Below, one piece after another: positions 1 to 64,000 of a DNA stretch of 64,000 nt. Each line of letters opens with the position of its first letter. The first letter of the stretch is position 1. The notes below the pieces were generated by a model. That model was not told the DNA's origin and ran no database searches. It saw nothing but the letters and a program-made list of their open reading frames with translations. The position numbers and the translations under genes were made by a program. The DNA is from Aridibaculum aurantiacum (GTDB lineage: Bacteria; Bacteroidota; Bacteroidia; Chitinophagales; Chitinophagaceae), in assembly GCF_017355875.1 (NCBI RefSeq), contig NZ_JAFEWC010000001.1, positions 1,488,001-1,552,000 on the forward strand. The letters are read 5' to 3'.

Positions 1-130
1 TTTAACCTGTAGCCATTGAGAAAATATCCATCTCTCCACATCTTAACAATTACCAATGGCATTCAAACAAAGTAAGTTACTCAATGGCTAACTTTGCCCC
101 CTGTATTTTCTTTTAACAAAAACTTTTGTG

Positions 131-1255
131 ATGACAACAGATGATATATTGAAGGCGCTGAGCAACGTGCAGGAACCTGATCTTGGTAAAGACCTTGTGA
201 CACTAAATATGGTGAAGGATATAGTGATAGAAGGGAATTATGTGTCGTTTACCGTGGTGCTAACCACACCAGCATGCCCGCTAAAAGACATGATAAAAAA
301 TGCATGTATCAATGCAGTGAAACTACTGGTAAATAAAGAGGCAACCGTACAGGTAAACTTTACCAGCAATACAACTACAAAGCGAAAAGAAGGTGAAGCT
401 GTATTGCCAAAGGTGCGCAACATCATTGCGGTGGTGAGCGGTAAAGGTGGTGTAGGTAAAAGCACTGTAGCAGCTAATCTTGCTTTGGCACTAAGCCACG
501 GTGGCGCCAAGGTAGGATTGATGGATGCTGATATTTATGGGCCGAGTGTTCCTATCATGTTTGGTGTGCGTGGCGAACGTCCTATGATGAAAGAGGTTGA
601 TGGTAAAGGCATGATTGTTCCTTTGGAGCGATATGGTATAAAGTTGCTGAGCATCGGACTATTGGTTGATGAGAAGAACGCTGTAGTATGGCGTGGTCCA
701 ATGGCTAGTAGCGCTATACGCCAGTTTGTTACCGATGTGTTGTGGGATGAGCTGGATTACCTTGTAATAGACATGCCACCGGGTACAGGTGATATACATC
801 TTACGCTGGTACAAACAGTGCCTGTAACGGGCGTGGTGGTTGTAACAACTCCTCAGGATGTAGCGCTGGCCGACGCTAAAAAAGGTATTGCTATGTTTGG
901 CCAGGCACAATTGAAAGTGCCTATCATTGGCATCATTGAAAATATGAGCTACTTCACGCCAGCTGAGTTGCCGGAGAACCGCTACTACATATTTGGTAAA
1001 GAAGGCGGAAAGAGACTGGCTGAAGAATATGATATCCCTTTCCTTGGGCAGATACCATTGGTGCAATCCATACGTGAAGGTGGCGACCAGGGCGTTCCTA
1101 TTATGATGGGAGACGATGCGATAACTAAAAAAGCATTTGAAGAATTTGCCGCAGCCGCAGCTCGTAGCATTAGTATGCGCAATGCCAACATGAGTGCAAC
1201 AGAAGTAGCCGAAGTAGTGGAGGAAGTAGGAATAGCAAGTAAAATAGGCGAATAA
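131..1255 (+). CDS. mrp: Mrp/ApbC-family Fe-S cluster carrier P-loop ATPase
   Basis: Cytosolic MinD-like ATPase of the Mrp/NBP35 family, thought to carry and deliver iron-sulfur clusters. Residues 1-80 form the MIP18 (DUF59) domain with the conserved Cys of TTPACP (about C49). The Walker A loop GKGGVGKST lies at 104-112 and DMPPGTGD follows in the middle of the protein. The 374-residue length is normal. I place the start at the ATG at 131; the GTG just before it (128) adds only one residue. The CxxC found near residue 270 of many Mrp proteins is missing: that region reads ENMSYFTPAELPENRYYIFG. A TAACTTTG box at 89-96 could be its -7 element. Monocistronic, closed by a terminator at 1275. Confidence 0.95.
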   Translation: MTTDDILKALSNVQEPDLGKDLVTLNMVKDIVIEGNYVSFTVVLTTPACPLKDMIKNACINAVKLLVNKEATVQVNFTSNTTTKRKEGEAVLPKVRNIIAVVSGKGGVGKSTVAANLALALSHGGAKVGLMDADIYGPSVPIMFGVRGERPMMKEVDGKGMIVPLERYGIKLLSIGLLVDEKNAVVWRGPMASSAIRQFVTDVLWDELDYLVIDMPPGTGDIHLTLVQTVPVTGVVVVTTPQDVALADAKKGIAMFGQAQLKVPIIGIIENMSYFTPAELPENRYYIFGKEGGKRLAEEYDIPFLGQIPLVQSIREGGDQGVPIMMGDDAITKKAFEEFAAAAARSISMRNANMSATEVAEVVEEVGIASKIGE

Positions 1256-1274
1256 AATTGTTCTTATAAACTAG

Positions 1275-1300
1275 AAGGTGGACATTGTCCACCTTTTTTT
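1275..1300 (+). terminator. Intrinsic terminator after mrp
   Basis: Stem AAGGTGGA, loop CATTG, stem TCCACCTT, then five T residues, 20 bp after the mrp stop codon. Confidence 0.8.
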
Positions 1301-1321
1301 GTTGCCTCTTCTTTTTACAAA

Positions 1322-1573
1322 TCAACTATCAAAACAATTGTAGGTTTCATTCCTTTCTATCGTGCCTATCAATTCAGAAGTAAACTGGTAGGGAGAATTT
1401 TCAGTGGCATCATTCTCAATTTCCCAGCTGCCTATAGCATCTTTTTTTATCCTACAATTCCTTATTCCACCTAAGTAGTTATAAGTAACCAGGTAGTACG
1501 AATCGTCATTGCCTGATATGCGCAGGAAAGAGCAGAATATACCCTTTACGTATTTGTAAAATGACCTTTTCAT
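1322..1573 (-). CDS. Small hypothetical protein, 83 aa
   Basis: Not recognised. The 83-residue product begins MKRSFYKYVKGIFCSF and has no signal peptide or clear membrane span. It is rich in aromatic and charged residues, and its middle (YYLVTYNYLGGIRNC) looks like beta strands. It carries three Cys and lacks a known motif. It is the only open frame of size between the mrp terminator and the next gene, and it starts with ATG, which supports a real gene. It could be a small cytosolic or regulatory protein; the function cannot be assigned from sequence. Confidence 0.5.
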   Translation of the reverse strand: MKRSFYKYVKGIFCSFLRISGNDDSYYLVTYNYLGGIRNCRIKKDAIGSWEIENDATENSPYQFTSELIGTIERNETYNCFDS

Positions 1574-1946
1574 AACTTTTGTTGAGGGAATGAATTAATA
1601 AAACAAAAGTAAATATATCATCTGCCGGCAAGCGTGACAGGCATCAATTACCCAAAATCATTCAGCTGATTTTTTACATATATAGGCCTTCCCAAAATCA
1701 TCTTTTTTTGATATGGCTTATAGACAATAGCTGATGAAAAGCAGTAGTGGCGCGGGTTTCAGCAGGTGGGTGTAAAAATGCTAAACCCGTAGGAGCGTTG
1801 CTAAGCAGGAAATGAACCATCCAAAAGAACAGGAATTGCGAGAGGGATTGGTAGATACAGCTTTATATAAAAAAGAAAAGCCGGCATGTTTCCACTGCCA
1901 GCTTTACCTATATAGCGTCATGAATTAATGCACCAGGGCGATGCAA
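1574..1946. other. Non-coding spacer, about 370 bp
   Basis: No credible gene. It holds two copies of CCCAAAATCAT (near 1651 and 1694), each followed by a T-rich run, and the minus-strand terminator at 1866-1904. A 38-codon plus-strand frame from 1812 runs through that terminator and is probably chance. Confidence 0.5.
1866..1904 (-). terminator. Intrinsic terminator of the SWIB gene
   Basis: On the minus strand a 9-bp stem (AAGCTGGCA with TGCCGGCTT, one G-U pair) is followed by TTTTCTTTTTT, about 40 bp beyond the stop at 1947. Confidence 0.75.
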
Positions 1947-2393
1947 TTATTTCTGAACGTTGTCATTTACAATCTTAGCCAGGTCGAACATAGAGATCTG
2001 CTTTTTGCCAAACAATCCTTTGGTCTTGTCGTCAGCATTGATCATACGCTTGTTCTTCTGATCTTGTAATCCATTCTTTTTAATGTATTCCCATATTTTT
2101 TTGATGATCTCTGTTCTTGGCAATGGTTTGCTACCAATAACATCAGCAAGTGGTTGGCTTGGTTGAAGCGGTGCCATGAAAGCTGGATTGGCTTTTCTTG
2201 CTGGTTTTTTTGCTGCGCCTTTTGTAGCTGTTTTAGTAGCTGCTTTCTTAGCAGGAGCGGCAGCTTTGGTAGCTGCTTTTTTTGCAGGGGCGGCAGCTTT
2301 TGCGGCTGCTTTTTTAGGGGCTGGTGTTGCAGTTTTCGTTGCGGCCTTTTTTGGTGCTGCTTTCGTCGCTGCTTTTTTGGCTGCTTTTGCCAT
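1947..2393 (-). CDS. SWIB/MDM2-domain protein with Lys/Ala-rich histone-like N-terminal tail
   Basis: 148 residues. Positions 1 to about 70 are almost only Lys, Ala, Thr and Pro, in AAPAKKAATK-type repeats resembling a histone H1 tail. Positions 72-148 form a SWIB domain (PLADVIGSKPLPRTEIIKKIWEYIKKNGLQ, then a basic stretch and the closing FDLAKIVNDNV). The basic tail suggests DNA binding and a nucleoid-associated role; that is inference. SWIB proteins are known from chlamydiae and are common in Bacteroidota, where function is poorly defined. The tail is encoded by GCTGCTTTTTT-like repeats, which produces two open Ala/Cys-rich antisense frames that are artefacts. A terminator follows at 1866-1904. 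Confidence 0.9.
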   Translation of the reverse strand: MAKAAKKAATKAAPKKAATKTATPAPKKAAAKAAAPAKKAATKAAAPAKKAATKTATKGAAKKPARKANPAFMAPLQPSQPLADVIGSKPLPRTEIIKKIWEYIKKNGLQDQKNKRMINADDKTKGLFGKKQISMFDLAKIVNDNVQK

Positions 2394-2755
2394 ACTTTTT
2401 AAAATTTAATAGTTAATAAATAAACATGCACATCCTTCTATTTTACTTCCGAACATGGATGCTTACAAAGCATTAAGGTACGTAACCAATGCATATGTAA
2501 TGTAGTAGAAGTGCATATAAAAAATAATACCGCAGTACTGGCTGCTGAATTAAAGATATAAAACACCTAAAACACTTTTTGCCTAAGGAAAATTTTCATG
2601 TGCAACATGTGCAAAACATATGGATAACTGCCATAACTGCTCGTTTTACCAATAGAAAATCATTTGAAATGGTGTAGCGCGCAGTACAAGGGCAGGTTTA
2701 TTATGATTTCTATCATTGTACTAAAAGTAGAAGACCAACACCTTTACTTTCCTTA
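2394..2755. other. Divergent intergenic region
   Basis: About 360 AT-rich bases between the divergent SWIB and epimerase genes. It must hold promoters for both. I see no complete -33/-7 pair, no RNA gene and no repeat. Confidence 0.4.
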
Positions 2756-3796
2756 ATGAAGAGGATGTTTCCCATACATCGACCGCGCAACCTGCTAATA
2801 GTTCTTGTAGTTTTTCTATTAAGCATCGGCATTGCCATTGTTTTTACCAATAAACAGGGAGATGTTTATGAGCAATATGTAAGGCAGGTGCTGTATGCTG
2901 CCAAAGGTGATGCAGTGCCTGATCACGCACCTGAATATATAGATGAACAGGGCGTGCCTTATGTGATGTACAAAGGTGAAAACGGCATTATACCTGGCAA
3001 ACAATACAACCCAACCATCATAGGTAATTATGCTTTGCAATACCTGCAACAGTTGCAAGTTGGCGACACTTCCGTTGCTGCTTTCTTCAAAGCATGTGTT
3101 GACAGGCTAATTAAATCGTATACCTGTAAAGACAACTTTGCTTTATATGTTTTTGATTGGCAACAGCCATGGTATAAGTCGGTAGGAGTGCCCTATACTT
3201 CAGGAATGACATCAGGAATAGCTATCCAGGTGTTTACCGGCGCATACAAAATGTATGGTGATACATCTTACCTGCAGCACGCAAGGAAACTGCTTGGTGG
3301 TTTTTATTTACCTATACAGAACGGAGGATTTACTTATAAAACAGAAGAAGGCTGGTGGTTTGAGGAGCTGGCTGATACAGCCATGCATACTCCATATATT
3401 CTTGACGGGCATATCTATGCATTGTTGGGCGTTTACCAGTTTGCAACTGAGGCAAAAGATGACTCTGCAATGTTTGTATTCAATAAAGGCGTACAGGCGC
3501 TGAAGCATGACATTGCTTTATATGATGTAGGAGATGGAAGCGTACGATACGATAGGTACGGAAAACTTGCTGATAAGAAGTATCACCGTATACTGACAGC
3601 CCAAATGAAAGAACTTGCTATCATAACTAAGGATGTTGTGTTTGAACACTACCACCATAAATGGTCTCAGCCTTTGCAAAAGCCTTATGTACTACGGGTT
3701 TTAGGCGAAAGGAATGTATCTGGAATACTACTCCTGGTGATCGTATCCTTTGTTGGTTTCATTTCTTTCATGGCTGTGATATATTTTGTAAAATGA
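2756..3796 (+). CDS. Membrane-anchored D-glucuronyl C5-epimerase-like protein
   Basis: 346 residues matching the C-terminal catalytic domain of glucuronyl C5-epimerases, which invert C5 of glucuronic acid in polymers such as heparosan. Visible hallmarks are SGMTSGIAIQVFTGAY (mid-protein), a WWFEELADTAMHTPYILDGH stretch, YDVGDGSVRYDRYG, and KYHRILTAQMKELA, which lines up with the eukaryotic YDTGSGTIYDLRH and YHTTHINQL motifs. A hydrophobic helix at 12-30 and another at about 323-343 suggest anchoring at both ends with the enzyme domain outside the cytoplasm. No glycosyltransferase or uronic-acid polymer gene lies beside it, so the substrate is unknown. A bacterial enzyme of this family with activity is known from Bermanella; function here is by homology. 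Confidence 0.8.
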   Translation: MKRMFPIHRPRNLLIVLVVFLLSIGIAIVFTNKQGDVYEQYVRQVLYAAKGDAVPDHAPEYIDEQGVPYVMYKGENGIIPGKQYNPTIIGNYALQYLQQLQVGDTSVAAFFKACVDRLIKSYTCKDNFALYVFDWQQPWYKSVGVPYTSGMTSGIAIQVFTGAYKMYGDTSYLQHARKLLGGFYLPIQNGGFTYKTEEGWWFEELADTAMHTPYILDGHIYALLGVYQFATEAKDDSAMFVFNKGVQALKHDIALYDVGDGSVRYDRYGKLADKKYHRILTAQMKELAIITKDVVFEHYHHKWSQPLQKPYVLRVLGERNVSGILLLVIVSFVGFISFMAVIYFVK

Positions 3797-3849
3797 ATTT
3801 GGTAGAAATTTATTGGCAGCATTTTTATGCCCTATAGCGAAAAGCATAA

Positions 3850-4806
3850 ATGAAAAAATTACTCCTGCCGCTGTTGTGTGCAATCATCACTTTTCCTGTG
3901 TTTGCGCAGCAAGTTCAATATCCTTATCCTATCCATCATCATAATGTACAGGTGCAAGATTCTATTTATCGCATGGCTTATATGGATGTGCCAAGTACAG
4001 CTGCCAATGGAGAAGTAATCCTGTTGTTGCATGGTAAGAATTTTAATGGCTACTATTGGAAAGATGTGATAGCAGGTTTGGTAAATGCAGGTTATAGGGT
4101 AGTGGTGCCAGACCAAATCGGCTGGGGCAGGTCAGACAAGCCGGTAGTGCAATACAGTTTTTCTATGTTGGCTGATAACACCAGGCGTTTACTGGATTCT
4201 CTGGGTGTTAAACAAGTGAATGTAGTAGGTCATTCCATGGGTGGGATGCTGGCTATCAGGTTTGCTATCATGTTTCCCACAATGGTAAAAAAACTGGTGC
4301 TCGAAAACCCGATAGGATTGGAAGACTATAGCCTGTTTGTACCTTATCAACCATTGCACAAGTTGGTGGAGAACGAACGCAAGGCTACGTACGAATCCAT
4401 AAAGAAGTACCAGCAGACCTATTATCCTGTTTGGAAGCCGGAGTATGAGCAATATGCTAAAGCCCAGGCGGATGCATATGAGCATGGTGATAAAGCACAG
4501 AATGCGGTGGTGAATGCACTTACTTACCAGATGATATATGACCAGCCGGTGGTGCATCATTTTAAATATGTAAAGGCGCCAACGCTGCTGTTACTTGGGC
4601 AGGAGGATAGGACGGTCGTGGGTAATAACCTATTGACAGAAGCGCAGAAGAAACAATATGGACATTATCCTTCATTAGGTAAAAAAGCAAAGGCAGCATT
4701 CACAAATGCACGCCTGGTAGAACTACAGGGAGTTAGCCATATACCGCATATACAAACGTTGCCATTGTTTATGAAACACCTGTTGCAGTTTTTGAAGCAG
4801 AAGTGA
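3850..4806 (+). CDS. Secreted alpha/beta-hydrolase
   Basis: 318-residue alpha/beta-hydrolase with a signal peptide (MKKLLLPLLCAIITFPVFAQ, cleavage near 20), so periplasmic or surface exposed. The oxyanion motif LLLHGKNFNGYYW is at 58-70 and the nucleophile elbow GHSMGG puts the catalytic Ser at 129. Candidate Asp and His are D253 (GQEDRT) and H297 (GVSHIPH). The cap (about 155-235) is rich in Tyr and Lys. It resembles haloperoxidase/epoxide-hydrolase-type members; the substrate cannot be read. It follows the epimerase gene by 53 bp and could be cotranscribed with it. Confidence 0.85.
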   Translation: MKKLLLPLLCAIITFPVFAQQVQYPYPIHHHNVQVQDSIYRMAYMDVPSTAANGEVILLLHGKNFNGYYWKDVIAGLVNAGYRVVVPDQIGWGRSDKPVVQYSFSMLADNTRRLLDSLGVKQVNVVGHSMGGMLAIRFAIMFPTMVKKLVLENPIGLEDYSLFVPYQPLHKLVENERKATYESIKKYQQTYYPVWKPEYEQYAKAQADAYEHGDKAQNAVVNALTYQMIYDQPVVHHFKYVKAPTLLLLGQEDRTVVGNNLLTEAQKKQYGHYPSLGKKAKAAFTNARLVELQGVSHIPHIQTLPLFMKHLLQFLKQK

Positions 4807-4932
4807 TGCTATAAGGAAGTAGCAACCAATATCAGTAGGATCTACTACTGGTAAGGGTTTCAGACATAACAGCTACTACATTTCATTTTTACTTTTTACC
4901 TTCTTTTCGTTACTTGCTATAAATAACAAAGA

Positions 4933-5931
4933 ATGCAGGTGAGAATTCTTTTGGTGGTAATGATGCTTACTGCAACCATAGCAAAGGCGCAAACAACAGG
5001 TATCGTATATTTCAATTTTAATAGTACCTCTCTTACTGGTGAAGCACGAGCAGAGTTAAATAAATTGGTAGCTGGTAATAAGCTGCAGTCGCTTGGCATC
5101 TTCGGTCATACCGACCAGGTAGGCACCGATGAATACAATGAATGGCTGTCGCTACAGCGTGCAAGGGCAGTACGGGATTATCTTGAAAGCAGGGGCGTGA
5201 ATGCCGGAAGAATAAGCGTAGTGATGGGTTGTGGTGCAAGGCGATTGATCAGCGATGGCAAAGATGATCTCTCGATGCAGCTTAACCGCAGGGTTGTTTT
5301 GATGAACAATTATAAGCCTACAGATATTGATAAAGAAATTGCAGCCAGGCAAGCTACCATAACTGAGCGTCCGAATATGAATGCTACTTCAAGCACAGCA
5401 GAAGCTGCAGTACCTGCACCAACAGCAAACAAAGCGCAACCTACCATACCACAGCAACCCATAGCAAAAGGAACAGAGCCGGTAAAGAGAGAAGAGCCTG
5501 TAGTAAAACAACAACGCAGTGAAAGATTAGTAGAGGATATACAGGATAAAGCAACAAAGGCGGGTGAGCATATTGTGTTGAAGAATATCAATTTTCACCC
5601 AGGCAGAAATGTGTTTTTAGAAAATGCCTATCCTGCGCTGCAAGACCTGGCTGAGGCAATGCAAAAGATCCCTACACTGGAAATAGAGATACAGGGCCAT
5701 GTATGTTGTACTGAAGATGAAACGGATGCATTGGATATAGTAACGGGAATACATAATCTTTCTACCAGCAGGGCCAAAGCTGTATATGATTACCTGTTAC
5801 AAAAAGGCATAGCTCAAAGCCGGGTCAGCTTCAAAGGGCTGGCAAGGCAATACCCACTGGTGAAGGTGGAGCAAAATGAAGATGACAGGATCATGAACAG
5901 GCGGGTAGAGATAAAGATCCTCCGCAAGTAG
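4933..5931 (+). CDS. Protein with two OmpA C-terminal-like domains
   Basis: 332 residues with a signal peptide ending near AKAQ (20). Residues about 25-130 form one OmpA/MotB peptidoglycan-binding-like domain (YFNFNSTSLTGEARAELNKLV, GHTDQVGTDEYNEWLSLQRARAV, LNRRVVL). An Ala/Pro/Gln-rich linker spans about 131-205. Residues about 212-332 form a second OmpA domain (NINFHPGRNVFLENAYPALQ, IEIQGHVCCTEDETDAL, STSRAKAVYDYLLQKGI, MNRRVEIKIL). The second copy carries an insertion with adjacent Cys residues in the loop after GH. There is no beta-barrel, so this is a soluble periplasmic protein that probably clings to murein. It likely tethers envelope structures; the exact role is unknown. Confidence 0.85.
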   Translation: MQVRILLVVMMLTATIAKAQTTGIVYFNFNSTSLTGEARAELNKLVAGNKLQSLGIFGHTDQVGTDEYNEWLSLQRARAVRDYLESRGVNAGRISVVMGCGARRLISDGKDDLSMQLNRRVVLMNNYKPTDIDKEIAARQATITERPNMNATSSTAEAAVPAPTANKAQPTIPQQPIAKGTEPVKREEPVVKQQRSERLVEDIQDKATKAGEHIVLKNINFHPGRNVFLENAYPALQDLAEAMQKIPTLEIEIQGHVCCTEDETDALDIVTGIHNLSTSRAKAVYDYLLQKGIAQSRVSFKGLARQYPLVKVEQNEDDRIMNRRVEIKILRK

Positions 5932-5981
5932 TTGGTCATCTACAGTCTTTCCTGTGACGCTTCTATTACATTTGCTGGTCA

Positions 5982-7145
5982 ATGAAATTCGCTTCCCAAC
6001 ATTTGCAATCGGCTACCGCTATTCTTGAAGCATATGATGGCGCTGTGCCCCTGCATCATTTTCTTAAAGGATATTTCGCTGCCAATAAAAAATATGGTTC
6101 TAAAGATCGAAGATCTATCAGCCATCTGTGCTATGCCTATTTCAGGTTAGGCCATGCTGTGAAAGAATTGGCCGCTGCAGAAAGAATAACCATTGCACTA
6201 TACTTATCTGCTGCTGATGAATGGAAGGTTTTGTTTCCTGCAGGATGGCAACTTCATGATAATATGGAAGCAAGGCTGGAGCAGGTAAAGCAGCAATACC
6301 CCATGTTTGCTGTAGAAGATATATTCCCTTTTCATCCTGTTTCTGAAGGTTTGAAACTTACCGCTTTTAGTTTGTCGCACCTCAGGCAGCCAAAGCTGTT
6401 TATAAGAACAAGGCCAGGTAAGACGAAAGCAGTGCAAGCAAAACTTGATGCTGCAAATATAGCTTATGAGCAACCTGCTGAAAACATCTTTTCGTTCACC
6501 AACAACACACGATTAGAGGATGTACTAACGCTGCATAAAGAGTACGTGGTGCAAGACCTGAGTTCGCAACGTGTTGGCAATATGATGAAGCTGCCGGTTG
6601 GTGCTGGCACTGTTTGGGATTGTTGTGCAGCAAGTGGAGGCAAGGCCATTATGGCTTACGACCTTTTGCAAGTGCAAAAGCTGCTGGTAACAGATGTTCG
6701 CGATTCTATTATTAAAAATCTTGTAGCGCGGTTTAGGGAAAGTGGCATCAGGAATTATAACCACCTGGTAGTTGATGTAACCAATGAGGCTGCAGTAAAA
6801 AAGGCACTGGGTAAACAGTTGTTCAACCTGGTGATCTGCGATGCGCCTTGCAGTGGTAGCGGCACATGGGGAAGAACACCAGAGCAACTTTATTATTTTA
6901 GTACGGATAAAATAAAACACTACAGCGAGCTGCAGAAAAAGATAGCTGTTAATGCTGCTCAACACGTTGCTGCAGGAGGTTATTTCCTCTATATCACCTG
7001 TTCGGTTTTACAACAGGAAAATGAAGATGTGGTAGATTGGATACTAAAGCATACGCCACTGCAGCTGGCAAAAAAGGAGCTACTAAAAGGTTATGATGAA
7101 TATGCAGATTCTATGTTTGCAGCTTTGTTTGTTGCTCCAGCATAA
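5982..7145 (+). CDS. RsmB/NOP2-family RNA m5C methyltransferase
   Basis: 387-residue AdoMet-dependent RNA cytosine-5 methyltransferase, cytosolic. Motif I reads WDCCAASGGKA (212-221). The two Cys of the mechanism are C290 in motif IV (DAPCSGSGTW) and C340 in motif VI (YITCSVLQQEN). The N-terminal third is helical (NusB-like in position but divergent), with PUA/ferredoxin-like sequence before the catalytic core. The likely target is 16S rRNA C967, as for RsmB, but other m5C sites are possible. TACATTTG at 5967-5974 lies only 7 bp before the ATG and fits a -7 box, which would give an almost leaderless mRNA. The gene is convergent with the protease gene, with a 5-bp gap. Confidence 0.88.
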   Translation: MKFASQHLQSATAILEAYDGAVPLHHFLKGYFAANKKYGSKDRRSISHLCYAYFRLGHAVKELAAAERITIALYLSAADEWKVLFPAGWQLHDNMEARLEQVKQQYPMFAVEDIFPFHPVSEGLKLTAFSLSHLRQPKLFIRTRPGKTKAVQAKLDAANIAYEQPAENIFSFTNNTRLEDVLTLHKEYVVQDLSSQRVGNMMKLPVGAGTVWDCCAASGGKAIMAYDLLQVQKLLVTDVRDSIIKNLVARFRESGIRNYNHLVVDVTNEAAVKKALGKQLFNLVICDAPCSGSGTWGRTPEQLYYFSTDKIKHYSELQKKIAVNAAQHVAAGGYFLYITCSVLQQENEDVVDWILKHTPLQLAKKELLKGYDEYADSMFAALFVAPA

Positions 7146-7150
7146 TCCTG

Positions 7151-8818
7151 CTAATACTTTACAAGCTTCTTTACCTGCTTTTGTGTGCTGCTGATGTATT
7201 GAATAAAATATATTCCCGCAGGCATTGACGAAGACGTAGTAAAACTTTCGGTCATCACCTGGTTGATAGTTCCTTCTATAGATTTTGTTTGAACTATTCT
7301 TCCTGCTGCATCTACCAGGCGCAATGTTATTTTACCATTCTCAGGAGGTTTGATGTAGATAACAAGGTTATCACGAAAAGGATTAGGAGCCACCAGCCAC
7401 CAATCCTTATCAAAATTCAGAAGCCCGGAAGCTTCCTTTTCCAGCATCTCATATGCTTTTCTAAAGTTAGGAATGCCATAGCCATACCGGTCATCAGGAT
7501 TGTTGTACCTGTCGGAACTGCGGTACACCGCGTCCAGTATTTTCATGTTGTTGAACATAGGAAATGCCTGCCACAAGCATGCTACCAGTCCAGCCGCATT
7601 AGGATTAGCATACGAGGTGCCGTTGCCTGTCACCGGCTGATTTCCTAAACCTGCAATGACCGTATTCCAACCAACTGATACAATATTTGGTTTTACTTTG
7701 CCAGGGTAGCCATAGCTGCTAAAGCCAGCAATATTGCCCAATGTGTCAATGGCACCAACAGCACATACACTGTCTGCATCAGCAGGAAAGCCCATATACT
7801 TCCAAGCCCTGTTGCCCTCGTTGCCGGCGCTGTTCATTACTATCATTCCTTTTTTTGCGGCCATAGTTGCCCCGCGGCTAACCATTGTAGCATTCCGGTA
7901 AAAATCAGCATACGTATGATCAAAAGCAGGATTATCAAAATCGTAATATCCAAGCGAAGAGGAGATCATGTCGGCACCGGCACTATCAGCAAATTCAGCT
8001 CCGGCTACCCAATTGTGCTCTTCTATAGGTAGTTCATAAAATACATTCTCGGTGCGGATAAGCCAGTAGCTTGCTTTAGGTGCAGTGCCTACCATACGTC
8101 CCGGCCAGTTAGCTGCCATAATGCTCAGGCAATACATACCATGCGTATCATCCTCGTTTACGCTGTTATCAAAAGCTACAAAATCCTTTTCTCCCAGCAC
8201 CTGTCCATTCAGCCTGATGCTGTCGAAAGCAGTTACACTTTTATAACGGTAGAAGCCGGCATCAAGTACTGCTATATGCATGTTGCTCCCGGTGAATCCT
8301 TTGTTGTGCAGGTATTCACCTTCGTGTATATGAATTTGGTTGTAGCTATTGCCATAGTCTAAAGCATTGGCTGCGGTTCGTGCAGCTGTATTCCTGTTGC
8401 GTTGCCTGATATTACTTACTTCTGTCTCTATTTTTCCAGATGGCTCTGCTGCATTACGAAAACCTACACCCTGCGATGACACGACAAAAGGTAGTTTTGA
8501 AATTTTTTGTAAAGCTGCCTGGTCAGTTGTTTGAACCAGCACCTGGTTCAGCCATTTTGAAGTGCTGAGAATGGTGACGTTTCCAGAAAGGCGAATACTA
8601 TCAAGGTATCGCTGCGTAAGAGGAAGGTCAAAGCTATCAATGGCTATGTTGTAGCGGTTGCGACGTTCAATGGCCCTGGCTGAAAGAAAAGCATTGGGAT
8701 TGGCTAATGAAAAGGTGTTGCTGCCCTTGTCGCGTAATTGGATGATGTGTTTAGGATATTGTGCATTCAGCTCTACTAACAAGAAGACACAAATAACAAC
8801 AGCTACTATTCCCTTCAT
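7151..8818 (-). CDS. Secreted subtilisin-like (S8) serine protease with T9SS C-terminal domain
   Basis: 555 residues with signal peptide 1-19. An inhibitor-like propeptide extends to about 150. The S8 catalytic domain shows D186 (HIAVLDAGFY), H226 (EDDTHGMYC), the oxyanion Asn N333 (MNSAGNEGN) and S402 (GNGTSYANPNAAG). The last 80 residues (WWLVAPNPFRDNLVIYI to KQVKKLVKY) are a typical Por/type IX secretion sorting domain, so the enzyme is exported across the outer membrane and is probably anchored or released. It probably degrades extracellular protein. The order of Asp, His and Ser and the spacing are normal for subtilases. Confidence 0.93.
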   Translation of the reverse strand: MKGIVAVVICVFLLVELNAQYPKHIIQLRDKGSNTFSLANPNAFLSARAIERRNRYNIAIDSFDLPLTQRYLDSIRLSGNVTILSTSKWLNQVLVQTTDQAALQKISKLPFVVSSQGVGFRNAAEPSGKIETEVSNIRQRNRNTAARTAANALDYGNSYNQIHIHEGEYLHNKGFTGSNMHIAVLDAGFYRYKSVTAFDSIRLNGQVLGEKDFVAFDNSVNEDDTHGMYCLSIMAANWPGRMVGTAPKASYWLIRTENVFYELPIEEHNWVAGAEFADSAGADMISSSLGYYDFDNPAFDHTYADFYRNATMVSRGATMAAKKGMIVMNSAGNEGNRAWKYMGFPADADSVCAVGAIDTLGNIAGFSSYGYPGKVKPNIVSVGWNTVIAGLGNQPVTGNGTSYANPNAAGLVACLWQAFPMFNNMKILDAVYRSSDRYNNPDDRYGYGIPNFRKAYEMLEKEASGLLNFDKDWWLVAPNPFRDNLVIYIKPPENGKITLRLVDAAGRIVQTKSIEGTINQVMTESFTTSSSMPAGIYFIQYISSTQKQVKKLVKY

Positions 8819-8874
8819 AAGTTTGTAATGATCTTATAAAGTTACGTGGGAAAGGCAGATATGATTGGCAAGAA

Positions 8875-9627
8875 TTACCGGTGGCTGATAAGTCTTAGCC
8901 TGATGCCAAAGCTATTATCCTCGTAATGACCATTAGGATTAGGCTGCCATGTCCAAAAAAGAAATTCTTTGTAGATGAGGCCGATGCCTTTTGCATAAAC
9001 TTCTTTTCCAAAAAGGCGTTGTTTGAAATGGTTAGGATCGAATGGTCCCGCCGGAGAAACCTCGTCGTTTTGTGCTACGGTTAGTGTACTATCGTAAGTC
9101 TTGTTCAAAACAGTGAAAGGCTCACCCAATTTTTCATATGTATAGTCCCAGCCATTCTTTTTATCCAAATATTTATAGTCACTGTTGTCGTGCGTATCTA
9201 TGAAAGCATGGCCATACCAGGAGTAGCCTTCTTTTATAGGTTTAGAAAGTTTTACATATCGAAGATTATTCTCTACATACTCCACCCAACGGTCAGTAAC
9301 GGTAGCATAAATAGTTCCACCGGTCCACCATGGTTTGGTGGCAGCGGTATCTCGAATTGACCTGTAAATGATATAAGAAGGACGTCCCTGGTTGTCGCTA
9401 AAAGTGCTTACTACCGAATCGCGTAGTTGATAAGATCTTTCCACCAGCGCTGCTCCAAAAGGCGCGAGAAGAATAGAGTCTATTCTATAGATCCACACGT
9501 TTCCTTGCTTTATGGGAAAATATTCTTCTAGTTGGGCGGCATCCAATTCTTCGGTTTCCTTTTTACACGAAGTGAAAACTGCCATTGTACCTAAAACCAC
9601 CAGCGCCGCTGCAAACACTTTTTTCAT
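8875..9627 (-). CDS. Hypothetical lipoprotein
   Basis: Not a recognised family. I place the start at the ATG at 9627 (MKKVFAAALVVLGTMAVFTSCKKE), because this gives a lipoprotein signal with the lipobox Cys at about 21; a longer frame reaches 9696. The mature part is rich in Tyr/Trp and beta-strand patterns, with EYFPIKQGNVWIYRIDSI near the start, a phrase common in Bacteroidota lipoproteins of unknown role. It is probably outer-membrane attached. It sits 56 bp upstream of the protease gene on the same strand and could form a unit with it. Confidence 0.75.
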   Translation of the reverse strand: MKKVFAAALVVLGTMAVFTSCKKETEELDAAQLEEYFPIKQGNVWIYRIDSILLAPFGAALVERSYQLRDSVVSTFSDNQGRPSYIIYRSIRDTAATKPWWTGGTIYATVTDRWVEYVENNLRYVKLSKPIKEGYSWYGHAFIDTHDNSDYKYLDKKNGWDYTYEKLGEPFTVLNKTYDSTLTVAQNDEVSPAGPFDPNHFKQRLFGKEVYAKGIGLIYKEFLFWTWQPNPNGHYEDNSFGIRLRLISHR

Positions 9628-9748
9628 ACAGTAAAAATAGTGGGTGTAATATAAACAGATTATGAATAAGTGAGGCAGTAGGATAGGCCGCTGCATGTTC
9701 TGTTCAAACCAGTAATGCAGGTTTTATGTAACTGGCTCTACAATGAGC

Positions 9749-9784
9749 AAAAAAATGGCGAACAGGTTAATGCCTGATCGCCAT
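9749..9784 (-). terminator. Intrinsic terminator
   Basis: Minus-strand stem ATGGCGA...TCGCCAT reinforced by an inner CAGG/CCTG, followed by TTTTTT. It lies just after the T9SS-protein gene that ends at 9800. Confidence 0.75.
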
Positions 9785-9799
9785 CCTTTGTACTTCTTG

Positions 9800-11362
9800 T
9801 TATTGTAAAAATATCATCTGTGTTGCCGCCTGCCTGTCAGTAGTTATAGTTAATGCAACTACACCAGATAGTGGCATGGCAGCTTTTATTTGCAGCCTGT
9901 TTCTGCCGGGAGAGTAGCTGCGTACAGGAACTTCAGCCACTACTTTTCCATCTGCCGTAACAATTTTGAAAGAGAAAGAGACAGCACTGGAAGTCGTATT
10001 GGTGAAACTTATTTCTCCATTTTTAGTAATGGCAATATTGTTAAATGAATTTTCTTTTTCCCTGCGTGCTACCACTGTTTTTGAATAGTTTGCAGATTGG
10101 TCGGTATTCTTCCAGGCTAAGCGATAGTAGTTAATTGGAAATTCTGGTTTGTGCAACAGGCTGCCGGTTGTAGCAGTTGCCAGCTTTTGTAGCTGTGAAA
10201 ACTGTACTCCATCAGGACTTGCCTGTACTTCAAGTTGCTGTACCGGAGCATTAAATTTCCACGTAAGTTGGTGGCTGTTATTTTTATTAGCCACAGCAAA
10301 TGTGTGCAGTTCTGCAGGTAAAACATAAGACGCAACAAAATCTGAGGTGTTGAATGACCGCAGCTTCTGGTTTACGGTAAGGGTAAAAGGGCCTGATGTT
10401 CGTGTGAATTTTTCGTTGCTGATATAGCCATAGGTGCCATTTCTAAAGGTTATACCTTCTACCTGTCCCATGGTAAGCGCATCCGGCAGGTCGATCCTTC
10501 TTTTGTTGCCATTGAAGTAGTTGCCGCTGCTATAGTCGCTCAGTATGTGCATGTAATGTGCAGCTGTACCTGCATTCACATAACCGATCAATGTCACTAT
10601 TTCTTCACCTACGGCTTTGTCTGCCGCGGTTACCAGGTAGCCGGTATTAAGCGTTTCAAGAGGTAATGCTATGTATGTGCCGGGTAGCGTACTGCTAATA
10701 ACATAATGCGTGCTGGTGAGCGAAACCCAGTTCTTCGTAAACAGGTGGATCATGCCATTATCCACTATCATAGCCTCACAATCAAAAGGTGTAGCATTGG
10801 GTGCTGTTGCCACTGGTGGTTGCGGCTGGTCGCTGTAAATGAAATTGATGACCTGCACTTCAGAAGCAGGTATGGTGACAACAGGATTTATGTTATGCTC
10901 CGGAATTGCGCTCAGAGGAAACTTGTAGATTTTCAGATCGGTTCGTGCACCATTGGCATTGTTTCCAAAGTCGCCTATGTAGAAATGCGAACCATCAAAA
11001 GCTATGTCCTCCCAATCTACATTGGTTGCGCCAGCAATATTTACCGTTTGCAGGATGGCGTTGCTCAATGTGTCGATACGGTAAATGGCTGCTGCGCCAC
11101 CACCGTCATTAAAGGTCCACAAGTGACCTGCCGCCCACTGCAAGCCGCTGTTCTCTTCCAGCAAAGCACTGATTGGATCAACTTTTATAGGTGGCGTGTA
11201 CGATGTTTGGTTATAGGTACAACTGCCATCATTCACGGTAGCAGATGCGTTGTAATTATTAGCTAAAGGATCCCGGCAGCCGGGCGTTTGCGCATATCCT
11301 TTTGCAGGAAGAATAGAAGCCAGTAGAGCAATGGCTGCTACTTGGAAGAGGGACTTAAACAT
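9800..11362 (-). CDS. Secreted protein with GSC-motif and T9SS sorting domain
   Basis: 520 residues with a signal peptide ending near YAQ (25). The first mature segment, GCRDPLANNYNASATVNDGSCTY (27-49), is a Cys-bracketed motif seen repeatedly in secreted Bacteroidota proteins. Residues 60-340 have a repeating beta pattern (LWTFNDGGGAAAIYRIDTLSN, VDWEDIAFDGSHFYIGDFGNN) that resembles a beta-propeller of the phytase-like or SMP-30-like kind. About 430-520 is a sorting domain for type IX secretion. Enzymatic activity cannot be assigned. Confidence 0.75.
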   Translation of the reverse strand: MFKSLFQVAAIALLASILPAKGYAQTPGCRDPLANNYNASATVNDGSCTYNQTSYTPPIKVDPISALLEENSGLQWAAGHLWTFNDGGGAAAIYRIDTLSNAILQTVNIAGATNVDWEDIAFDGSHFYIGDFGNNANGARTDLKIYKFPLSAIPEHNINPVVTIPASEVQVINFIYSDQPQPPVATAPNATPFDCEAMIVDNGMIHLFTKNWVSLTSTHYVISSTLPGTYIALPLETLNTGYLVTAADKAVGEEIVTLIGYVNAGTAAHYMHILSDYSSGNYFNGNKRRIDLPDALTMGQVEGITFRNGTYGYISNEKFTRTSGPFTLTVNQKLRSFNTSDFVASYVLPAELHTFAVANKNNSHQLTWKFNAPVQQLEVQASPDGVQFSQLQKLATATTGSLLHKPEFPINYYRLAWKNTDQSANYSKTVVARREKENSFNNIAITKNGEISFTNTTSSAVSFSFKIVTADGKVVAEVPVRSYSPGRNRLQIKAAMPLSGVVALTITTDRQAATQMIFLQ

Positions 11363-11583
11363 GCAGTAAGGTTAAAGGTTAATACTGAGTATTGGAATGG
11401 GGGTATTGGATCTGCACCATCAATGATGGCGGCGCTGCTGTGTAGACAGTTTTTTTGAATAGAAGGATGCAATTAAAGTTTTGACAACATGCAACACCAG
11501 CGCAGCTTTTAGCTTCATGTGTAAATGTGAAAGGCTGCTGCGGTTGCCTTTCGCGTTTATCCAATATCTAAAAAACCAGGCTT

Positions 11584-12600
11584 ATGAGACTCTTCAGCCT
11601 TTTGCTCGTATGCTGTATCTTCTACAGTACTACTTCTTTAGCCACTGCCGATAGCAGTACCTATTTTCTTCAAAAAGCACTGCATTACCAGCAAACCGGT
11701 AAAACCCGTGAAGCCAATCTTTCTATCCAACAGGCTTTAGCTTTCACTACCAATGATGTAGCTATCCGGTTGCAATATGGTAGCATGTTGCTCGAGCAAA
11801 AAAGATATTCTGCTGCAAAAGAACAATTCAAGCTGGTTTTGCAAAAAGATGAAACAAACACAGTGGCACTGATGAAGATATGTGTGGCCAGTGCTGCATT
11901 GAACCATTGGAGTGATGTGATGGAGTATGGATCTAAGGTGCAGGAGACGAATGATGCATCGGTGTATTACCTGCTAGGCAAAGCCTATTATTACGAAGAA
12001 GAATACGACCTGGCGCAACAGATACTGAACAAGCTGGTAAAAAAGAACCCAGTTCACCATGAAGGGCTGGCCATGCTGGCGAGGGTATATGTAGAGCTTT
12101 CGGATTATAGAAAAGCACAGAACTTTTATAGCCAGGCGCTCATTCATCAACCTTCCGATGCTAACCTGCTGTACGAATATGGCCTGGTGCTGTTTGTTCT
12201 GAATAATCCAAAGGAAGCTGTTACCTATATGGAAGTAGCTGCAGAAAAAGGATATAAAGCAGATCTTGACTACCTGGAAAACCTGGGCATGGCTTATTTG
12301 AATTTTGATATTGATAAAGGAATAGAGGTATTATCGAATGTGCTAAAGCGGAAACCGAACAATCCTGATATCCAGTTGCAGATAGCGCACGCATTTTACA
12401 AGAGTAAGAAATACGACCATGCGGCAGAGCGGTATTATAACATGTACCTGCACGATCCTAATAACATCCGCGCATTATACATGATGGGCATGGCTTACCA
12501 AAAGAAAGGAGAAAAAGCAAAAGGTATCAACATATGTGAGAAGGCGCTGCAATTGGATCATTCATTGGCGGAGCATAAAATTTTAGGCTACGCCAAATAA
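11584..12600 (+). CDS. Secreted TPR-repeat protein
   Basis: 338 residues with an N-terminal signal sequence (about 1-22) followed by tandem tetratricopeptide repeats over almost the whole mature chain (ALHYQQTGKTREANLSIQQALAF, YYLLGKAYYYEEEYDLAQQILNKL, LLYEYGLVLFVLNNPKEAVTYMEVA, and more). It is a periplasmic scaffold for protein-protein contacts; partners are unknown. It is convergent with the TonB receptor gene, whose stop is 3 bp away. Confidence 0.85.
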   Translation: MRLFSLLLVCCIFYSTTSLATADSSTYFLQKALHYQQTGKTREANLSIQQALAFTTNDVAIRLQYGSMLLEQKRYSAAKEQFKLVLQKDETNTVALMKICVASAALNHWSDVMEYGSKVQETNDASVYYLLGKAYYYEEEYDLAQQILNKLVKKNPVHHEGLAMLARVYVELSDYRKAQNFYSQALIHQPSDANLLYEYGLVLFVLNNPKEAVTYMEVAAEKGYKADLDYLENLGMAYLNFDIDKGIEVLSNVLKRKPNNPDIQLQIAHAFYKSKKYDHAAERYYNMYLHDPNNIRALYMMGMAYQKKGEKAKGINICEKALQLDHSLAEHKILGYAK

Positions 12601-12602
12601 TG

Positions 12603-14942
12603 CTAAAAATCTATCTGATAACTCAGCACAGGCACAAGCCCCGCTTGTTGCCTGAAGATCCACTGGTTCACTGAAGGATCATATCGGCGTGCAAGTCCAT
12701 CGATGTTTCTTGTTCCAAATACATTTTGAATGTCTAGTGCCAGCTGCCACGCCACTTTGGTTTTTTCTTTTCTTAAAGCAAGGCGGCCGTCGGTTCTGAA
12801 GTAGGCAGGCACTTTTTCCGTATAAGGTCTTGTTTCATCAAGTACGGGTTCGCGTGAAGTACTCGGAAAAGCAGCTAAAGGTGTAAGTGGCAATCCTCCA
12901 TTGTAGAGCATTTTCCAGCCTGCTTGCAAGGTCTTGTTGTTTTTTAGCTTCCATTCTTTTGCGCCTGTAAAAGAGCCGGAAGTGTTTGAATTGAAACGGG
13001 TGTTATACGTTCTTCCATCCAGCGGCTGGTAAGTGGAATTGAAAATTGAGAATGATCCGATCAGGAAAAATCCCTTTGAAAAAAACTTCTCAGCAGAAAG
13101 ATCAATCCCCACATTAGTACCTTTTCCTTTACTTACCAATTGCTCTTTGGCATATCCTTCCAGGTCATTCAGCAGCCAGTAAGTTCTGTTTACTTCATTC
13201 ACTACCGGTACCTTGAATAACCGCTGGTAATAAGCCTCTGCATGAAACCGCCATCCTTTAGGGAACAAATGATCATAAGCTGCTACAAAATGATGTGATC
13301 GCATCATATCCAGGTTGATATTCGGATTTGGATTGGATGGATTGTCTTTAAAGAAATACGAACCTAGCGGCAGAATTTTACTATGCAGTCCATAAGCAAT
13401 ACTGAAAGATTCATTGCTTTTTAGCCTAAACTGCACCGTAAGCCGGGGATCAATGGTGGTCTTTTTGTTCAACCCGAAATACATCATGTGGATGCCGGGG
13501 TTGATGGTAAAACGGCTTCCGGGTTTCAGGCTCATCTGCCAGTATGGTTGCACCAGCCATGTGCTTCCATTGCCTAATACCATGTTGCGATACGACCAGA
13601 AAAGGAAATCGAACTTTCGCTGGCGAAAAGAAAAATGCAGGTTGTTGGCATAAAAGCCTGCTTTCATATTGGCCGCCGCTCCAAATTTATAATTGTATGA
13701 ACTGGTAAACGAAATGCGGCTGTTGTTATAGTTTTCATCGTTGATGCGGGCAGCTTGTAGCCGGGGATTTAATGTGTCATCGGCGAACAATACCTGCTGG
13801 CCTGTAGCCACAAGAGATGTACTTACAAAAGAACGTTCATTAAGGGTAAGTTGGTGGCCTATACCCAGGGCACCCATTTTAGTTCTGAAATCATAAATAG
13901 CATAATCATCATACTGCTTCCAGTCATTCACATTTTCTACTGCCCGTTGATTTTCCTTGCTAATACCACCGATGCCCCAGAAGTTCCATTGCGATGTGTT
14001 CTTCTTATTATTAAAAGCAATATTGAAAGCAAGATCCTGGAAGGTGTTGCTTTCTCTTTCGCCAACAAGATTAAATCCTAATGAATTCAAAAGTCCTAAG
14101 GTAGAATAACGGTAGTTGACAAGGTAAGAACTGCGGCCTTTTTGTATAGGACCTTCTGTTGCATAATCAAGTCCTATCATGCCTGCTTTTAGCGTGTGTT
14201 CAGCTTTTTGATTATTACCTTTTCGCAGGTGCATATCGAATACGCCACTTAGCACATCGCCATATTCTGCAGGCATGGCGCCGGTAAGAAAATCTGAATT
14301 TGCCAACATGCTCAGGCTAAAAATGGTAATACCTCCGCCGCTGCTTCCCCTTCGGGCAAAATGATTAGGATTGGGAATATCTACGCCTTCCATCCGCCAT
14401 TGCATACCCATAGGATTGTTGCCACGTATGATGATATCGCTGCGTGTATCGCGGGTAGCTTGTACACCAGGAAAAGCCAAAGCCATCCGACTGGGATCGT
14501 TGGCACTGGCAGCATATCGTTGTGTTTCTTCAGGAGAAAATGATCGGCCGCTAACAATGGCATAAGGGTTCTCCGGGAGTTTCGGGTTCCTGATGCCTGT
14601 TACAATCACTTCATGACCTTTAGTTTTGTCTTCCTCCAACTCTATAGTTATACCAGTTTGTTTGGCAGCAGAAATGATGATATTATCACTTGAATGGGGA
14701 GCGTAGCCAACATAACTGGCATTGATGATCTGTCTTCCAACAGGTACATTCTTTAAAACGAAAACACCCACAGAGTCAGAAATTGCAAAAACCTTTATGC
14801 TGGTTCCTGTAGTGACTGTTGCGCCGGCCAAAGGCTTTTTAGTAACCTTATCTATCACAATGCCTCGTACATTTTGCACCAGTACCTGGCCTATAGCAAA
14901 ACAAGGCAACAATAAGATCATTAACAGGAAGAAGCGTTTCAT
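12603..14942 (-). CDS. TonB-dependent outer-membrane receptor
   Basis: 779 residues. After the signal peptide (1-18) comes a carboxypeptidase-regulatory-like domain (about 22-105: VRGIVIDKVTKKPLAGATVTT). It is followed by a plug domain (about 110-235, with DIIIRGNNPMGMQWRMEGVDIPNPNHF) and a 22-strand-type barrel ending in the aromatic-rich C-terminus LVPVLSYQIDF. It imports an unknown ligand using TonB energy. No SusD partner lies next to it, which argues against a polysaccharide locus; siderophore, metal or other small ligand is possible. The gene is isolated, with about 240 bp of empty sequence upstream. Confidence 0.9.
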   Translation of the reverse strand: MKRFFLLMILLLPCFAIGQVLVQNVRGIVIDKVTKKPLAGATVTTGTSIKVFAISDSVGVFVLKNVPVGRQIINASYVGYAPHSSDNIIISAAKQTGITIELEEDKTKGHEVIVTGIRNPKLPENPYAIVSGRSFSPEETQRYAASANDPSRMALAFPGVQATRDTRSDIIIRGNNPMGMQWRMEGVDIPNPNHFARRGSSGGGITIFSLSMLANSDFLTGAMPAEYGDVLSGVFDMHLRKGNNQKAEHTLKAGMIGLDYATEGPIQKGRSSYLVNYRYSTLGLLNSLGFNLVGERESNTFQDLAFNIAFNNKKNTSQWNFWGIGGISKENQRAVENVNDWKQYDDYAIYDFRTKMGALGIGHQLTLNERSFVSTSLVATGQQVLFADDTLNPRLQAARINDENYNNSRISFTSSYNYKFGAAANMKAGFYANNLHFSFRQRKFDFLFWSYRNMVLGNGSTWLVQPYWQMSLKPGSRFTINPGIHMMYFGLNKKTTIDPRLTVQFRLKSNESFSIAYGLHSKILPLGSYFFKDNPSNPNPNINLDMMRSHHFVAAYDHLFPKGWRFHAEAYYQRLFKVPVVNEVNRTYWLLNDLEGYAKEQLVSKGKGTNVGIDLSAEKFFSKGFFLIGSFSIFNSTYQPLDGRTYNTRFNSNTSGSFTGAKEWKLKNNKTLQAGWKMLYNGGLPLTPLAAFPSTSREPVLDETRPYTEKVPAYFRTDGRLALRKEKTKVAWQLALDIQNVFGTRNIDGLARRYDPSVNQWIFRQQAGLVPVLSYQIDF

Positions 14943-15181
14943 GCAGTCCGCTGGTATTGAGGGAGTAAAACTACTATAAGCAAAACTGAAATCTGAAAAA
15001 TGTAAACTGAAAAACAGGAAGAGACAGTTTCAAAATATTTTACGGAAGCAAAAATTTTGCTTATGAGCTGAAACATCTTCCCACTATTCAAAAGTGGTCA
15101 CCTGTTTTTTATACCTGTATTTTTTCAAATTTTTATTAAGCTCCAAACATCAATAGCCAGCATTCACCATCGCATTCATAT

Positions 15182-15550
15182 TTATGGGCTGTTAATGATG
15201 TTGATCTCGTCTTGCCTGTTGACAACTATTAGCAGTTTGCCATCTACACTTTCAAGTTTTCCTGCAATGCAAATATGCCGGTTGAGCAGGTCCTTTTCAG
15301 GTTTATAGTCGAAGCGGCGCCTTGATTCTCCTTTGATCAAAAGTGTTACCTGCGCCTCAGGTTGGTTGCCAAGAACCAGGTAAGTAGGTCTGCCTTCTGC
15401 AGTTTGCATAAAACTGCCGCTAACAACTTTATCACAGATTTTCACTGTGTCACCTATATGTTTCGATGCATCCTGTACTGTTACTTTGGTTTGTGCATTT
15501 GCGCAAACTGTAAAGAAAATGGCTGCAAGCAATGTCAGATAACGTTTCAT
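15182..15550 (-). CDS. Small secreted OB-fold-like protein
   Basis: 122 residues with a signal peptide (MKRYLTLLAAIFFTVCANAQ, cleavage near 20). The mature part runs VTVQDASKHIGDTVKICDKVVSG, then TYLVLGNQPEAQVTLLIKG, then ICIAGKLESVDGKLLIVV. This strand order (entry of a cost-like beta barrel, GDTV, final IAGKLE...G) resembles small OB-fold nucleic-acid-binding-like proteins. Being exported, it probably binds something other than cytosolic nucleic acid. The role is unknown. Confidence 0.65.
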   Translation of the reverse strand: MKRYLTLLAAIFFTVCANAQTKVTVQDASKHIGDTVKICDKVVSGSFMQTAEGRPTYLVLGNQPEAQVTLLIKGESRRRFDYKPEKDLLNRHICIAGKLESVDGKLLIVVNRQDEINIINSP

Positions 15551-15811
15551 AATTCTCGCATTTTGATTAATAGCCTTTCGTTCGTCTTAAGAATGTAATC
15601 AATAATTTTACCAGAATGGCTACTGCTTGATTATCAATGTGTTTGAAGAGGTGATGGCAATTTGGGAACTATATTGTCATCAAATATTCTGCTTAAAAAA
15701 TTCAATCGGCAGCAGAAAATGGGTCTGTTCCTTATTATACAAATAGCAGGAGCTAACTGGTTGCCATTGGCATTGGTGTTGCATACATGTACTCGCTTTA
15801 AAATTCATTTC

Positions 15812-17275
15812 ATGAAAAAATACATTGGTATTAGTTGTTATTCTTTGCTCTTTTTATTTACCCTTCACGCTTGTTCCCGCAATCCTGTTACAGGTAAAAG
15901 GCAATTGGTCTTTATGTCGGAAGAACAGGAAATAGCCATGGGAAAGGAAGCTGATCCACAGATCGTAGCACATTTTGGACTTTATAATGATACTGCACTA
16001 CAACGTTTTATTACAGAAAAAGGAAGGCAAATGGCTGCAATATCGCATCGGCCAAACCTGCAATACGAGTTTAAAATTGTAGACTCGGATGTCTTGAATG
16101 CCTTTGCCGTGCCGGGTGGTTATGTGTATTTCACAAGAGGCATAATGGCACATTTCAATAATGAAGCAGAATTCGCCGGCGTTCTTGGTCACGAGATTGG
16201 TCATATCACCGCCAGGCATACAGTTGCTCAACAGCGAAACCAGATACTTGGCCAAATAGGCATTATAGCAGGGGCTGTTATTTCTCCTGAATTTGGTCGC
16301 TTTGCTGAGACCGCATCGCAGGGTATGGGCTTGTTATTATTGAAATTTGGCCGCGATGCTGAACGTGAATCTGATAGGTTAGGCGTAGAGTATTCCAGCA
16401 AGATCGGTTATGATGCTACTGAAATGGCTGGCTTCTTTAATACATTGGAGCGTAAGTCGCAGGAAGCTGGTGCAGGTGAAATACCTACTTTTTTAAGCAC
16501 ACACCCCAATCCCGGCGATAGAAATGCTACCGTTGCCCAACTTGCACAGCAATGGAAGCGGGATCTAAATCTTACCAACCCGCAGGTAAACAGGAATGCT
16601 TACCTGCGCAGGATCGAAGGCATGATCTATGGCGCCGATCCAAAGCAAGGTTTTGTAGAAGGAAATGTTTTTTACCATCCTGAGCTGAAGTTTCAATTTC
16701 CTATACCAGCTGGCTGGCGTCACCAAAACAGCCCGCAGTCTTTCCAGATGGCACCACAGGATGGTAAGGCAATGATGATGCTAACGCTGGCACAGGGGGC
16801 AACACTACAGGATGCAGCCAATAATGTTTTAAAACAATATGGGTTAACAGCAATAGAATCACGTGAAGTAACAGTGAATGGATTACGCGCAATAGCTATG
16901 GTTGCCGACCAGGTACCGCAACAAGGGCAACAACAGCAGCAACAACAACAAGTTGTCCGAACTTTAAATTACATCATTCAGTATGGCAACATCATGTACC
17001 ATATAGTGGGAGTAAGTGCTGCCAATGATTTTGCTGCCTATCAACCTACTTTTAGCAATACCATGCAAAACTTCAGGCAGCTGACTGATGCCGCTAAACT
17101 AAACAGGCAACCTGAGCGGATACGTTTAAGAACTGTTGCGCAAGCAAGTACGCTAGACCAGGTGCTTCGTGGCAATCGTGTACCTGCAAACAGGCTGGAG
17201 GAACTGGCAGTGCTGAATGGAATGAAATTGACTGACAGGGTAGAGCAGGGGACGTTAATTAAGGTTATTGAATAA
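15812..17275 (+). CDS. M48-family metalloprotease lipoprotein with C-terminal LysM-like domain
   Basis: Zinc peptidase, 487 residues from the ATG at 15812. That start yields a lipoprotein signal (LFTLHACSRNP, lipobox Cys at 21); a longer frame back to 15662 lacks sense as a signal. The zinc site HEIGH is at 127-131 (GVLGHEIGHITARH) and the third ligand is in RDAERESDRLGVEY (about 186). The protein resembles BepA/YfgC-type periplasmic peptidases involved in outer-membrane quality control. A Gln-rich stretch (QQQQQQQ) lies near 375. The last 50 residues (TLDQVLRGNRVPANRLEELAVLNGM) have a LysM-like pattern that could bind murein. A terminator follows. Confidence 0.9.
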   Translation: MKKYIGISCYSLLFLFTLHACSRNPVTGKRQLVFMSEEQEIAMGKEADPQIVAHFGLYNDTALQRFITEKGRQMAAISHRPNLQYEFKIVDSDVLNAFAVPGGYVYFTRGIMAHFNNEAEFAGVLGHEIGHITARHTVAQQRNQILGQIGIIAGAVISPEFGRFAETASQGMGLLLLKFGRDAERESDRLGVEYSSKIGYDATEMAGFFNTLERKSQEAGAGEIPTFLSTHPNPGDRNATVAQLAQQWKRDLNLTNPQVNRNAYLRRIEGMIYGADPKQGFVEGNVFYHPELKFQFPIPAGWRHQNSPQSFQMAPQDGKAMMMLTLAQGATLQDAANNVLKQYGLTAIESREVTVNGLRAIAMVADQVPQQGQQQQQQQQVVRTLNYIIQYGNIMYHIVGVSAANDFAAYQPTFSNTMQNFRQLTDAAKLNRQPERIRLRTVAQASTLDQVLRGNRVPANRLEELAVLNGMKLTDRVEQGTLIKVIE

Positions 17276-17300
17276 GTGACTATTAAGAAATACTAATGAA

Positions 17301-17325
17301 CCCGGACAACCGGGCTTTTATTTTT
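17301..17325 (+). terminator. Intrinsic terminator after the M48 gene
   Basis: Stem CCCGG, loop ACAA, stem CCGGG, then CTTTTATTTTT. It overlaps the end of the convergent gene that stops at 17318. Confidence 0.7.
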
Positions 17326-18142
17326 CTGCCAGCTTCAGTTTGCTATACCAGAGTGTGATAAGGAAAGGCGCCACCTCCCAGTAGTGGATGCGCATCAATA
17401 AGATATCCGCTAATAAAAATACAATGAAAAGCACGATCAGCAGCCTGTCGTACCGACGGGTAAAAAAGCCAATGAAGAAGCATAGTTCTAGCAGCAATCC
17501 TGCCAGGTAGAGGCAGTAGCTGATCGATGGGTTCCTGGCAAGCCAATAGATAAAGTTGGTATACCAATAACCCGGCGACGACACCAGGTATTCTGCATGT
17601 TGAAACAACAGTACTCCGCTCATTTGTTCACCATTGAAAATGGCCATCTGGGTAATCTTCCAAACACCTGCTGAGGCAAAAAAATAAAGAAAGAAGTAGC
17701 GTAGACCATGGAACACATAATAAAAACTTTGAACGCTTGCCATCATAAACAACAGTGGAAACAACAACCAGGCTGTATAGCTTTCAATGCTGTTAGTAGG
17801 GTAGAGTGTAAAGCATTGTATATAGATCCAATTGATGATAAGCATGGCTACTGCAGCTAACCTGCCCGCACTTATCTTCCACGAGTTAAGCAAGAAAAAC
17901 AAAGCAGGCATCGCGTAAAAAACTACATCAAAAAACTTCCAGCATGCAGGATTATCAAGCAGCCATTGATGTATCCCTGTCTTCATAAAAATCCATGTGA
18001 AGACATCGTATCGGTTGTTGAAAAGATGTGGTTGTGCCTGGTATAAAAACAACCCATTCCACCATTTGAGAATGGCCAACAAATAGAAGATGCCGCAGTA
18101 CAGCAGTACGATCTTTTTGCGATGCTCGAGGGTTAGGGACAT
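17318..18142 (-). CDS. Multi-pass membrane protein, HTTM-like
   Basis: 274 residues with about six to seven hydrophobic helices (near 12-30, 70-90, 95-115, 120-150, 205-225, 235-262). The stretch LLLELCFFIGFFTRRYDRLLIV followed by LLADILLMRIHYWEVAPF is the type of pattern seen in HTTM/DoxX-like membrane domains. I cannot see the Lys pair of vitamin-K carboxylases with confidence, so activity is open. It overlaps the preceding gene by 10 bp, so the two are translationally coupled and probably act together in the inner membrane. Confidence 0.6.
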   Translation of the reverse strand: MSLTLEHRKKIVLLYCGIFYLLAILKWWNGLFLYQAQPHLFNNRYDVFTWIFMKTGIHQWLLDNPACWKFFDVVFYAMPALFFLLNSWKISAGRLAAVAMLIINWIYIQCFTLYPTNSIESYTAWLLFPLLFMMASVQSFYYVFHGLRYFFLYFFASAGVWKITQMAIFNGEQMSGVLLFQHAEYLVSSPGYWYTNFIYWLARNPSISYCLYLAGLLLELCFFIGFFTRRYDRLLIVLFIVFLLADILLMRIHYWEVAPFLITLWYSKLKLAEK

Positions 18143-18654
18143 AGTTGGTTTAATGAATAAACAGTGTCGGTAGGTTGTAGCACAGCATTGCTATAGCTAT
18201 AGGTCCTGAATTTTACATGAACATCCTGTATGGTTTTACCTGTGATGTTTTCAAGGTTGCGCTTGTACCAACTTATAAAGCTTGCCTCATCACAAGTCTG
18301 CACGTAATGCTTTTCATCCGGCGACAGGTGCAGGGCTTTCATCAATCGTTCGATGTCATTCTCATACATCTTATTGCTGTTCTCCCTAATGTTCTTGTAG
18401 TAATACAATGGTGTGATGATCTTATCCCATTGCTGCGGTGAATAATCTTTTCCTGCCAATAGTTCTCCATTTGCTTTTACTTCAAACACACCATAATGTT
18501 CGTACACTTTTATCACGTCGCTATACATACCATAGTGGTAGAACGGAGAGAAGACCACACCATGCTTGTAGTTGATGAACAACTGGCCTGCTGCAAAAAG
18601 CACCATAGCTGCAAACAGCCACTTGTTGTATCGGTATACTTTCTTTAAAAACAA
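18133..18654 (-). CDS. Hypothetical membrane-anchored protein, partner of the HTTM-like gene
   Basis: 173 residues with one N-terminal hydrophobic helix (about 12-28) and a soluble remainder with many Tyr (INYKHGVVFSPFYHYGMYSDVIKVYEHYG). Not a recognised family. The only start that keeps the full helix is TTG at 18654; the first ATG in frame (18606) would cut into the helix. This TTG lies inside the T-tract of a terminator hairpin (18647-18676). It overlaps the HTTM-like gene by 10 bp, and the pair looks like a functional two-gene unit of unknown purpose. Confidence 0.6.
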   Translation of the reverse strand: MFLKKVYRYNKWLFAAMVLFAAGQLFINYKHGVVFSPFYHYGMYSDVIKVYEHYGVFEVKANGELLAGKDYSPQQWDKIITPLYYYKNIRENSNKMYENDIERLMKALHLSPDEKHYVQTCDEASFISWYKRNLENITGKTIQDVHVKFRTYSYSNAVLQPTDTVYSLNQLCP

Positions 18655-18676
18655 ATGCGGAGAGGTTATCTCCGCA
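18647..18676 (-). terminator. Intrinsic terminator of the M42 operon, overlapping next start codon
   Basis: Perfect 8-bp stem TGCGGAGA/TCTCCGCA (on the minus strand, loop TAACC) followed by TTTGTTTTT. The TTG inside that tract is the likely start codon of the next gene. Confidence 0.8.
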
Positions 18677-18728
18677 TAGTTACTAAATTAATAGCAGTTA
18701 GATGAACTGCTGCTGTTGTATAGCACGC

Positions 18729-19856
18729 TTACAAGTAACGAAGATTGGTATCGGGTGTTAGCGCCACCAGCGATGCATACATTAGCTTGATCGTATTCTC
18801 AATGTCACTTTTGTGCAGCATTTCTACTGTGGTGTGCATATACCGAAGTGGTATAGAAATAAGCACAGAAGGACAGCCATCGTTTGCATAGGCAAAGCTA
18901 TCGGTGTCGGTGCCTGTACTGCGGCTTACGGTGCGCATCTGGTAGCTGATGTTTTGTTGTTGTGCTACGTCTTCTACAAAATGCAATAGCTTGTTGTGCA
19001 CAGCCGGTCCATAGCAAAGTGCTGGTCCTTTGCCGCAGCTGCAGTCACCTTCTATTTGTTTGTTAATGAGCGGTGTGGTACTATCGTGTGTTACATCGGT
19101 GATGATGGCAACATTCGGTTTTATCCTACGGGCTATCATCTCTGCACCACGTAATCCTATTTCTTCCTGTACAGCATTCACAACATAAAGGGTATACGGA
19201 AGTTTCTGCTTGTTCTCTTTCAGTAAACGTGCTACCTGGGCTATCATAAAACCACCAATTCGGTTATCCATTGCACGGCAGATATAGTAGTCATTCGCCA
19301 GTTCATCAAAGCCATCCTGGTAGGTAACTACCGACCCAATATGAATACCAAGGTCCTCTACTTCCTGTTTGCTGCGAGCGCCACAATCCAACCATAAGTT
19401 ATCTACTTTTGGTTGTGGTTCTTTTTGTTCCGGGTTGCCCAGGCGTGTATGTATAGCCGGCCACCCAAACACAGCTTTTACCAATCCTTTTTTACCATGA
19501 ATAAATACACGTTGGCTCGGTGCCACCTGGTGATCAACGCCACCATTTCTCTTTAGGTAAATAAGCCCTTGGTCGTTGATGTAGTTCACAAACCAACTGA
19601 TCTCATCAGCATGAGCTTCTATCACTACTTTGAACGGCTGACCCGGGTTGATGATACCAACAGCAGTACCGTAAGGATCTACCATATGTTCATCGATGTA
19701 TGGCTTTAGGTAATCGAGCCAGATGCGCTGGCCGCTGTATTCAAAACCTACCGGTGAAGGATTGTTGAGATAATTACGTAAAAAATCGTGTGACTGTTGG
19801 TCCAGGAGAGGAGTGTTTGTTTCCTTATTCTTTTTGCTTTTTGACATATTGCTCAT
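18729..19856 (-). CDS. M42-family metallo-aminopeptidase
   Basis: 375 residues, cytosolic, of the M42 glutamyl-aminopeptidase/endoglucanase-like family that forms large tetrahedral particles. Predicted metal and catalytic residues are H82 and D84 (EAHADEISW), D197 (RAMDNRIGG), E231/E232 (AVQEEIGLRG), D254 (ITDVTHDS), and a late His (RYMHTTVEM). The length is normal. The ATG at 19856 overlaps the TGA of the UbiA-like gene (ATGA), showing translational coupling. It is the third gene of a lipoprotein/UbiA-like/M42 operon. It should trim peptides from their N-termini. Confidence 0.92.
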   Translation of the reverse strand: MSNMSKSKKNKETNTPLLDQQSHDFLRNYLNNPSPVGFEYSGQRIWLDYLKPYIDEHMVDPYGTAVGIINPGQPFKVVIEAHADEISWFVNYINDQGLIYLKRNGGVDHQVAPSQRVFIHGKKGLVKAVFGWPAIHTRLGNPEQKEPQPKVDNLWLDCGARSKQEVEDLGIHIGSVVTYQDGFDELANDYYICRAMDNRIGGFMIAQVARLLKENKQKLPYTLYVVNAVQEEIGLRGAEMIARRIKPNVAIITDVTHDSTTPLINKQIEGDCSCGKGPALCYGPAVHNKLLHFVEDVAQQQNISYQMRTVSRSTGTDTDSFAYANDGCPSVLISIPLRYMHTTVEMLHKSDIENTIKLMYASLVALTPDTNLRYL

Positions 19857-20764
19857 TTAAAAAATTCAATGCTTACGATGTTGCACAATGCTTTCAACAA
19901 CATCAGGCCATCTATATAAAACAGGTAGTACAGCGTATTGAGGCTGCCCGGGCGCTTGTTAATTATATACAACAGCAATAAGAACGGGAGCTGCTGAATG
20001 ATGGATTGCGCAAAGGTAAAGCCGTTGTTTATTTGAAACAGTACAACAAGGATAATAGAAAAAACCGTTAGGGGTAAAAGGATGTAGCGATAAGTGTTCT
20101 TGATGCCATACTGTGCCGGATAAGTCATCAGGTCTTTCTGTATGTCGGTCTTATAATCTTTTACATCAAAAATGATAGCTAGCGCCGTGATGAAGATGAG
20201 ATTGATGAGCCAGAACAAAGGTTGCGGGTAAATATGTTCTCCTGGTATACCATACTGTACCTGCCACGCCACTACAGGAAAAATGGTGACCCACCCGGTC
20301 CATGTTGCTCCAATAACTATAGGCTTCAGCCAGCCGATCTGCCTGAATTTCTTGAAAGGTGCAGGCATATGAAAAGTGTACAATGCGCCGCCTGCAGGCA
20401 CAGATGCCAGCAATAGCCAATGAAGCAAACTCAATTGCTTTATTGCATTAAAATGAAAAGAGACGAAATAACAGGCTAACAATACTTCAACAAGTAAAAC
20501 CGCGGAAAGAACATTTTTTATACGGTTAAGATTTTGCCGGTACCAGGCATTAATCTCTTTATTAGCATTGGCGGAAGTACTGCGAACATAGATCATGGTA
20601 TAGTAGATCCATGATCCGAAGAAGATAAGCAGGTAAAATGGAAAATGGTTGAGGCCAAGGCCCATCACAACGTTGGTTTCTATGCACATGGCAACTGCAC
20701 AAAGTCCATAGAAAATATTCCCGTAAAAGATGAGCCGTACCAGGTCTTGTAACTGGCGGATCAT
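19853..20764 (-). CDS. UbiA-like membrane protein with degenerate first Asp motif
   Basis: 303 residues with about eight to nine transmembrane helices. A segment FDVKDYKTDIQKDLMTYPAQYG (about 217-238) strongly resembles the second Asp-rich motif and following loop of UbiA prenyltransferases. The first motif (NDxxDxxxD) expected after helix 2 is missing: that place reads YVRSTSANANKEINAWYRQN. It may bind an isoprenoid without acting as a normal transferase, or use another metal arrangement. Its ATG overlaps the TAA of the lipoprotein gene and its TGA overlaps the M42 ATG, so all three genes are coupled. Confidence 0.7.
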   Translation of the reverse strand: MIRQLQDLVRLIFYGNIFYGLCAVAMCIETNVVMGLGLNHFPFYLLIFFGSWIYYTMIYVRSTSANANKEINAWYRQNLNRIKNVLSAVLLVEVLLACYFVSFHFNAIKQLSLLHWLLLASVPAGGALYTFHMPAPFKKFRQIGWLKPIVIGATWTGWVTIFPVVAWQVQYGIPGEHIYPQPLFWLINLIFITALAIIFDVKDYKTDIQKDLMTYPAQYGIKNTYRYILLPLTVFSIILVVLFQINNGFTFAQSIIQQLPFLLLLYIINKRPGSLNTLYYLFYIDGLMLLKALCNIVSIEFFK

Positions 20765-21213
20765 TACTTCAGGATAACAACCTCCTCTATGCGGTGAACA
20801 TTGCTTTTGTTAAGCGCTTTGTCTAGTATCCAAAATTCAACTGTAAGACTATCTGGCTCTGCTCTTGATGTAGAAATCAGCTGTGCATGAGAAAGATTAA
20901 GCTCCATTAGCACTGTGCGTGTGTTGGTAATATTGGGTATCTGGTAGGTGAGAGAATCTCTTCCAAGATCCTGGTTGGGTGTTGGTGGACGCTTGTTGGT
21001 GCGTGTTTTTTTTATGAAAAGCGTATTGCTGATATCACCTTCTTTGTCGGTCACTTCAAAGGTCAAGTTCATGCCGCCACCGCTAGCTACCACTTTGCCA
21101 CTGCTTGATTTAAGTGTAAGTGTAGGAGCAGTATTGTATTTATCTTTTTTACATGCAATCAAAACAACCAGAGCAAGCAAGCCAACTAATATCTTTGTCT
21201 TCATGATATTCAT
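20764..21213 (-). CDS. Hypothetical lipoprotein
   Basis: 149 residues (or 146 from the second ATG at 21204). A lipoprotein signal is clear: MKTKILVGLLALVVLIACKKD. The mature part looks like a single beta-sandwich (APTLTLKSSSGKVVASGGGMNLTFEVTDKEGDISNTLFI), of the kind used in adhesion or cell-surface proteins, with a GD(I/L) loop suggesting an Ig/PKD-like fold. Function unknown. It is the first gene of the operon with the UbiA-like and M42 genes and lies 37 bp from the divergent LuxE-like gene. Confidence 0.7.
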   Translation of the reverse strand: MNIMKTKILVGLLALVVLIACKKDKYNTAPTLTLKSSSGKVVASGGGMNLTFEVTDKEGDISNTLFIKKTRTNKRPPTPNQDLGRDSLTYQIPNITNTRTVLMELNLSHAQLISTSRAEPDSLTVEFWILDKALNKSNVHRIEEVVILK

Positions 21214-21250
21214 TATGCTTTCAAATTTAGTTAAAAGCCTCTATCACTAA

Positions 21251-22234
21251 ATGATTGTCACTGACATTGTTAACAATATTTTCTCTGTTACTGCTCAAAG
21301 CTTCGAGGCTGTGGCGTTACAGGTTTTTCAATTCCAGTACAGCAACAACCAGGTTTATAAACAATGGGTGGATGCTTTAGGTGTTCATCCAAAGCAGGTT
21401 ACACAGCTCAAGCAGGTGCCATTTCTGCCGGTAAGCTTTTTCAAAACTCATCAGGTGGTAGCGGGGCAGTTTGAGCCGGAGGCAATATTTGAAAGCAGTG
21501 GAACTACTACAACCATTAACAGTAAGCACTACGTAAAAGATATAGAACTGTATAAAAGGAGTTTCCTTGAAGGCTTTCGCATGTTTTATGGTGACGTGAA
21601 GGATTGGTGTATCATTGGACTGTTACCCTCTTATTTAGAAAGGCAAGGTTCATCGCTGGTAGTGATGGTGGATGAGCTGGTGAAGCAGTCAGGTCATCCG
21701 CGATCCGGGTTTTATTTATACGATTACCCGCAATTGAAAGAAACACTAACACAACTTGAAAGTGCTGGAAAGCGCACTATGGTCATAGGTGTCACCTTTG
21801 CATTGCTTGATCTTGCTGAGCAATTTCCTATGAAGCTGCAGCATACTATAGTTATGGAAACGGGAGGTATGAAGGGTAGGCGGGAAGAGTTGATACGGCC
21901 ACAGGTACATGAAAAACTGCAGGAAGGATTAGGAGTTGATAAAGTACATTCTGAATATGGGATGACCGAGTTGTTGTCGCAGGCTTACTCTAAAGGCAAC
22001 GGTATCTTCAAGTCGGTACCATGGATGAAGTTGCTGTTGCGTGACGAAGACGATCCTTTGGCAATAAAAGGAACAGGCAGGGGTGTCGTAAATGTAATTG
22101 ACCTGGCAAACATCTATAGCTGCAGTTTTATTGCTACCGATGATGCAGGTATCATTTATGATGATGGGAGTTTTGAAATACATGGAAGGACCGACACCAG
22201 TGACATCAGGGGTTGTAGTTTGATGGTGGTGTAG
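21251..22234 (+). CDS. LuxE-family acyl-protein synthetase-like adenylating enzyme
   Basis: 327 residues of the LuxE/PaaK-like ANL group. LuxE activates a fatty acid with ATP, takes the acyl group on a Cys near its C-terminus, and hands it to LuxC. Visible features are FESSGTTTTINSKHYVKD (about 76-93; the Ser/Thr/Gly-rich ATP loop), HSEYGMTELLSQAYSKG (about 235-251), and a late GRTDTSDIRGCSLMVV. C322, five residues before the end, is in the position of the acyl-accepting Cys. There is no luxA, luxB or luxD nearby. A LuxC-like gene lies at 56539. Confidence 0.85.
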   Translation: MIVTDIVNNIFSVTAQSFEAVALQVFQFQYSNNQVYKQWVDALGVHPKQVTQLKQVPFLPVSFFKTHQVVAGQFEPEAIFESSGTTTTINSKHYVKDIELYKRSFLEGFRMFYGDVKDWCIIGLLPSYLERQGSSLVVMVDELVKQSGHPRSGFYLYDYPQLKETLTQLESAGKRTMVIGVTFALLDLAEQFPMKLQHTIVMETGGMKGRREELIRPQVHEKLQEGLGVDKVHSEYGMTELLSQAYSKGNGIFKSVPWMKLLLRDEDDPLAIKGTGRGVVNVIDLANIYSCSFIATDDAGIIYDDGSFEIHGRTDTSDIRGCSLMVV

Positions 22235-22278
22235 TGGGTGAGGGTGATAAACACTGCTAACAATTAGAAATAATATTT

Positions 22279-22797
22279 ATTAGATTTATCCTACTTATCA
22301 TTTTTTCATTATTTACCGCAAGCGCTTATAGTCAAACGGCATCTCTTCCGGCATGGTTCACAGAGACATTTAAAAGCAAAAAGCTTGACCAGGAATTCCA
22401 GGTAATGCCTTTTATAAAACCTGACTTTTTATCTGCAGATTTCAATGGAGATAATAAAGAGGATGTAGCTGTTTTAGTAGTTCATAAATCCACAAGTAGA
22501 AAAGGGATCCTGATCATTCACAATTCTACTGCGGAGCATTTTGTAATGGGTGCAGGAAAAGATTTCGGCAACGGCGGCAAAGACTTTAGCTGGCTGGACA
22601 AGTGGGCGCTGTACAAAAAGAAGTCAGCCGATGAAACAATATTTGATAAAGTAACTGGCGATATCAAAGGCAGTAGAACCATTAAACTGTTGCGCCCCGG
22701 CATTTTGATAGAGGATTATGAAGATGGCGCAGCAATCGCTGGTGGTATCATTTATTGGAATGGAAACAAGTATAAATGGATCCACCAGGGTGAATAG
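22279..22797 (+). CDS. Small secreted protein with apparent non-ATG start (ATT or ATA)
   Basis: The first ATG in frame is at 22405, but the frame is open back to the TAA at 22258. The missing part encodes a clear signal peptide (I)RFILLIIFSLFTASAYSQ followed by TASLPAWFTETF. Only ATA (22270, 22273) and ATT (22279) codons are available as starts; ATT gives a 172-residue protein. The mature domain (FLSADFNGDNKEDVAVLVVH) resembles FG-GAP/VCBS-type calcium loops (DFNGDNKED) and ends with WNGNKYKWIHQGE. Otherwise unrecognised. Either the start is truly rare or a start codon was lost by mutation. Confidence 0.65.
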   Translation: MRFILLIIFSLFTASAYSQTASLPAWFTETFKSKKLDQEFQVMPFIKPDFLSADFNGDNKEDVAVLVVHKSTSRKGILIIHNSTAEHFVMGAGKDFGNGGKDFSWLDKWALYKKKSADETIFDKVTGDIKGSRTIKLLRPGILIEDYEDGAAIAGGIIYWNGNKYKWIHQGE

Positions 22798-22803
22798 AAT
22801 TCT

Positions 22804-23421
22804 ATGAAATTGCCCTTCAAAAAACTTCCATTACCAGCTCTAGGTTATCTTATGATCATTAGAAAAGCAACACCAGCTGACGCAGAGGCTATAGCTACTC
22901 ACCTGTTACTGGCAATGGAGGATATTATTTTCCGTCTCATAGGTGAAGCAGACAGCGCTAAGGCTAAAAACTTTCTGCTGCATTTTACCCAACAAGAAAA
23001 CAACCAGTACTCATACGAGAACTGTTGGGTTGGGCAAATAGACAACGATGTTATAGCAACCGTCAATATTTATAATGGAGCAGAACTACATGCATTGCGA
23101 CAACCTGTTCTCAATTATTTAAAGCTTCATTACAACAGGCAGCTACAGCCTGAAGACGAAACTGGTCCAGGAGAATTTTATATAGACACTTTAGGTGTAA
23201 GTCCACATATGCAGGGAAGAGGTGTGGGTGCCAAAATGCTGCAGTTGGTTATTGATGAATTTGTAACCACCCGCAAAAAAACAGTTGGTTTGTTGGTAGA
23301 GCCTGGTAATGTAAGAGCAAAGAAATTATTTGAAAGATTGGGCTTTAAACCTGTAGGCATAAAAACATTGTTGGGTAAGCAATTGGATCACCTGCAGATA
23401 GTAGTAAACCGTTCCCTGTGA
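22804..23421 (+). CDS. GNAT-family N-acetyltransferase
   Basis: 205 residues from the ATG at 22804, or 189 from 22852 (MIIRKATPADAEAIATHLL), which matches the usual GNAT beginning and is my preferred start. Motif A is visible as FYIDTLGVSPHMQGRGVGAKMLQLVIDEF, with Q-G-R-G-V-G as the acetyl-CoA pyrophosphate loop, followed by VGLLVEPGNVRAKKLFERLGFKPVG (motif B). The acceptor is unknown. It follows the small secreted-protein gene by 6 bp and a terminator-like hairpin facing the other way lies beyond its stop. Confidence 0.88.
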   Translation: MKLPFKKLPLPALGYLMIIRKATPADAEAIATHLLLAMEDIIFRLIGEADSAKAKNFLLHFTQQENNQYSYENCWVGQIDNDVIATVNIYNGAELHALRQPVLNYLKLHYNRQLQPEDETGPGEFYIDTLGVSPHMQGRGVGAKMLQLVIDEFVTTRKKTVGLLVEPGNVRAKKLFERLGFKPVGIKTLLGKQLDHLQIVVNRSL

Positions 23422-23429
23422 TGACCCCT

Positions 23430-23467
23430 AAAAGAAAAAGCCTTGAAAGCTACTGCTATCAAGGCTT
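23430..23467 (-). terminator. Intrinsic terminator downstream of tRNA-Leu
   Basis: Minus-strand stem AAGCCTTGA/TCAAGGCTT, 12-nt loop, then a T-rich tract. It is placed just after the tRNA on that strand. Confidence 0.7.
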
Positions 23468-23479
23468 CTAATTTTGAAG

Positions 23480-23563
23480 TGCCCAGGACTGGATTCGAAC
23501 CAGCACATCCTTGCGAACGCTGCGACCTGAACACAGTGCGTCTACCAATTTCGCCACCTGGGC
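23480..23563 (-). tRNA. tRNA-Leu (anticodon CAG)
   Basis: 84-nt class II tRNA. Acceptor GCCCAGG pairs with CCTGGGC; discriminator A; CCA is not encoded. D-arm GCG...CGC with TTGGTAGA. Anticodon stem CTGTG/CGCAG with loop TTCAGGT (CAG). Long variable arm; T-loop TTCGAAT with stem GCTGG/CCAGT. Confidence 0.93.
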
Positions 23564-23625
23564 ATTCAGGGGCTGCAAATATAGGGCAACAGCTATTGAA
23601 TTTCCAAAACACATCCCAAACATTC

Positions 23626-24582
23626 TTATTCTACCGTTTGTCGTGGCTTCCAACCAGTAAGTAGAACACCTGCTATCACTAGTAATGTACCGGCTATCTG
23701 TGCTGCAAACATGGGTTCATCTAAAATGAAATGCGCCTGCAGAATAGTTGATACTGGGCCGATGCTACTAATGATGGCCACGTTATTCGATCCTATCCGC
23801 TTCATGCCATTTGCTATCATAAATGAAGGGACCACAGTAGCCACCACTGCCAGCAAAATACCATAAAACCAGATATCGGTGCCACCTGCAAGGGTAGTGT
23901 GCGTACCAGCTAAAAGATAATGTGTGAACACCCCAACCGTTGCAGCCAGCATAGCATAGGCAGTAAACTTGGTAGATCCAACAGATGGAATGATCCTGCC
24001 GCTACCAACCAGGTAAATCGAAAATGTAACGGCACACATAAATACCATAAAACTGCCGTACAGGAAATTCGGATTGCTATTGTCTACCTGCAGTTCACCT
24101 ATATAAGCAATTGCAATTCCCGTATACGTAAGCAGCAATGCCCACTTTTGATTGCGTGCTATTCTTTGCTTAAACAGGTAAGCATTAATAAGTACTGCGA
24201 AAGTGGGATATAGGAATAAGATCAATCTTTCAAGGCCTGCAGAAATATATTGTAGCCCTACAAAATCGAACAGGCTGCTGATATAGTAACCACACAAACC
24301 TATCAGCGAAACCGTCAGCCATTGCCTGTTGGTCATCCTTACATTGCCCGACTGGCTGCTGATAAAAAATGCTGCTGCCAGGAAGAACGGCAAAGAAAAG
24401 ATCATGCGTAGCGCCAACAGGCTGATAGCATCTGCATGCGTGGCTGCAAAAGCCAGTTTTACAATGATGGCTTTGGTAGAAAAGAGGATGGAGCCAATAA
24501 AGGTGATGATAAAACCTGCTAATGATAGTTGTTGAACGCGCTGTTTCTCCATTTCCTGCCGGTGCTCAATTGTGTTTGGCAA
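23626..24582 (-). CDS. EamA/DMT-family transporter
   Basis: 318 residues with about ten transmembrane helices arranged as two EamA repeats. The first repeat ends near FLYPTFAVLINAYLF; the second has GSNNVAIISSIGPVSTILQAHFILDEP, the helix pair that typifies the drug/metabolite transporter superfamily. It likely exports an amino acid, nucleobase or similar small metabolite; the substrate cannot be told. The start at 24582 (MPNTIEH) or 24549 (MEKQRVQQ) is uncertain. Isolated gene. Confidence 0.88.
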   Translation of the reverse strand: MPNTIEHRQEMEKQRVQQLSLAGFIITFIGSILFSTKAIIVKLAFAATHADAISLLALRMIFSLPFFLAAAFFISSQSGNVRMTNRQWLTVSLIGLCGYYISSLFDFVGLQYISAGLERLILFLYPTFAVLINAYLFKQRIARNQKWALLLTYTGIAIAYIGELQVDNSNPNFLYGSFMVFMCAVTFSIYLVGSGRIIPSVGSTKFTAYAMLAATVGVFTHYLLAGTHTTLAGGTDIWFYGILLAVVATVVPSFMIANGMKRIGSNNVAIISSIGPVSTILQAHFILDEPMFAAQIAGTLLVIAGVLLTGWKPRQTVE

Positions 24583-24675
24583 ATATCAGCGTAATATTCT
24601 TCATGAGCTGCTACAAACTTTGCTGGGGGTGGGGCTGCTTTTAATTGTATGTTAATGGCTCTTTAACATCTTTCA

Positions 24676-24707
24676 TTTTGTTTTCAATGTTTCAACGCTC
24701 ACCTTTG
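24676..24707 (+). promoter_or_regulatory. Putative ahpC promoter
   Basis: TTTTG (24676-24680), a 19-bp spacer, and CACCTTTG (24700-24707) match the Bacteroidota -33 TTTG / -7 TAnnTTTG layout with one change, 31 bp before the ahpC ATG. Confidence 0.5.
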
Positions 24708-24738
24708 CACCTCGAAAAAACAAAGCAAAAGGATATAT

Positions 24739-25299
24739 ATGAAAAATGTTACTTTATCGCTTGGCGCTCAGTTCCCTGCGTTCAAGAAAAAGGCAGTCGT
24801 ATCTACAGAGAAAGGAAAAGAGTTTTACGATCTTTCTTACGAAGAGATCAAAACCGCTGGCAAATGGATGGTGATGTTCTGGTGGCCTAAAGACTTCACG
24901 TTTGTATGCCCTACAGAGATCGCTGAGTTCAACAACCACTACCAGGATTTCGAAGATCGTGATGCAGTTCTGATTGGTGCTTCTACTGACAGCGAGTTTG
25001 TACACGTAGCTTGGAGAAGAGATCATGAAGACCTTCGCAACCTGCAATTCCCAATGCTGGCTGATACTTCTAAATCCCTTGCTGAAGAACTAGGTATCCT
25101 GGAAGCTGAAGAAAAAATTGCTTACCGCGCTACATTCATCGTAGATCCACAAGGAACCATCCGTTGGGTGTCTTTGTACGATCTGAATGTGGGACGTAAT
25201 GTAAAAGAAGTATTGCGTGTTCTGGATGCTCTGCAAACAGATGAGCTTTGCCCTTGCAACTGGCAAAAAGGTGAAGCAACACTTTCAAATGCTGAATAA
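24739..25299 (+). CDS. ahpC: Peroxiredoxin AhpC
   Basis: 186-residue 2-Cys peroxiredoxin that reduces hydrogen peroxide and organic peroxides in the cytosol. The peroxidatic Cys is C57 in FTFVCPTEIAEF. The resolving Cys is near the C-terminus in ELCPCNWQKGE (C171, with C173 beside it). GASTDSEFVHVAWRR and the C-terminal motif are those of AhpC. No AhpF gene is present; AhpD lies next and presumably takes part in reduction, as in AhpC/AhpD systems. A strong terminator sits between the two genes, so ahpC may be made in excess. Confidence 0.96.
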   Translation: MKNVTLSLGAQFPAFKKKAVVSTEKGKEFYDLSYEEIKTAGKWMVMFWWPKDFTFVCPTEIAEFNNHYQDFEDRDAVLIGASTDSEFVHVAWRRDHEDLRNLQFPMLADTSKSLAEELGILEAEEKIAYRATFIVDPQGTIRWVSLYDLNVGRNVKEVLRVLDALQTDELCPCNWQKGEATLSNAE

Positions 25300-25308
25300 T
25301 TAATTCCG

Positions 25309-25336
25309 GTCCCGCTACACCAGCGGGACTTTTTTA
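25309..25336 (+). terminator. Intrinsic terminator between ahpC and ahpD
   Basis: 8-bp stem GTCCCGCT/AGCGGGAC, loop ACACC, then seven T residues, ending 13 bp before the ahpD ATG. Read-through would set the ahpC:ahpD ratio. Confidence 0.8.
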
Positions 25337-25348
25337 AAAATATCAACT

Positions 25349-25945
25349 ATGTTATTTGGTGCAGCAGCCCCTGCGGTAGATGGTGCAGTGGCTTTATTAA
25401 CCGATCTTGGATTAGAGCAAATAGAAGTCCCTGCTCAATTGAAAGCTTTGTCTGCAGCTAACAGCCGTTACCTGAAAGACCTGAAGCTGAACATTAACAC
25501 AGCGCTAAACGCAGAATCATTAGGCAAAAAAGATGCTTTTCTTTTAGCGCTTTCTGTAGCAGTAAATGAAAAGAATAATGTACTACAATCAGCATTTGAA
25601 ACATCTGCACGTGCCAATGGCGCTACTGATGCAGAGATTGCTGAAGTGATCAGCTGTACAAGCCTGATGAGTGCGAACAATGTATACTACCGTTTCCGCC
25701 ACTTTATGCATGAAGAGTTTTATGATAAAGCACAGGCTGGTATCCGCATGAGCATAATGGCTAACCCTGTTTTGGGTAAAGAATTATTCGAGCTGGTGAG
25801 CATAGTAGTAAGCGCTATCAATGGTTGCGAAATGTGTGTTACCTCCCACGAAAAGAACCTGGTAGCCCATGGAACTAACAAGCAGCGCATCCACGATGCA
25901 GTACGCCTTGGTGCAGTGGTAAAAAGTTTGAGTGTGGTTATATAA
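25349..25945 (+). CDS. ahpD: AhpD-like alkylhydroperoxidase (carboxymuconolactone decarboxylase family)
   Basis: 198-residue all-helical protein. The redox-active CxxC is C160/C163 in INGCEMCVTSHEKNLVAHG, with H167 as proton relay. In mycobacteria AhpD reduces AhpC disulfide via lipoamide; I infer the same pairing here because it is adjacent to ahpC. The length and the duplicated helical pattern fit the long AhpD form. It is separated from ahpC by an intrinsic terminator and closed by a second one at 25984. Confidence 0.9.
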   Translation: MLFGAAAPAVDGAVALLTDLGLEQIEVPAQLKALSAANSRYLKDLKLNINTALNAESLGKKDAFLLALSVAVNEKNNVLQSAFETSARANGATDAEIAEVISCTSLMSANNVYYRFRHFMHEEFYDKAQAGIRMSIMANPVLGKELFELVSIVVSAINGCEMCVTSHEKNLVAHGTNKQRIHDAVRLGAVVKSLSVVI

Positions 25946-25983
25946 GTTAGAAGTACGATTTTCGAAGTACGAGATAAAAGCAA

Positions 25984-26017
25984 AGTGCGGACAGGACCTG
26001 TTCGCACTTCGCTTTTT
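25984..26017 (+). terminator. Intrinsic terminator after ahpD
   Basis: Long stem AGTGCGGACAGG / CCTGTTCGCACT followed by a T-run (TTTTT at 26013-26017). Confidence 0.7.
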
Positions 26018-26033
26018 AGTTTAGAAACATATA

Positions 26034-26168
26034 GGGATACCTTTTTCGTCAGCATGACAAAAAGCTATGTCATCCCGAGGTACGAGGGATCCCCTTCAAA
26101 TAATGAAGTATCCTTCAAAACCAGCAACCAGAAACTACTAGCGGATGCCTCCTTCGTCGGCATGACAA
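26034..26168. repeat. Three copies of a REP-like GTCAT...GGATCC element
   Basis: About 25-bp units of the type GTCATCCCGAGGTACGAGGG. Copies: 26034-26058 (minus), 26068-26093 (plus), 26142-26168 (minus). They share the GTCATnCnGA start and the GGNATCC end. The first two face each other and could pair as a hairpin. Similar dispersed elements are known in many Bacteroidota genomes. Confidence 0.7.
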
Positions 26169-26184
26169 AAACTCCATCGAATTA

Positions 26185-26247
26185 GCAACAAGGAATCAAA
26201 AACCCGAAACAAGGAACCCCAAACCCAAAACCTCAAACCCGAAACCA
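26185..26247. repeat. Heptanucleotide-periodic repeat, AAACCC type
   Basis: Nine consecutive 7-bp units without phase change: GCAACAA, GGAATCA, AAAACCC, GAAACAA, GGAACCC, CAAACCC, AAAACCT, CAAACCC, GAAACCA. Lies between ahpD and the DUF3072 gene. Confidence 0.7.
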
Positions 26248-26252
26248 TTCTT

Positions 26253-26510
26253 CTAATGATCCACGCCTCTGCCTGTCTTCTGCTGCAGCTCGTCTATCTT
26301 CTTTGATGCATCTGCCTTCGTTAAATTCTCATCCATTTCTTCCCCGGCTTCATCAGATAGTGTCTTCAGGTACGACTTCTGTGCACCTGTCATAGCCTCG
26401 CCGCCGGTTGTCCATTCATCAGGATTTTTTACTGTGTTCGAATTATCCTGTTCATTTTGCTTATTCTCCATATTAGTACTCATATCTTCTGTTTTCTGGA
26501 AGTTATTCAA
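26253..26510 (-). CDS. DUF3072 domain protein
   Basis: 85-residue hydrophilic protein, probably cytosolic. The C-terminal half, WTTGGEAMTGAQKSYLKTLSDEAGEEMDENLTKADASKKIDELQQKTGRG, matches DUF3072, a family of small proteins of unknown role found in many bacteria. The N-terminal half is Asn/Gln/Glu rich and likely disordered. The start may be 26510 (MNNFQKTE) or 26483 (MSTNMENKQ). No operon partner. Confidence 0.8.
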   Translation of the reverse strand: MNNFQKTEDMSTNMENKQNEQDNSNTVKNPDEWTTGGEAMTGAQKSYLKTLSDEAGEEMDENLTKADASKKIDELQQKTGRGVDH

Positions 26511-26642
26511 CTATTGTACCAGATGCTAAAAGTTTTAGCAAAAGATGATGATTGAGAAGCCTGTAGTATCTGAAGCTCCTGCCGAACCGAAGTGCCACAG
26601 CAATTTCGGGTTTCTAAAACAACCATCACCAACTCTACCGCT

Positions 26643-26650
26643 TACCTTTG
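26643..26650 (+). promoter_or_regulatory. Putative -7 element of the ABC-F gene
   Basis: TACCTTTG fits TAnnTTTG exactly and ends only 6 bp before the ATG at 26657, which would give a nearly leaderless transcript. No good -33 box is visible. Confidence 0.35.
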
Positions 26651-26656
26651 CGCCCT

Positions 26657-28609
26657 ATGCATTATGTATCTGTAGAAGGTTTAAGCAAGAGCTACGGCAT
26701 TAATCCTCTTTTCAACAATATTTCATTTCATATTTCTGAAGGTGATAAAATAGCGCTGGTGGCGCGCAATGGTGTGGGTAAGAGTACTTTGCTCCGCATT
26801 CTCTCTGGCAAAGAAACAGCCGATAGCGGCACAGTATGGATCCACAAAGGTGTAACGGTGGCGCTGTTTGAACAGGACCCGCAGTTTGATGAAAGCAAAA
26901 CAGTACTTGAAAATATATTTCATACCGATAATCCTACCATAGCAGCCATACGGGATTATGAAGCTGCAGTAGACGCTGCCGAAGATGCGGCGGCCGAAGG
27001 AAAAGAAGATGACGGTCAAGCAATCAGCGATGCATTGGCCCGTATGGACGACCTGAATGCATGGAGCTTCGAGAGCAAGGTGAAAGAGATCATGGATAAG
27101 CTGAATATTCATCACCTGCGCCAGCCTGTGGCTAAGCTTAGTGGTGGACAGCGTAAGCGTGTGGCCCTTGCTCAAACACTCATCGATATCGGCTTCGAGC
27201 ACCAGCATACACTGCTTATTATGGATGAGCCTACCAACCACCTTGATGTGGAGATGATTGAGTGGCTGGAGCATTACCTTAACGGTGAGCATGTAACGCT
27301 GTTACTTGTTACGCACGATCGCTATTTCTTAGATGCTGTATGCGATGAAATTTGGGAAATGGAACGCAGCGAGCTGTATGTTCATAAGGGTGATTATGCT
27401 AACTACCTGGAGAAAAAAGCAGCACGTATAGATAGTGAACAAGCTACAATTGATAAAGCAAAAAATACCTACAGAAAAGAGCTGGAGTGGATGCGGAAGC
27501 AGCCCAAAGCACGTACAACAAAAAGCAAAAGTCGCCAGGACAATTTTTACGAAGTAGAGGCGCAGGCAAAGAAGCGAATAGAAGATGCGCAACTGCAACT
27601 GGAAGTAAAAATGACGAGGTTGGGAGGTAAGATAGCTGAGCTGAAGAAAGTGTACAAGAGCTATGGTGACAAAGTGATCATGAAAGGCTTTGAATATACT
27701 TTTTCGAAAGGCGAAAGGATAGGAGTGGTAGGTAAGAATGGTGTTGGTAAAAGTACTTTCCTGAATATCCTGCAAGGCCTGGAGCAGCCGGATAGTGGTA
27801 AGGTGAACATTGGCGATACAGTTGTCTTCGGCAACTTCAGCCAGCAGGGGCTGGTGTACAAAGAAGACATGCGTGTGATTGAGTATGTAAAAACATTTGC
27901 TGAAAGTTTCCCGCTGGCCAAAGGTGGAAGCATCAGCGCATCGCAGTTCCTTGAGCTATTCCTTTTCCCGGGCGACAAACAATACACTTACCTGAGCAGC
28001 CTGAGCGGAGGCGAAAAGAAGCGACTGCAGTTGCTGGTGATCCTGTTTCAGAATCCGAATTTCCTTATACTAGATGAGCCTACAAACGACCTCGATCTTC
28101 CTACGCTGGCAGTGCTGGAGAACTTCCTGGTAGACTTCCAGGGGTGTGTGCTGATCGTGAGCCACGACAGGTATTTTATGGACAGGCTGGTAGATCACCT
28201 ATTTGTTTTTGAAGGCGATGGCGAGATACATGATTTCCCGGGCAACTATACGCTGTACAGGGAGTGGGTAAAGACACAGGAAAAGAAACAGGATAAGTGG
28301 ACGGTACTGGAAAAAGATAAGCGCAAAGGCCTCAGCACAGAAGCAGCCGCCACAAATGAGACCGCAAAGTTATCGACAGTTGCTCAGCCAGCTGCAGCCA
28401 AACGCAAACCATCCTTCAATGAGAAGCGGGAATTTGAAACCCTGGAAAAAGAAATAGCCGCACTTGAAGCTGAAAAAGCTAAACTGGAAGAACAGATAGG
28501 TACTATGCCTTTTGAAGAGATGCAAAAAGCCAGCGTGCGAATAGGAGAGATAACCAACCAACTTGCAGAAAAAGAAATGCGCTGGCTGGAGCTGAGCGAG
28601 ATAATGTAA
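26657..28609 (+). CDS. ABC-F family ATPase (Uup-like)
   Basis: 650 residues from the ATG at 26657. Two ABC domains in one chain without membrane helices: Walker A ARNGVGKST and signature LSGGQRKRVALAQ with LLIMDEPTNHLD in the first, GKNGVGKST and LSGGEKKRLQLL with FLILDEPTNDLD in the second. A charged linker with RKQPKARTTKSKSRQ lies between (the P-site tRNA interaction region). The C-terminal 85 residues form a Lys/Glu-rich coiled coil (FETLEKEIAALEAEKAKLEEQI), as in Uup. ABC-F proteins act on the ribosome; the exact role (translation factor or Uup-type) is not decided here. Confidence 0.92.
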   Translation: MHYVSVEGLSKSYGINPLFNNISFHISEGDKIALVARNGVGKSTLLRILSGKETADSGTVWIHKGVTVALFEQDPQFDESKTVLENIFHTDNPTIAAIRDYEAAVDAAEDAAAEGKEDDGQAISDALARMDDLNAWSFESKVKEIMDKLNIHHLRQPVAKLSGGQRKRVALAQTLIDIGFEHQHTLLIMDEPTNHLDVEMIEWLEHYLNGEHVTLLLVTHDRYFLDAVCDEIWEMERSELYVHKGDYANYLEKKAARIDSEQATIDKAKNTYRKELEWMRKQPKARTTKSKSRQDNFYEVEAQAKKRIEDAQLQLEVKMTRLGGKIAELKKVYKSYGDKVIMKGFEYTFSKGERIGVVGKNGVGKSTFLNILQGLEQPDSGKVNIGDTVVFGNFSQQGLVYKEDMRVIEYVKTFAESFPLAKGGSISASQFLELFLFPGDKQYTYLSSLSGGEKKRLQLLVILFQNPNFLILDEPTNDLDLPTLAVLENFLVDFQGCVLIVSHDRYFMDRLVDHLFVFEGDGEIHDFPGNYTLYREWVKTQEKKQDKWTVLEKDKRKGLSTEAAATNETAKLSTVAQPAAAKRKPSFNEKREFETLEKEIAALEAEKAKLEEQIGTMPFEEMQKASVRIGEITNQLAEKEMRWLELSEIM

Positions 28610-28613
28610 GTTT

Positions 28614-28700
28614 GATTTTAGATTTTAGATTGAAGATTTAAGATTTGGAGGTTCTAAGGCTAAAACCAAATCTTCAATCTATAAATCGCAATCTTAAACT
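28614..28700. repeat. Heptanucleotide-periodic repeat, GATTTNN type, with inverted half
   Basis: Five units in exact 7-bp phase (GATTTTA, GATTTTA, GATTGAA, GATTTAA, GATTTGG, 28614-28648), then a reverse-complement block (ATCTTCA, ATCTATA, AATCGCA, ATCTTAA). A perfect 13-bp inverted repeat, AGATTGAAGATTT (28627-28639) and AAATCTTCAATCT (28668-28680), joins the halves. It begins 5 bp after the ABC-F stop. Confidence 0.7.
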
Positions 28701-28769
28701 TTGATAATCTTTTTATAAAGAGAATGAGAGGTAGCTGTTGCTTCCCCCAAATTTCAATCAAATCTTCAA

Positions 28770-28828
28770 CCTAAAATAGAAAGCCGAAGTCCGACCACAG
28801 CTAAATGCTGCATTCGTACTTCGGCTTT
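28770..28828 (-). terminator. Possible terminator of the aldo/keto reductase gene
   Basis: 11-bp stem AAAGCCGAAGT / ACTTCGGCTTT with a 27-nt loop, followed on the minus strand by CTATTTTAGG. The loop is long, so this is only a candidate. Confidence 0.4.
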
Positions 28829-28890
28829 GTACTTCGTATTCCGTACTTCGTATTCCGTACTTCGTACTTCGAATTCGTATTTCGTACTTA
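28816..28890. repeat. Heptanucleotide tandem repeat, GTACTTC type
   Basis: Units GTACTTC and GTATTCC alternate in 7-bp steps: GTACTTC at 28816, 28829, 28843, 28857, 28864; GTATTCC at 28836 and 28850; GTATTTC at 28877. Two 6-bp units (GGCTTT, GAATTC) interrupt the phase. It ends at the stop of the next gene. The same unit occurs twice, inverted and 14 bp apart, at 25950-25970. Confidence 0.75.
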
Positions 28891-29895
28891 TACAGTTTTC
28901 ACTTCTTCCAAGGAAAACTTATCAGCGGCTGCAGTAATAGCGTCCAATTCATCTTGCGATAAAGTAAAACCCAATGCCTTAGCATTGTCAGCTACTTGTT
29001 TATCATCTCTTGCGCCTACCAGTACACAAGCCACACCGGGACGGTTAATGGTCCAGTTGATTACAACCTGGGCAAGAGAAGCATTATGCGCTTCAGCTAT
29101 AGGACGTATCTCATCCAGCATTGCATTGGTACGACGAATATTTTCAGCAGTATAAAAACGGTTACCTTCTCTTGTATCACCTTCACCAAATTGATGATCT
29201 GGTTTTATCTTACCAGTCAGCAATCCACGCTGCAGCGGGCTGTATGGAATAATACCCAATCCTTTCTCCAGTGCCTGTGGCACCACACAAGATTCTATAC
29301 CGCGGTTGATCATTGAGTAGGGCACCTGGTTGCTTACCAGCTGAATTGTTTGAAGTGCTTCCTCTACCTGCTCCACGCTGTAGTTGCACACGCCAGCTGC
29401 ACGTACCTTTCCCTGGTCTATCAGTTGTTGCACCGCCTCAAAAGTTTCACTGATAGGTGTAGTAGCATCCGGCCAATGTATCTGCAGCAGGTCAATATAA
29501 TCCGTCTTCAGCAGCCTCAGGCTGTTCTCACATTCCTGTATCACTTTCTTCTTACCTGCGAATTTGTAGATCTTAATCGGCTTGCCGTTGTTGTCAACTG
29601 AGTCAAAGAAGAATTCACCCTCTTCTGTCTCCCAGTTCAGTCCAAACTTGGTAAGTACCTGGTAACTGTCTCTAGGCTTACCTTCCATTGCTTTACCTAC
29701 CAGCTCTTCGCTGCGGCCAAAGCCATACACAGGTGCAGTGTCTATGGTGGTGATGCCCACATCGTAGGCTGCTTGTATGGCACGTATGGCGGCTGTTTCT
29801 TCGGCGCCGCCCCACATCCATCCGCCTATTGCCCATGCGCCAAAAGCCATCGGCGTTACCATCACATCCGAGTTGCCTAATTTTCTTTTTTCCAT
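28888..29895 (-). CDS. Aldo/keto reductase
   Basis: 335 residues from the ATG at 29895 (MEKRKLGNSDVMVTPMAFGAWAIGG), the usual beginning of the family; the longer frame to 29937 adds 14 residues. NAD(P)H-dependent (beta/alpha)8-barrel enzyme. Catalytic Asp, Tyr, Lys and His are in TIDTAPVYGFGRSEE (D and Y), VLTKFG (K), and LLQIHWPD (H). The substrate is unknown; the pattern resembles AKR11/AKR12-like bacterial members. TACCTTTG on the minus strand (29923-29916) is a plausible -7 box 20 bp upstream. Confidence 0.92.
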   Translation of the reverse strand: MEKRKLGNSDVMVTPMAFGAWAIGGWMWGGAEETAAIRAIQAAYDVGITTIDTAPVYGFGRSEELVGKAMEGKPRDSYQVLTKFGLNWETEEGEFFFDSVDNNGKPIKIYKFAGKKKVIQECENSLRLLKTDYIDLLQIHWPDATTPISETFEAVQQLIDQGKVRAAGVCNYSVEQVEEALQTIQLVSNQVPYSMINRGIESCVVPQALEKGLGIIPYSPLQRGLLTGKIKPDHQFGEGDTREGNRFYTAENIRRTNAMLDEIRPIAEAHNASLAQVVINWTINRPGVACVLVGARDDKQVADNAKALGFTLSQDELDAITAAADKFSLEEVKTV

Positions 29896-30103
29896 CGTTA
29901 CTATCTTTTGTGTGGCAAAGGTAGAAGCAACCCTCAAAAGCGGGTTTACGAAATGGGGATAAACAAAAAGAAGCTGATCTTGCGGTCAACTTCTTTTTGT
30001 TTTTTATGGTGCGGGCTACAGTGCAGCCACCAGCTTTTGTTGTGTCACTCACTTGTACGGTTGGTACGCTATGCAGCTGTGTTAGCTGTAGAGTTTCACC
30101 TCA

Positions 30104-30571
30104 TCAAAAGTTCATCTCATCAGCGCTAGGTCCATAACTGCCGGGGATTGGAATGTTCAGCAGTCGCAGGTATACGCCCAACTGCGCACGGTGATGTGTG
30201 GTTTGTGCAAATGCATGCCGGATCACTTCATACTTAGTCATTACTGCTATCACATGCTCACCTTGCCTCATGGTCCACGATGGCCACAGGTCATCTTCTT
30301 TAGCAGCTGTCAATGCGGCATCACCTGCACTAAAAGATTTTTCAAACAGCTCAAGCAGTTCTTCGTTGCTGCTTACTTCAGTTGGTTTATAATCCATGGT
30401 AGCGAAGTCAATGCCTTCAGTATTAAGCCCCATCTGTACCCACGATGGAAGCTCAGCAATATGAACAGCAAGATTTTGCATGCTCATGCTTTTTTCGTGC
30501 GGTTTCCAGTCAAACTTATCTGCCGGCACCAGCTTCAGCATTTTGCGTGTAATAGCAGCTTCCTGCTCCAT
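30104..30571 (-). CDS. DinB-family protein, possibly 5' frameshifted
   Basis: 155 residues as read from ATG 30571. DinB/YfiT four-helix-bundle fold; the metal-binding His residues lie in DWKPHEKSM and TTHHRAQLG. These proteins are putative metal-dependent thiol transferases or stress enzymes. Upstream, an ATG at 30600 starts MDIIPLLQK in a different frame. One extra base in the A-run (T-run 30575-30578 on the plus strand) would join the two as MDIIPLLQKEMEQEAA, which looks like a normal DinB N-terminus. So either the N-terminus is short or there is a homopolymer frameshift. A putative promoter (CAAA at 30651-30648, CAAAGGAA at 30626-30619 on the plus strand) lies before 30600. Confidence 0.85.
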   Translation of the reverse strand: MEQEAAITRKMLKLVPADKFDWKPHEKSMSMQNLAVHIAELPSWVQMGLNTEGIDFATMDYKPTEVSSNEELLELFEKSFSAGDAALTAAKEDDLWPSWTMRQGEHVIAVMTKYEVIRHAFAQTTHHRAQLGVYLRLLNIPIPGSYGPSADEMNF

Positions 30572-30687
30572 CTCTTTTGCAGTAGTGGAATGATGTCCAT
30601 AGTTGTTGGTTTTGCTTACAAAGGAAAGTTATAGCTCCCGATTTTTTCAAACTGGTTACTGCTAGTCATCAAAACTTAATATCAATC

Positions 30688-30841
30688 AAAGTCAAAAGTC
30701 AAAAGTCTAGCATCTACCAACTAACATCCAACATCTAACATCCAACTAACATCCAGCATCCTACATCCAACTAACAACTACCAACTAATATACAGCATCC
30801 CACATCCAGGATCCAGCATCCAGATTCAATATCCCACATCT
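30688..30841. repeat. Heptanucleotide-periodic repeat, CATCCAA/AAAGTCA type
   Basis: About 22 consecutive 7-bp units in constant phase, beginning AAAGTCA, AAAGTCA, AAAGTCT and continuing with units such as AACATCC, AACATCT, AACATCC, ATCCAAC, CAGCATC, CAGGATC, CAGCATC. The unit drifts but the period holds for about 150 bp. Confidence 0.7.
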
Positions 30842-30855
30842 CCCAATTCGACACC

Positions 30856-30884
30856 AATAAAAAAGCCGGGAAGATACTCCCGGC
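30856..30884 (-). terminator. Intrinsic terminator of the basic repeat-protein gene
   Basis: Minus-strand stem GCCGGGA/TCCCGGC, loop GTATCT, followed by TTTTTTATT. Confidence 0.8.
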
Positions 30885-30901
30885 CATGTGCTTTAGTTTT
30901 G

Positions 30902-31609
30902 TTATTCTTGTCCTTCTGTTTCGTCCCTTTTCACTTTTACCTTATCCTTCTTTATTTTCCTTTTCGTGTTTTCAGTTTTTTCTTTGAAGGTTCCATCATC
31001 ATCTATCTTTCCTTTGTAGTTGTTGCGCTTGTCTTTCAGCTTTACACTACCGTCTGTTTTAGCTTTTAGCTTCAGGCTGTCATCACCTTCACGATAGTTT
31101 CCTTCACCATCTATCTTCTTGCGGTAATCTCCTTCCTTTACTTTCAGGCGCCCATCTTCGTAATCTTTTACTTTCGCTTCACCTGCTTTCACTTTTACAT
31201 CACCTGATCCCTGTACTTTTCTTTTGTAGTCGTCATACTTCACCTTTTCTACACCATCTGCACGCATTTTTCTTTTGTAGCCAGAGGAGTCTGCTTCAGT
31301 CAGCATTCGATACTCGCCATTGTCAAATATGTAGTCGCCATCACCGTTGTATACAAAACGACCATTTTCATCGCGGGTAAGCCGGCCATTCACCACTATA
31401 CCTGTACGACCATACAATGTGTCACCTGTTTGAGTATTTACGTACAGGTACAGAGGACGCTGTGTCTGGGTGTTGTAAATCATGCCTGTACCAAAGTGCT
31501 TTACCACCTTCACCTGTTGGCCTGTAGTAAGATCTACAAATTGCGCATCAGCTTTTGCTGCTCCAAAGCCGAGTGCAGCCACTGCCATTGCAAAAAATTT
31601 AGTTTTCAT
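30902..31609 (-). CDS. Secreted, Lys/Asp-rich repeat protein
   Basis: 235 residues with a signal peptide (MKTKFFAMAVAALGFGAAKADAQ). Residues 25-110 form a globular domain with LTTGQQVKVVKHFGTGMIYNTQTQRPLYLYVNTQTGDTLYG. From about 115 the chain is a series of charged repeats built on YKRKMRADG, YKRKVQGSG, YRKKIDGEG and YKGKIDDDG (20-25 residues apart), ending in a very basic KRKIKKDKVKVKRDETEGQE. No family is recognised. The net-positive, G-D-rich repeats suggest surface or polyanion binding. A terminator follows and a low-complexity spacer lies beyond it. Confidence 0.7.
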   Translation of the reverse strand: MKTKFFAMAVAALGFGAAKADAQFVDLTTGQQVKVVKHFGTGMIYNTQTQRPLYLYVNTQTGDTLYGRTGIVVNGRLTRDENGRFVYNGDGDYIFDNGEYRMLTEADSSGYKRKMRADGVEKVKYDDYKRKVQGSGDVKVKAGEAKVKDYEDGRLKVKEGDYRKKIDGEGNYREGDDSLKLKAKTDGSVKLKDKRNNYKGKIDDDGTFKEKTENTKRKIKKDKVKVKRDETEGQE

Positions 31610-31740
31610 AGTTTAATGTTTTTAAAACCGGCACTTGCCGTAATTAATCGTCAGAATAGATAAATAACTATGCCAGTAAAGCATTACAGCGGCTTTACAA
31701 CAGCATTTTCCTGTGGTTCTTTTCCTAATTATATACTTTA

Positions 31741-33105
31741 TCAGTAGCCTGATGGATAGGTGTCAGGTGGTTCATTTTTAGGTGTTACCGGTATTGGGCG
31801 CAAAGCATTGGACCGTTCAAAGTAAATGAAAGCATCATAACGTTCTGGTATAATGGACGGTACATAATTACCCGCTTCGCGGTTGGGATGATAAACTACA
31901 CCTATTGCACGATGACCAATCCGGCCTTGCAGGCTCTTGTTATTCCTGATCTCATTGCTCAGCAATATTTTATCTCCTTTACCAATCCTGTGCAGCATAT
32001 GCTCCCAACTGCCAGGCATAGCTGCGGGTACATGCATTCGCTTATATGGTGCATCCCAGGCTTCGGCCGCTATTACCGAACCTGTGTAAGAACCAAAGCC
32101 TACAATGAAAACATTTTCTCGTCCAAAGGTTTCCCTTGCTATTTGTCCTACGTTTATCATTCCTTCATCCACCATATCAGTGTAGCGAGCATCGCCTACA
32201 TGTGTGTTATGTTCCCATACAATCACCTTCGAGTTTGGTCCATGCAGGTCCAGCAGCCGCTGCAGCGTTTGCGACATATGTCCATCACGTACATTCCACG
32301 AACCGGCACCGCTGGATACCATCATGCGATAATACTTTTCTGCATTAAGCGCCACAAGCGCGTTTTGCTGCATCACAAACTGATCTTCTGTGGTAGCTGT
32401 TTTACTGCCTGTATATTGGTAAATGGCGCTCCATAGTTTTTCTACCTGCGCTCTGCAAATGCTTTCAGATCTGGCCACTGCTACGGCGTATTCCTGCGCA
32501 TCGCTGTTAAATGGTTGAAAACATTGGTGTACCTGGTTAGCCAACTGCTTGATGGAATCCGGCAGGTTTTGCAGGTAAGGCTTTAATTCCTCCATCGACT
32601 CCCAAAGGCAGTACACGTCCAACCCAAAGAAGCCCACTTTTTCATTGGCTGCTTTTGCCTGGTTGTGCCGGTTTAACCACGTCACCAGGGAAGCCACTTC
32701 ATAATTAGCCCACATCCATGTTGGCCACCTGTTGTATTGTTTCAGCAGGTTTACAGCAGCTATACTGTCTTGCGGACCGCCTTTGATGAAATTATTAACC
32801 CTGTAGGAGTCAGCCCATTCTCCCTCAATAGCTATAAAGTTGAAGCCTTTTTCATTGATCAATCGCCTTGTAATAGCAGCACGCCAGGTATAATATTCTG
32901 CAGTGCCGTGCGATGCCTCGCCCAACAGTACAACCCGCGCATTGCCAATATTATTTATAATAACATCAAGGTCCTGCTCGCTTTGTAACGGATGATGGGT
33001 TAACCCTTCTTGTATGGCTAATGCGGTGGTTTTGTTGCGGCAACTAAATGCTGCTATACAGGTAATCAAGACGCTGAAGGAGAGAAGTTTTATTGCTTTA
33101 TACAT
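31741..33105 (-). CDS. Erythromycin-esterase-family lipoprotein
   Basis: 454 residues. The lipoprotein signal ends in AAFSCRNK (Cys about 22), so it is membrane-attached. The erythromycin esterase domain is clear: VVLLGEASHGTAEYYTWRAAITRRLINEKGFNFIAIEGEWADSYRVN (about 59-105) and the later KVIVWEHNTHVGDARYTDM and VGFGSYTGSV. The catalytic base is a His of GEASHGT and the pair of Glu residues supports a hydrolase. Many such proteins are not resistance enzymes, so substrates other than macrolides are possible. Isolated gene; the long AT-rich spacer upstream separates it from the response regulator. Confidence 0.88.
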   Translation of the reverse strand: MYKAIKLLSFSVLITCIAAFSCRNKTTALAIQEGLTHHPLQSEQDLDVIINNIGNARVVLLGEASHGTAEYYTWRAAITRRLINEKGFNFIAIEGEWADSYRVNNFIKGGPQDSIAAVNLLKQYNRWPTWMWANYEVASLVTWLNRHNQAKAANEKVGFFGLDVYCLWESMEELKPYLQNLPDSIKQLANQVHQCFQPFNSDAQEYAVAVARSESICRAQVEKLWSAIYQYTGSKTATTEDQFVMQQNALVALNAEKYYRMMVSSGAGSWNVRDGHMSQTLQRLLDLHGPNSKVIVWEHNTHVGDARYTDMVDEGMINVGQIARETFGRENVFIVGFGSYTGSVIAAEAWDAPYKRMHVPAAMPGSWEHMLHRIGKGDKILLSNEIRNNKSLQGRIGHRAIGVVYHPNREAGNYVPSIIPERYDAFIYFERSNALRPIPVTPKNEPPDTYPSGY

Positions 33106-33330
33106 AACATGGTAGTGGTTGTATTGTACTGCTAATTCTAATTATAGTACATGCTAAAGCTGTACCTGATCCTACTGCGCCATATATTCTACAGGCTCTT
33201 TTGTTTTTATGCGCATAAAATGAAACTGAAGGGGCAATAAAAAATCATTAAAAATTCTATATGATATGCAAGTTGCTTAAGCTGTTTTTAAATCCGTTTT
33301 TCCTTAATGTGTTTCTTTTGAACCTATTAT

Positions 33331-33391
33331 AAAAAACACCTTAAGTATTTACTGTTTTTCTTGTTTAATAAAAAACACCTTAAGTTTTTAC
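33331..33391. repeat. Direct repeat, AAAAAACACCTTAAGTNTTTAC
   Basis: Two nearly identical 22-bp copies at 33331-33352 and 33370-33391, spaced 39 bp start to start, each containing CCTTAAGT. The second has one changed base. Confidence 0.7.
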
Positions 33392-33400
33392 ACTACATAT

Positions 33401-33436
33401 TTTGTTTTTCTTCAACGTGTTCGGTAATTACATTTG
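33401..33436 (+). promoter_or_regulatory. Possible promoter of the response-regulator gene
   Basis: TTTG at 33401-33404 and TACATTTG at 33429-33436 match -33/-7 boxes with a 24-bp gap, about 65 bp before the ATG. The gap is longer than usual. Confidence 0.35.
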
Positions 33437-33500
33437 CTGCAGCTTATCAAAATGAGTTGCTTAATCAACAACTCTTACATGTTTATCCTAATCATCAATA

Positions 33501-33941
33501 ATGCGGATTTTAATTGTGGACGACTGTTCAGATGATGCGCTTTTTTTAGAAGAAGCATTGACTGAATTAGTAGATGGATGTGAGGTGTTGAAATTATCAG
33601 ACGGTTATGCCTGCATGCGATTATTGAAGCAAGGTTATCGGCCAGACATGGTTTTTATTGACCTGGATATGCCGTTAAAAAATGGCTTGGAATGTATCCG
33701 TGACATAAGAGCCATCAACCTATTGGAAGACTGCCCAATAATGATTTATAGCTGCTCGCATATGATGCGCAACATTGCTGCAGCCTTTATGCATGGAGCA
33801 AAATTTTATATAGTAAAACCAGGTAGTTCTTATGAGTTAAAGTACCTGCTTGAGAGGCTGTTGGGTCAATTACATTCAACAATTGGTCAACCTGACAAGT
33901 CGCACTTTGTAATTCGTCAACAGCAATTAGCGGTTGTTTAA
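33501..33941 (+). CDS. Single-domain response regulator (REC only)
   Basis: 146 residues: one receiver domain and a short tail, no output domain. Acid pair D7/D8, phospho-acceptor D54 in VFIDLDMP, the Thr/Ser switch at about S84 (MIYSCSHM), and K106 (FYIVKPGSS) are all present, so it should be phosphorylated. It resembles CheY-like or Rcp1-like regulators of hybrid pathways. No kinase is adjacent; the CHASE3 sensor at 62741 is far away and no link is implied. A terminator follows. Confidence 0.93.
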   Translation: MRILIVDDCSDDALFLEEALTELVDGCEVLKLSDGYACMRLLKQGYRPDMVFIDLDMPLKNGLECIRDIRAINLLEDCPIMIYSCSHMMRNIAAAFMHGAKFYIVKPGSSYELKYLLERLLGQLHSTIGQPDKSHFVIRQQQLAVV

Positions 33942-33977
33942 AAAGAGAGTTTTTTTCTGGGGGTTATAAATTCAATC

Positions 33978-34001
33978 GGCAGGAGTAATTTCCTGCCTTT
34001 T
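33978..34001 (+). terminator. Intrinsic terminator after the response regulator
   Basis: Stem GGCAGG/CCTGCC, 8-nt loop, then TTTTG, 37 bp after the stop. Confidence 0.6.
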
Positions 34002-34113
34002 GTATATATGGAAATCAACGGTTTGAAAAAGGGCTGTATATTATCCATCTAAATACTTCAAATGAAAATGATTTCTTCCGCCGTTATGGAACAGTTTTTT
34101 GTTCTACAGATGC

Positions 34114-34809
34114 ATGAAGAAAGAAGAAATCCACTTTACCGATTATAGCAGATGGATCTTTGGAGATAATCCTCCTGAATTCATGGTCGAAGTATTGATC
34201 AGGACCTTACTCATTTACATTTTTCTACTACTTGTGGTCCGCTTAATGGGACAGCGGATGTCAGGGCAAATAAGCATCACTGAACTAGCAGTGATGATAA
34301 CACTAGGAGCTATCGTTTCACCAGCCATGCAGTTGCCCGATCGAGGGATCTTATTTGCTATCACTGTACTAGGCTGTGCGCTTGGCTTTCAGCGTGGCCT
34401 CAATTACCTGGAATTTAAACATGAAAAAGTAGAAAGGGCAACACAAGGACAGGTGCAATGTGTAATAAAAGATGGGCAGCTTAACCTTCCTGAGATGGGG
34501 AATACAGGAATAACAAAGCAGCAGTTATATGCCATGCTTAGGGGACAGCAGATAACAAACCTGGGAAAAGTGAAACGTGGTTACCTTGAAGCATGTGGCA
34601 TCTTAACGGTATACAAATACGATTACACGAGGGCCGGTCTTTCACTGCTTCCAAAATTTGATGAAGAGATACATCCTGCGCAAATAAAGGCCGATGATAC
34701 ACAGAAAGCATGCTGCAACTGTGGCCATGTGCAATATGTGAAGAGCGATGATACTCAATGTGAAATATGTAATTCAAACGATTGGTCAAATTCCTATCTA
34801 ACGTTTTAG
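34114..34809 (+). CDS. DUF421 (YetF-like) membrane protein with zinc-ribbon tail, first copy
   Basis: 231 residues from the ATG at 34114. Three transmembrane helices (about 30-50, 60-80, 85-105) are followed by the cytosolic YetF/DUF421 beta domain (VQCVIKDGQLNLPEMG...LEACGILTVYKYD). An added C-terminal tail has CCNCGHVQYVKSDDTQCEICNS, a CxxC/CxxC zinc-ribbon. A TTG at 34099 could extend it. DUF421 proteins are of unknown function; YetF was linked to sporulation or envelope in Bacillus. It is followed by a paralogue only 3 bp downstream, so both are in one operon. Confidence 0.85.
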   Translation: MKKEEIHFTDYSRWIFGDNPPEFMVEVLIRTLLIYIFLLLVVRLMGQRMSGQISITELAVMITLGAIVSPAMQLPDRGILFAITVLGCALGFQRGLNYLEFKHEKVERATQGQVQCVIKDGQLNLPEMGNTGITKQQLYAMLRGQQITNLGKVKRGYLEACGILTVYKYDYTRAGLSLLPKFDEEIHPAQIKADDTQKACCNCGHVQYVKSDDTQCEICNSNDWSNSYLTF

Positions 34810-34812
34810 TAA

Positions 34813-35511
34813 ATGAAACCAGAAGAAATATCACTGTACGATTGGGCAAGAATATTTGCAGGAAATGTTCCTGCTACCTTTTATATAGAACTGGTGATAC
34901 GCGCCGCACTTGTATACCTGCTACTTATGGTAAGCATGCGCTTACTAGGCAAGAGGATGACGTCACAGATCAGCAGGCTGGAGTTAGCAGGATTGGTATC
35001 GCTGGCAGCTGCTATTGGTGTTCCTATGCTGGCTCCCGATCGCGGAATTCTTCCTGCTTTCATCATTGCAATGGTAGTAGTAGGCGTCAACAAATTGATC
35101 TTATACTGCAGCCTGAAGAGCGAAAGGTTTGAAGAGATCACACAAGGAAATGTAGGGGTACTTATACAGGATGCTGTTTTGTGCTACGATATGATGAGCA
35201 AAACACAAATAACCCGCGAACGCATATTTGCTCAATTGAGAAGTCATCATGTATATCATCTAGGTTCTGTAAAACGGATGTATATAGAAGCTACCGGATC
35301 TTTTTCTGTAGTGCTGGATGATGAAGTGAGACCTGGATTATTGATACTTCCTGAAAATGATCCGGAATTTATTGACGAAGTAGTAGATCGAACCAATAAA
35401 GTTGTATGCAAACACTGTGGAACGAAAAAAGATGAGAACACTAAACATAGTAAATGCAATAACTGCGGCTCAAAAGAATGGACAGAAGCTGTTATAGAAA
35501 AAGGAAAATGA
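34813..35511 (+). CDS. DUF421 (YetF-like) membrane protein with zinc-ribbon tail, second copy
   Basis: 232 residues, similar to the preceding protein along its whole length (membrane part LVIRAALVYLLLMVSMRLLGKRMTSQISRLELAGLVSLAAAIGVP...LAPDRGILPAFIIAM). The tail reads VCKHCGTKKDENTKHSKCNNCGS, again CxxC/CxxC. The two copies have diverged well beyond a recent duplication, which suggests an old tandem pair or a heteromeric complex. Function unknown. The gene ends 113 bp before the oxidoreductase gene. Confidence 0.85.
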   Translation: MKPEEISLYDWARIFAGNVPATFYIELVIRAALVYLLLMVSMRLLGKRMTSQISRLELAGLVSLAAAIGVPMLAPDRGILPAFIIAMVVVGVNKLILYCSLKSERFEEITQGNVGVLIQDAVLCYDMMSKTQITRERIFAQLRSHHVYHLGSVKRMYIEATGSFSVVLDDEVRPGLLILPENDPEFIDEVVDRTNKVVCKHCGTKKDENTKHSKCNNCGSKEWTEAVIEKGK

Positions 35512-35624
35512 TTTTATTGCTTACTCTTGTTTAAGTAGAATATTTATTCACACAAGATTACATCTATGGCTGGTGCAGGTTGAATTTTTGCTTGTGGAAA
35601 TACTTGTAATAAACAGTATTGAAA

Positions 35625-36632
35625 ATGGCCGAGGAAAAACATAAACAAAAACTGGGGGTAGCCCTCGTTGGTCTTGGGGAATATAGCACTGGCCAATTAG
35701 CGCCGGCACTCCAGGAAACGAACCATTGCTACCTTGCAGGTATAGTAACAGGCTCTCCGGGTAAAGTTGATGAGTGGAAGCGTAAATACAACATTGCGAA
35801 TAGCAACGTATATAACTATGAGAATTTCGATAGCATATGCGACAACCCGGACATAGATATCATATACATTGTTTTGCCCAATGGCCTGCATGCCGAATAC
35901 GTGGTTCGTGCAGCCAAAACAGGCAAGCATATTATTTGCGAAAAACCAATGGCCGTTACAGTGGAAGAGTGCGACAAGATGATTGCGGCCTGCAAAGAAG
36001 CAGGTGTAATGTTGTCAATTGGTTACAGGCTGCATTTTGAGCCTTACAACAAAGAAATGATGCGACTGGGCCAGCAGAAGGTGTTTGGTGAGATACGTTC
36101 ATTAAAAGCCTATAACGGAATGAGCAATACCAGCGGCTGGCGGTTGGATAAAAAACTTGCTGGTGGCGGCCCATTGATGGATGTAGGTATATACTGTTTG
36201 CAAGGTTGCAGGTATACTACAGGTATGGAACCAGTAGCCGTAACAGCAAGAGAAGGCAATAAAACAGATACGGCAAAATTTAAAGAAGTAGAAGAAACGA
36301 TTTATTGGGAGTTGGAATTTCCTAATGGTGCTAAAGCCGATTGTATGTCGAGCTATACGCAGGTTGCAAATGTACTGCGAGCCGAAGCTGAAAATGGTTG
36401 GTTTGAATTGTCTCCTGGTTATAATTATGATGGTATACAAGGTAAAACCTCGGAGGGTGAATTGAAGTTTCCTGAAGTGAATCAGCAGGCATTGCAGATG
36501 GATGATTTTGCAATGGCAGTAAAAGAAAATCGTCCTACACCTGTACCCGGTGAAATGGGCAGGCAGGATGTAAAGATCTTGCAAGCTATTTATAAAGCTA
36601 TGGAAACGGGTGAGCGTGTTGAGATCAGTTGA
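35625..36632 (+). CDS. Gfo/Idh/MocA-family oxidoreductase
   Basis: 335 residues from the ATG at 35625. NAD(P)-binding Rossmann domain at the N-terminus (LGVALVGLGEYSTGQLAPAL), the active-site motif ICEKPMAVTVEECDKMIAACKEAG with the EKP Lys, and the C-terminal sheet domain with GGGPLMDVGIYCLQGCRYTTG, whose DVGIYC carries the catalytic Asp/His-type position of this family. The motif set resembles glucose-fructose oxidoreductase and related sugar dehydrogenases. The sugar is unknown. It has no signal peptide, so it is cytosolic. Confidence 0.92.
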   Translation: MAEEKHKQKLGVALVGLGEYSTGQLAPALQETNHCYLAGIVTGSPGKVDEWKRKYNIANSNVYNYENFDSICDNPDIDIIYIVLPNGLHAEYVVRAAKTGKHIICEKPMAVTVEECDKMIAACKEAGVMLSIGYRLHFEPYNKEMMRLGQQKVFGEIRSLKAYNGMSNTSGWRLDKKLAGGGPLMDVGIYCLQGCRYTTGMEPVAVTAREGNKTDTAKFKEVEETIYWELEFPNGAKADCMSSYTQVANVLRAEAENGWFELSPGYNYDGIQGKTSEGELKFPEVNQQALQMDDFAMAVKENRPTPVPGEMGRQDVKILQAIYKAMETGERVEIS

Positions 36633-36698
36633 TGTTATGATCGATGTCAGAAAACACTGCAGGCATTTAGGATAGCTTTACTTCCAAAAACATCCTCT

Positions 36699-37142
36699 AT
36701 GCAACAAGAACATTACTACGATGTGTCCGTAACATGGCAAGGCGACCGGAAAGGAACCATGCATTCTGATTGTCTTCCCGATACTATTGAAGTAGCTACA
36801 CCTCCTGAATTTCCAAAGGGGATAGAAGGCATATGGTCACCGGAGCATTTGTTTGTTGCAGCAATCAACAGCTGTCTTATGACTACATTTTTAGCAATAG
36901 CAGAAAACATGAAGCTCAGCTATGCCAGTTTCCAATCGAAGGCTGTAGGTAAATTAGAAATGGTAGATAGGAAATACATGATGACAGAAGTGATTTTAAA
37001 ACCTCATGTTATCATACACGAAAATGCAGACAGTGAAAAAGCATTGCGTGTGCTTGAAAAATCTGAAGCAGCTTGTTTGATATCAAATTCAGTAAAGTCA
37101 AAGATCATCATGGAGCCTGTGGTGGAAGTTCAGGCAGTATAA
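36699..37142 (+). CDS. OsmC/Ohr-family peroxidase
   Basis: 147 residues. The two redox Cys are in AAINSCLMTTFLAIAE (about C60) and EAACLISNSVKS (about C125), the pair of the OsmC family that reduces organic hydroperoxides. The beta domain starts DVSVTWQGDRKGTMHS. Cytosolic. It complements ahpC/ahpD in peroxide defence but is not in the same operon. A terminator lies about 105 bp after the stop. Confidence 0.93.
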   Translation: MQQEHYYDVSVTWQGDRKGTMHSDCLPDTIEVATPPEFPKGIEGIWSPEHLFVAAINSCLMTTFLAIAENMKLSYASFQSKAVGKLEMVDRKYMMTEVILKPHVIIHENADSEKALRVLEKSEAACLISNSVKSKIIMEPVVEVQAV

Positions 37143-37246
37143 CCAGCGTTATCATTCTTGATAATATTTAGTTGAATGGTTTCTATTAAATTTCCTTGTT
37201 TATTACGAATTGAGAGATAAACAGGCACACCTATTAATCTAATACT

Positions 37247-37276
37247 AAGGCTGCTCCAGGGCAGCTTTATTTTTTT
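37247..37276 (+). terminator. Intrinsic terminator after the osmC-like gene
   Basis: Stem AAGGCTGC/GCAGCTTT (one G-U), loop TCCAGG, then ATTTTTTT. Confidence 0.65.
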
Positions 37277-37407
37277 CAACAGCTATCATTCTTTAATGCG
37301 TTTTCCTGCTTACGCCTTTGTTTTAAGAAAATCATTTTTATATAAAAGTGCAGGAGTTCTACCTTTCTTCAAGAATGGCATTTACTTTACGCTATAGATT
37401 ATCTTTT

Positions 37408-39072
37408 ATGAAAAACATCTCTTCCGTTTTCTTGCGCTCATTAGCACTAGCTGGTTGTATAGTATTCATTTTTTGGGTTAAGCCTAAACCTGTTACCATC
37501 TACATGATTGGTGACTCTACAATGGCAAACAAGCAAGAAAAGGCTTACCCTGAGATGGGATGGGGCATGGCTTTTAGTCAGTTTTTCGATCATGAGGTGA
37601 AGATCGATAACAGGGCTCAGAATGGTAGAAGTACCCTTTCTTTTATTAATGAAAACAGGTGGCAGCCGGTGGTTGATGCGCTAAAAAAAGGTGATTATGT
37701 ATTCATCCAGTTTGGACACAATGATGAGAAAATAGATAAACCTGGTGTAGGAACTTCATTGGAATTATATAAGAATAACCTTGCGAAGTTTGTAAATGAA
37801 TCCAGGAGAAAGAAAGCAATACCAGTTCTGCTTACACCTATCATGAGACGGAGCTTTGTCAATGGCGTTTTTACCGATACGCATGGTGGTTATCCCGATG
37901 TAGTAAGACAGCTAGCCGATTCACTTAAAGTGCCTTTCATTGATATGCACCGGATGAGTGAAAAACTGATCCTTCAGTTGGGAGAGGCAAGGTCTAAGAT
38001 ACTTTTCAATCATCTTGATTCTGGACACGTAAATTATCCAAAGGGCATAGTAGATAACACTCACTTTAGCCCGGTAGGTGCAAAGAAAATGGCTGCATTG
38101 GTCGTTTCAGGAATCAAGGAGTTAAAACTTGGCCTTGCTAAACGCATCACTACTCAAATACATCCTGAAAATCTTGCTTACGATTTTGTAGTAGCGAAGG
38201 ATGGTACGGGTGATTTTAAAACTGTACAGGAAGCTATCAATGCCGTGCCTGATTACCGCAAGAAGGAAACAACCATCTACATAAAGAACGGTACGTACAA
38301 AGAGAAGCTTGTGCTGGCAGAGTCGAAAAGTCTTATAAGTTTCATAGGTGAAAGTGTAGACAGCACCATCATTACCTATGACGACTACAACCAAAAGAAA
38401 AACATCTTTGAAGAAGATAAGGGTACGTCAGGCTCTTCAGGATTTTATATTTATGGCCCCGGCTTCTCAGCTGAGAATATCACATTTTCTAATACCGCAG
38501 GTGCAGTAGGACAGGCGGTAGCTGTGCTGGTTGCTGGTGATAAAGCAAAATTTAAAAACTGCAGGTTCTTAGGATTCCAGGATACGCTGTATACCTATGG
38601 GCGTGAGAGCCGGCAGTACTACAGCAATTGCTATATTGAAGGAACCGTTGATTTTATATTTGGTTCTTCAACTGCTGTATTTGACAGCTGTACCATTTTC
38701 GGTAAAAGAGGAGGATTTTTTACTGCCGCTTCTACTCCTGAAAATAAAAAGTATGGGTACGTTTTTATAAACTGTAAGATCACGGGTGACGCTCCTGAAA
38801 ACAGTTTCTATTTAGGCAGGCCATGGAGGCCTTTTGCAAAAACCGTTTTCATTAATTGTAATTTAGATAAACAGGTAGCACCTGAAGGATGGAACAATTG
38901 GAGTAACCGTTCAAATGAAAAGACAGCTTTTTATGCAGAATATAAAAACAGTGGTCCGGGAGCTGCAACAGGTAAAAGAGTGGCATGGTCGCACCAGCTG
39001 ACGGATGCAGAAGCAAAAGAATATACCCTGGAAAATATTTTAGCGGGTTGGAATCCCAATAGCTCAAAATGA
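37408..39072 (+). CDS. CE12 acetylesterase - CE8 pectin methylesterase fusion
   Basis: 554 residues from the ATG at 37408 (MKNISSVFLRSLALAGCIVFIF, signal peptide or anchor); starts further upstream are possible. The first half is an SGNH/GDSL rhamnogalacturonan acetylesterase (CE12): block I GDSTMA with catalytic S37, FGHNDEK, and the late DNTHFSPVGAKK with Asp and His. The second half (from about 250) is a right-handed beta-helix pectin methylesterase (CE8): FKTVQEAINAVPDY, GQAVAVLVAGDKA, GFQDTLYTY, GTVDFIFGSS and YLGRPWRPFAKT with the catalytic Asp pair and Arg. It would remove acetyl and methyl esters from pectin outside the cytoplasm, priming it for lyases. No lyase or SusCD genes lie next to it. 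Confidence 0.93.
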   Translation: MKNISSVFLRSLALAGCIVFIFWVKPKPVTIYMIGDSTMANKQEKAYPEMGWGMAFSQFFDHEVKIDNRAQNGRSTLSFINENRWQPVVDALKKGDYVFIQFGHNDEKIDKPGVGTSLELYKNNLAKFVNESRRKKAIPVLLTPIMRRSFVNGVFTDTHGGYPDVVRQLADSLKVPFIDMHRMSEKLILQLGEARSKILFNHLDSGHVNYPKGIVDNTHFSPVGAKKMAALVVSGIKELKLGLAKRITTQIHPENLAYDFVVAKDGTGDFKTVQEAINAVPDYRKKETTIYIKNGTYKEKLVLAESKSLISFIGESVDSTIITYDDYNQKKNIFEEDKGTSGSSGFYIYGPGFSAENITFSNTAGAVGQAVAVLVAGDKAKFKNCRFLGFQDTLYTYGRESRQYYSNCYIEGTVDFIFGSSTAVFDSCTIFGKRGGFFTAASTPENKKYGYVFINCKITGDAPENSFYLGRPWRPFAKTVFINCNLDKQVAPEGWNNWSNRSNEKTAFYAEYKNSGPGAATGKRVAWSHQLTDAEAKEYTLENILAGWNPNSSK

Positions 39073-39223
39073 TTTGATGCTGTATGTTATTGGTAATGAT
39101 ATACTGCTTAATGATTTAATTCCATTTTCTAAAATGAGCATTAAGAGGTAAAATATTTAGAATTACTTTTTTTCTGCTGTTATACTTTGATTACTCAATT
39201 ACATTTTAAATATTAAGTTTTAC

Positions 39224-42200
39224 ATGCCCTTATATCGCCTGGTCATTTTCGCTGTTTTCATTTTTTCAACATCAGCACGTATCAATGCGCAGAAGAATAA
39301 AGACAGTTTGCCTATTCAAATAGAAGGTGGTAAGCTCTCTTATAATCCGGATGCTAACGGCGATCGTGTTCCTGATTTCTCTTATGCTGGGTATATGCTT
39401 TCGGAAGTGCCCATTCCGGATGTTCCGGTAAAGGTTATTGTTCTTGCTATGACAGGGGATGCTACCGCAACCATACAGGCTGCTATTGATCATGTATCTT
39501 CTTTGCCCTTAGATAAACAAGGTTTTCGTGGTGCTGTGCTTTTACAAAAAGGACAATACGAATTAGCTGGTGGATTAACCATACGTGCTTCTGGGGTAGT
39601 ATTTCGCGGTAGCGGATCAGACAGCAGTGGAACAACCTTATTAGGAAGTGGTTTTGACAGGGAAACGCTTATCAGGATTACCGGGATCAATGATATCAAA
39701 AAAGAAAAGCCGGTACAGTTGGATAACGTTTATTTCCCTGTGAATACGGTTACGCTAACACTACCCAATGATCATACTTTCAAAGTAGGTGATCATGTTA
39801 TTGTAAATCGACCATCTACAAAAGCATGGATAGAAAAAATAGGTGCTGATAAAATTGGTGTTCATGTCAACTACCATCTTACGCATTGGGGGCCGGGTGA
39901 TTTTGACCAAAATTGGTACAGGAAAATAGTGGCAGTTACGCCAACCTCTATTACACTCGATGCACCCATTACAAACTCGCTTGACCCGCAGTTTGGTGGT
40001 GGCAATGTAGCACGTTATACATGGGAGGGACAGATAAGGAATGTGGGTGTAGAGAACTTTCGTTGCGTTTCAACTTTCGATTCCACAAATGATAAAGATG
40101 AAAACCATCGGTGGATGGCTATCACCATGGACAATGTGGTGGATGCATGGGTGCGTAGGGTTGTAGCAAAGAACTTTGTTAGTTCCACAGTAGCCGTATG
40201 GGAAACAGCAAGACGGATAACCATTGAAGATTGTAAGTCGCTTGAGCCAATAGGAGAGACAGGAAACCACCGCCGTTATGCTTTCCATACATTAGGTCAG
40301 CAAGTGCTTTTTCAACGGTGTTATGCTGAGTATGCTTACCATGCTTTTTCTGTTGGTTTTACTACACCAGGGCCTAATGCTTTTGTACAATGTTACTCGT
40401 ACCTGCCCATCAATTTTAGTGGAGCTATTGGTGGTTGGGCTACAGGAATTTTATTTGATAAAACGACCGTGGATGGCGGTAATATAAGCTTTGCTTTTCG
40501 CGATGTAGATGCGCAAGGTGGCGGTTGGTCGGCAGCTAATTCGCTTAGCTGGCAGAGCAGGGCTGCACAAATTCATTTGGCCAATCCACCTACTGCAAAC
40601 AATTGGGCTTATGGTAGCTGGGCGCAAGGCTATGGCAATGGACATCATGAAATGCCGCATAGCTTCTTAAAACCCGAAAGTATATTCTATGCCCAGTTAG
40701 AAGCACGTACAGGCAAAAAGTCAATAGAGCAGGAAAAGATACTGGTATATGATACAGATAGAACCACCGCTCCTTTACCCGCATTAACAGCTAAGCTGAG
40801 TGAACGTGCAAGGGACCCTGATCTTACCATGGATGCGTGGATAGATCAGATGATTGAAAAGTATCCCATACATTCAAATGTAACGGGTGCAAAAACTTTG
40901 CATGAACTGAATCTAAAACCTAAGCCTGTATTGGTGCAGAAAGCACCAGCTATATCAATAAAAAATGGATGGATAGTAGGAGGTGGTAGTGTATTGGCCG
41001 GAAGAAAAAGCCGGACCTCCATGTGGCGTGGTTCAACCCGCCCTTCTGAACTGGCAAGGCCAACGGCTAATCTTGTCCGCTATGTACCCGGCCGGTATGG
41101 AAGAGGATTAACAGATAACCTGGATACTGTGGTTGCAGATATGTTGCGGCAGAATGTTGTGTCCTTGCAAAGTTTTCCTGCGCTATGGTACGAACGCCGC
41201 CGCGACGATCATGCACGTACTCGAAGAGCCGATGCCGATGTATGGGCGCCATTTTATGAGCAGCCTTTTAGCCGCAGTGGCGAGGGCGAAGCATTTGATC
41301 GCTTAAGTAAATATGATCTTACAAAATGGAACACGTGGTATTGGTTGCGCTTGAAAAAGTTTGCTGACCTGACTGATCAAAATGGATTGTTGTTTATCCA
41401 GGAGCATTACCTGCAGCACAACATAATTGAAGAGGGCGCTCATTGGACGGATTATCCGTGGCGTACAGCCAACAACATCAATAACACAGGCTTTGCAGAA
41501 AATACAGCATATGCGGGGGATAAGCGCGTATACATGGCTGAAGAATTCTATGATACAGCACATGCTGTAAGGAAGGTTTTACACCGCAACTACATTCGCA
41601 AAAGCCTGGATGAGTTTAAGGGAAACACAAATGTCATTCATCACCTTGGTATAGAGTATACTGGTCCATTACATTTTGTTCAGTTTTGGCTGGATGTAAT
41701 AAGCGAATGGGAAAAGGAAAACAACCAGGATGTAATGGTGATGCTGCCGGGAACAAAAGATGTGCAGGACGCCATACTTGCTGATAAGGAAAGATCTAAG
41801 CTGGTAGAGGTAATAGATGTGCTTCAGTGGCATTATAGGAAGGATAGCAGCCTTTACGCGCCTGAAGGAGGACATAGCCTTGCAGCCCGTCAATATGCGC
41901 GTATAATGAACGAAGGTGAAACTTCTTTTGGCCAAGTATATCGCGCAGTGAGTGAAATAAAAGAAGCCCATCCTGCAAAGGCTGTAATTTATTCCAGGAA
42001 TAGACCTAAGTATGCGGAGTGGGCAATTTTTATGGCAGGCGGTTCGCTGGCTGGTCTGCCAAAAATTATTGATAAGAAGTTTTATACAGACGCCACTCAA
42101 ATGAAAAGAATATCTGCGCAACAAGTGGATGATGTAAAATATGTTTTAGGTAAAGCAGGAGTGGGTTATATCATCTTTAATCATGGACGAAAATTGGAAG

Positions 42201-42361
42201 TTGATTTGGCAGGAGATAACAACCGCTATAGCTTGAAGTGGATCAACCCTTCAACAGGAGAAATAATAACTGGAAGTAATCGATTGATTGGAGGAAAAAG
42301 ACATCTCATTGATGCGCCTTTTGAAGGAGCTGTGGTAGCATGGCTTCAAAAAACCAGGTAA
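39224..42361 (+). CDS. Large secreted beta-helix protein with C-terminal unknown domain
   Basis: 1045 residues with a signal peptide ending near INAQ (23). Residues 30 to about 480 form a pectate-lyase-like parallel beta-helix (DATATIQAAIDHVSSLPLDKQGFRGAVLLQKGQYELAGGLTI, IRNVGVENFRCVSTFDS, RRITIEDCKSLEPIGETG, WWSA... region), beginning with DRVPDFSYAGYM, a phrase typical of such proteins. From about 590 a second domain begins GWIVGGGSVLAGRKSRTSMWRGSTRP and continues with LQHNIIEEGAHWTDYPWRTANNINNTGFAENTAYAG, VIHHLGIEYTGPLHFVQFWLDVISEW, and DVLQWHYRKD, an (alpha/beta)-barrel-like order that suggests a hydrolase; I think of a DUF6298-like family, but this is unsure. It follows the CE12-CE8 gene by 151 bp and probably acts on the same plant polysaccharide. 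Confidence 0.75.
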   Translation: MPLYRLVIFAVFIFSTSARINAQKNKDSLPIQIEGGKLSYNPDANGDRVPDFSYAGYMLSEVPIPDVPVKVIVLAMTGDATATIQAAIDHVSSLPLDKQGFRGAVLLQKGQYELAGGLTIRASGVVFRGSGSDSSGTTLLGSGFDRETLIRITGINDIKKEKPVQLDNVYFPVNTVTLTLPNDHTFKVGDHVIVNRPSTKAWIEKIGADKIGVHVNYHLTHWGPGDFDQNWYRKIVAVTPTSITLDAPITNSLDPQFGGGNVARYTWEGQIRNVGVENFRCVSTFDSTNDKDENHRWMAITMDNVVDAWVRRVVAKNFVSSTVAVWETARRITIEDCKSLEPIGETGNHRRYAFHTLGQQVLFQRCYAEYAYHAFSVGFTTPGPNAFVQCYSYLPINFSGAIGGWATGILFDKTTVDGGNISFAFRDVDAQGGGWSAANSLSWQSRAAQIHLANPPTANNWAYGSWAQGYGNGHHEMPHSFLKPESIFYAQLEARTGKKSIEQEKILVYDTDRTTAPLPALTAKLSERARDPDLTMDAWIDQMIEKYPIHSNVTGAKTLHELNLKPKPVLVQKAPAISIKNGWIVGGGSVLAGRKSRTSMWRGSTRPSELARPTANLVRYVPGRYGRGLTDNLDTVVADMLRQNVVSLQSFPALWYERRRDDHARTRRADADVWAPFYEQPFSRSGEGEAFDRLSKYDLTKWNTWYWLRLKKFADLTDQNGLLFIQEHYLQHNIIEEGAHWTDYPWRTANNINNTGFAENTAYAGDKRVYMAEEFYDTAHAVRKVLHRNYIRKSLDEFKGNTNVIHHLGIEYTGPLHFVQFWLDVISEWEKENNQDVMVMLPGTKDVQDAILADKERSKLVEVIDVLQWHYRKDSSLYAPEGGHSLAARQYARIMNEGETSFGQVYRAVSEIKEAHPAKAVIYSRNRPKYAEWAIFMAGGSLAGLPKIIDKKFYTDATQMKRISAQQVDDVKYVLGKAGVGYIIFNHGRKLEVDLAGDNNRYSLKWINPSTGEIITGSNRLIGGKRHLIDAPFEGAVVAWLQKTR

Positions 42362-42484
42362 GAAGTACAAGGTGATGGCCAGGTAGCAATAACTAGATAG
42401 AAAAATTGAAGTACAAAGTGAAGGAAGCATTTTTCTAAACCGTAGTAAATTCTTGTACTTGTATCAAGAGAAAGTTCAGGAAAC

Positions 42485-42515
42485 AAAAAAGCCTCAACTT
42501 TCGTTGAGGCTTTTT
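42485..42515. terminator. Bidirectional terminator near tRNA-Asp
   Basis: Stem GCCTCAAC, loop TTTC, stem GTTGAGGC, flanked by A-run and TTTTT. On the minus strand it lies just after the tRNA. Confidence 0.75.
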
Positions 42516-42516
42516 G

Positions 42517-42590
42517 CGGACCGGACGGGACTCGAACCCGCGACCTCCGCCGTGACAGGGCGGCATTCTAACCAACTGAACTACCGATCC
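42517..42590 (-). tRNA. tRNA-Asp (anticodon GTC)
   Basis: 74 nt. Acceptor GGATCGG pairs with CCGGTCC (one G-U); discriminator G; no encoded CCA. Anticodon stem CCGCC/GGCGG with loop CTGTCAC (GTC). T-loop TTCGAGT. Confidence 0.96.
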
Positions 42591-42727
42591 AAAGTCTTTA
42601 AGAACTTCCCCGTTTCTGAAGCGTTACCTCGTTTTCGGGAGTGCAAATATAAAGGGAAATGATTTTTACAAACAAAACTTTCTTTAAAAAATTTCTACAC
42701 TTAATTTTACCCGCTTAACAAAACGCT

Positions 42728-43717
42728 ATGCCTGAATATCCAAATAGACAGTTCCTGGATTTTGAACAACCTATCAAGGACTTATACGAACAGATAGATA
42801 TAACGAAGAAGCTGGCAGATAAAAATCCGAAAGTTGATTATTCTTCTACTCTTCAACAATTGCAAGACGCCATTGTTGACAAGCGTAAAGAAATAACCGA
42901 ACAGCTTTCTGCATGGCAAAGAGTACAACTTAGTCGTCACCCGGATAGACCCTACACGCTTAAGTACATTGAGAAAATGTGTACTGACTTTGTAGAATTA
43001 CATGGCGATAGAAATGTGAAGGATGATAAAGCAATGGTGGGCGGCTTTGCTCAACTAGAAGGTGAAACCGTGATGATCATCGGGCAACAAAAAGGTATCA
43101 ATACTAAAATGCGCCAGCTAAGGAATTTTGGTATGGCCAATCCCGAAGGTTATCGCAAGGCACTTAGGCTAATGAAACTGGCAGAGAAGTTCAATAAGCC
43201 GGTTATTGCTTTGGTTGATACGCCAGGTGCTTTCCCGGGTCTTGAGGCAGAAGAAAGAGGCCAGGGTGAAGCCATTGCAAGGAATATATATGAAATGATC
43301 CGCCTGAAAGTGCCGGTGATAGTAGTGATAATAGGAGAGGGCGCCAGTGGTGGAGCATTAGGCATAGGCGTTGGTGATAGGGTATTTATGATGGAGAATA
43401 CCTGGTACACCGTTATCTCACCTGAAAGCTGTAGTTCTATATTGTGGCGTAGCTGGGATAAGAAAGAAGTGGCCGCTGAGCAACTGCGACTAACAGCTAT
43501 CGACATGAAGCGTTTCGGTTTGGTAGATGATATCATCCCTGAGCCATTAGGTGGCGCTCATTGGGATTATGCAGAAGCTGCACAGGTATTAAAATCTTAC
43601 TTGATAAAAACGCTTTCCGAACTTAAGGGTGTTGATCCGCAGCAGCGCGTAAATGATCGTATTGAAAAATTTGGAAAAATGGGCTTCTGGGAAGAAGTTC
43701 CGGCACAACAGCTCTAA
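42728..43717 (+). CDS. accA: Acetyl-CoA carboxylase carboxyltransferase subunit alpha
   Basis: 329-residue alpha subunit of the carboxyltransferase of acetyl-CoA carboxylase, which with AccD transfers CO2 from biotin to acetyl-CoA in the first step of fatty-acid synthesis. Crotonase-like core: [72 protein letters not shown]. It is the usual length. dapA follows by 9 bp, so the two are almost surely cotranscribed. accD is not in the window. Confidence 0.97.
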
Positions 43718-43726
43718 TACATAACC

Positions 43727-44626
43727 ATGTCATTAAAAGATACATTAAGAGGAACAGGTGTGGCCCTTGTTACGCCTTTTACAGAATCTAAAGAAGTAGA
43801 TTTTGACGCACTTAATAATTTAATAGATTTCGTTTTGCACGGTGGCGTTGAATACCTGGTGGTATTGGGAACGACCGGCGAAACACCAACCCTTACTAAA
43901 CAGGAGAAGGTAGATATACTTCAATTTGTTTACAATAAAGTACAGCAAACTGTTCCTGTAGTTGTTGGTATTGGGGGTAATAATACCAATGAGATCATCA
44001 AAGATCTTGAGGTGCTTCCGATAGATAAGGCTACCGCAGTTTTAAGTGCAAGTCCATATTACAATAAACCATCGCAGCAGGGATTGTTTGAGCATTACCA
44101 GCTGTTTGCTGAAGCTTCGCCTAAGCCAGTTATATTGTACAATGTTCCCGGCCGCACAGGAAGTAATATTTCTGCAGAAACCACACTGCGTCTTGCTCAT
44201 GCTTCTGATAATATTCAAGGTATAAAAGAAGCAAGCGGTAACATGGTTCAGTGCATGCATATACTGCGCAACAAACCTTCTGAATTCTTAGTTACAAGTG
44301 GCGATGATCACCTTACGCTTCCGCTGATTGCTGCGGGAATGGATGGTGTTATTAGCGTTGCAGCCAATTGCTATCCTAAAGAATTTTCGCAAATGGTTCG
44401 CTCTAGCCTCAACAATGAATACAGGGAAGCACGAGGATTTCATTACAAATTGTTGGAATGTTTCGACCTGCTTTTTGCAGAGAACAATCCTGCAGGTGTA
44501 AAAGCATTCTTAGCAGAACTAGGTGTTATTAAAAATCACTTGCGATTACCTCTCACTCCATTGTCAGATGGGGTACATCAGAAGATCAAAATATTCATAG
44601 AGAATTTTAACCAACAGAAATTGTAG
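43727..44626 (+). CDS. dapA: 4-hydroxy-tetrahydrodipicolinate synthase
   Basis: 299-residue (beta/alpha)8-barrel aldolase that joins pyruvate and aspartate semialdehyde in the lysine/diaminopimelate pathway. The Schiff-base Lys is in GIKEASGNM (about 164). Other hallmarks are the GTTGETPTLTKQEK entry, YYNKPSQQG, and YNVPGRTG with the conserved Tyr. It lies 9 bp after accA. Confidence 0.97.
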   Translation: MSLKDTLRGTGVALVTPFTESKEVDFDALNNLIDFVLHGGVEYLVVLGTTGETPTLTKQEKVDILQFVYNKVQQTVPVVVGIGGNNTNEIIKDLEVLPIDKATAVLSASPYYNKPSQQGLFEHYQLFAEASPKPVILYNVPGRTGSNISAETTLRLAHASDNIQGIKEASGNMVQCMHILRNKPSEFLVTSGDDHLTLPLIAAGMDGVISVAANCYPKEFSQMVRSSLNNEYREARGFHYKLLECFDLLFAENNPAGVKAFLAELGVIKNHLRLPLTPLSDGVHQKIKIFIENFNQQKL

Positions 44627-44698
44627 TGATACGGTTTTCTTTTTTAACAGCATCTTCTGGTGGCATGGTTTTACTTTGAGGAACATTAACTTCAACCC

Positions 44699-45835
44699 AT
44701 GAAGAATATTTTTCTATTGCTATTGCTGGCGGTAATGAACCTGCCGGCTTTTAGTCAATACACCCTACGCCTGGTAGTAAATGAAGTAGCTACTAAAAAA
44801 CAGGATGATATTTATGTAGCTGGATCTTTCAACAATTGGAACCCGAAAGATGAGAAGTATAAACTGAAGCCTTTTGGAACAAGTAGAAAAGCAATTGTCA
44901 TCAAAGAGCTGGCTCCAGGAAAGTATCAATACAAATTTACCAGGGGTGGTTGGGATAAAGTACAAACCACAGCTAAAGGAGAAGATATGCAAAACTTAGA
45001 AGTTGATGTAACAGGAGATGTTTCGCAAAACCATGATATTGATGGTTGGCAAGACGACTATCCTGAAAGAGCAAAACCAAACACAGCTACCTCGCAGGTT
45101 AAAATATTGGATAATGCTTTTGCCATTCCGCAACTTAATCGTACGCGACGGATCTGGGTTTATTTGCCCAAAGGCTACGAAACCAGCAAGAAGACATACC
45201 CTGTGTTGTATATGCACGATGGTCAAAATCTTTTCAGCGAGCATACAGCATCTTTTGGCGAATGGGGTGTGGATGAAGCAATGGACACTCTTATTGCCCG
45301 CACACGAAAAGAAGTAATCATTGTTGGTATAGACAATGGCGGCGACAAACGTTTGCAGGAATACAATCCATACGATCACCAGGAATTTGGTAAAGGTGAA
45401 GGAGGTCAATATGTCGAGTTCATCACCAATACGCTGAAACCTTTTATTGATAATAAATACCGCACTCAACGTGATGCTGTAGGCACTTATATAGCAGGTA
45501 GCAGTATGGGTGGCTTGATAAGCATGTATGCCATTGCTAAATATCCGCATGTGTTTGGTGGGGCAGGTATCTTTTCACCAGCTTTTTGGACGGCTCCGGC
45601 AATTTATGATGAAGTAAAAAATGCTGATTGGCAGAAGGCAAAACCAAAGTTGTTTTTTTACGCCGGAGGAAAAGAGAGCGACCAGATGGTGCCTGATATG
45701 GATAAGATGATCAAACTTATTCAGCAAAAAGGAAACTACAACATTAGGAGGGTGATGGCACCTTTAGGTAAACATAATGAGCCAACCTGGCGCAGCGAAT
45801 TCCCTGAATTCTTTACGTTTATTTCCAGCAATTAG
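44699..45835 (+). CDS. Secreted esterase (CE1/Esterase D type) with N-terminal CBM48-like domain
   Basis: 378 residues; signal peptide ends near FSQ (20). Residues about 22-110 form a glycogen-binding-like Ig domain (VAGSFNNWNPKDEKYKLKPFG...KYQYKFTRGGWDKV), CBM48 type. Residues 130-378 are an alpha/beta-hydrolase of the esterase D family: WVYLPKGY, VLYMHDGQNLF, and GSSMGGLISMYA, the nucleophile elbow with catalytic Ser. A late PLGKHNEPTWR holds the His. It may cleave feruloyl or other esters from saccharides, or a siderophore ester. 72 bp after dapA, probably its own transcription unit. Confidence 0.9.
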   Translation: MKNIFLLLLLAVMNLPAFSQYTLRLVVNEVATKKQDDIYVAGSFNNWNPKDEKYKLKPFGTSRKAIVIKELAPGKYQYKFTRGGWDKVQTTAKGEDMQNLEVDVTGDVSQNHDIDGWQDDYPERAKPNTATSQVKILDNAFAIPQLNRTRRIWVYLPKGYETSKKTYPVLYMHDGQNLFSEHTASFGEWGVDEAMDTLIARTRKEVIIVGIDNGGDKRLQEYNPYDHQEFGKGEGGQYVEFITNTLKPFIDNKYRTQRDAVGTYIAGSSMGGLISMYAIAKYPHVFGGAGIFSPAFWTAPAIYDEVKNADWQKAKPKLFFYAGGKESDQMVPDMDKMIKLIQQKGNYNIRRVMAPLGKHNEPTWRSEFPEFFTFISSN

Positions 45836-45915
45836 GCGATATTCAACAAACGAAATATTAGTAGGTGGTTGTTATTACAATCACCTTTTTTATAACCAAC
45901 TACCTAACCCATCTC

Positions 45916-47070
45916 ATGAAGAAGTTTCTTCTCTTCCTGCTTTCCCTATTCAGCTTTACCCTGTCGCAAGCACAGGAAATGGTGTATGCAAGAAAACTCG
46001 TTGATACACTCACCTCGCCCTACTTCTGGGGAAGAGGATATACCAAAAATGGCATGGCAAAGGCAGCTGAATTCATAGCTGCTGAGATGAAAGAACTTGG
46101 ATTGAAACCAATGAGCAATAAAGGCTACCTCCAGGAATTTTCTTTTCCCGTCAATGCATTTCCTGGTAAAATGGAAGTATCCATTAATGGAAAACTTCTG
46201 ACACCCGGGAAAGATTTTATTGTATCACCAGATAGCAGAAGTGTGCGCACAAAAACTGCACTTCAGCAAAATGACTCCGTTACTTTTTTAGCAGCTGCAG
46301 ATCGCCTTCTTGTTACTTTAGAAGATAAACTAACATGGTCAGTAGCGCCTGCACAGGCAGATTTCACGCATGTGATGATTGCTAAGAAGGTGCTGGATCA
46401 AAAGCCGGAGAATATTTCTATAAATGTAGATGCAAAGTTGTTTAACAGCTTCTCTGCATCCAATGTATGTGGGCTGGTAAAAGGCACTACTCAGCCTGAT
46501 TCACTTATTGTTTTTACGGCACATTACGATCATTTAGGTGGCCTTGGTTCCGATACTTATTTCCCAGGTGCAAACGACAATGCCAGTGGTATTTCGCTTT
46601 TACTAAACCTGGCCAAATATTATGCTGCTAATCCTCAACCATACAGTATGGCTTTCATTGCTTTTGCTGGTGAAGAAGCAGGGCTGGTGGGTTCAAAGTT
46701 TTTCACCAACAATCCTTTGGTTCCTTTGAATTCCATCAGGTTCTTAATAAATGTTGATTTGGTTGGAACAGGTGAAGAAGGCATCACTGTAGTGAATGCC
46801 ACAGAATATGTTCAGGAGTTCGCTCAGTTGAATAAGATCAATGATGAGTATAAGTTGCTTCAAAAAATAAATGCACGTGGTAAGGCTGCCAACAGCGATC
46901 ATTACTGGTTTTCAGAGAAAGGCGTACCCGCTTTCTTTCTGTATACGCTTGGAGGAATAGCAGCTTACCATGATGTACATGATAAAGGAGCAACACTTCC
47001 TCTTACAGAGTTTATTGATGTAATGAAATTGGTAATAAAGTTCAATGAATGGCTAATGGGTAAGCACTAG
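45916..47070 (+). CDS. M28-family metallopeptidase, secreted
   Basis: 384 residues from the ATG at 45916 (MKKFLLFLLSLFSFTLSQAQ), a clear signal peptide; a GTG start at 45865 adds 17 residues. M28 aminopeptidase: metal ligands in FTAHYDHLGG (His), GANDNASGISLL (bridging Asp), FAGEEAGLVGSKFF (Glu pair; first is the base), NVDLVG (Asp) and the final AYHDVHDKG (His). It releases amino acids from peptides in the periplasm. The stop TAG overlaps the stop of the convergent RNase Z gene (CTAG). Confidence 0.93.
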   Translation: MKKFLLFLLSLFSFTLSQAQEMVYARKLVDTLTSPYFWGRGYTKNGMAKAAEFIAAEMKELGLKPMSNKGYLQEFSFPVNAFPGKMEVSINGKLLTPGKDFIVSPDSRSVRTKTALQQNDSVTFLAAADRLLVTLEDKLTWSVAPAQADFTHVMIAKKVLDQKPENISINVDAKLFNSFSASNVCGLVKGTTQPDSLIVFTAHYDHLGGLGSDTYFPGANDNASGISLLLNLAKYYAANPQPYSMAFIAFAGEEAGLVGSKFFTNNPLVPLNSIRFLINVDLVGTGEEGITVVNATEYVQEFAQLNKINDEYKLLQKINARGKAANSDHYWFSEKGVPAFFLYTLGGIAAYHDVHDKGATLPLTEFIDVMKLVIKFNEWLMGKH

Positions 47071-47972
47071 TCGATCCTGTAGCTAACGCCCTCCAGTGCT
47101 AGTTCTGTATTAGGAAATACAGCTTGTGCTTCTTTGGCAAATTGGTCAAGATTTTCATATTTGCTGCTAAAGTGTCCTATCAAGAGTTTCTTAGCGTTTG
47201 CTTTTATGGCTATGTCGGCAGCTTGTGTTGTAGTAGAATGAAACCTCAAGTAAGCTCTGTCTTCCAGTTCCTTTAGGTAAGTGGTTTCATGATAGAGTAA
47301 GCTTACATCTTTTATTTTTTCAGCTATGGCAGGTGTATAGGCAGTATCTGCAGCATAAGCATAGCTACGTGCTGGTGCATTCTGTAAGGTTACTTCTTCA
47401 TTTTTTATAACAGCACCTTCATTGGAAACAACGTCTTCTCCAAGTTTCAAACGTTCAAATGCTTCAGACTCCAGGTGGTATTTCTTGATGCTGTCTTTGT
47501 TAATCTTCCGTGGTGTTTTCTTTTCCCTGAAAACAAAACCCCAACATTCTATCCTATGATTTACTTTAAACGTCTCTACCGTATACCGGGGATCATCCAC
47601 CAATAATTCTTCTTTAGTAAGCGGATGGAAATGCAGTTTGTATGGAAGTGTAGTATCGGCAGCTACTAGTATAGCATCAAGTATACCTTTCATAGCAGGA
47701 GGTGCAAACAAGTAAAGATCATTTTCTCTGCCTAGTAACCCCATGCTGGTGATGAGGCCAGGCAAACCAAAATAATGGTCGCCGTGCATGTGCGAAATAA
47801 AGATGTGATTAATGCGGCTCCTTTTGATCTTATAACGAGATAACTGCATTTGCGTGCCTTCACCACAATCTACTAAAAACTGGAACTGATCTAATGTAAC
47901 CACCTGCGACGTAGGGTGCCTGTCATATGCTGGAAGCGCTGAGTTATTGCCTAGGATGGTTACGCCAAACAT
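47067..47972 (-). CDS. rnz: Ribonuclease Z
   Basis: 301-residue metallo-beta-lactamase-fold endonuclease that trims the 3' end of tRNA precursors. The zinc motif is FISHMHGDHYFGLPGL (HxHxDH), with LLYHETTYL and FHSTTTQAADIA (His) later. The tRNAs in the window do not encode CCA, which fits a need for RNase Z. It follows the STAS gene on the same strand by 124 bp, with a terminator between. Confidence 0.96.
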   Translation of the reverse strand: MFGVTILGNNSALPAYDRHPTSQVVTLDQFQFLVDCGEGTQMQLSRYKIKRSRINHIFISHMHGDHYFGLPGLITSMGLLGRENDLYLFAPPAMKGILDAILVAADTTLPYKLHFHPLTKEELLVDDPRYTVETFKVNHRIECWGFVFREKKTPRKINKDSIKKYHLESEAFERLKLGEDVVSNEGAVIKNEEVTLQNAPARSYAYAADTAYTPAIAEKIKDVSLLYHETTYLKELEDRAYLRFHSTTTQAADIAIKANAKKLLIGHFSSKYENLDQFAKEAQAVFPNTELALEGVSYRID

Positions 47973-48054
47973 TAATTGAAATCTTTTTTCTTGCTAAAGT
48001 AAATCTTAGGAATTGGTTGTTGAGATTTATGCAACAACATTACCTTGTTGCAAT

Positions 48055-48098
48055 ATCAAATAAAAAAACCAAAAACCATTCGGCGAAAAAGAACGGTT
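48055..48098 (-). terminator. Intrinsic terminator between the STAS gene and rnz
   Basis: Minus-strand stem AACCGTTC/GAATGGTT (one G-U), 9-nt loop, then TTTGGTTTTTTTATTTG. Confidence 0.7.
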
Positions 48099-48498
48099 AA
48101 TCGTTTTTCGCAGGAAATTCACCATCGGTGCCATCCAGTAGTTCCCGTTCTATTTCTTCCATTTGAACGATATCCCAGGCTTCGCTTTCAGTGGGTGTAA
48201 TGTTCATTACTTCCAGCAATTCTAATTCTTCAAGTTTTTGTTCTACTGGATCCTGGAGACCACATATAACAAAGGAAGCATTGTTTTCATAGAAGCTTTG
48301 TTGCAAACGTGCAAGTTGCTCTGCCGCATCATCATCAATAGCTGTCACCTCGTCTAGTTTCAATACCACGTTGGAGATCTCTTCATGTAGAAATTTCGTA
48401 ACTACTTGGGCAAGGTCTGCTGCTATATTGGCAGCTATATTTTGATCGATTACTGTTATAACATGAAATTTCTCTTTGGTATCAATTTTGACCTGCAT
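48097..48498 (-). CDS. STAS-domain protein
   Basis: 133 residues with a STAS/anti-sigma-antagonist-like fold: strand and helix order VKIDTKEKFHVITVIDQNIAAN... VVLKLDEVTAIDDDAAEQLARLQ... ASFVICGLQDPVEQKLEELELLEVMNITPTESEA. The Ser/Thr phosphorylation position (D-S-S in SpoIIAA) reads IDDDA here, so phospho-switching is unlikely. An acidic tail follows (EEIERELLDGTDGEF). It lies between divergent clpC and the RNase Z gene. Regulatory role inferred only. Confidence 0.75.
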   Translation of the reverse strand: MQVKIDTKEKFHVITVIDQNIAANIAADLAQVVTKFLHEEISNVVLKLDEVTAIDDDAAEQLARLQQSFYENNASFVICGLQDPVEQKLEELELLEVMNITPTESEAWDIVQMEEIERELLDGTDGEFPAKND

Positions 48499-48590
48499 TA
48501 GATTAAAGTTTGATTAACAGGTGTGTATAAATGCTACACCTAAGGCTTCAAATTTATTCGTTATTATTGTATCAACGCAATTTAAACCTT

Positions 48591-51125
48591 ATGGATAATA
48601 ATTTTTCGGCCCAGGTAAAGGAGATCATTTCGTTCAGCAGGGAGGAAGCGCTCCGGCTGGGAAATGATTTCATTGGAACCGAACACTTACTGCTTGGTTT
48701 GATTCGTGAGGGTGAGAATACAGCTATCCGCATACTAAAAACATTGAATGTAGACCTGTATGAATTACGCAAAGAAGTAGAACTGGCAGTTAAAGATAAA
48801 ACGGGCAAAAACATAGCAAACATAAACAGCTTGCCGCTTACTAAGCAGGCTGAAAAAGTTATACGTGTTACAGTACTCGAAGCTAAAGCTCTTAAAAGCC
48901 CGCTGGTAGAAACTGAGCACCTTATGCTTTCAATCCTAAAGAACAAAGAAAACATCGCAACACAAATTTTAAATCAATTTGATGTAGACTACGACATCTT
49001 TAGAAATGAATTAGGTATGGTAAGAAGCAATGACCCGCGCAGCGAGTACACTGAAGACAACGATGATGACTTTGATGAAGAAAGAAGAGGTTACTCTCAA
49101 CAACAGAAAAGCAAGCAACAAAGCAATGCAAAAAGCAAAACGCCTGTGCTTGACAATTTTGGACGTGATATAACCAAATTGGCAGAAAGCGGATCTCTTG
49201 ACCCAATTGTAGGTCGCGAAAAAGAGATTGAGCGTGTAAGCCAGATATTAAGTCGTCGTAAAAAGAATAACCCTATTCTTATTGGAGAACCTGGTGTGGG
49301 TAAAACAGCGATCGTTGAAGGTTTGGCCCTTCGCATCGTTCAGCGTAAGGTAAGCCGTGTACTTTTCGACAAGCGTGTAATTAGCCTTGACCTTGCTGCG
49401 CTGGTAGCCGGTACCAAGTACCGTGGCCAGTTTGAAGAAAGGATGAAAGCTATCATGAACGAATTGGAGAAGAACCGCGACGTAATTCTTTTCATCGATG
49501 AGATACACACAATTGTAGGTGCCGGTGGAGCGAGTGGTTCACTCGATGCTTCGAACATCTTTAAGCCAGCACTGGCTCGTGGAGAACTGCAATGCATTGG
49601 TGCTTCTACTTTGGATGAGTATCGCATGTACATTGAAAAGGATGGTGCGTTGGATCGTCGTTTCCAAAAGGTGATGGTAGATCCGCCTAGTGTAGATGAG
49701 ACCATTCAAATTCTTACAAATATCCAGAGCAAATACGAGGATTACCACAGCGTATCTTACTCACCAGATGCTATTGAAGCATGTGTGAAGTTGAGTGACC
49801 GCTATATGACTGACAGGTTGCTGCCAGACAAAGCAATTGATGTGTTGGATGAAGTAGGTGCAAGAGTGCATTTGAAGAACATCAATGTGCCGGAAGAAAT
49901 CCTGGAATTAGAGAAGAAAATAGAAGATATAAAACTGGAGAAAAACAAGGTTGTAAAAAGCCAGCGTTTTGAAGAAGCTGCTGCCCTTCGCGATACAGAA
50001 AAGCGATTGGGTGAAGCTTTGGAAAAAGCAAAACTCCAGTGGGAAGAAGAAAGCAAGAACAAGCGCTACCCGATAGATGATGAAGCCATTGCCGAAGTAG
50101 TAAGCATGATGACAGGTATACCTGTTAAGCGTATGGTGGAAGCCGAAACTGAAAAGCTTCGCCGTATGGGTGATGACATGAAAGGTATGGTGGTAGGACA
50201 ACCTGAAGCCATTGAAAAAGTTACCAAAGCTATTCAACGTAACAGGGTAGGTCTAAAAGATCCAAAGAAGCCAATTGGTACCTTCATCTTCCTTGGTCCT
50301 ACAGGTGTTGGTAAAACTGAGTTGGCACGTGCACTTGCCCGTTACATGTTCGACAGTGAAGATGCGCTTATCCGTATTGACATGAGTGAGTACATGGAGA
50401 AGTTTACCGTTAGCCGCTTAGTAGGTGCGCCTCCGGGTTATGTTGGATACGAAGAAGGTGGACAGCTTACTGAAAAAGTTCGCCGTAAGCCTTATAGTGT
50501 GGTACTGTTGGATGAGATTGAGAAAGCTCACCCGGATATTTACAACATCCTGCTACAGGTGCTTGACGATGGTCAACTGACAGATGGTCTGGGTAGAAAG
50601 ATCGACTTCAAGAATACGTTGATCATCATGACCTCTAACATTGGTGTACGCCAGTTGAAGGAGTTCGGTGATGGAGTTGGATTTGCAACAGCAAGCAGAG
50701 TTCAGAATGCTGAAGAAAACAACAAAGCAGTTATTGAAAAAGCTTTGAAACGTACTTTCTCTCCAGAGTTCCTGAACCGTATTGATGATGTGGTGATTTT
50801 CAACTCTCTGACAAAAGAGAACATCTTCGAGATCATCGACATCCTGATGAAAGGAGTAATGAAGCGTTTGGCAGGATTAGGTTTCCATTTAGAAATCACA
50901 TCAGAAGCTAAAGACTTCATTGCTGATAAAGGATACGATGTACAGTTTGGTGCTCGTCCTTTGCACAGGGCCATCCAGAAATACCTGGAAGATCCGTTAG
51001 CTGAAGAAATACTAAACATGAACGTGAAACATGGCGATCTTTTAGTTGCTGATTTAGATAAAGAGAATATGAAAATTTTCTTTACGCTAAAGGCAAAGCA
51101 GGAAGTAGAAGAGACAAAACCATAA
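48591..51125 (+). CDS. clpC: ClpC-type AAA+ unfoldase, ATPase subunit of Clp protease
   Basis: 844 residues from the ATG at 48591. It unfolds substrates and feeds them to ClpP. Order: double Clp N-domain (1 to about 150, [27 protein letters not shown]), D1 with [13 protein letters not shown] (Walker A) and [10 protein letters not shown] (Walker B), a UVR-type coiled coil in the middle ([28 protein letters not shown]), then D2 with [12 protein letters not shown] and [12 protein letters not shown]. The VGF loop that docks ClpP is in [11 protein letters not shown] terminator follows. clpP is not in the window. Confidence 0.97.
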
Positions 51126-51146
51126 TTGTTCATTTATTGAAATAGA

Positions 51147-51172
51147 AACCACCCACACCGGGTGGTTTTTTT
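51147..51172 (+). terminator. Intrinsic terminator after clpC
   Basis: Stem AACCACCC, loop ACACC, stem GGGTGGTT, then TTTTTATTT. Confidence 0.85.
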
Positions 51173-51446
51173 ATTTAAAGCACATTCCACCATCATTCGC
51201 TGGGAAAGTTCTTCTACAGCAGCAGCTTCTTCATTCTTCTTCATAACTATGGGTGCAGTTGGCACATATATTACGTTTCTTGAGATAAGAAGGTGAAAGT
51301 TGGGTTACCAAAGGTAGAAGTACACAAGTAAGGCTAGTCAGTTGTGTTTAGTTAATAATAAGGGGTTTGCCATTACGGCAGCCCCTTTTTATTACTTTTT
51401 TTTTCAGGTAATTGTTGGCACTTTTGCAGTGTATATGGCACACCCC
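51173..51446 (+). other. Spacer upstream of cmk with terminator-like hairpin
   Basis: No gene is clear here. A GC-rich hairpin lies at 51360-51387 (AAGGGG...CCCCTT, inner TTGCC/GGCA) followed by TTTTT, ending 57 bp before the cmk ATG. CACTTTTG at 51419-51426 is a possible -7 box after it. It may end a small RNA or act as an attenuator. Confidence 0.45.
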
Positions 51447-52148
51447 ATGAAAAAGATCATCATTACCATCGACGGTTATTCATCTTGTGGAAAAAGTACC
51501 TTGGCCAAAGAATTGGCGAAAGAGCTGAATTATGTATTCCTTGATAGTGGTGCTATGTATCGTGCTATCACATTGTACTTTTTACGAAATCATATTGATT
51601 GGAATGATAAGGACGCAGTAGTTGAGGCGCTTCAGAACATTTCCATGGAGTTTATGTACAATAGGGAAACGAATGCCTGCGAGATGTTTTTGAATGACGA
51701 GAACGTGGAATGGTTGATAAGAGATATGCTGGTTGCTGAGAATGTTAGTGAGGTTGCTGCAGTTCGTGAAGTGCGTGAGTTTGCAGTAGCTCAACAAAGA
51801 AAGATGGGCAATGGGAAAGGGATAGTTATGGATGGAAGAGACATCGGTACTACTGTATTCCCAAAAGCGGAATTAAAGATCTTTTTAACTGCTGATCCTT
51901 CAGTAAGGGTGGAAAGGAGATTTAAAGAATTGTACGAACGCAATCCAAATATCACCATTGATGAAGTGAAAGCCAACCTTGAAATGCGTGATTATATTGA
52001 CAGCAATCGCGAGTTTAGTCCACTGCGCCAGGCTAAGGATGCTATTGTGTTGGATAATTCTAATCTTACAGCTAAAGAACAATTGAAGACCGCCCTGAAG
52101 TTAGCTAAGGAAAAAATACAGGATCTTACAACAGCGGCAGCTAATTAG
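51447..52148 (+). CDS. cmk: Cytidylate kinase
   Basis: 233 residues from the ATG at 51447 (MKKIIITIDGYSSCGKSTLAKEL); 51435 is a second choice. It phosphorylates CMP/dCMP. The P-loop is GYSSCGKST; YVFLDSGAMYRAITLYFLR is the nucleotide-binding site; GIVMDGRDIGTTVFP and RVERRFKELYERN follow. The length is typical. The stop overlaps the end of the convergent ispH gene by 8 bp. Confidence 0.95.
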   Translation: MKKIIITIDGYSSCGKSTLAKELAKELNYVFLDSGAMYRAITLYFLRNHIDWNDKDAVVEALQNISMEFMYNRETNACEMFLNDENVEWLIRDMLVAENVSEVAAVREVREFAVAQQRKMGNGKGIVMDGRDIGTTVFPKAELKIFLTADPSVRVERRFKELYERNPNITIDEVKANLEMRDYIDSNREFSPLRQAKDAIVLDNSNLTAKEQLKTALKLAKEKIQDLTTAAAN

Positions 52149-53373
52149 CTACCATCGTTGCTGTTATTTCCTCCATTGATTTTTCTGTTGAAAAATACGA
52201 TACCAGTTTAGCTATCACATCTTCTACAACAGCATCAGGGCAACTAGCACCACTAGTTATTAGAACTTTTACCGGTTCTTCTTTAGGTAAATAATCTACC
52301 GAATGCAGTTCCTGCTTCGTATGAAAATTGAAATGAAGAATTTCTGTTGAAGACAAGATCTTATCTGCACTGCTGATGTAATAAGTTGGCAGTTTTTCTT
52401 CGCAAAGTTCTACCAGGTGGCTTGTATTGCTACTATTATATCCACCTACAACTATAGCAAGATGAGCATCCGTTTCTAATAAACCATACACTGCACTTTG
52501 ATTATCATTAGTTGCATAGCATAGTGTATCGCGGGTATCAGCAAAATGTTGCTCTACATTCGTTTCATCCAGTTGGTAGTGGTTTATCATCACCTGTTTC
52601 AGGTAGTCACTTATAGCCTGCGTATCGCTGGCGAGCATAGTGGTTTGATTGATGACGCCAATTCGCTGCAGGTCCTTCTCTACATCAAATCCTTCTGAAT
52701 AACGACCTCTGAATTCTTCGTAGAAATTTGCTGCAGGCTTTTCACCAGTGATGTATTTGGCAAGCTCCTGCGTCTCATTCATATCATTTACCACAACGGT
52801 AGGAGTATTGGCCGCGCTATGGCTAAAGGTAGCCCTTGTTTCTTCGTGTGAAGGTTTGCCGTGCACTACTATAGAATAGCCTTTCTGTGCAATCTGTTCG
52901 CCCCTGTTCCAAACCTTTTCTACAAACGGGCAGGTGGTGTTATATTTTTCTGTTTGAATTCCAATTGCGTTCAATCTTTCTTCAATGGCTAACGTGGTTC
53001 CAAATGCGGGAATAAGAACAATGTCATCTCCTGTCAGCTCATCCATATCAACCAGCTGGTTGCCTTTGGTATCTTGTAAAAAACGAACCCCACGCTCTTG
53101 CAGGTCAGCATTTACCTGCGGGTTGTGTATCATTTCGCTTAAAAGAAAAATGCGTCTTCCCGGATTTTCATCTACTGTTCTGAAAGCAATCTCAATGGCA
53201 TTTTCTACCCCATAACAAAAACCAAAGTGTCGGGCAAGGTAAACCTGCACCGGGCCAAAATCAAGCAGGGTGGGAGTGAAGTCTTTTTTTAGTTTATCTG
53301 CTTTTTTCCGGTTATGCTTTATAGCACTTATAAGCTTGCTGCGGTAGTTGGTGGGAACGTTGAACTGCTTCAT
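52141..53373 (-). CDS. ispH: 4-hydroxy-3-methylbut-2-enyl diphosphate reductase
   Basis: 410 residues from the ATG at 53373 (MKQFNVPTNYRSKLI). Last enzyme of the MEP isoprenoid pathway, a 4Fe-4S protein. The three cluster-binding Cys lie in FGFCYGVENAIEIA, NTTCPFVEKVWNRG and SGASCPDAVVEDV. Additional motifs include SEMIHNPQVN with the conserved His. The extended N-terminus is common in Bacteroidota. It sits divergent from the GH13 gene, with no metabolic link. Confidence 0.95.
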   Translation of the reverse strand: MKQFNVPTNYRSKLISAIKHNRKKADKLKKDFTPTLLDFGPVQVYLARHFGFCYGVENAIEIAFRTVDENPGRRIFLLSEMIHNPQVNADLQERGVRFLQDTKGNQLVDMDELTGDDIVLIPAFGTTLAIEERLNAIGIQTEKYNTTCPFVEKVWNRGEQIAQKGYSIVVHGKPSHEETRATFSHSAANTPTVVVNDMNETQELAKYITGEKPAANFYEEFRGRYSEGFDVEKDLQRIGVINQTTMLASDTQAISDYLKQVMINHYQLDETNVEQHFADTRDTLCYATNDNQSAVYGLLETDAHLAIVVGGYNSSNTSHLVELCEEKLPTYYISSADKILSSTEILHFNFHTKQELHSVDYLPKEEPVKVLITSGASCPDAVVEDVIAKLVSYFSTEKSMEEITATMVAN

Positions 53374-53497
53374 AGATGTATAACGGCTGCGAAGATACAA
53401 ACTGGAGCAGGAATAGATATGTTAAGCTGTAATAGCCTATTTTTAAGCATACGATTGCTGCCGCTAAACCAAACACCTTCACTTAGACCTTTACATT

Positions 53498-54787
53498 ATG
53501 TCAGGAAAATTCTCCACGCCAGGCTGGGCCGCAAGTTCAAATATTTACGAAGTCAACATTCGCCAATACACACCTGAAGGAACGTTGCAGGCTTTTGCGA
53601 GGCACCTACCGCGGTTGCAGCAAATGGGGGTAGAAATTTTGTGGTTCATGCCGCTGACACCTGTGAGCCTGGAGAAGCGACAGGGGAGTTTGGGTAGTTA
53701 TTATGCCTGCAGCGACTATACATCTTTAAATCCGGATTATGGTACCAATGAAGATTTCCTTCAGCTGGTAAACCAGGCGCACGAACTGGGAATGAAGGTG
53801 CTGGTGGATATTGTGGCCAATCATACCGGGTATGATCATGTTTGGACAAAGGAGCATCCTGAATTTTATAAAAAGAACGAAGAAGGTGAATTCTTTGACA
53901 GCCACGGTTGGGTAGATGTTATTGACCTGGATTATGATAATGAAGAGGTGCACACTGCCATGGTTGACGTGATGAAGTTTTGGGTTCAGGAATTTGATGT
54001 GGATGGCTTTAGATGTGATATGGCTCACCTGGTGCCGCTGGAATTCTGGCAATCTGCACGCACTGAGCTTGATACTATCAAGCCTCTCTTTTGGTTAGCA
54101 GAAACAGAAGATGCATCCTATCACGAGGTATTCGATGCTTCTTTCACATGGAACTTCCTGCACCTGGTGGAGGATATGTACCGCGGGAATAAGTTTATTC
54201 CGGACCTCCTGCAAATGATAGATGATTATGCAGCTAATTTTCCTGCTGATGCTTACAGACTGTATTTCATTACCAATCATGATGAGAACTCGCACAGCGG
54301 AAGCGAATACGAGAGATTAGGTAACGCTGTAAGAGCTATCTGGATTTTGTGCGCAACATCTCTTAACAGCATTCCATTGATGTATAGTGGCCAGGAAATT
54401 CCCAACAAACGCAGGCTATTGTTTTTTGAAAAAGATCCAATTGATTGGTCAGGCCAGTGTATGCTAGCAGATTTCTACAAGACCTTATACGATTTAAGAA
54501 AAAGAAACTCTGCTTTGGCTGCTGGTGATCAAAATAACCAAATGGTGCTGGTGGAAACTACACTGGAAGGCAAAAATATACTTGCATATCTCAGGACCAA
54601 TCATAAAGACTCAGTGCTTGTTTTACTCAATCTTTCTCATTCTTCAATGATCAAATTCAAGCTTACCAACCTGGTAGAAACAGGAAGGTATAGAAGTGTA
54701 TGGTCAGGCCTTGAACTAGAAATAGATGAAGATACGCAATTTGAATTGCAGGCCTGGGAATACCTGGTGTATGAAAAACAGGATTAA
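53498..54787 (+). CDS. Cytosolic GH13 alpha-amylase-family enzyme
   Basis: 429 residues without a signal peptide. GH13 conserved regions: VDIVANHTGYDHVW (region I), DVDGFRCDMAH (region II, nucleophile Asp), FWLAETEDASYH (region III, acid/base Glu) and FITNHDENSHSG (region IV, transition-state Asp). The barrel is compact with a short C-terminal sheet (LAYLRTNHKDSVLVLLNLSH). It hydrolyses or rearranges alpha-glucans inside the cell, perhaps glycogen or malto-oligosaccharide. A bidirectional terminator separates it from the HtrA gene. Confidence 0.93.
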   Translation: MSGKFSTPGWAASSNIYEVNIRQYTPEGTLQAFARHLPRLQQMGVEILWFMPLTPVSLEKRQGSLGSYYACSDYTSLNPDYGTNEDFLQLVNQAHELGMKVLVDIVANHTGYDHVWTKEHPEFYKKNEEGEFFDSHGWVDVIDLDYDNEEVHTAMVDVMKFWVQEFDVDGFRCDMAHLVPLEFWQSARTELDTIKPLFWLAETEDASYHEVFDASFTWNFLHLVEDMYRGNKFIPDLLQMIDDYAANFPADAYRLYFITNHDENSHSGSEYERLGNAVRAIWILCATSLNSIPLMYSGQEIPNKRRLLFFEKDPIDWSGQCMLADFYKTLYDLRKRNSALAAGDQNNQMVLVETTLEGKNILAYLRTNHKDSVLVLLNLSHSSMIKFKLTNLVETGRYRSVWSGLELEIDEDTQFELQAWEYLVYEKQD

Positions 54788-54802
54788 GAAAATATGGATA
54801 AT

Positions 54803-54830
54803 AAAAAAGACCAGTTGCCTGGTCTTTTTT
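54803..54830. terminator. Bidirectional intrinsic terminator
   Basis: Perfect 12-bp stem AAAAAAGACCAG / CTGGTCTTTTTT with loop TTGC, between convergent genes. Confidence 0.85.
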
Positions 54831-54849
54831 ATTGATATCAACTACTTGA

Positions 54850-56367
54850 TTATTCGCTTAAGTTCAACTGGTAGCCATAGCTTGATTCATAGCCAGGATA
54901 TACTCCTTCCAGCTTAACTGTTGATCCTTTAAATCTTTCTAGCGCTACTCTCAGATCATCAATATTTTTTATAAGAACACCGTTCACGCTGGTGATAGCA
55001 TAACCTTCCTGGATCTTGGTTCGGCTAAGCAAACCACCTTCGTTGATCTTTTTGATAACAACTCCACCAGGTACATCGTAAGCGGCAGCTGTCTTCTTAT
55101 CTAGCTCTGCTAGTTCAGCACCAAGTTTTTCTAATACAGTTTCTGTTTTTACAAGATTGGTATTACCTGCGCGGTTTTTAAGCGTAAGATTTGCCGTCAT
55201 TTCTTTTCCATTACGTAAGAAAGTGACAGTGATCTTATCACCTGGCTTGTAGCGAGTTACCTGCTCTACCATTTCAGGGCCTGAAGTAACTCTTACGCCG
55301 TTAACCTTTGTTACAAAGTCGCCTTTTTTGATGCCCGCAGCAGACGCTGATCCTCCCGCAGGTGCATCAGATACAAATACACCTTCCGTATCTCTTATAC
55401 CGTATTCTTTTTTCTGTTCTTCACTTATTCCTTCAGCGCTATATTCTATACCAAGGAAAGCACGTTGAACCGTACCAAACTTAACCAGGTCATTTACGAT
55501 CTTTTTTACGATGTTCACTGGAATAGCATAGCTATATCCGGCATAACTACCGGTAGGAGAAGCAATGGCTGAATTTATGCCTATCAAATGACCATCGGTA
55601 TTTATAAGAGCACCACCACTATTACCTGGATTAACTGCTGCGTCAGTTTGTAGGAAACTTTCAATAGGGCTATTGCTTTGGCGGCGATTTATACCAATTG
55701 ATCTTGCTTTTGCACTGATGATACCTGCAGTTACCGTTACATCAAGCGTAAGAGGATAACCCACGGCAAGCACCCATTGTCCAAGTTTTACTTCATCACT
55801 ATTGCCATACACCAGGTAAGGGAAATTCTTTCCTTCCACTTTCAAAACAGCAAGATCGCTACTTGGATCTGCGCCTACTAGTGTTGCTTTGTATGAGCGT
55901 TTGTTACTGAGTGTAATATTGATTTCATCGGCTCCATCAATTACGTGGTTGTTGGTAACAATATATCCGTCGTCGCTAACAAATACACCACTGCCACTTG
56001 CACGCTGTTCAGGTATTACCCTTGTGCTTGGGCCATTGAAGAATTCGTCAAACATATCATCTCCGAAAAGATCAGAGAATGGGCTTCTGCGCCGTGGTAA
56101 ATTGTTGGGGTTTGTTACCTGGCGCGCTTTCGTTTTTGTTTTGATGTGTACTACCGCAGGAGTGGCAGCAACAGAAGCGGCTGTAAAATCTACAGCTCCG
56201 GGTACACGGTTATTGTCAAAAAATCCTGCATAATTGACAGGAAGCTTACCACCATCCTGGATGCTTGAGGTTTCATGTCCAAACCAATTGTTGTAGCTCC
56301 AAACACTCAAGAATGCTGTAGCAGAGCTAATTAGCACAATGAGTAAAAGGTTTTTGAGTTTCATCAT
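54850..56367 (-). CDS. HtrA/DegP-family serine protease with two PDZ domains
   Basis: 505 residues. A signal anchor (5-25) places it in the periplasm. Trypsin-like triad H141 (VTNNHVIDGA), D171 (PSSDLAVLKV) and S250 (AVNPGNSGGALIN). PDZ1 is about 310-400 (AFLGIEYSAEGIS... GVFVSDAPAGGSASAAGIKKGD) and PDZ2 about 425-500. It is a quality-control protease of misfolded envelope proteins. No neighbouring gene suggests a special partner. Confidence 0.95.
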   Translation of the reverse strand: MMKLKNLLLIVLISSATAFLSVWSYNNWFGHETSSIQDGGKLPVNYAGFFDNNRVPGAVDFTAASVAATPAVVHIKTKTKARQVTNPNNLPRRRSPFSDLFGDDMFDEFFNGPSTRVIPEQRASGSGVFVSDDGYIVTNNHVIDGADEINITLSNKRSYKATLVGADPSSDLAVLKVEGKNFPYLVYGNSDEVKLGQWVLAVGYPLTLDVTVTAGIISAKARSIGINRRQSNSPIESFLQTDAAVNPGNSGGALINTDGHLIGINSAIASPTGSYAGYSYAIPVNIVKKIVNDLVKFGTVQRAFLGIEYSAEGISEEQKKEYGIRDTEGVFVSDAPAGGSASAAGIKKGDFVTKVNGVRVTSGPEMVEQVTRYKPGDKITVTFLRNGKEMTANLTLKNRAGNTNLVKTETVLEKLGAELAELDKKTAAAYDVPGGVVIKKINEGGLLSRTKIQEGYAITSVNGVLIKNIDDLRVALERFKGSTVKLEGVYPGYESSYGYQLNLSE

Positions 56368-56538
56368 GTATTGCTTTTAGAATTAGTAGTCAAATAATAT
56401 GCCTTATGAAGCAAACTAAACATTGCGTACAATCATTTGATAATCATTATTTCCATTTAACAAAAAATTGACGAAGCTTCTCGTAGAAGAGTTGTTCCCG
56501 TATAAGATTTCTCAATCACAAATTGCAGCGATATATAG

Positions 56539-57537
56539 CTACATGTTCATCAGGAATTGCATAGTATCAACACCATCTGCATAATCCTTTAGTGTAGGTT
56601 TTTGAGCCAGGCCAAATGGAATTGCATTTTTACCTACTATACACTGTACATCATTATTTTGTTGAAGTTCATGGAGTACAGTTTCTTTTGATTGGTAGAA
56701 CTCAAAATTTACCTGGCTGACGGCCGTAAAAATAGAGGTGGCTTCATTAAGCAAGATGCTGCCATTGGTCATGTAGAACTTCCTACCCATCATCAGCAGG
56801 GCTAGCTGGTAATCGTAATTATTCTTGTACTTATGAAAGTCGTTGTAGTAGTCATACTTATTCAGCGCCTGTAGGAGAGGCTCGAAATTGTAACCTTCAG
56901 GCACATACAGTTTGGTTACATTCCTGCATCCCAGGCCAAAGTACATTTGAATATCTGTTGCAAGCAGGTCCAGTTCTTCAGGTCTTTCATTGCCTTGCAG
57001 CACTGCCACACTGGTGCGGTTTCGCCTTATTATGTTCGGGTACTTTCCAAAATAATAATCGAAGTAGCGGCCTGTGTTATTGCTTCCTGTTGCTATGTAT
57101 GCATCACATCCTTTCAGTGTTTCGGCAAAAGAGATATAGTTCTGCACCACTATTTCCATTTGGTACATCTTCTTTACCAGGTGGCGGATCAAAACATCGT
57201 CTTTAGCCGAAAGCTTGATGACCTGGTAGTGCCCACTTATAAAAATGCATAGCATATCATGAAAGCCAACCATTGGAATGTTGCCAGCCATTACCAAACC
57301 CACTGTTCGGGGATTGTCATTTTCTTCCGGCACTTTATACTCGGTGGCCCATGCCTCAAGTTTACTTCTATCTAAAAATTCTGTTGCTATATTTTCAGCC
57401 GCTGTATCGATAAATTCAGGGATGAACCATGGATTGGAACGTGTGGCCAGCTCTTTAGCATGCTGCCAATCTTCGGTATTATCTTTTATATATTTCCCAA
57501 GTTCAACCAGCAGCTCAATTCGTTGTTGTAGAGTCAT
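56539..57537 (-). CDS. LuxC-like acyl-CoA reductase
   Basis: 332 residues of the LuxC acyl-CoA reductase family, related to aldehyde dehydrogenases. LuxC reduces an activated acyl group to fatty aldehyde using NADPH. Key signs are RTVGLVMAGNIPMVGFHDML (about 77-96, nucleotide site) and YFGLGCRNVTKLYVP with the probable catalytic C204. The enzyme is shorter than Vibrio LuxC (about 480), but this shorter form is usual for Bacteroidota. It is divergent from a ferredoxin gene over a 62-bp region. A LuxE-like gene lies at 21251. No luciferase is seen, so bioluminescence is not implied. Confidence 0.85.
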   Translation of the reverse strand: MTLQQRIELLVELGKYIKDNTEDWQHAKELATRSNPWFIPEFIDTAAENIATEFLDRSKLEAWATEYKVPEENDNPRTVGLVMAGNIPMVGFHDMLCIFISGHYQVIKLSAKDDVLIRHLVKKMYQMEIVVQNYISFAETLKGCDAYIATGSNNTGRYFDYYFGKYPNIIRRNRTSVAVLQGNERPEELDLLATDIQMYFGLGCRNVTKLYVPEGYNFEPLLQALNKYDYYNDFHKYKNNYDYQLALLMMGRKFYMTNGSILLNEATSIFTAVSQVNFEFYQSKETVLHELQQNNDVQCIVGKNAIPFGLAQKPTLKDYADGVDTMQFLMNM

Positions 57538-57568
57538 TATCCAAGCTGTATTTTTGCGAGCAAAAGTA
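57523..57568. promoter_or_regulatory. Divergent promoter pair between luxC-like and ferredoxin genes
   Basis: Plus strand: TATTTTTG (57549-57556) with TTG at 57526-57528, spacer 20 bp. Minus strand: TACTTTTG (57568-57561). Both are close to TAnnTTTG and face opposite ways, with only 4 bp between them. Confidence 0.5.
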
Positions 57569-57599
57569 CATTGATTTAAACCGAATAAACCGAAACACT

Positions 57600-57947
57600 A
57601 TGGCGATAAAAATAACAGAAGAATGTATTAACTGCGGAGCTTGTGAACCAGAATGCCCTAATAATGCAATATATGAAGGTGGGGTAGAATGGGCAATGAG
57701 CGATGGCACCGCAGTAAAAGGAACTTTTACTTTAATGGATGGAACAGTAGTAGAGGCAGGTGAAAGATTGTCACCAATAGCAGTTGATACTTATTACATT
57801 ACTCCCAATAAATGTACAGAGTGCCAGGGCTTTCACGAAGAGCCTCAATGTGCCGCTGTATGCCCGGTAGATTGTTGTGTTCCTGATGAAATGTACCAGG
57901 AAACAGTAGAAGAGCTAATGGCGAAAAAAGAGAAACTGCACATTTAA
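57600..57947 (+). CDS. 4Fe-4S dicluster ferredoxin
   Basis: 115-residue electron carrier. Cluster 1: C9, C12, C15 and C19 (ECINCGACEPECP). Cluster 2: C72, C75, C84, C88 (CTECQGFHEEPQCAAVCPVD), with the longer loop between the second and third Cys typical of Alvin-type ferredoxins. C92 and C93 are extra. It is divergent from the LuxC-like gene and may share regulation with it, though LuxC needs NADPH and no direct electron link is proven. Confidence 0.92.
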   Translation: MAIKITEECINCGACEPECPNNAIYEGGVEWAMSDGTAVKGTFTLMDGTVVEAGERLSPIAVDTYYITPNKCTECQGFHEEPQCAAVCPVDCCVPDEMYQETVEELMAKKEKLHI

Positions 57948-58074
57948 TTTGTGCAAAACTTCAGACAGCTTTACTTGCACTCTGCAGCAGGAAGTTTTAT
58001 TTTAGAAGAAGAATTCAAAATACTTGTTGCTGGGAACGGCAACACTGTAACAAGCGGGTGATATTTCCCGTTAG

Positions 58075-58105
58075 AGGGTGGAGGGCGTACCTCCACCCTT
58101 GTTTA
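58075..58105 (+). terminator. Possible terminator after the ferredoxin gene
   Basis: 9-bp stem AGGGTGGAG/CTCCACCCT, loop GGCGTAC, then TTGTTTATG. The T-tract is weak. A second, imperfect hairpin lies just before it (AACGGGAAATATCACCCGC on the minus strand). Confidence 0.45.
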
Positions 58106-58119
58106 TGTAGAGTTTCTTT

Positions 58120-58971
58120 TTACCAAAGCCTTGAAGGGCAGCCTAGTCCTTTATATCCTCCTCCGGATGCCTCAAACCAATTTAAGCGGAATATCAACCT
58201 GATCTGTCCGAAATAGTAGTAGTCTTTATAAACCGAACCTCCACGCTTTTCTCCTTCTTGTGGGTATTCAAGTGGATTATGCTGTCTTTCATCACCTCTA
58301 AATGCAAATTGTACTGACCGGGGACCATATGCAGCTAATAGAGCATCTCTATCAGCATAAGTTTTGCTTACATCATCCAGGTAATCGGTAAAGATTTTGC
58401 GAAACCCTAATTCAGCTCCCACATGTACATCTTCAGAAAGTGCATATTTAACACCAAATCCTAAAGGAATATTAAGTTGAGTAGTTTTATACGGCCTCCT
58501 ATCCGGAAACTGTGCTAAACCCTGGCCTTCGGTACGAAGTGGTTGAAGAAAGACTTTGGTTCCATTTATATCATAGGTATAGGGATTGAAAGAAAAAGCG
58601 CCTATACCTGCAAAAGCATAAGGAGTCCAGTTGGTGCTTGAAATATCCAGCACATTATACTCAGCAACAAGTTTCAGTTCAGAAATATTAGACTCGAAAT
58701 TAAGATTACGTCCAATTGTTTCTATACTATTAACTAGTTTATCATCAGCACCAATTTGTCCATGGGAGAAATCGGTTCTGACTGAAAATCTTTCTGAGAA
58801 TTGGTAGGTGGCTCCTAAAGATAAAACTCCTCGTGCCTGGTTGGTTGTGATGGCTCTTTGTTGTATGTCTCCGCTGTAGTTAGCAAGACCTGCTCCAATA
58901 TGAAACTGGAACGATTGGCTCATAGCATTGGTCGCACATAATAGTAGTGAAACCATGAAAGTGGTTCTCAT
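58120..58971 (-). CDS. Outer-membrane beta-barrel protein (DUF6089-like)
   Basis: 283 residues with a signal peptide ending near AMSQ (19). The mature chain alternates aromatic and polar residues as a small beta-barrel (IGAGLANYSGDIQ, GATYQFSERFSVRTDFSHG, NWTPYAFAGIGAFSFNPY, LGFGVKYALSEDVHVGAELGFR) and ends with the Bacteroidota signature YYYFGQIRLIF... GGGYKGLGCPSRLW. It probably assembles in the outer membrane as a small porin-like or structural protein. The gene is single and long conserved in this phylum. Confidence 0.85.
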   Translation of the reverse strand: MRTTFMVSLLLCATNAMSQSFQFHIGAGLANYSGDIQQRAITTNQARGVLSLGATYQFSERFSVRTDFSHGQIGADDKLVNSIETIGRNLNFESNISELKLVAEYNVLDISSTNWTPYAFAGIGAFSFNPYTYDINGTKVFLQPLRTEGQGLAQFPDRRPYKTTQLNIPLGFGVKYALSEDVHVGAELGFRKIFTDYLDDVSKTYADRDALLAAYGPRSVQFAFRGDERQHNPLEYPQEGEKRGGSVYKDYYYFGQIRLIFRLNWFEASGGGYKGLGCPSRLW

Positions 58972-59187
58972 AAAAATATTGGTTGTGGTGAAGGATAATG
59001 GAGGGTAGGACTATGAACAAACCACGAACGTAAAACAAGTTGTTTTATTGTACTTCATACCACTTTTATCAAAAGTTATCTTCTACATGACTTTAAGAGC
59101 TTGAGTATTTATCTAACAATTACAGTTGGTAATAGTAGATAGATAGTAATTTGGCTTTATCTATTCTTCATGTAATAACACTGCAGC

Positions 59188-59442
59188 ATGACCACATTTA
59201 AAAGCTTTGAAGTTCCACCACTTGAGTTTCAATACGCAGTAAAGAAACCTATTCCTATCCGTTGCATCCAGATCAATGAACCATTTAAAGTAGAGACTAT
59301 GGAAGGGCCTTACATGGGTAAGGCTGGAGATTACCTGATGGTTGGTGTAAAGGGAGAAATGTATCCTTGTGATAAGGAAGTATTTGAAGAGACATATGAA
59401 TTTGTAAGTGATCTATCCAATAGGAGTGAGAACCGGATATAG
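59188..59442 (+). CDS. PGDYG-type small protein
   Basis: 84 residues. AGDYLMVGVKGEMYPCDKEVFEETYEFV matches the small PGDYG domain family, found on phages and chromosomes and of unknown function. The N-terminal half, EFQYAVKKPIPIRCIQINEPFKVETMEGPY, is typical of this group too. There is no sign of a phage around it. Cytosolic. Upstream about 200 bp are AT-rich and empty. Confidence 0.75.
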   Translation: MTTFKSFEVPPLEFQYAVKKPIPIRCIQINEPFKVETMEGPYMGKAGDYLMVGVKGEMYPCDKEVFEETYEFVSDLSNRSENRI

Positions 59443-59543
59443 AACTTGCCGCACTTCTGCATCATCAGTTGTTCTGTATTTCAAGTGCACGTTTAGATGT
59501 CAATTATCTACTTTCTTTGCAATTCATTTTTTGAAGAAGAGAT

Positions 59544-60248
59544 ATGCAAGTACTAGCTTTTAGTAGTTCCAGGTTAGGGAAATCAACTTATTTAGAAACG
59601 GTGGTTCCTGAGGTGATCAACAGCCTGGGAAACAAATCTTACAAGGTGGCCTTTATACCTTTCGCCTCAGTAGGTAGCTACAACGATTACAGGCAGATGG
59701 TAGCGGATGCATTTGCCAGTACAGAATATCAGATACAAGTTGTACTACCCGAAACTGCTTTCGAACAAATAGAGAATGCAGATATCATAATGGTTGGGGG
59801 TGGAAATACTTTCAAGTTGTTGCACCACTTATACCATTACAATGTCCTGGAACTGATTAAATCAAAAGTGAGATCGGGAACACCTTATGTTGGTTGGAGT
59901 GCAGGCTCAAACATAACCGGGCTCAGTATCTGTACCACCAATGATATGCCTATTCTTGAACCGCAGTCATTCAAAGCATTTTCTTTTTTTCCGTTCCAGA
60001 TAAACCCTCACTACATCAACATAATACTTGAAGGACATAATGGTGAAACCCGGGACCAGCGATTAACGGAGTTTGCCGTTGTGAACCGGCAGGTGCCTGT
60101 GGTATGTTTGCCTGAAGGAACAGCCCTTTCTTTTAATGCAGGTAAACTGTTATATAAAGGAGACTTTACAGGAATGATCTTATCAGCAGATGCAGATGGG
60201 AATGTTACAAAAAAAGAAGTGCAGCCTGGAACAGATCTTACCTATTAG
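59544..60248 (+). CDS. pepE: Dipeptidase E (peptidase S51)
   Basis: 234 residues. S51 aspartyl dipeptidase: it splits dipeptides with N-terminal Asp. The nucleophile S119 is in YVGWSAGSNITG; the His/Glu pair is in INPHYINIILEGHNGETRDQRL and LPEGTALS. Cytosolic. It lies between the PGDYG gene and the dipeptide epimerase and could act in the same dipeptide pool. Confidence 0.93.
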   Translation: MQVLAFSSSRLGKSTYLETVVPEVINSLGNKSYKVAFIPFASVGSYNDYRQMVADAFASTEYQIQVVLPETAFEQIENADIIMVGGGNTFKLLHHLYHYNVLELIKSKVRSGTPYVGWSAGSNITGLSICTTNDMPILEPQSFKAFSFFPFQINPHYINIILEGHNGETRDQRLTEFAVVNRQVPVVCLPEGTALSFNAGKLLYKGDFTGMILSADADGNVTKKEVQPGTDLTY

Positions 60249-60257
60249 CTTGATAGG

Positions 60258-60290
60258 TAAAAAAGAAAAACCCCTCCGGTTGTGAAGGGG
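60258..60290 (-). terminator. Intrinsic terminator of the DUF2892 gene
   Basis: Minus-strand CCCCT/AGGGG hairpin, then TTTTTCTTTTTT. The stem is short. Confidence 0.5.
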
Positions 60291-60351
60291 ATACCCGTTG
60301 TTACATTGGTTATTATAGAATGCGTGGATTTTAAATTTTTTGTTAGCCCTT

Positions 60352-60573
60352 TCAATTTTCATGTTCGTGTTCGGCATGTTCACATGTATTAATACCGAAG
60401 ATGGTGTAGACTGGACATACGCCGAGAAAAGCAGTTCCTACAAACGAACCTGAAATAAAAAGTAATGCTGTTGCAAGATTGCCTTCAATTGCATTTGTGT
60501 AGTACAAGATAACAATCAGGCAGGCCATCATTAGTCGTACAATTTTGTCATTGGTTCCAATATTTTTTTTCAT
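60352..60573 (-). CDS. DUF2892/YgaP-like membrane protein
   Basis: 73 residues from the ATG at 60573 (MKKNIGTNDKIVRLMMACLIV). Two transmembrane helices (about 12-30 and 34-52), then FLGVCPVYTIFGINTC with two Cys and a His/Glu tail EHAEHEHEN. This is the DUF2892 pattern that also forms the membrane part of rhodanese YgaP. The Cys and His tail may bind metal or carry sulfane sulfur. A longer frame extends to 60636 but gives no better start. Confidence 0.85.
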   Translation of the reverse strand: MKKNIGTNDKIVRLMMACLIVILYYTNAIEGNLATALLFISGSFVGTAFLGVCPVYTIFGINTCEHAEHEHEN

Positions 60574-60858
60574 AACAATTGTTTTAAAAGAAGGATGCGA
60601 TGCCTGTTGCAAGTCTTGATGCTTTCTGCATTGCATCCTCCTGGTGATGCTTTAACTATAGCAAAATAAACGGAAACGTATGCGTTAGGTGATGATTGAT
60701 ATCAAGTAGAAAGACTTATGTAGCTGATCTTCATCAGGGAGATAACTTCAAGGAACTTAGCCTATTATAAAGCCGCTTTTAAAGAGAGGTAAATGCTTTA
60801 ATCAACTGCAAGTGGAGGGGGTGTAGTGGGTTGTATCTTTGTAAAAATTACAGCTACC

Positions 60859-61884
60859 GTGAATCTATATTTTTGGTCACACAACCTGCCTTTCAAACAT
60901 CCATTTACTATTTCATCCGGTACAAAAACTCACCAGCCTACACTTATTGTAGCACTCCAACTAGGATCTTATGTTGGCTTTGGTGAGGCACCTGCTATCA
61001 ACTACTATAACATCACAGTAGAACAAATGATAGCTGATCTTAATGCCAAGCAGAAGTTTGTCGAAAAGTTTGCGCTCACTGATCCTGAGCGATATTGGCA
61101 CTATTTACATCATTTGTTTCCTGCTAATCCTTTTCTTGTATGTGCACTTGATATGGCGGGGTGGGACTTGTGGGGCAAGATGAAGGGATTGCCTATCTAC
61201 AAGATGTTTCAGACACCGATGGATAATCTTCCTGCAACAGATTATACCATAGGAATAGATACCATTGAAAACATGTTGGCGAAGATCGATGAAAAGCCTT
61301 GGCCTATCTATAAGATCAAAATGGGAATTGAGAACGATATTGATTTGCTGCATGCTATACGAAAACATACTTCTTCCAAAATTAGAGTAGATGTTAATGG
61401 AGGTTGGACAACAGATGAAGCATTAAGAAAACTGCCTCTTCTTGCAGATATGGATGTAGAACTGGTAGAGCAGCCATTACATAAAGACAACTGGGAAGGC
61501 ATGAAAAAATTGATGGAGGTTTCTCAAGTGCCGCTTATAGCTGATGAAAGTTGTGTTTTTGAAAGTGATGTAGAAAAATGCGTAGGCCACTTTCATGGCA
61601 TCAACATCAAATTAACCAAGTGCAGTGGGATTACACCTGCACGCAGAATGATAGCATCCGCTCAGGCAAAAAGGCTGCAAATAATGATGGGTTCTATGAA
61701 TGAAACTTCTATTGGATCTGCAGCAATTGTACATTTTCTTCCACAACTAAAATATGTTGATGTTGATGGTCCTTTGCTGTTGGCGCACGATTTAGCTACA
61801 GGATTACAATATGATAATGGTCAGGTAACAATTTCTTCATCTCCAGGACTAGGTATTGCACCTAATGCTGCTGATTTTCATTAA
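60859..61884 (+). CDS. Dipeptide epimerase (enolase superfamily)
   Basis: 341 residues from GTG 60859 (NLYFWSHNLPFKHPFTISSG), the usual length and beginning for this clade; a GTG at 60826 adds 11 residues. Muconate-lactonizing subgroup. Catalytic and metal residues are in YKIKMG (KxK Lys pair), RVDVNGGW (Asp), LVEQPL (Glu), ADESC (Asp) and INIKLTKCSG (Lys base). It matches L-Ala-D/L-Glu and related dipeptide epimerases, which process murein-derived dipeptides. PepE lies 600 bp upstream and both may be in peptide salvage. Confidence 0.85.
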   Translation: MNLYFWSHNLPFKHPFTISSGTKTHQPTLIVALQLGSYVGFGEAPAINYYNITVEQMIADLNAKQKFVEKFALTDPERYWHYLHHLFPANPFLVCALDMAGWDLWGKMKGLPIYKMFQTPMDNLPATDYTIGIDTIENMLAKIDEKPWPIYKIKMGIENDIDLLHAIRKHTSSKIRVDVNGGWTTDEALRKLPLLADMDVELVEQPLHKDNWEGMKKLMEVSQVPLIADESCVFESDVEKCVGHFHGINIKLTKCSGITPARRMIASAQAKRLQIMMGSMNETSIGSAAIVHFLPQLKYVDVDGPLLLAHDLATGLQYDNGQVTISSSPGLGIAPNAADFH

Positions 61885-62045
61885 ATTTAGATATAGCTTT
61901 ATTTTTGTTTTCCAAGATTGGGAACGGGTTTCCTAACGGTGGATGTTGTGAAAGATGACTATTGTCATTATTCCTGATAATCAATCACTTACGTTTTGGC
62001 ACTAATCTGGCTATAACGGAAATGCAACTTAAACTACTATATTGT

Positions 62046-62615
62046 ATGAATGGAACCTTTACACTCACCCAAAACCAACTGCTTGAGAGTTGTATTTCAG
62101 GAAATCGTAAAAGCCAAAAAGAGCTTTACGATCAATACGCTCCTAAGATGTTTGCTGTTTGTCTTCGCTACGCGAAAAACCAAATGGATGCCGAAGACAT
62201 CCTTCAAGATGGTTTCGTAAAACTTTTTAACAACCTGCACCGTTTTCGTGGTGAAGGCTCTTTTGACGGATGGGTTAGAAGAATTTTTGTGAACACCGCT
62301 ATTGAGCACATTCGCCGTAAGAACTTAAATACTACTGTAAGTGAAGGATTAGAAAACACAGTAGTTGATAAGCATAAGAACGCTCTTGATAATCTTTACG
62401 AAAAAGATATCCTGAAAACAGCAAGGACTTTAAGCGATGGCTACCGTACCGTATTCAATCTTTATGCAGTGGAGGGGTTCTCTCATAAAGAAATAGCGGC
62501 TCAATTAGGTATCACAGAAAGTACCAGTAAATCACAGTTTTCAAGGGCTAAAGCTATCCTGCGCAATATGCTGCAGAACACGCATAGAAAACCTTTACAG
62601 GTAGCTGCGAGCTAA
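62046..62615 (+). CDS. ECF-type RNA polymerase sigma factor
   Basis: 189 residues from the ATG at 62046 (MNGTFTLTQNQLLES); ATGs at 62022 or 61962 would extend it. Sigma region 2 is LYDQYAPKMFAVCLRYAKNQMDAEDILQDGFVKLFNNLHRFRGEGSFDGWVRRIFVNTAIEHIRRK; region 4 is YRTVFNLYAVEGFSHKEIAAQLGITESTSKSQFSRAKAILR. No anti-sigma factor is encoded beside it, so control must be elsewhere. A strong terminator follows. Confidence 0.93.
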   Translation: MNGTFTLTQNQLLESCISGNRKSQKELYDQYAPKMFAVCLRYAKNQMDAEDILQDGFVKLFNNLHRFRGEGSFDGWVRRIFVNTAIEHIRRKNLNTTVSEGLENTVVDKHKNALDNLYEKDILKTARTLSDGYRTVFNLYAVEGFSHKEIAAQLGITESTSKSQFSRAKAILRNMLQNTHRKPLQVAAS

Positions 62616-62640
62616 TCTTACTGATAATAATAATTTGTTG

Positions 62641-62671
62641 AAATGGCTTCCCTAGAGGAAGCCATTTTTGC
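62641..62671 (+). terminator. Intrinsic terminator after the sigma factor gene
   Basis: Stem AAATGGCTTCC, loop CTAGA, stem GGAAGCCATTT, then TTG. Confidence 0.85.
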
Positions 62672-62740
62672 ATATGTAGAAGTTCTTAAAAATTACTGGA
62701 GCAGAGGGTTGTACTTTTATATTCAGTAGAAGATATATTC

Positions 62741-64000
62741 ATGAGATTAGATAGTTTTTCTTTAGGTAGAAGTTTGAAAGCTGGATTTGCATTAGCGATC
62801 ATATTGGTGTTAGGAGTAGGTGTCATTTCTCTGCTAACATTCAGGCACCAGGAACAACAGGCACAACTGGTGAATCATAAGTACGACATAGTAAACCAGG
62901 CCGCTTATATACAAACGCTTCTAATTGATATGGAAACCGGTAGAAGAGGTTTTAGAAGTACAAATGACCGCAAGTTTCTTCAGTCATATTTTCAAGGCAT
63001 ACAAAATATAGATCCCGCTTTTGATACATTGAAGATTTTGGCCTCAGCTGACCAGGCTTTACTTGCAAGGGTAAAAGGTTTAAAACAAGAGGTGGATACA
63101 CTCTTGAACTTCTGGGCTTCATTAAGTGGAGATGCCAGTAAGTATACGAAAGAAGACATTGTACAAACAATGAACCGGGAGAAGATATTGATGGATGATG
63201 TACGTGCTGCTGTTTCTACCATTTTGCGTGAGCAAAAACAAGAACTTGAATACCACGAAAAGCTTTCCCATAAAAGGATTGATCGATCAACAGCAACTTT
63301 GATCGTTTGTATCTTCCTTATTCTTCTCATTGTTGTTTCCCTGATCTTTAAGATCGTTCACGAGTTTAGAACAAGGCGAAAGGCAGAGGCGCAAACGCAA
63401 AAAAACAACGAAGACCTGTTGATCGTAAACCAGGAGATTGCCAACCAGAACTGGTTACTTGCAGGGGTAGCAGAAGTGAATAATTCATTACATGGCACCA
63501 ATAGTTTAAAAGAACTTTCTGAGTCTATACTTAATGCTTTACAGTCGTACCTGCAGGTTGATTCAGGTGCTATCTATGTTTATAATGCAGACGACCATCA
63601 ATTAACACTTACAGCAGCGTATGCATTACCAGCCGGGGCAAAAGAAAGCTATGCTTTGCATGAGGGATTAGTGGGGCAAGCTGCTGCAGCCGATGTGCCT
63701 TTGATCATTAAAGATGCCTCAGAACTACAGTTGGTGGTTGAAGCAGGTACTTTAAAAGTCACTCCATCAGTCGCAGCTTTTGTACCTGTTATCTTAGACG
63801 GAGAAACTAAAGCTATAGTTGAGCTTTGTTGGTTTAATCACGTTTCCAAGAACGAATACAAGCTGCTGGATGTGGTGAAGAAGAATATAGCCGTAGCTAT
63901 AGATTCTTCGCAAGCCCGCGATCATGTACTTAAGTTGCTTGAGCAGGTACAAAAGCAAAAGAAAGAACTCGAACACCAGCAAGAAGAACTGCGACAAATA
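62741..64000 (+). CDS. CHASE3-GAF sensor protein, 5' part (cut by window end)
   Basis: 420 codons are visible, open to the window end, so the C-terminus is missing. Order: short cytosolic start, helix about 15-34, CHASE3 extracytoplasmic domain to about 185 (QTLLIDMETGRRGFRSTNDRKFLQSYFQG), helix about 187-207, then a coiled coil and a GAF domain (about 240-385, VNNSLHGTNSLKELSESILNALQSYLQVDSGAIYVYN). The tail EQVQKQKKELEHQQEELRQI begins another coiled coil, the usual linker before a histidine kinase. I predict a (hybrid) histidine kinase, but the kinase part is not shown. It could pair with an unlinked receiver protein. Confidence 0.8.
   Translation, partial: MRLDSFSLGRSLKAGFALAIILVLGVGVISLLTFRHQEQQAQLVNHKYDIVNQAAYIQTLLIDMETGRRGFRSTNDRKFLQSYFQGIQNIDPAFDTLKILASADQALLARVKGLKQEVDTLLNFWASLSGDASKYTKEDIVQTMNREKILMDDVRAAVSTILREQKQELEYHEKLSHKRIDRSTATLIVCIFLILLIVVSLIFKIVHEFRTRRKAEAQTQKNNEDLLIVNQEIANQNWLLAGVAEVNNSLHGTNSLKELSESILNALQSYLQVDSGAIYVYNADDHQLTLTAAYALPAGAKESYALHEGLVGQAAAADVPLIIKDASELQLVVEAGTLKVTPSVAAFVPVILDGETKAIVELCWFNHVSKNEYKLLDVVKKNIAVAIDSSQARDHVLKLLEQVQKQKKELEHQQEELRQI

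Follow-up and report, generated by a model that had tools for sequence, protein, structure and literature searches.

We examined an open frame on the forward strand of a 64,000-nucleotide stretch of the Aridibaculum aurantiacum genome, referred to here as the window. The frame lies between a gene for a LuxE-like acyl-protein synthetase (21251-22234) and a gene for a GNAT acetyltransferase (22804-23421), both on the same strand. Reading the sequence and its translation directly, we found that a TAA at 22258-22260 is followed by CAA TTA GAA ATA ATA TTT ATT AGA TTT ATC and onward through 178 sense codons to a TAG stop at 22795-22797. An ORF call that accepted ATG, GTG and TTG as starts placed none of these codons in frame upstream of the ATG at 22405-22407. 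The first-pass annotation had described just such a frame, and both the sequence and the ORF call bear it out, with ATA at 22270, ATA at 22273 and ATT at 22279 standing where it had placed the only other candidate starts. Comparison with relatives delimits a gene for a small exported protein at 22279-22797 (172 codons counted from the ATT, coordinates including the TAG). Its first part (22279-22335) encodes what we judged, by visual inspection of the translation, to be a signal peptide with a basic residue, a hydrophobic core and an ASA-like cleavage region. The product aligned with intact relatives at 44-62% identity over its full length, including the N-terminal hydrophobic stretch, and because the relatives match over the whole length the frame is more than a chance ORF.

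The protein contains a DFNGDNKED loop (22438-22464) that is FG-GAP-like and probably metal-binding, its D, F, G, D and D being invariant in the alignment. A structure predicted from an alignment of seven copies (A2; mean pLDDT 85.2, pTM 0.78) showed strands preceded by a helix. The protein resembles an FG-GAP or integrin-type beta-propeller blade (PF01839) in having a DxNxD-type loop at the matching place and in that its best-listed fold matches include integrin heads. It differs in scoring 14.2 bits against Pfam FG-GAP, below the gathering cut-off of 22.1, and in giving no Foldseek match against the PDB at E <= 0.001; the best rows listed, which include integrin and other propeller chains, all lie outside that threshold. 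An NCBIfam search with the window protein gave no match. Our best guess is an exported protein that carries a metal-binding loop.

Relatives are few. The gene is present once in its own genome (4.86 Mb, 5 contigs, scored 100% complete), and matches were found in 2 of 10 genomes of the genus, its own included, in 11 of 394 genomes of the family sample and, by profile search, in 7 of 396 genomes of the order sample, weak matches being included in the latter two counts. A contig scan with the single protein as query returned no relative; an alignment query recovered relatives. The named scan with the alignment gave eight loci, from Flavisolibacter ginsengisoli (L049, 62% identity), a Flavisolibacter MAG (L050), Limnovirga soli (L051), Paraflavitalea (L052), a Segetibacter MAG (L053), a Bacteroidota MAG (L054), Mucilaginibacter phenanthrenivorans (L055) and a Mucilaginibacter MAG (L056). 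We regard the window gene as a member of a small, sparse Bacteroidota family of exported proteins.

The start codon was compared across eight intact copies other than that of the window (L049 to L055 and L005), each place being counted once (L003=L049=L057, L004=L051=L059, L006=L052, L002=L053, L005=L060 and L001=L058). The aligned codon is ATG in seven of them, among which is L005 (genome G122), and TTG in the eighth (L055). For L005, L052 and L053 the ATG was assigned from the alignment, because the frame there is open far upstream. Weak or partial matches (L008 and L062 in G094, L009 in G111, L010 in G047, L011 in G066, L063 in G511) and broken copies (L007/L012, L013 with L064/L065, L014, L056, L061) were left out of the count; the broken copy L012 likewise opens with ATG. 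When six leaders were aligned as DNA, the window's TTTATT fell below the TTTATG of five relatives, its leader (22264-22278, TTAG...TTT) aligned with theirs, and a TTA about 14 bases before the start was common to the aligned leaders. No relative that we found has ATT at this position (22279-22281 in the window), so that the codon is private to the window. The aligned ATG and TTG codons together with the leader alignment make it most likely that the ancestral start was an ATG at 22279, and by the alignment and the start table an ancestral canonical start appears to have been replaced by a non-start codon. The first-pass annotation had considered a point mutation in a former ATG gene and proposed comparing this codon in relatives; the ATG or TTG found there is the outcome that points to mutation and supports that suggestion.

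The same alignments bear on where translation could begin. The other possible starts in the frame are ATA 22270, ATA 22273 and the ATG at 22405, which would give a protein with a longer signal or with none. We consider a start at any of them very unlikely, since the relatives begin exactly at 22279 in both protein and DNA alignments. A start at 22405 would in addition cost the signal and conserved residues, leaving a product of 130 residues. The expected loss of the signal from such a start, as first annotated, holds, and the further loss of half a domain was overstated: 42 of 172 residues would go, namely the signal together with a helix and a short strand in the predicted model. The codon could also be a sequence or assembly error, the strain itself having ATG at 22279 or, less simply, an extra base within 22261-22266 that would open the frame to a GTG at 22244. 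One base would be enough and the remainder of the gene looks normal; the assembly, however, is in 5 contigs with a completeness score of 100%, and the stretch contains no long single-base run. We hold an error to be unlikely.

In the reading that we favour, a single G-to-T substitution at 22281 turned an ATG start into ATT, and initiation should drop to a small fraction of its earlier level, because the codon is ATT and neither a Shine-Dalgarno-like motif nor an A at -3 is present. With initiation so reduced the gene would most likely be silenced or nearly so, through a recent start-loss mutation that has left the rest of the frame intact. We found no Shine-Dalgarno-like tetramer between -20 and -5 of the window start, and only one of the other copies has such a tetramer. 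Bacteroidetes are described as lacking Shine-Dalgarno sequences, with an A at -3 favouring initiation (PMC6847099). The missing tetramer in itself says little, because Bacteroidota do not rely on such pairing and most of the other copies lack tetramers as well. Predicted RNA structure around the start is weak, at no more than the strength seen in shuffled sequences.

The alternative is that AUU at 22279 works as a weak start, the ATG having been replaced and a low level of exported protein kept. In keeping with a genuine AUU start, the frame has no ATG, GTG or TTG at the conserved N-terminus or upstream of it, the local RNA structure is weak, and one relative uses TTG, evidence that the family can tolerate a weaker start. 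There are also bacterial precedents: AUU and AUA starts in Staphylococcus aureus, cvfC1 being an AUU example, give about 10% of the AUG level in poor medium and have extended Shine-Dalgarno motifs (PMC13009471). The starts of S. aureus cvfC1, ccpN and infC resemble the window gene in that a frame which is normal in other respects has AUU or AUA at its proper N-terminus. They differ in being conserved and in having the extended motif, whereas the ATT of the window is private to it, without conservation of AUU among relatives, and no supporting motif has been gained. The infC gene of the genus likewise argues against this reading, as its conserved N-terminus begins with ATG (ATG GCA) in 10 of 10 genomes. 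We accordingly rejected lineage-wide use of AUU starts, and also autoregulation of the infC type, since the gene is not infC and the lineage's infC starts with ATG. The initial proposal of a non-canonical start as for infC is thus left without comparative support, and we regard a working AUU start as possible, at about one chance in several.

The condition of the gene and of its relatives bears on both readings. The window frame is otherwise undamaged, with 171 codons free of stops. Of the 28 columns conserved throughout the other copies it departs at 2, where the other copies depart at 0-5 of 26-31, so that its private changes are not raised. Both features are compatible with a weak start still in use. 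Differences by codon position over 171 codons were 54/36/99 with L049 and 54/39/85 with L050; the third position dominates, and this excess mostly reflects older history. Five broken copies were found outside the window: a frameshifted copy (L012/L007) and a fragment (L014) in G259, the second copy of G079 with three stops (L013), L056 with an in-frame TAG and L061 with a frame change. Sequence errors in these relatives are possible, because L056 comes from a MAG and others may as well.

The surroundings suggest that the gene is an addition to this locus. The luxE-like gene has a match in 10 of 10 genus genomes, and each of the ten loci retrieved, that of the window among them, has a divergent lipoprotein gene next to luxE. 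When the ten luxE loci were compared with about 1.5 kb of flank each, the GNAT gene was matched in the window's locus only. Of the nine other genus genomes, G008 alone has a copy of the family, on a different contig from its luxE. In one locus (L018) luxE is followed directly by a transporter with 71% identity to window 23629-24582. By these comparisons of the neighbours, the gene, the GNAT gene and a tRNA-Leu are an addition between the luxE-like and transporter genes. After luxE in some genomes of the genus (L017 and L018) we noticed by eye what seem to be long imperfect palindromes, possibly dispersed repeat elements.

Several relatives have features of integron gene cassettes. The relative in F. 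ginsengisoli (L049) adjoins attC-like sites some 137 bp long, and at L050 an attC-like site ends 10 bases before the ATG. In a test of eight loci against simple shuffles, cassette ends were complementary at L049 (p ~0.002) and L054 (0.01) and doubtfully so at L051 (0.09); the window (0.53), L050 (0.45), L055 (0.28) and L052 and L053 (~0.99) were at shuffle level. These sites and complementary ends indicate that the family is at least partly cassette-borne. In the window copy both are lacking: an attC-like scan of the window found no site near 22258, and a looser threshold gave three weak hits, the same as in shuffles and none close to the gene. An active cassette at this place was therefore rejected. 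The octamer CTGCTAAC at 22254-22261, which is like an attC arm of L033, was held to be a chance likeness. We think it rather doubtful that this exported protein, perhaps of cassette origin, really begins at AUU with no aid from a Shine-Dalgarno motif, the weak start then restraining an acquired gene.

Integron-like arrays were observed elsewhere in the same genome. On contig C3 at 887000-905000 (L066), near-identical attC-like sites, near 10800, 11545, 12060, 13816, 14659 and 17608 of that locus, lie between small genes, and by eye some of these have 5' ends complementary to their own 3' ends. The array adjoins an Xer-like integrase (8558-9493) that falls below the TIGR02249 cut-off, the matched stretches 2-180 and 242-314 skipping the intervening part. 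The same sites form another cluster on C1 at 1103-1116 kb (L070). F. ginsengisoli shows the same arrangement, with attC-like sites at 573-3356 and an integrase at 4028-5221 (L068, contig C34 of G112); the recombinase beside its sites has 397 residues and is Xer/IntI-like, and L033 9195-10699 belongs to this arrangement. Two cassette genes in L066 (10973 and 13405) apparently start with TTG, each giving a natural lipoprotein or membrane-protein N-terminus, and weak starts may be common in cassettes. For Bacteroidetes, the IntegronFinder 2.0 paper gives only In0 as the earlier record, followed by a single complete integron, from Salinibacter (PMC9024848). Our literature search found no title on such cassette arrays in Chitinophagaceae.

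Taken together, we rank silencing or near-silencing first, weak use of AUU second and sequence error third. The canonical codons of the relatives at the aligned position, the intact frame and the broken copies are direct observations. Start loss is favoured by the restriction of ATT to the window, the leader alignment, the broken copies, the sparse presence, the extra position of the gene and the absence of a Shine-Dalgarno-like tetramer. Against it we count the lack of other damage, the private changes, which are not raised, and the TTG of L055. The gene is probably dispensable, because the family is sparse, partly cassette-borne and often broken, and start loss in a dispensable gene is our first choice because broken copies are common. 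As in known cases of start-codon loss leading to a pseudogene or hypomorph, the window codon is one base away from the start of its relatives and the gene is sparse and often broken elsewhere; by contrast, the window frame is otherwise fully intact. We infer that the change ran from ATG to ATT, that it is recent and that expression has been lost, and with moderate confidence we conclude that an ATG-to-ATT start loss in a sparse, often-broken family of exported proteins has most likely silenced or nearly silenced this gene.

If the start has been lost, the case is one of ordinary gene decay and a warning for gene finders, which would annotate the exported protein in truncated form from the ATG at 22405. 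Should AUU be in use, the gene would have an uncommon start for a phylum without Shine-Dalgarno pairing, and near-cognate initiation could be tested there. The side result may matter more, namely that genomes of the Segetibacter genus and of Flavisolibacter carry integron-like arrays beside an Xer-like integrase without the IntI-specific part.
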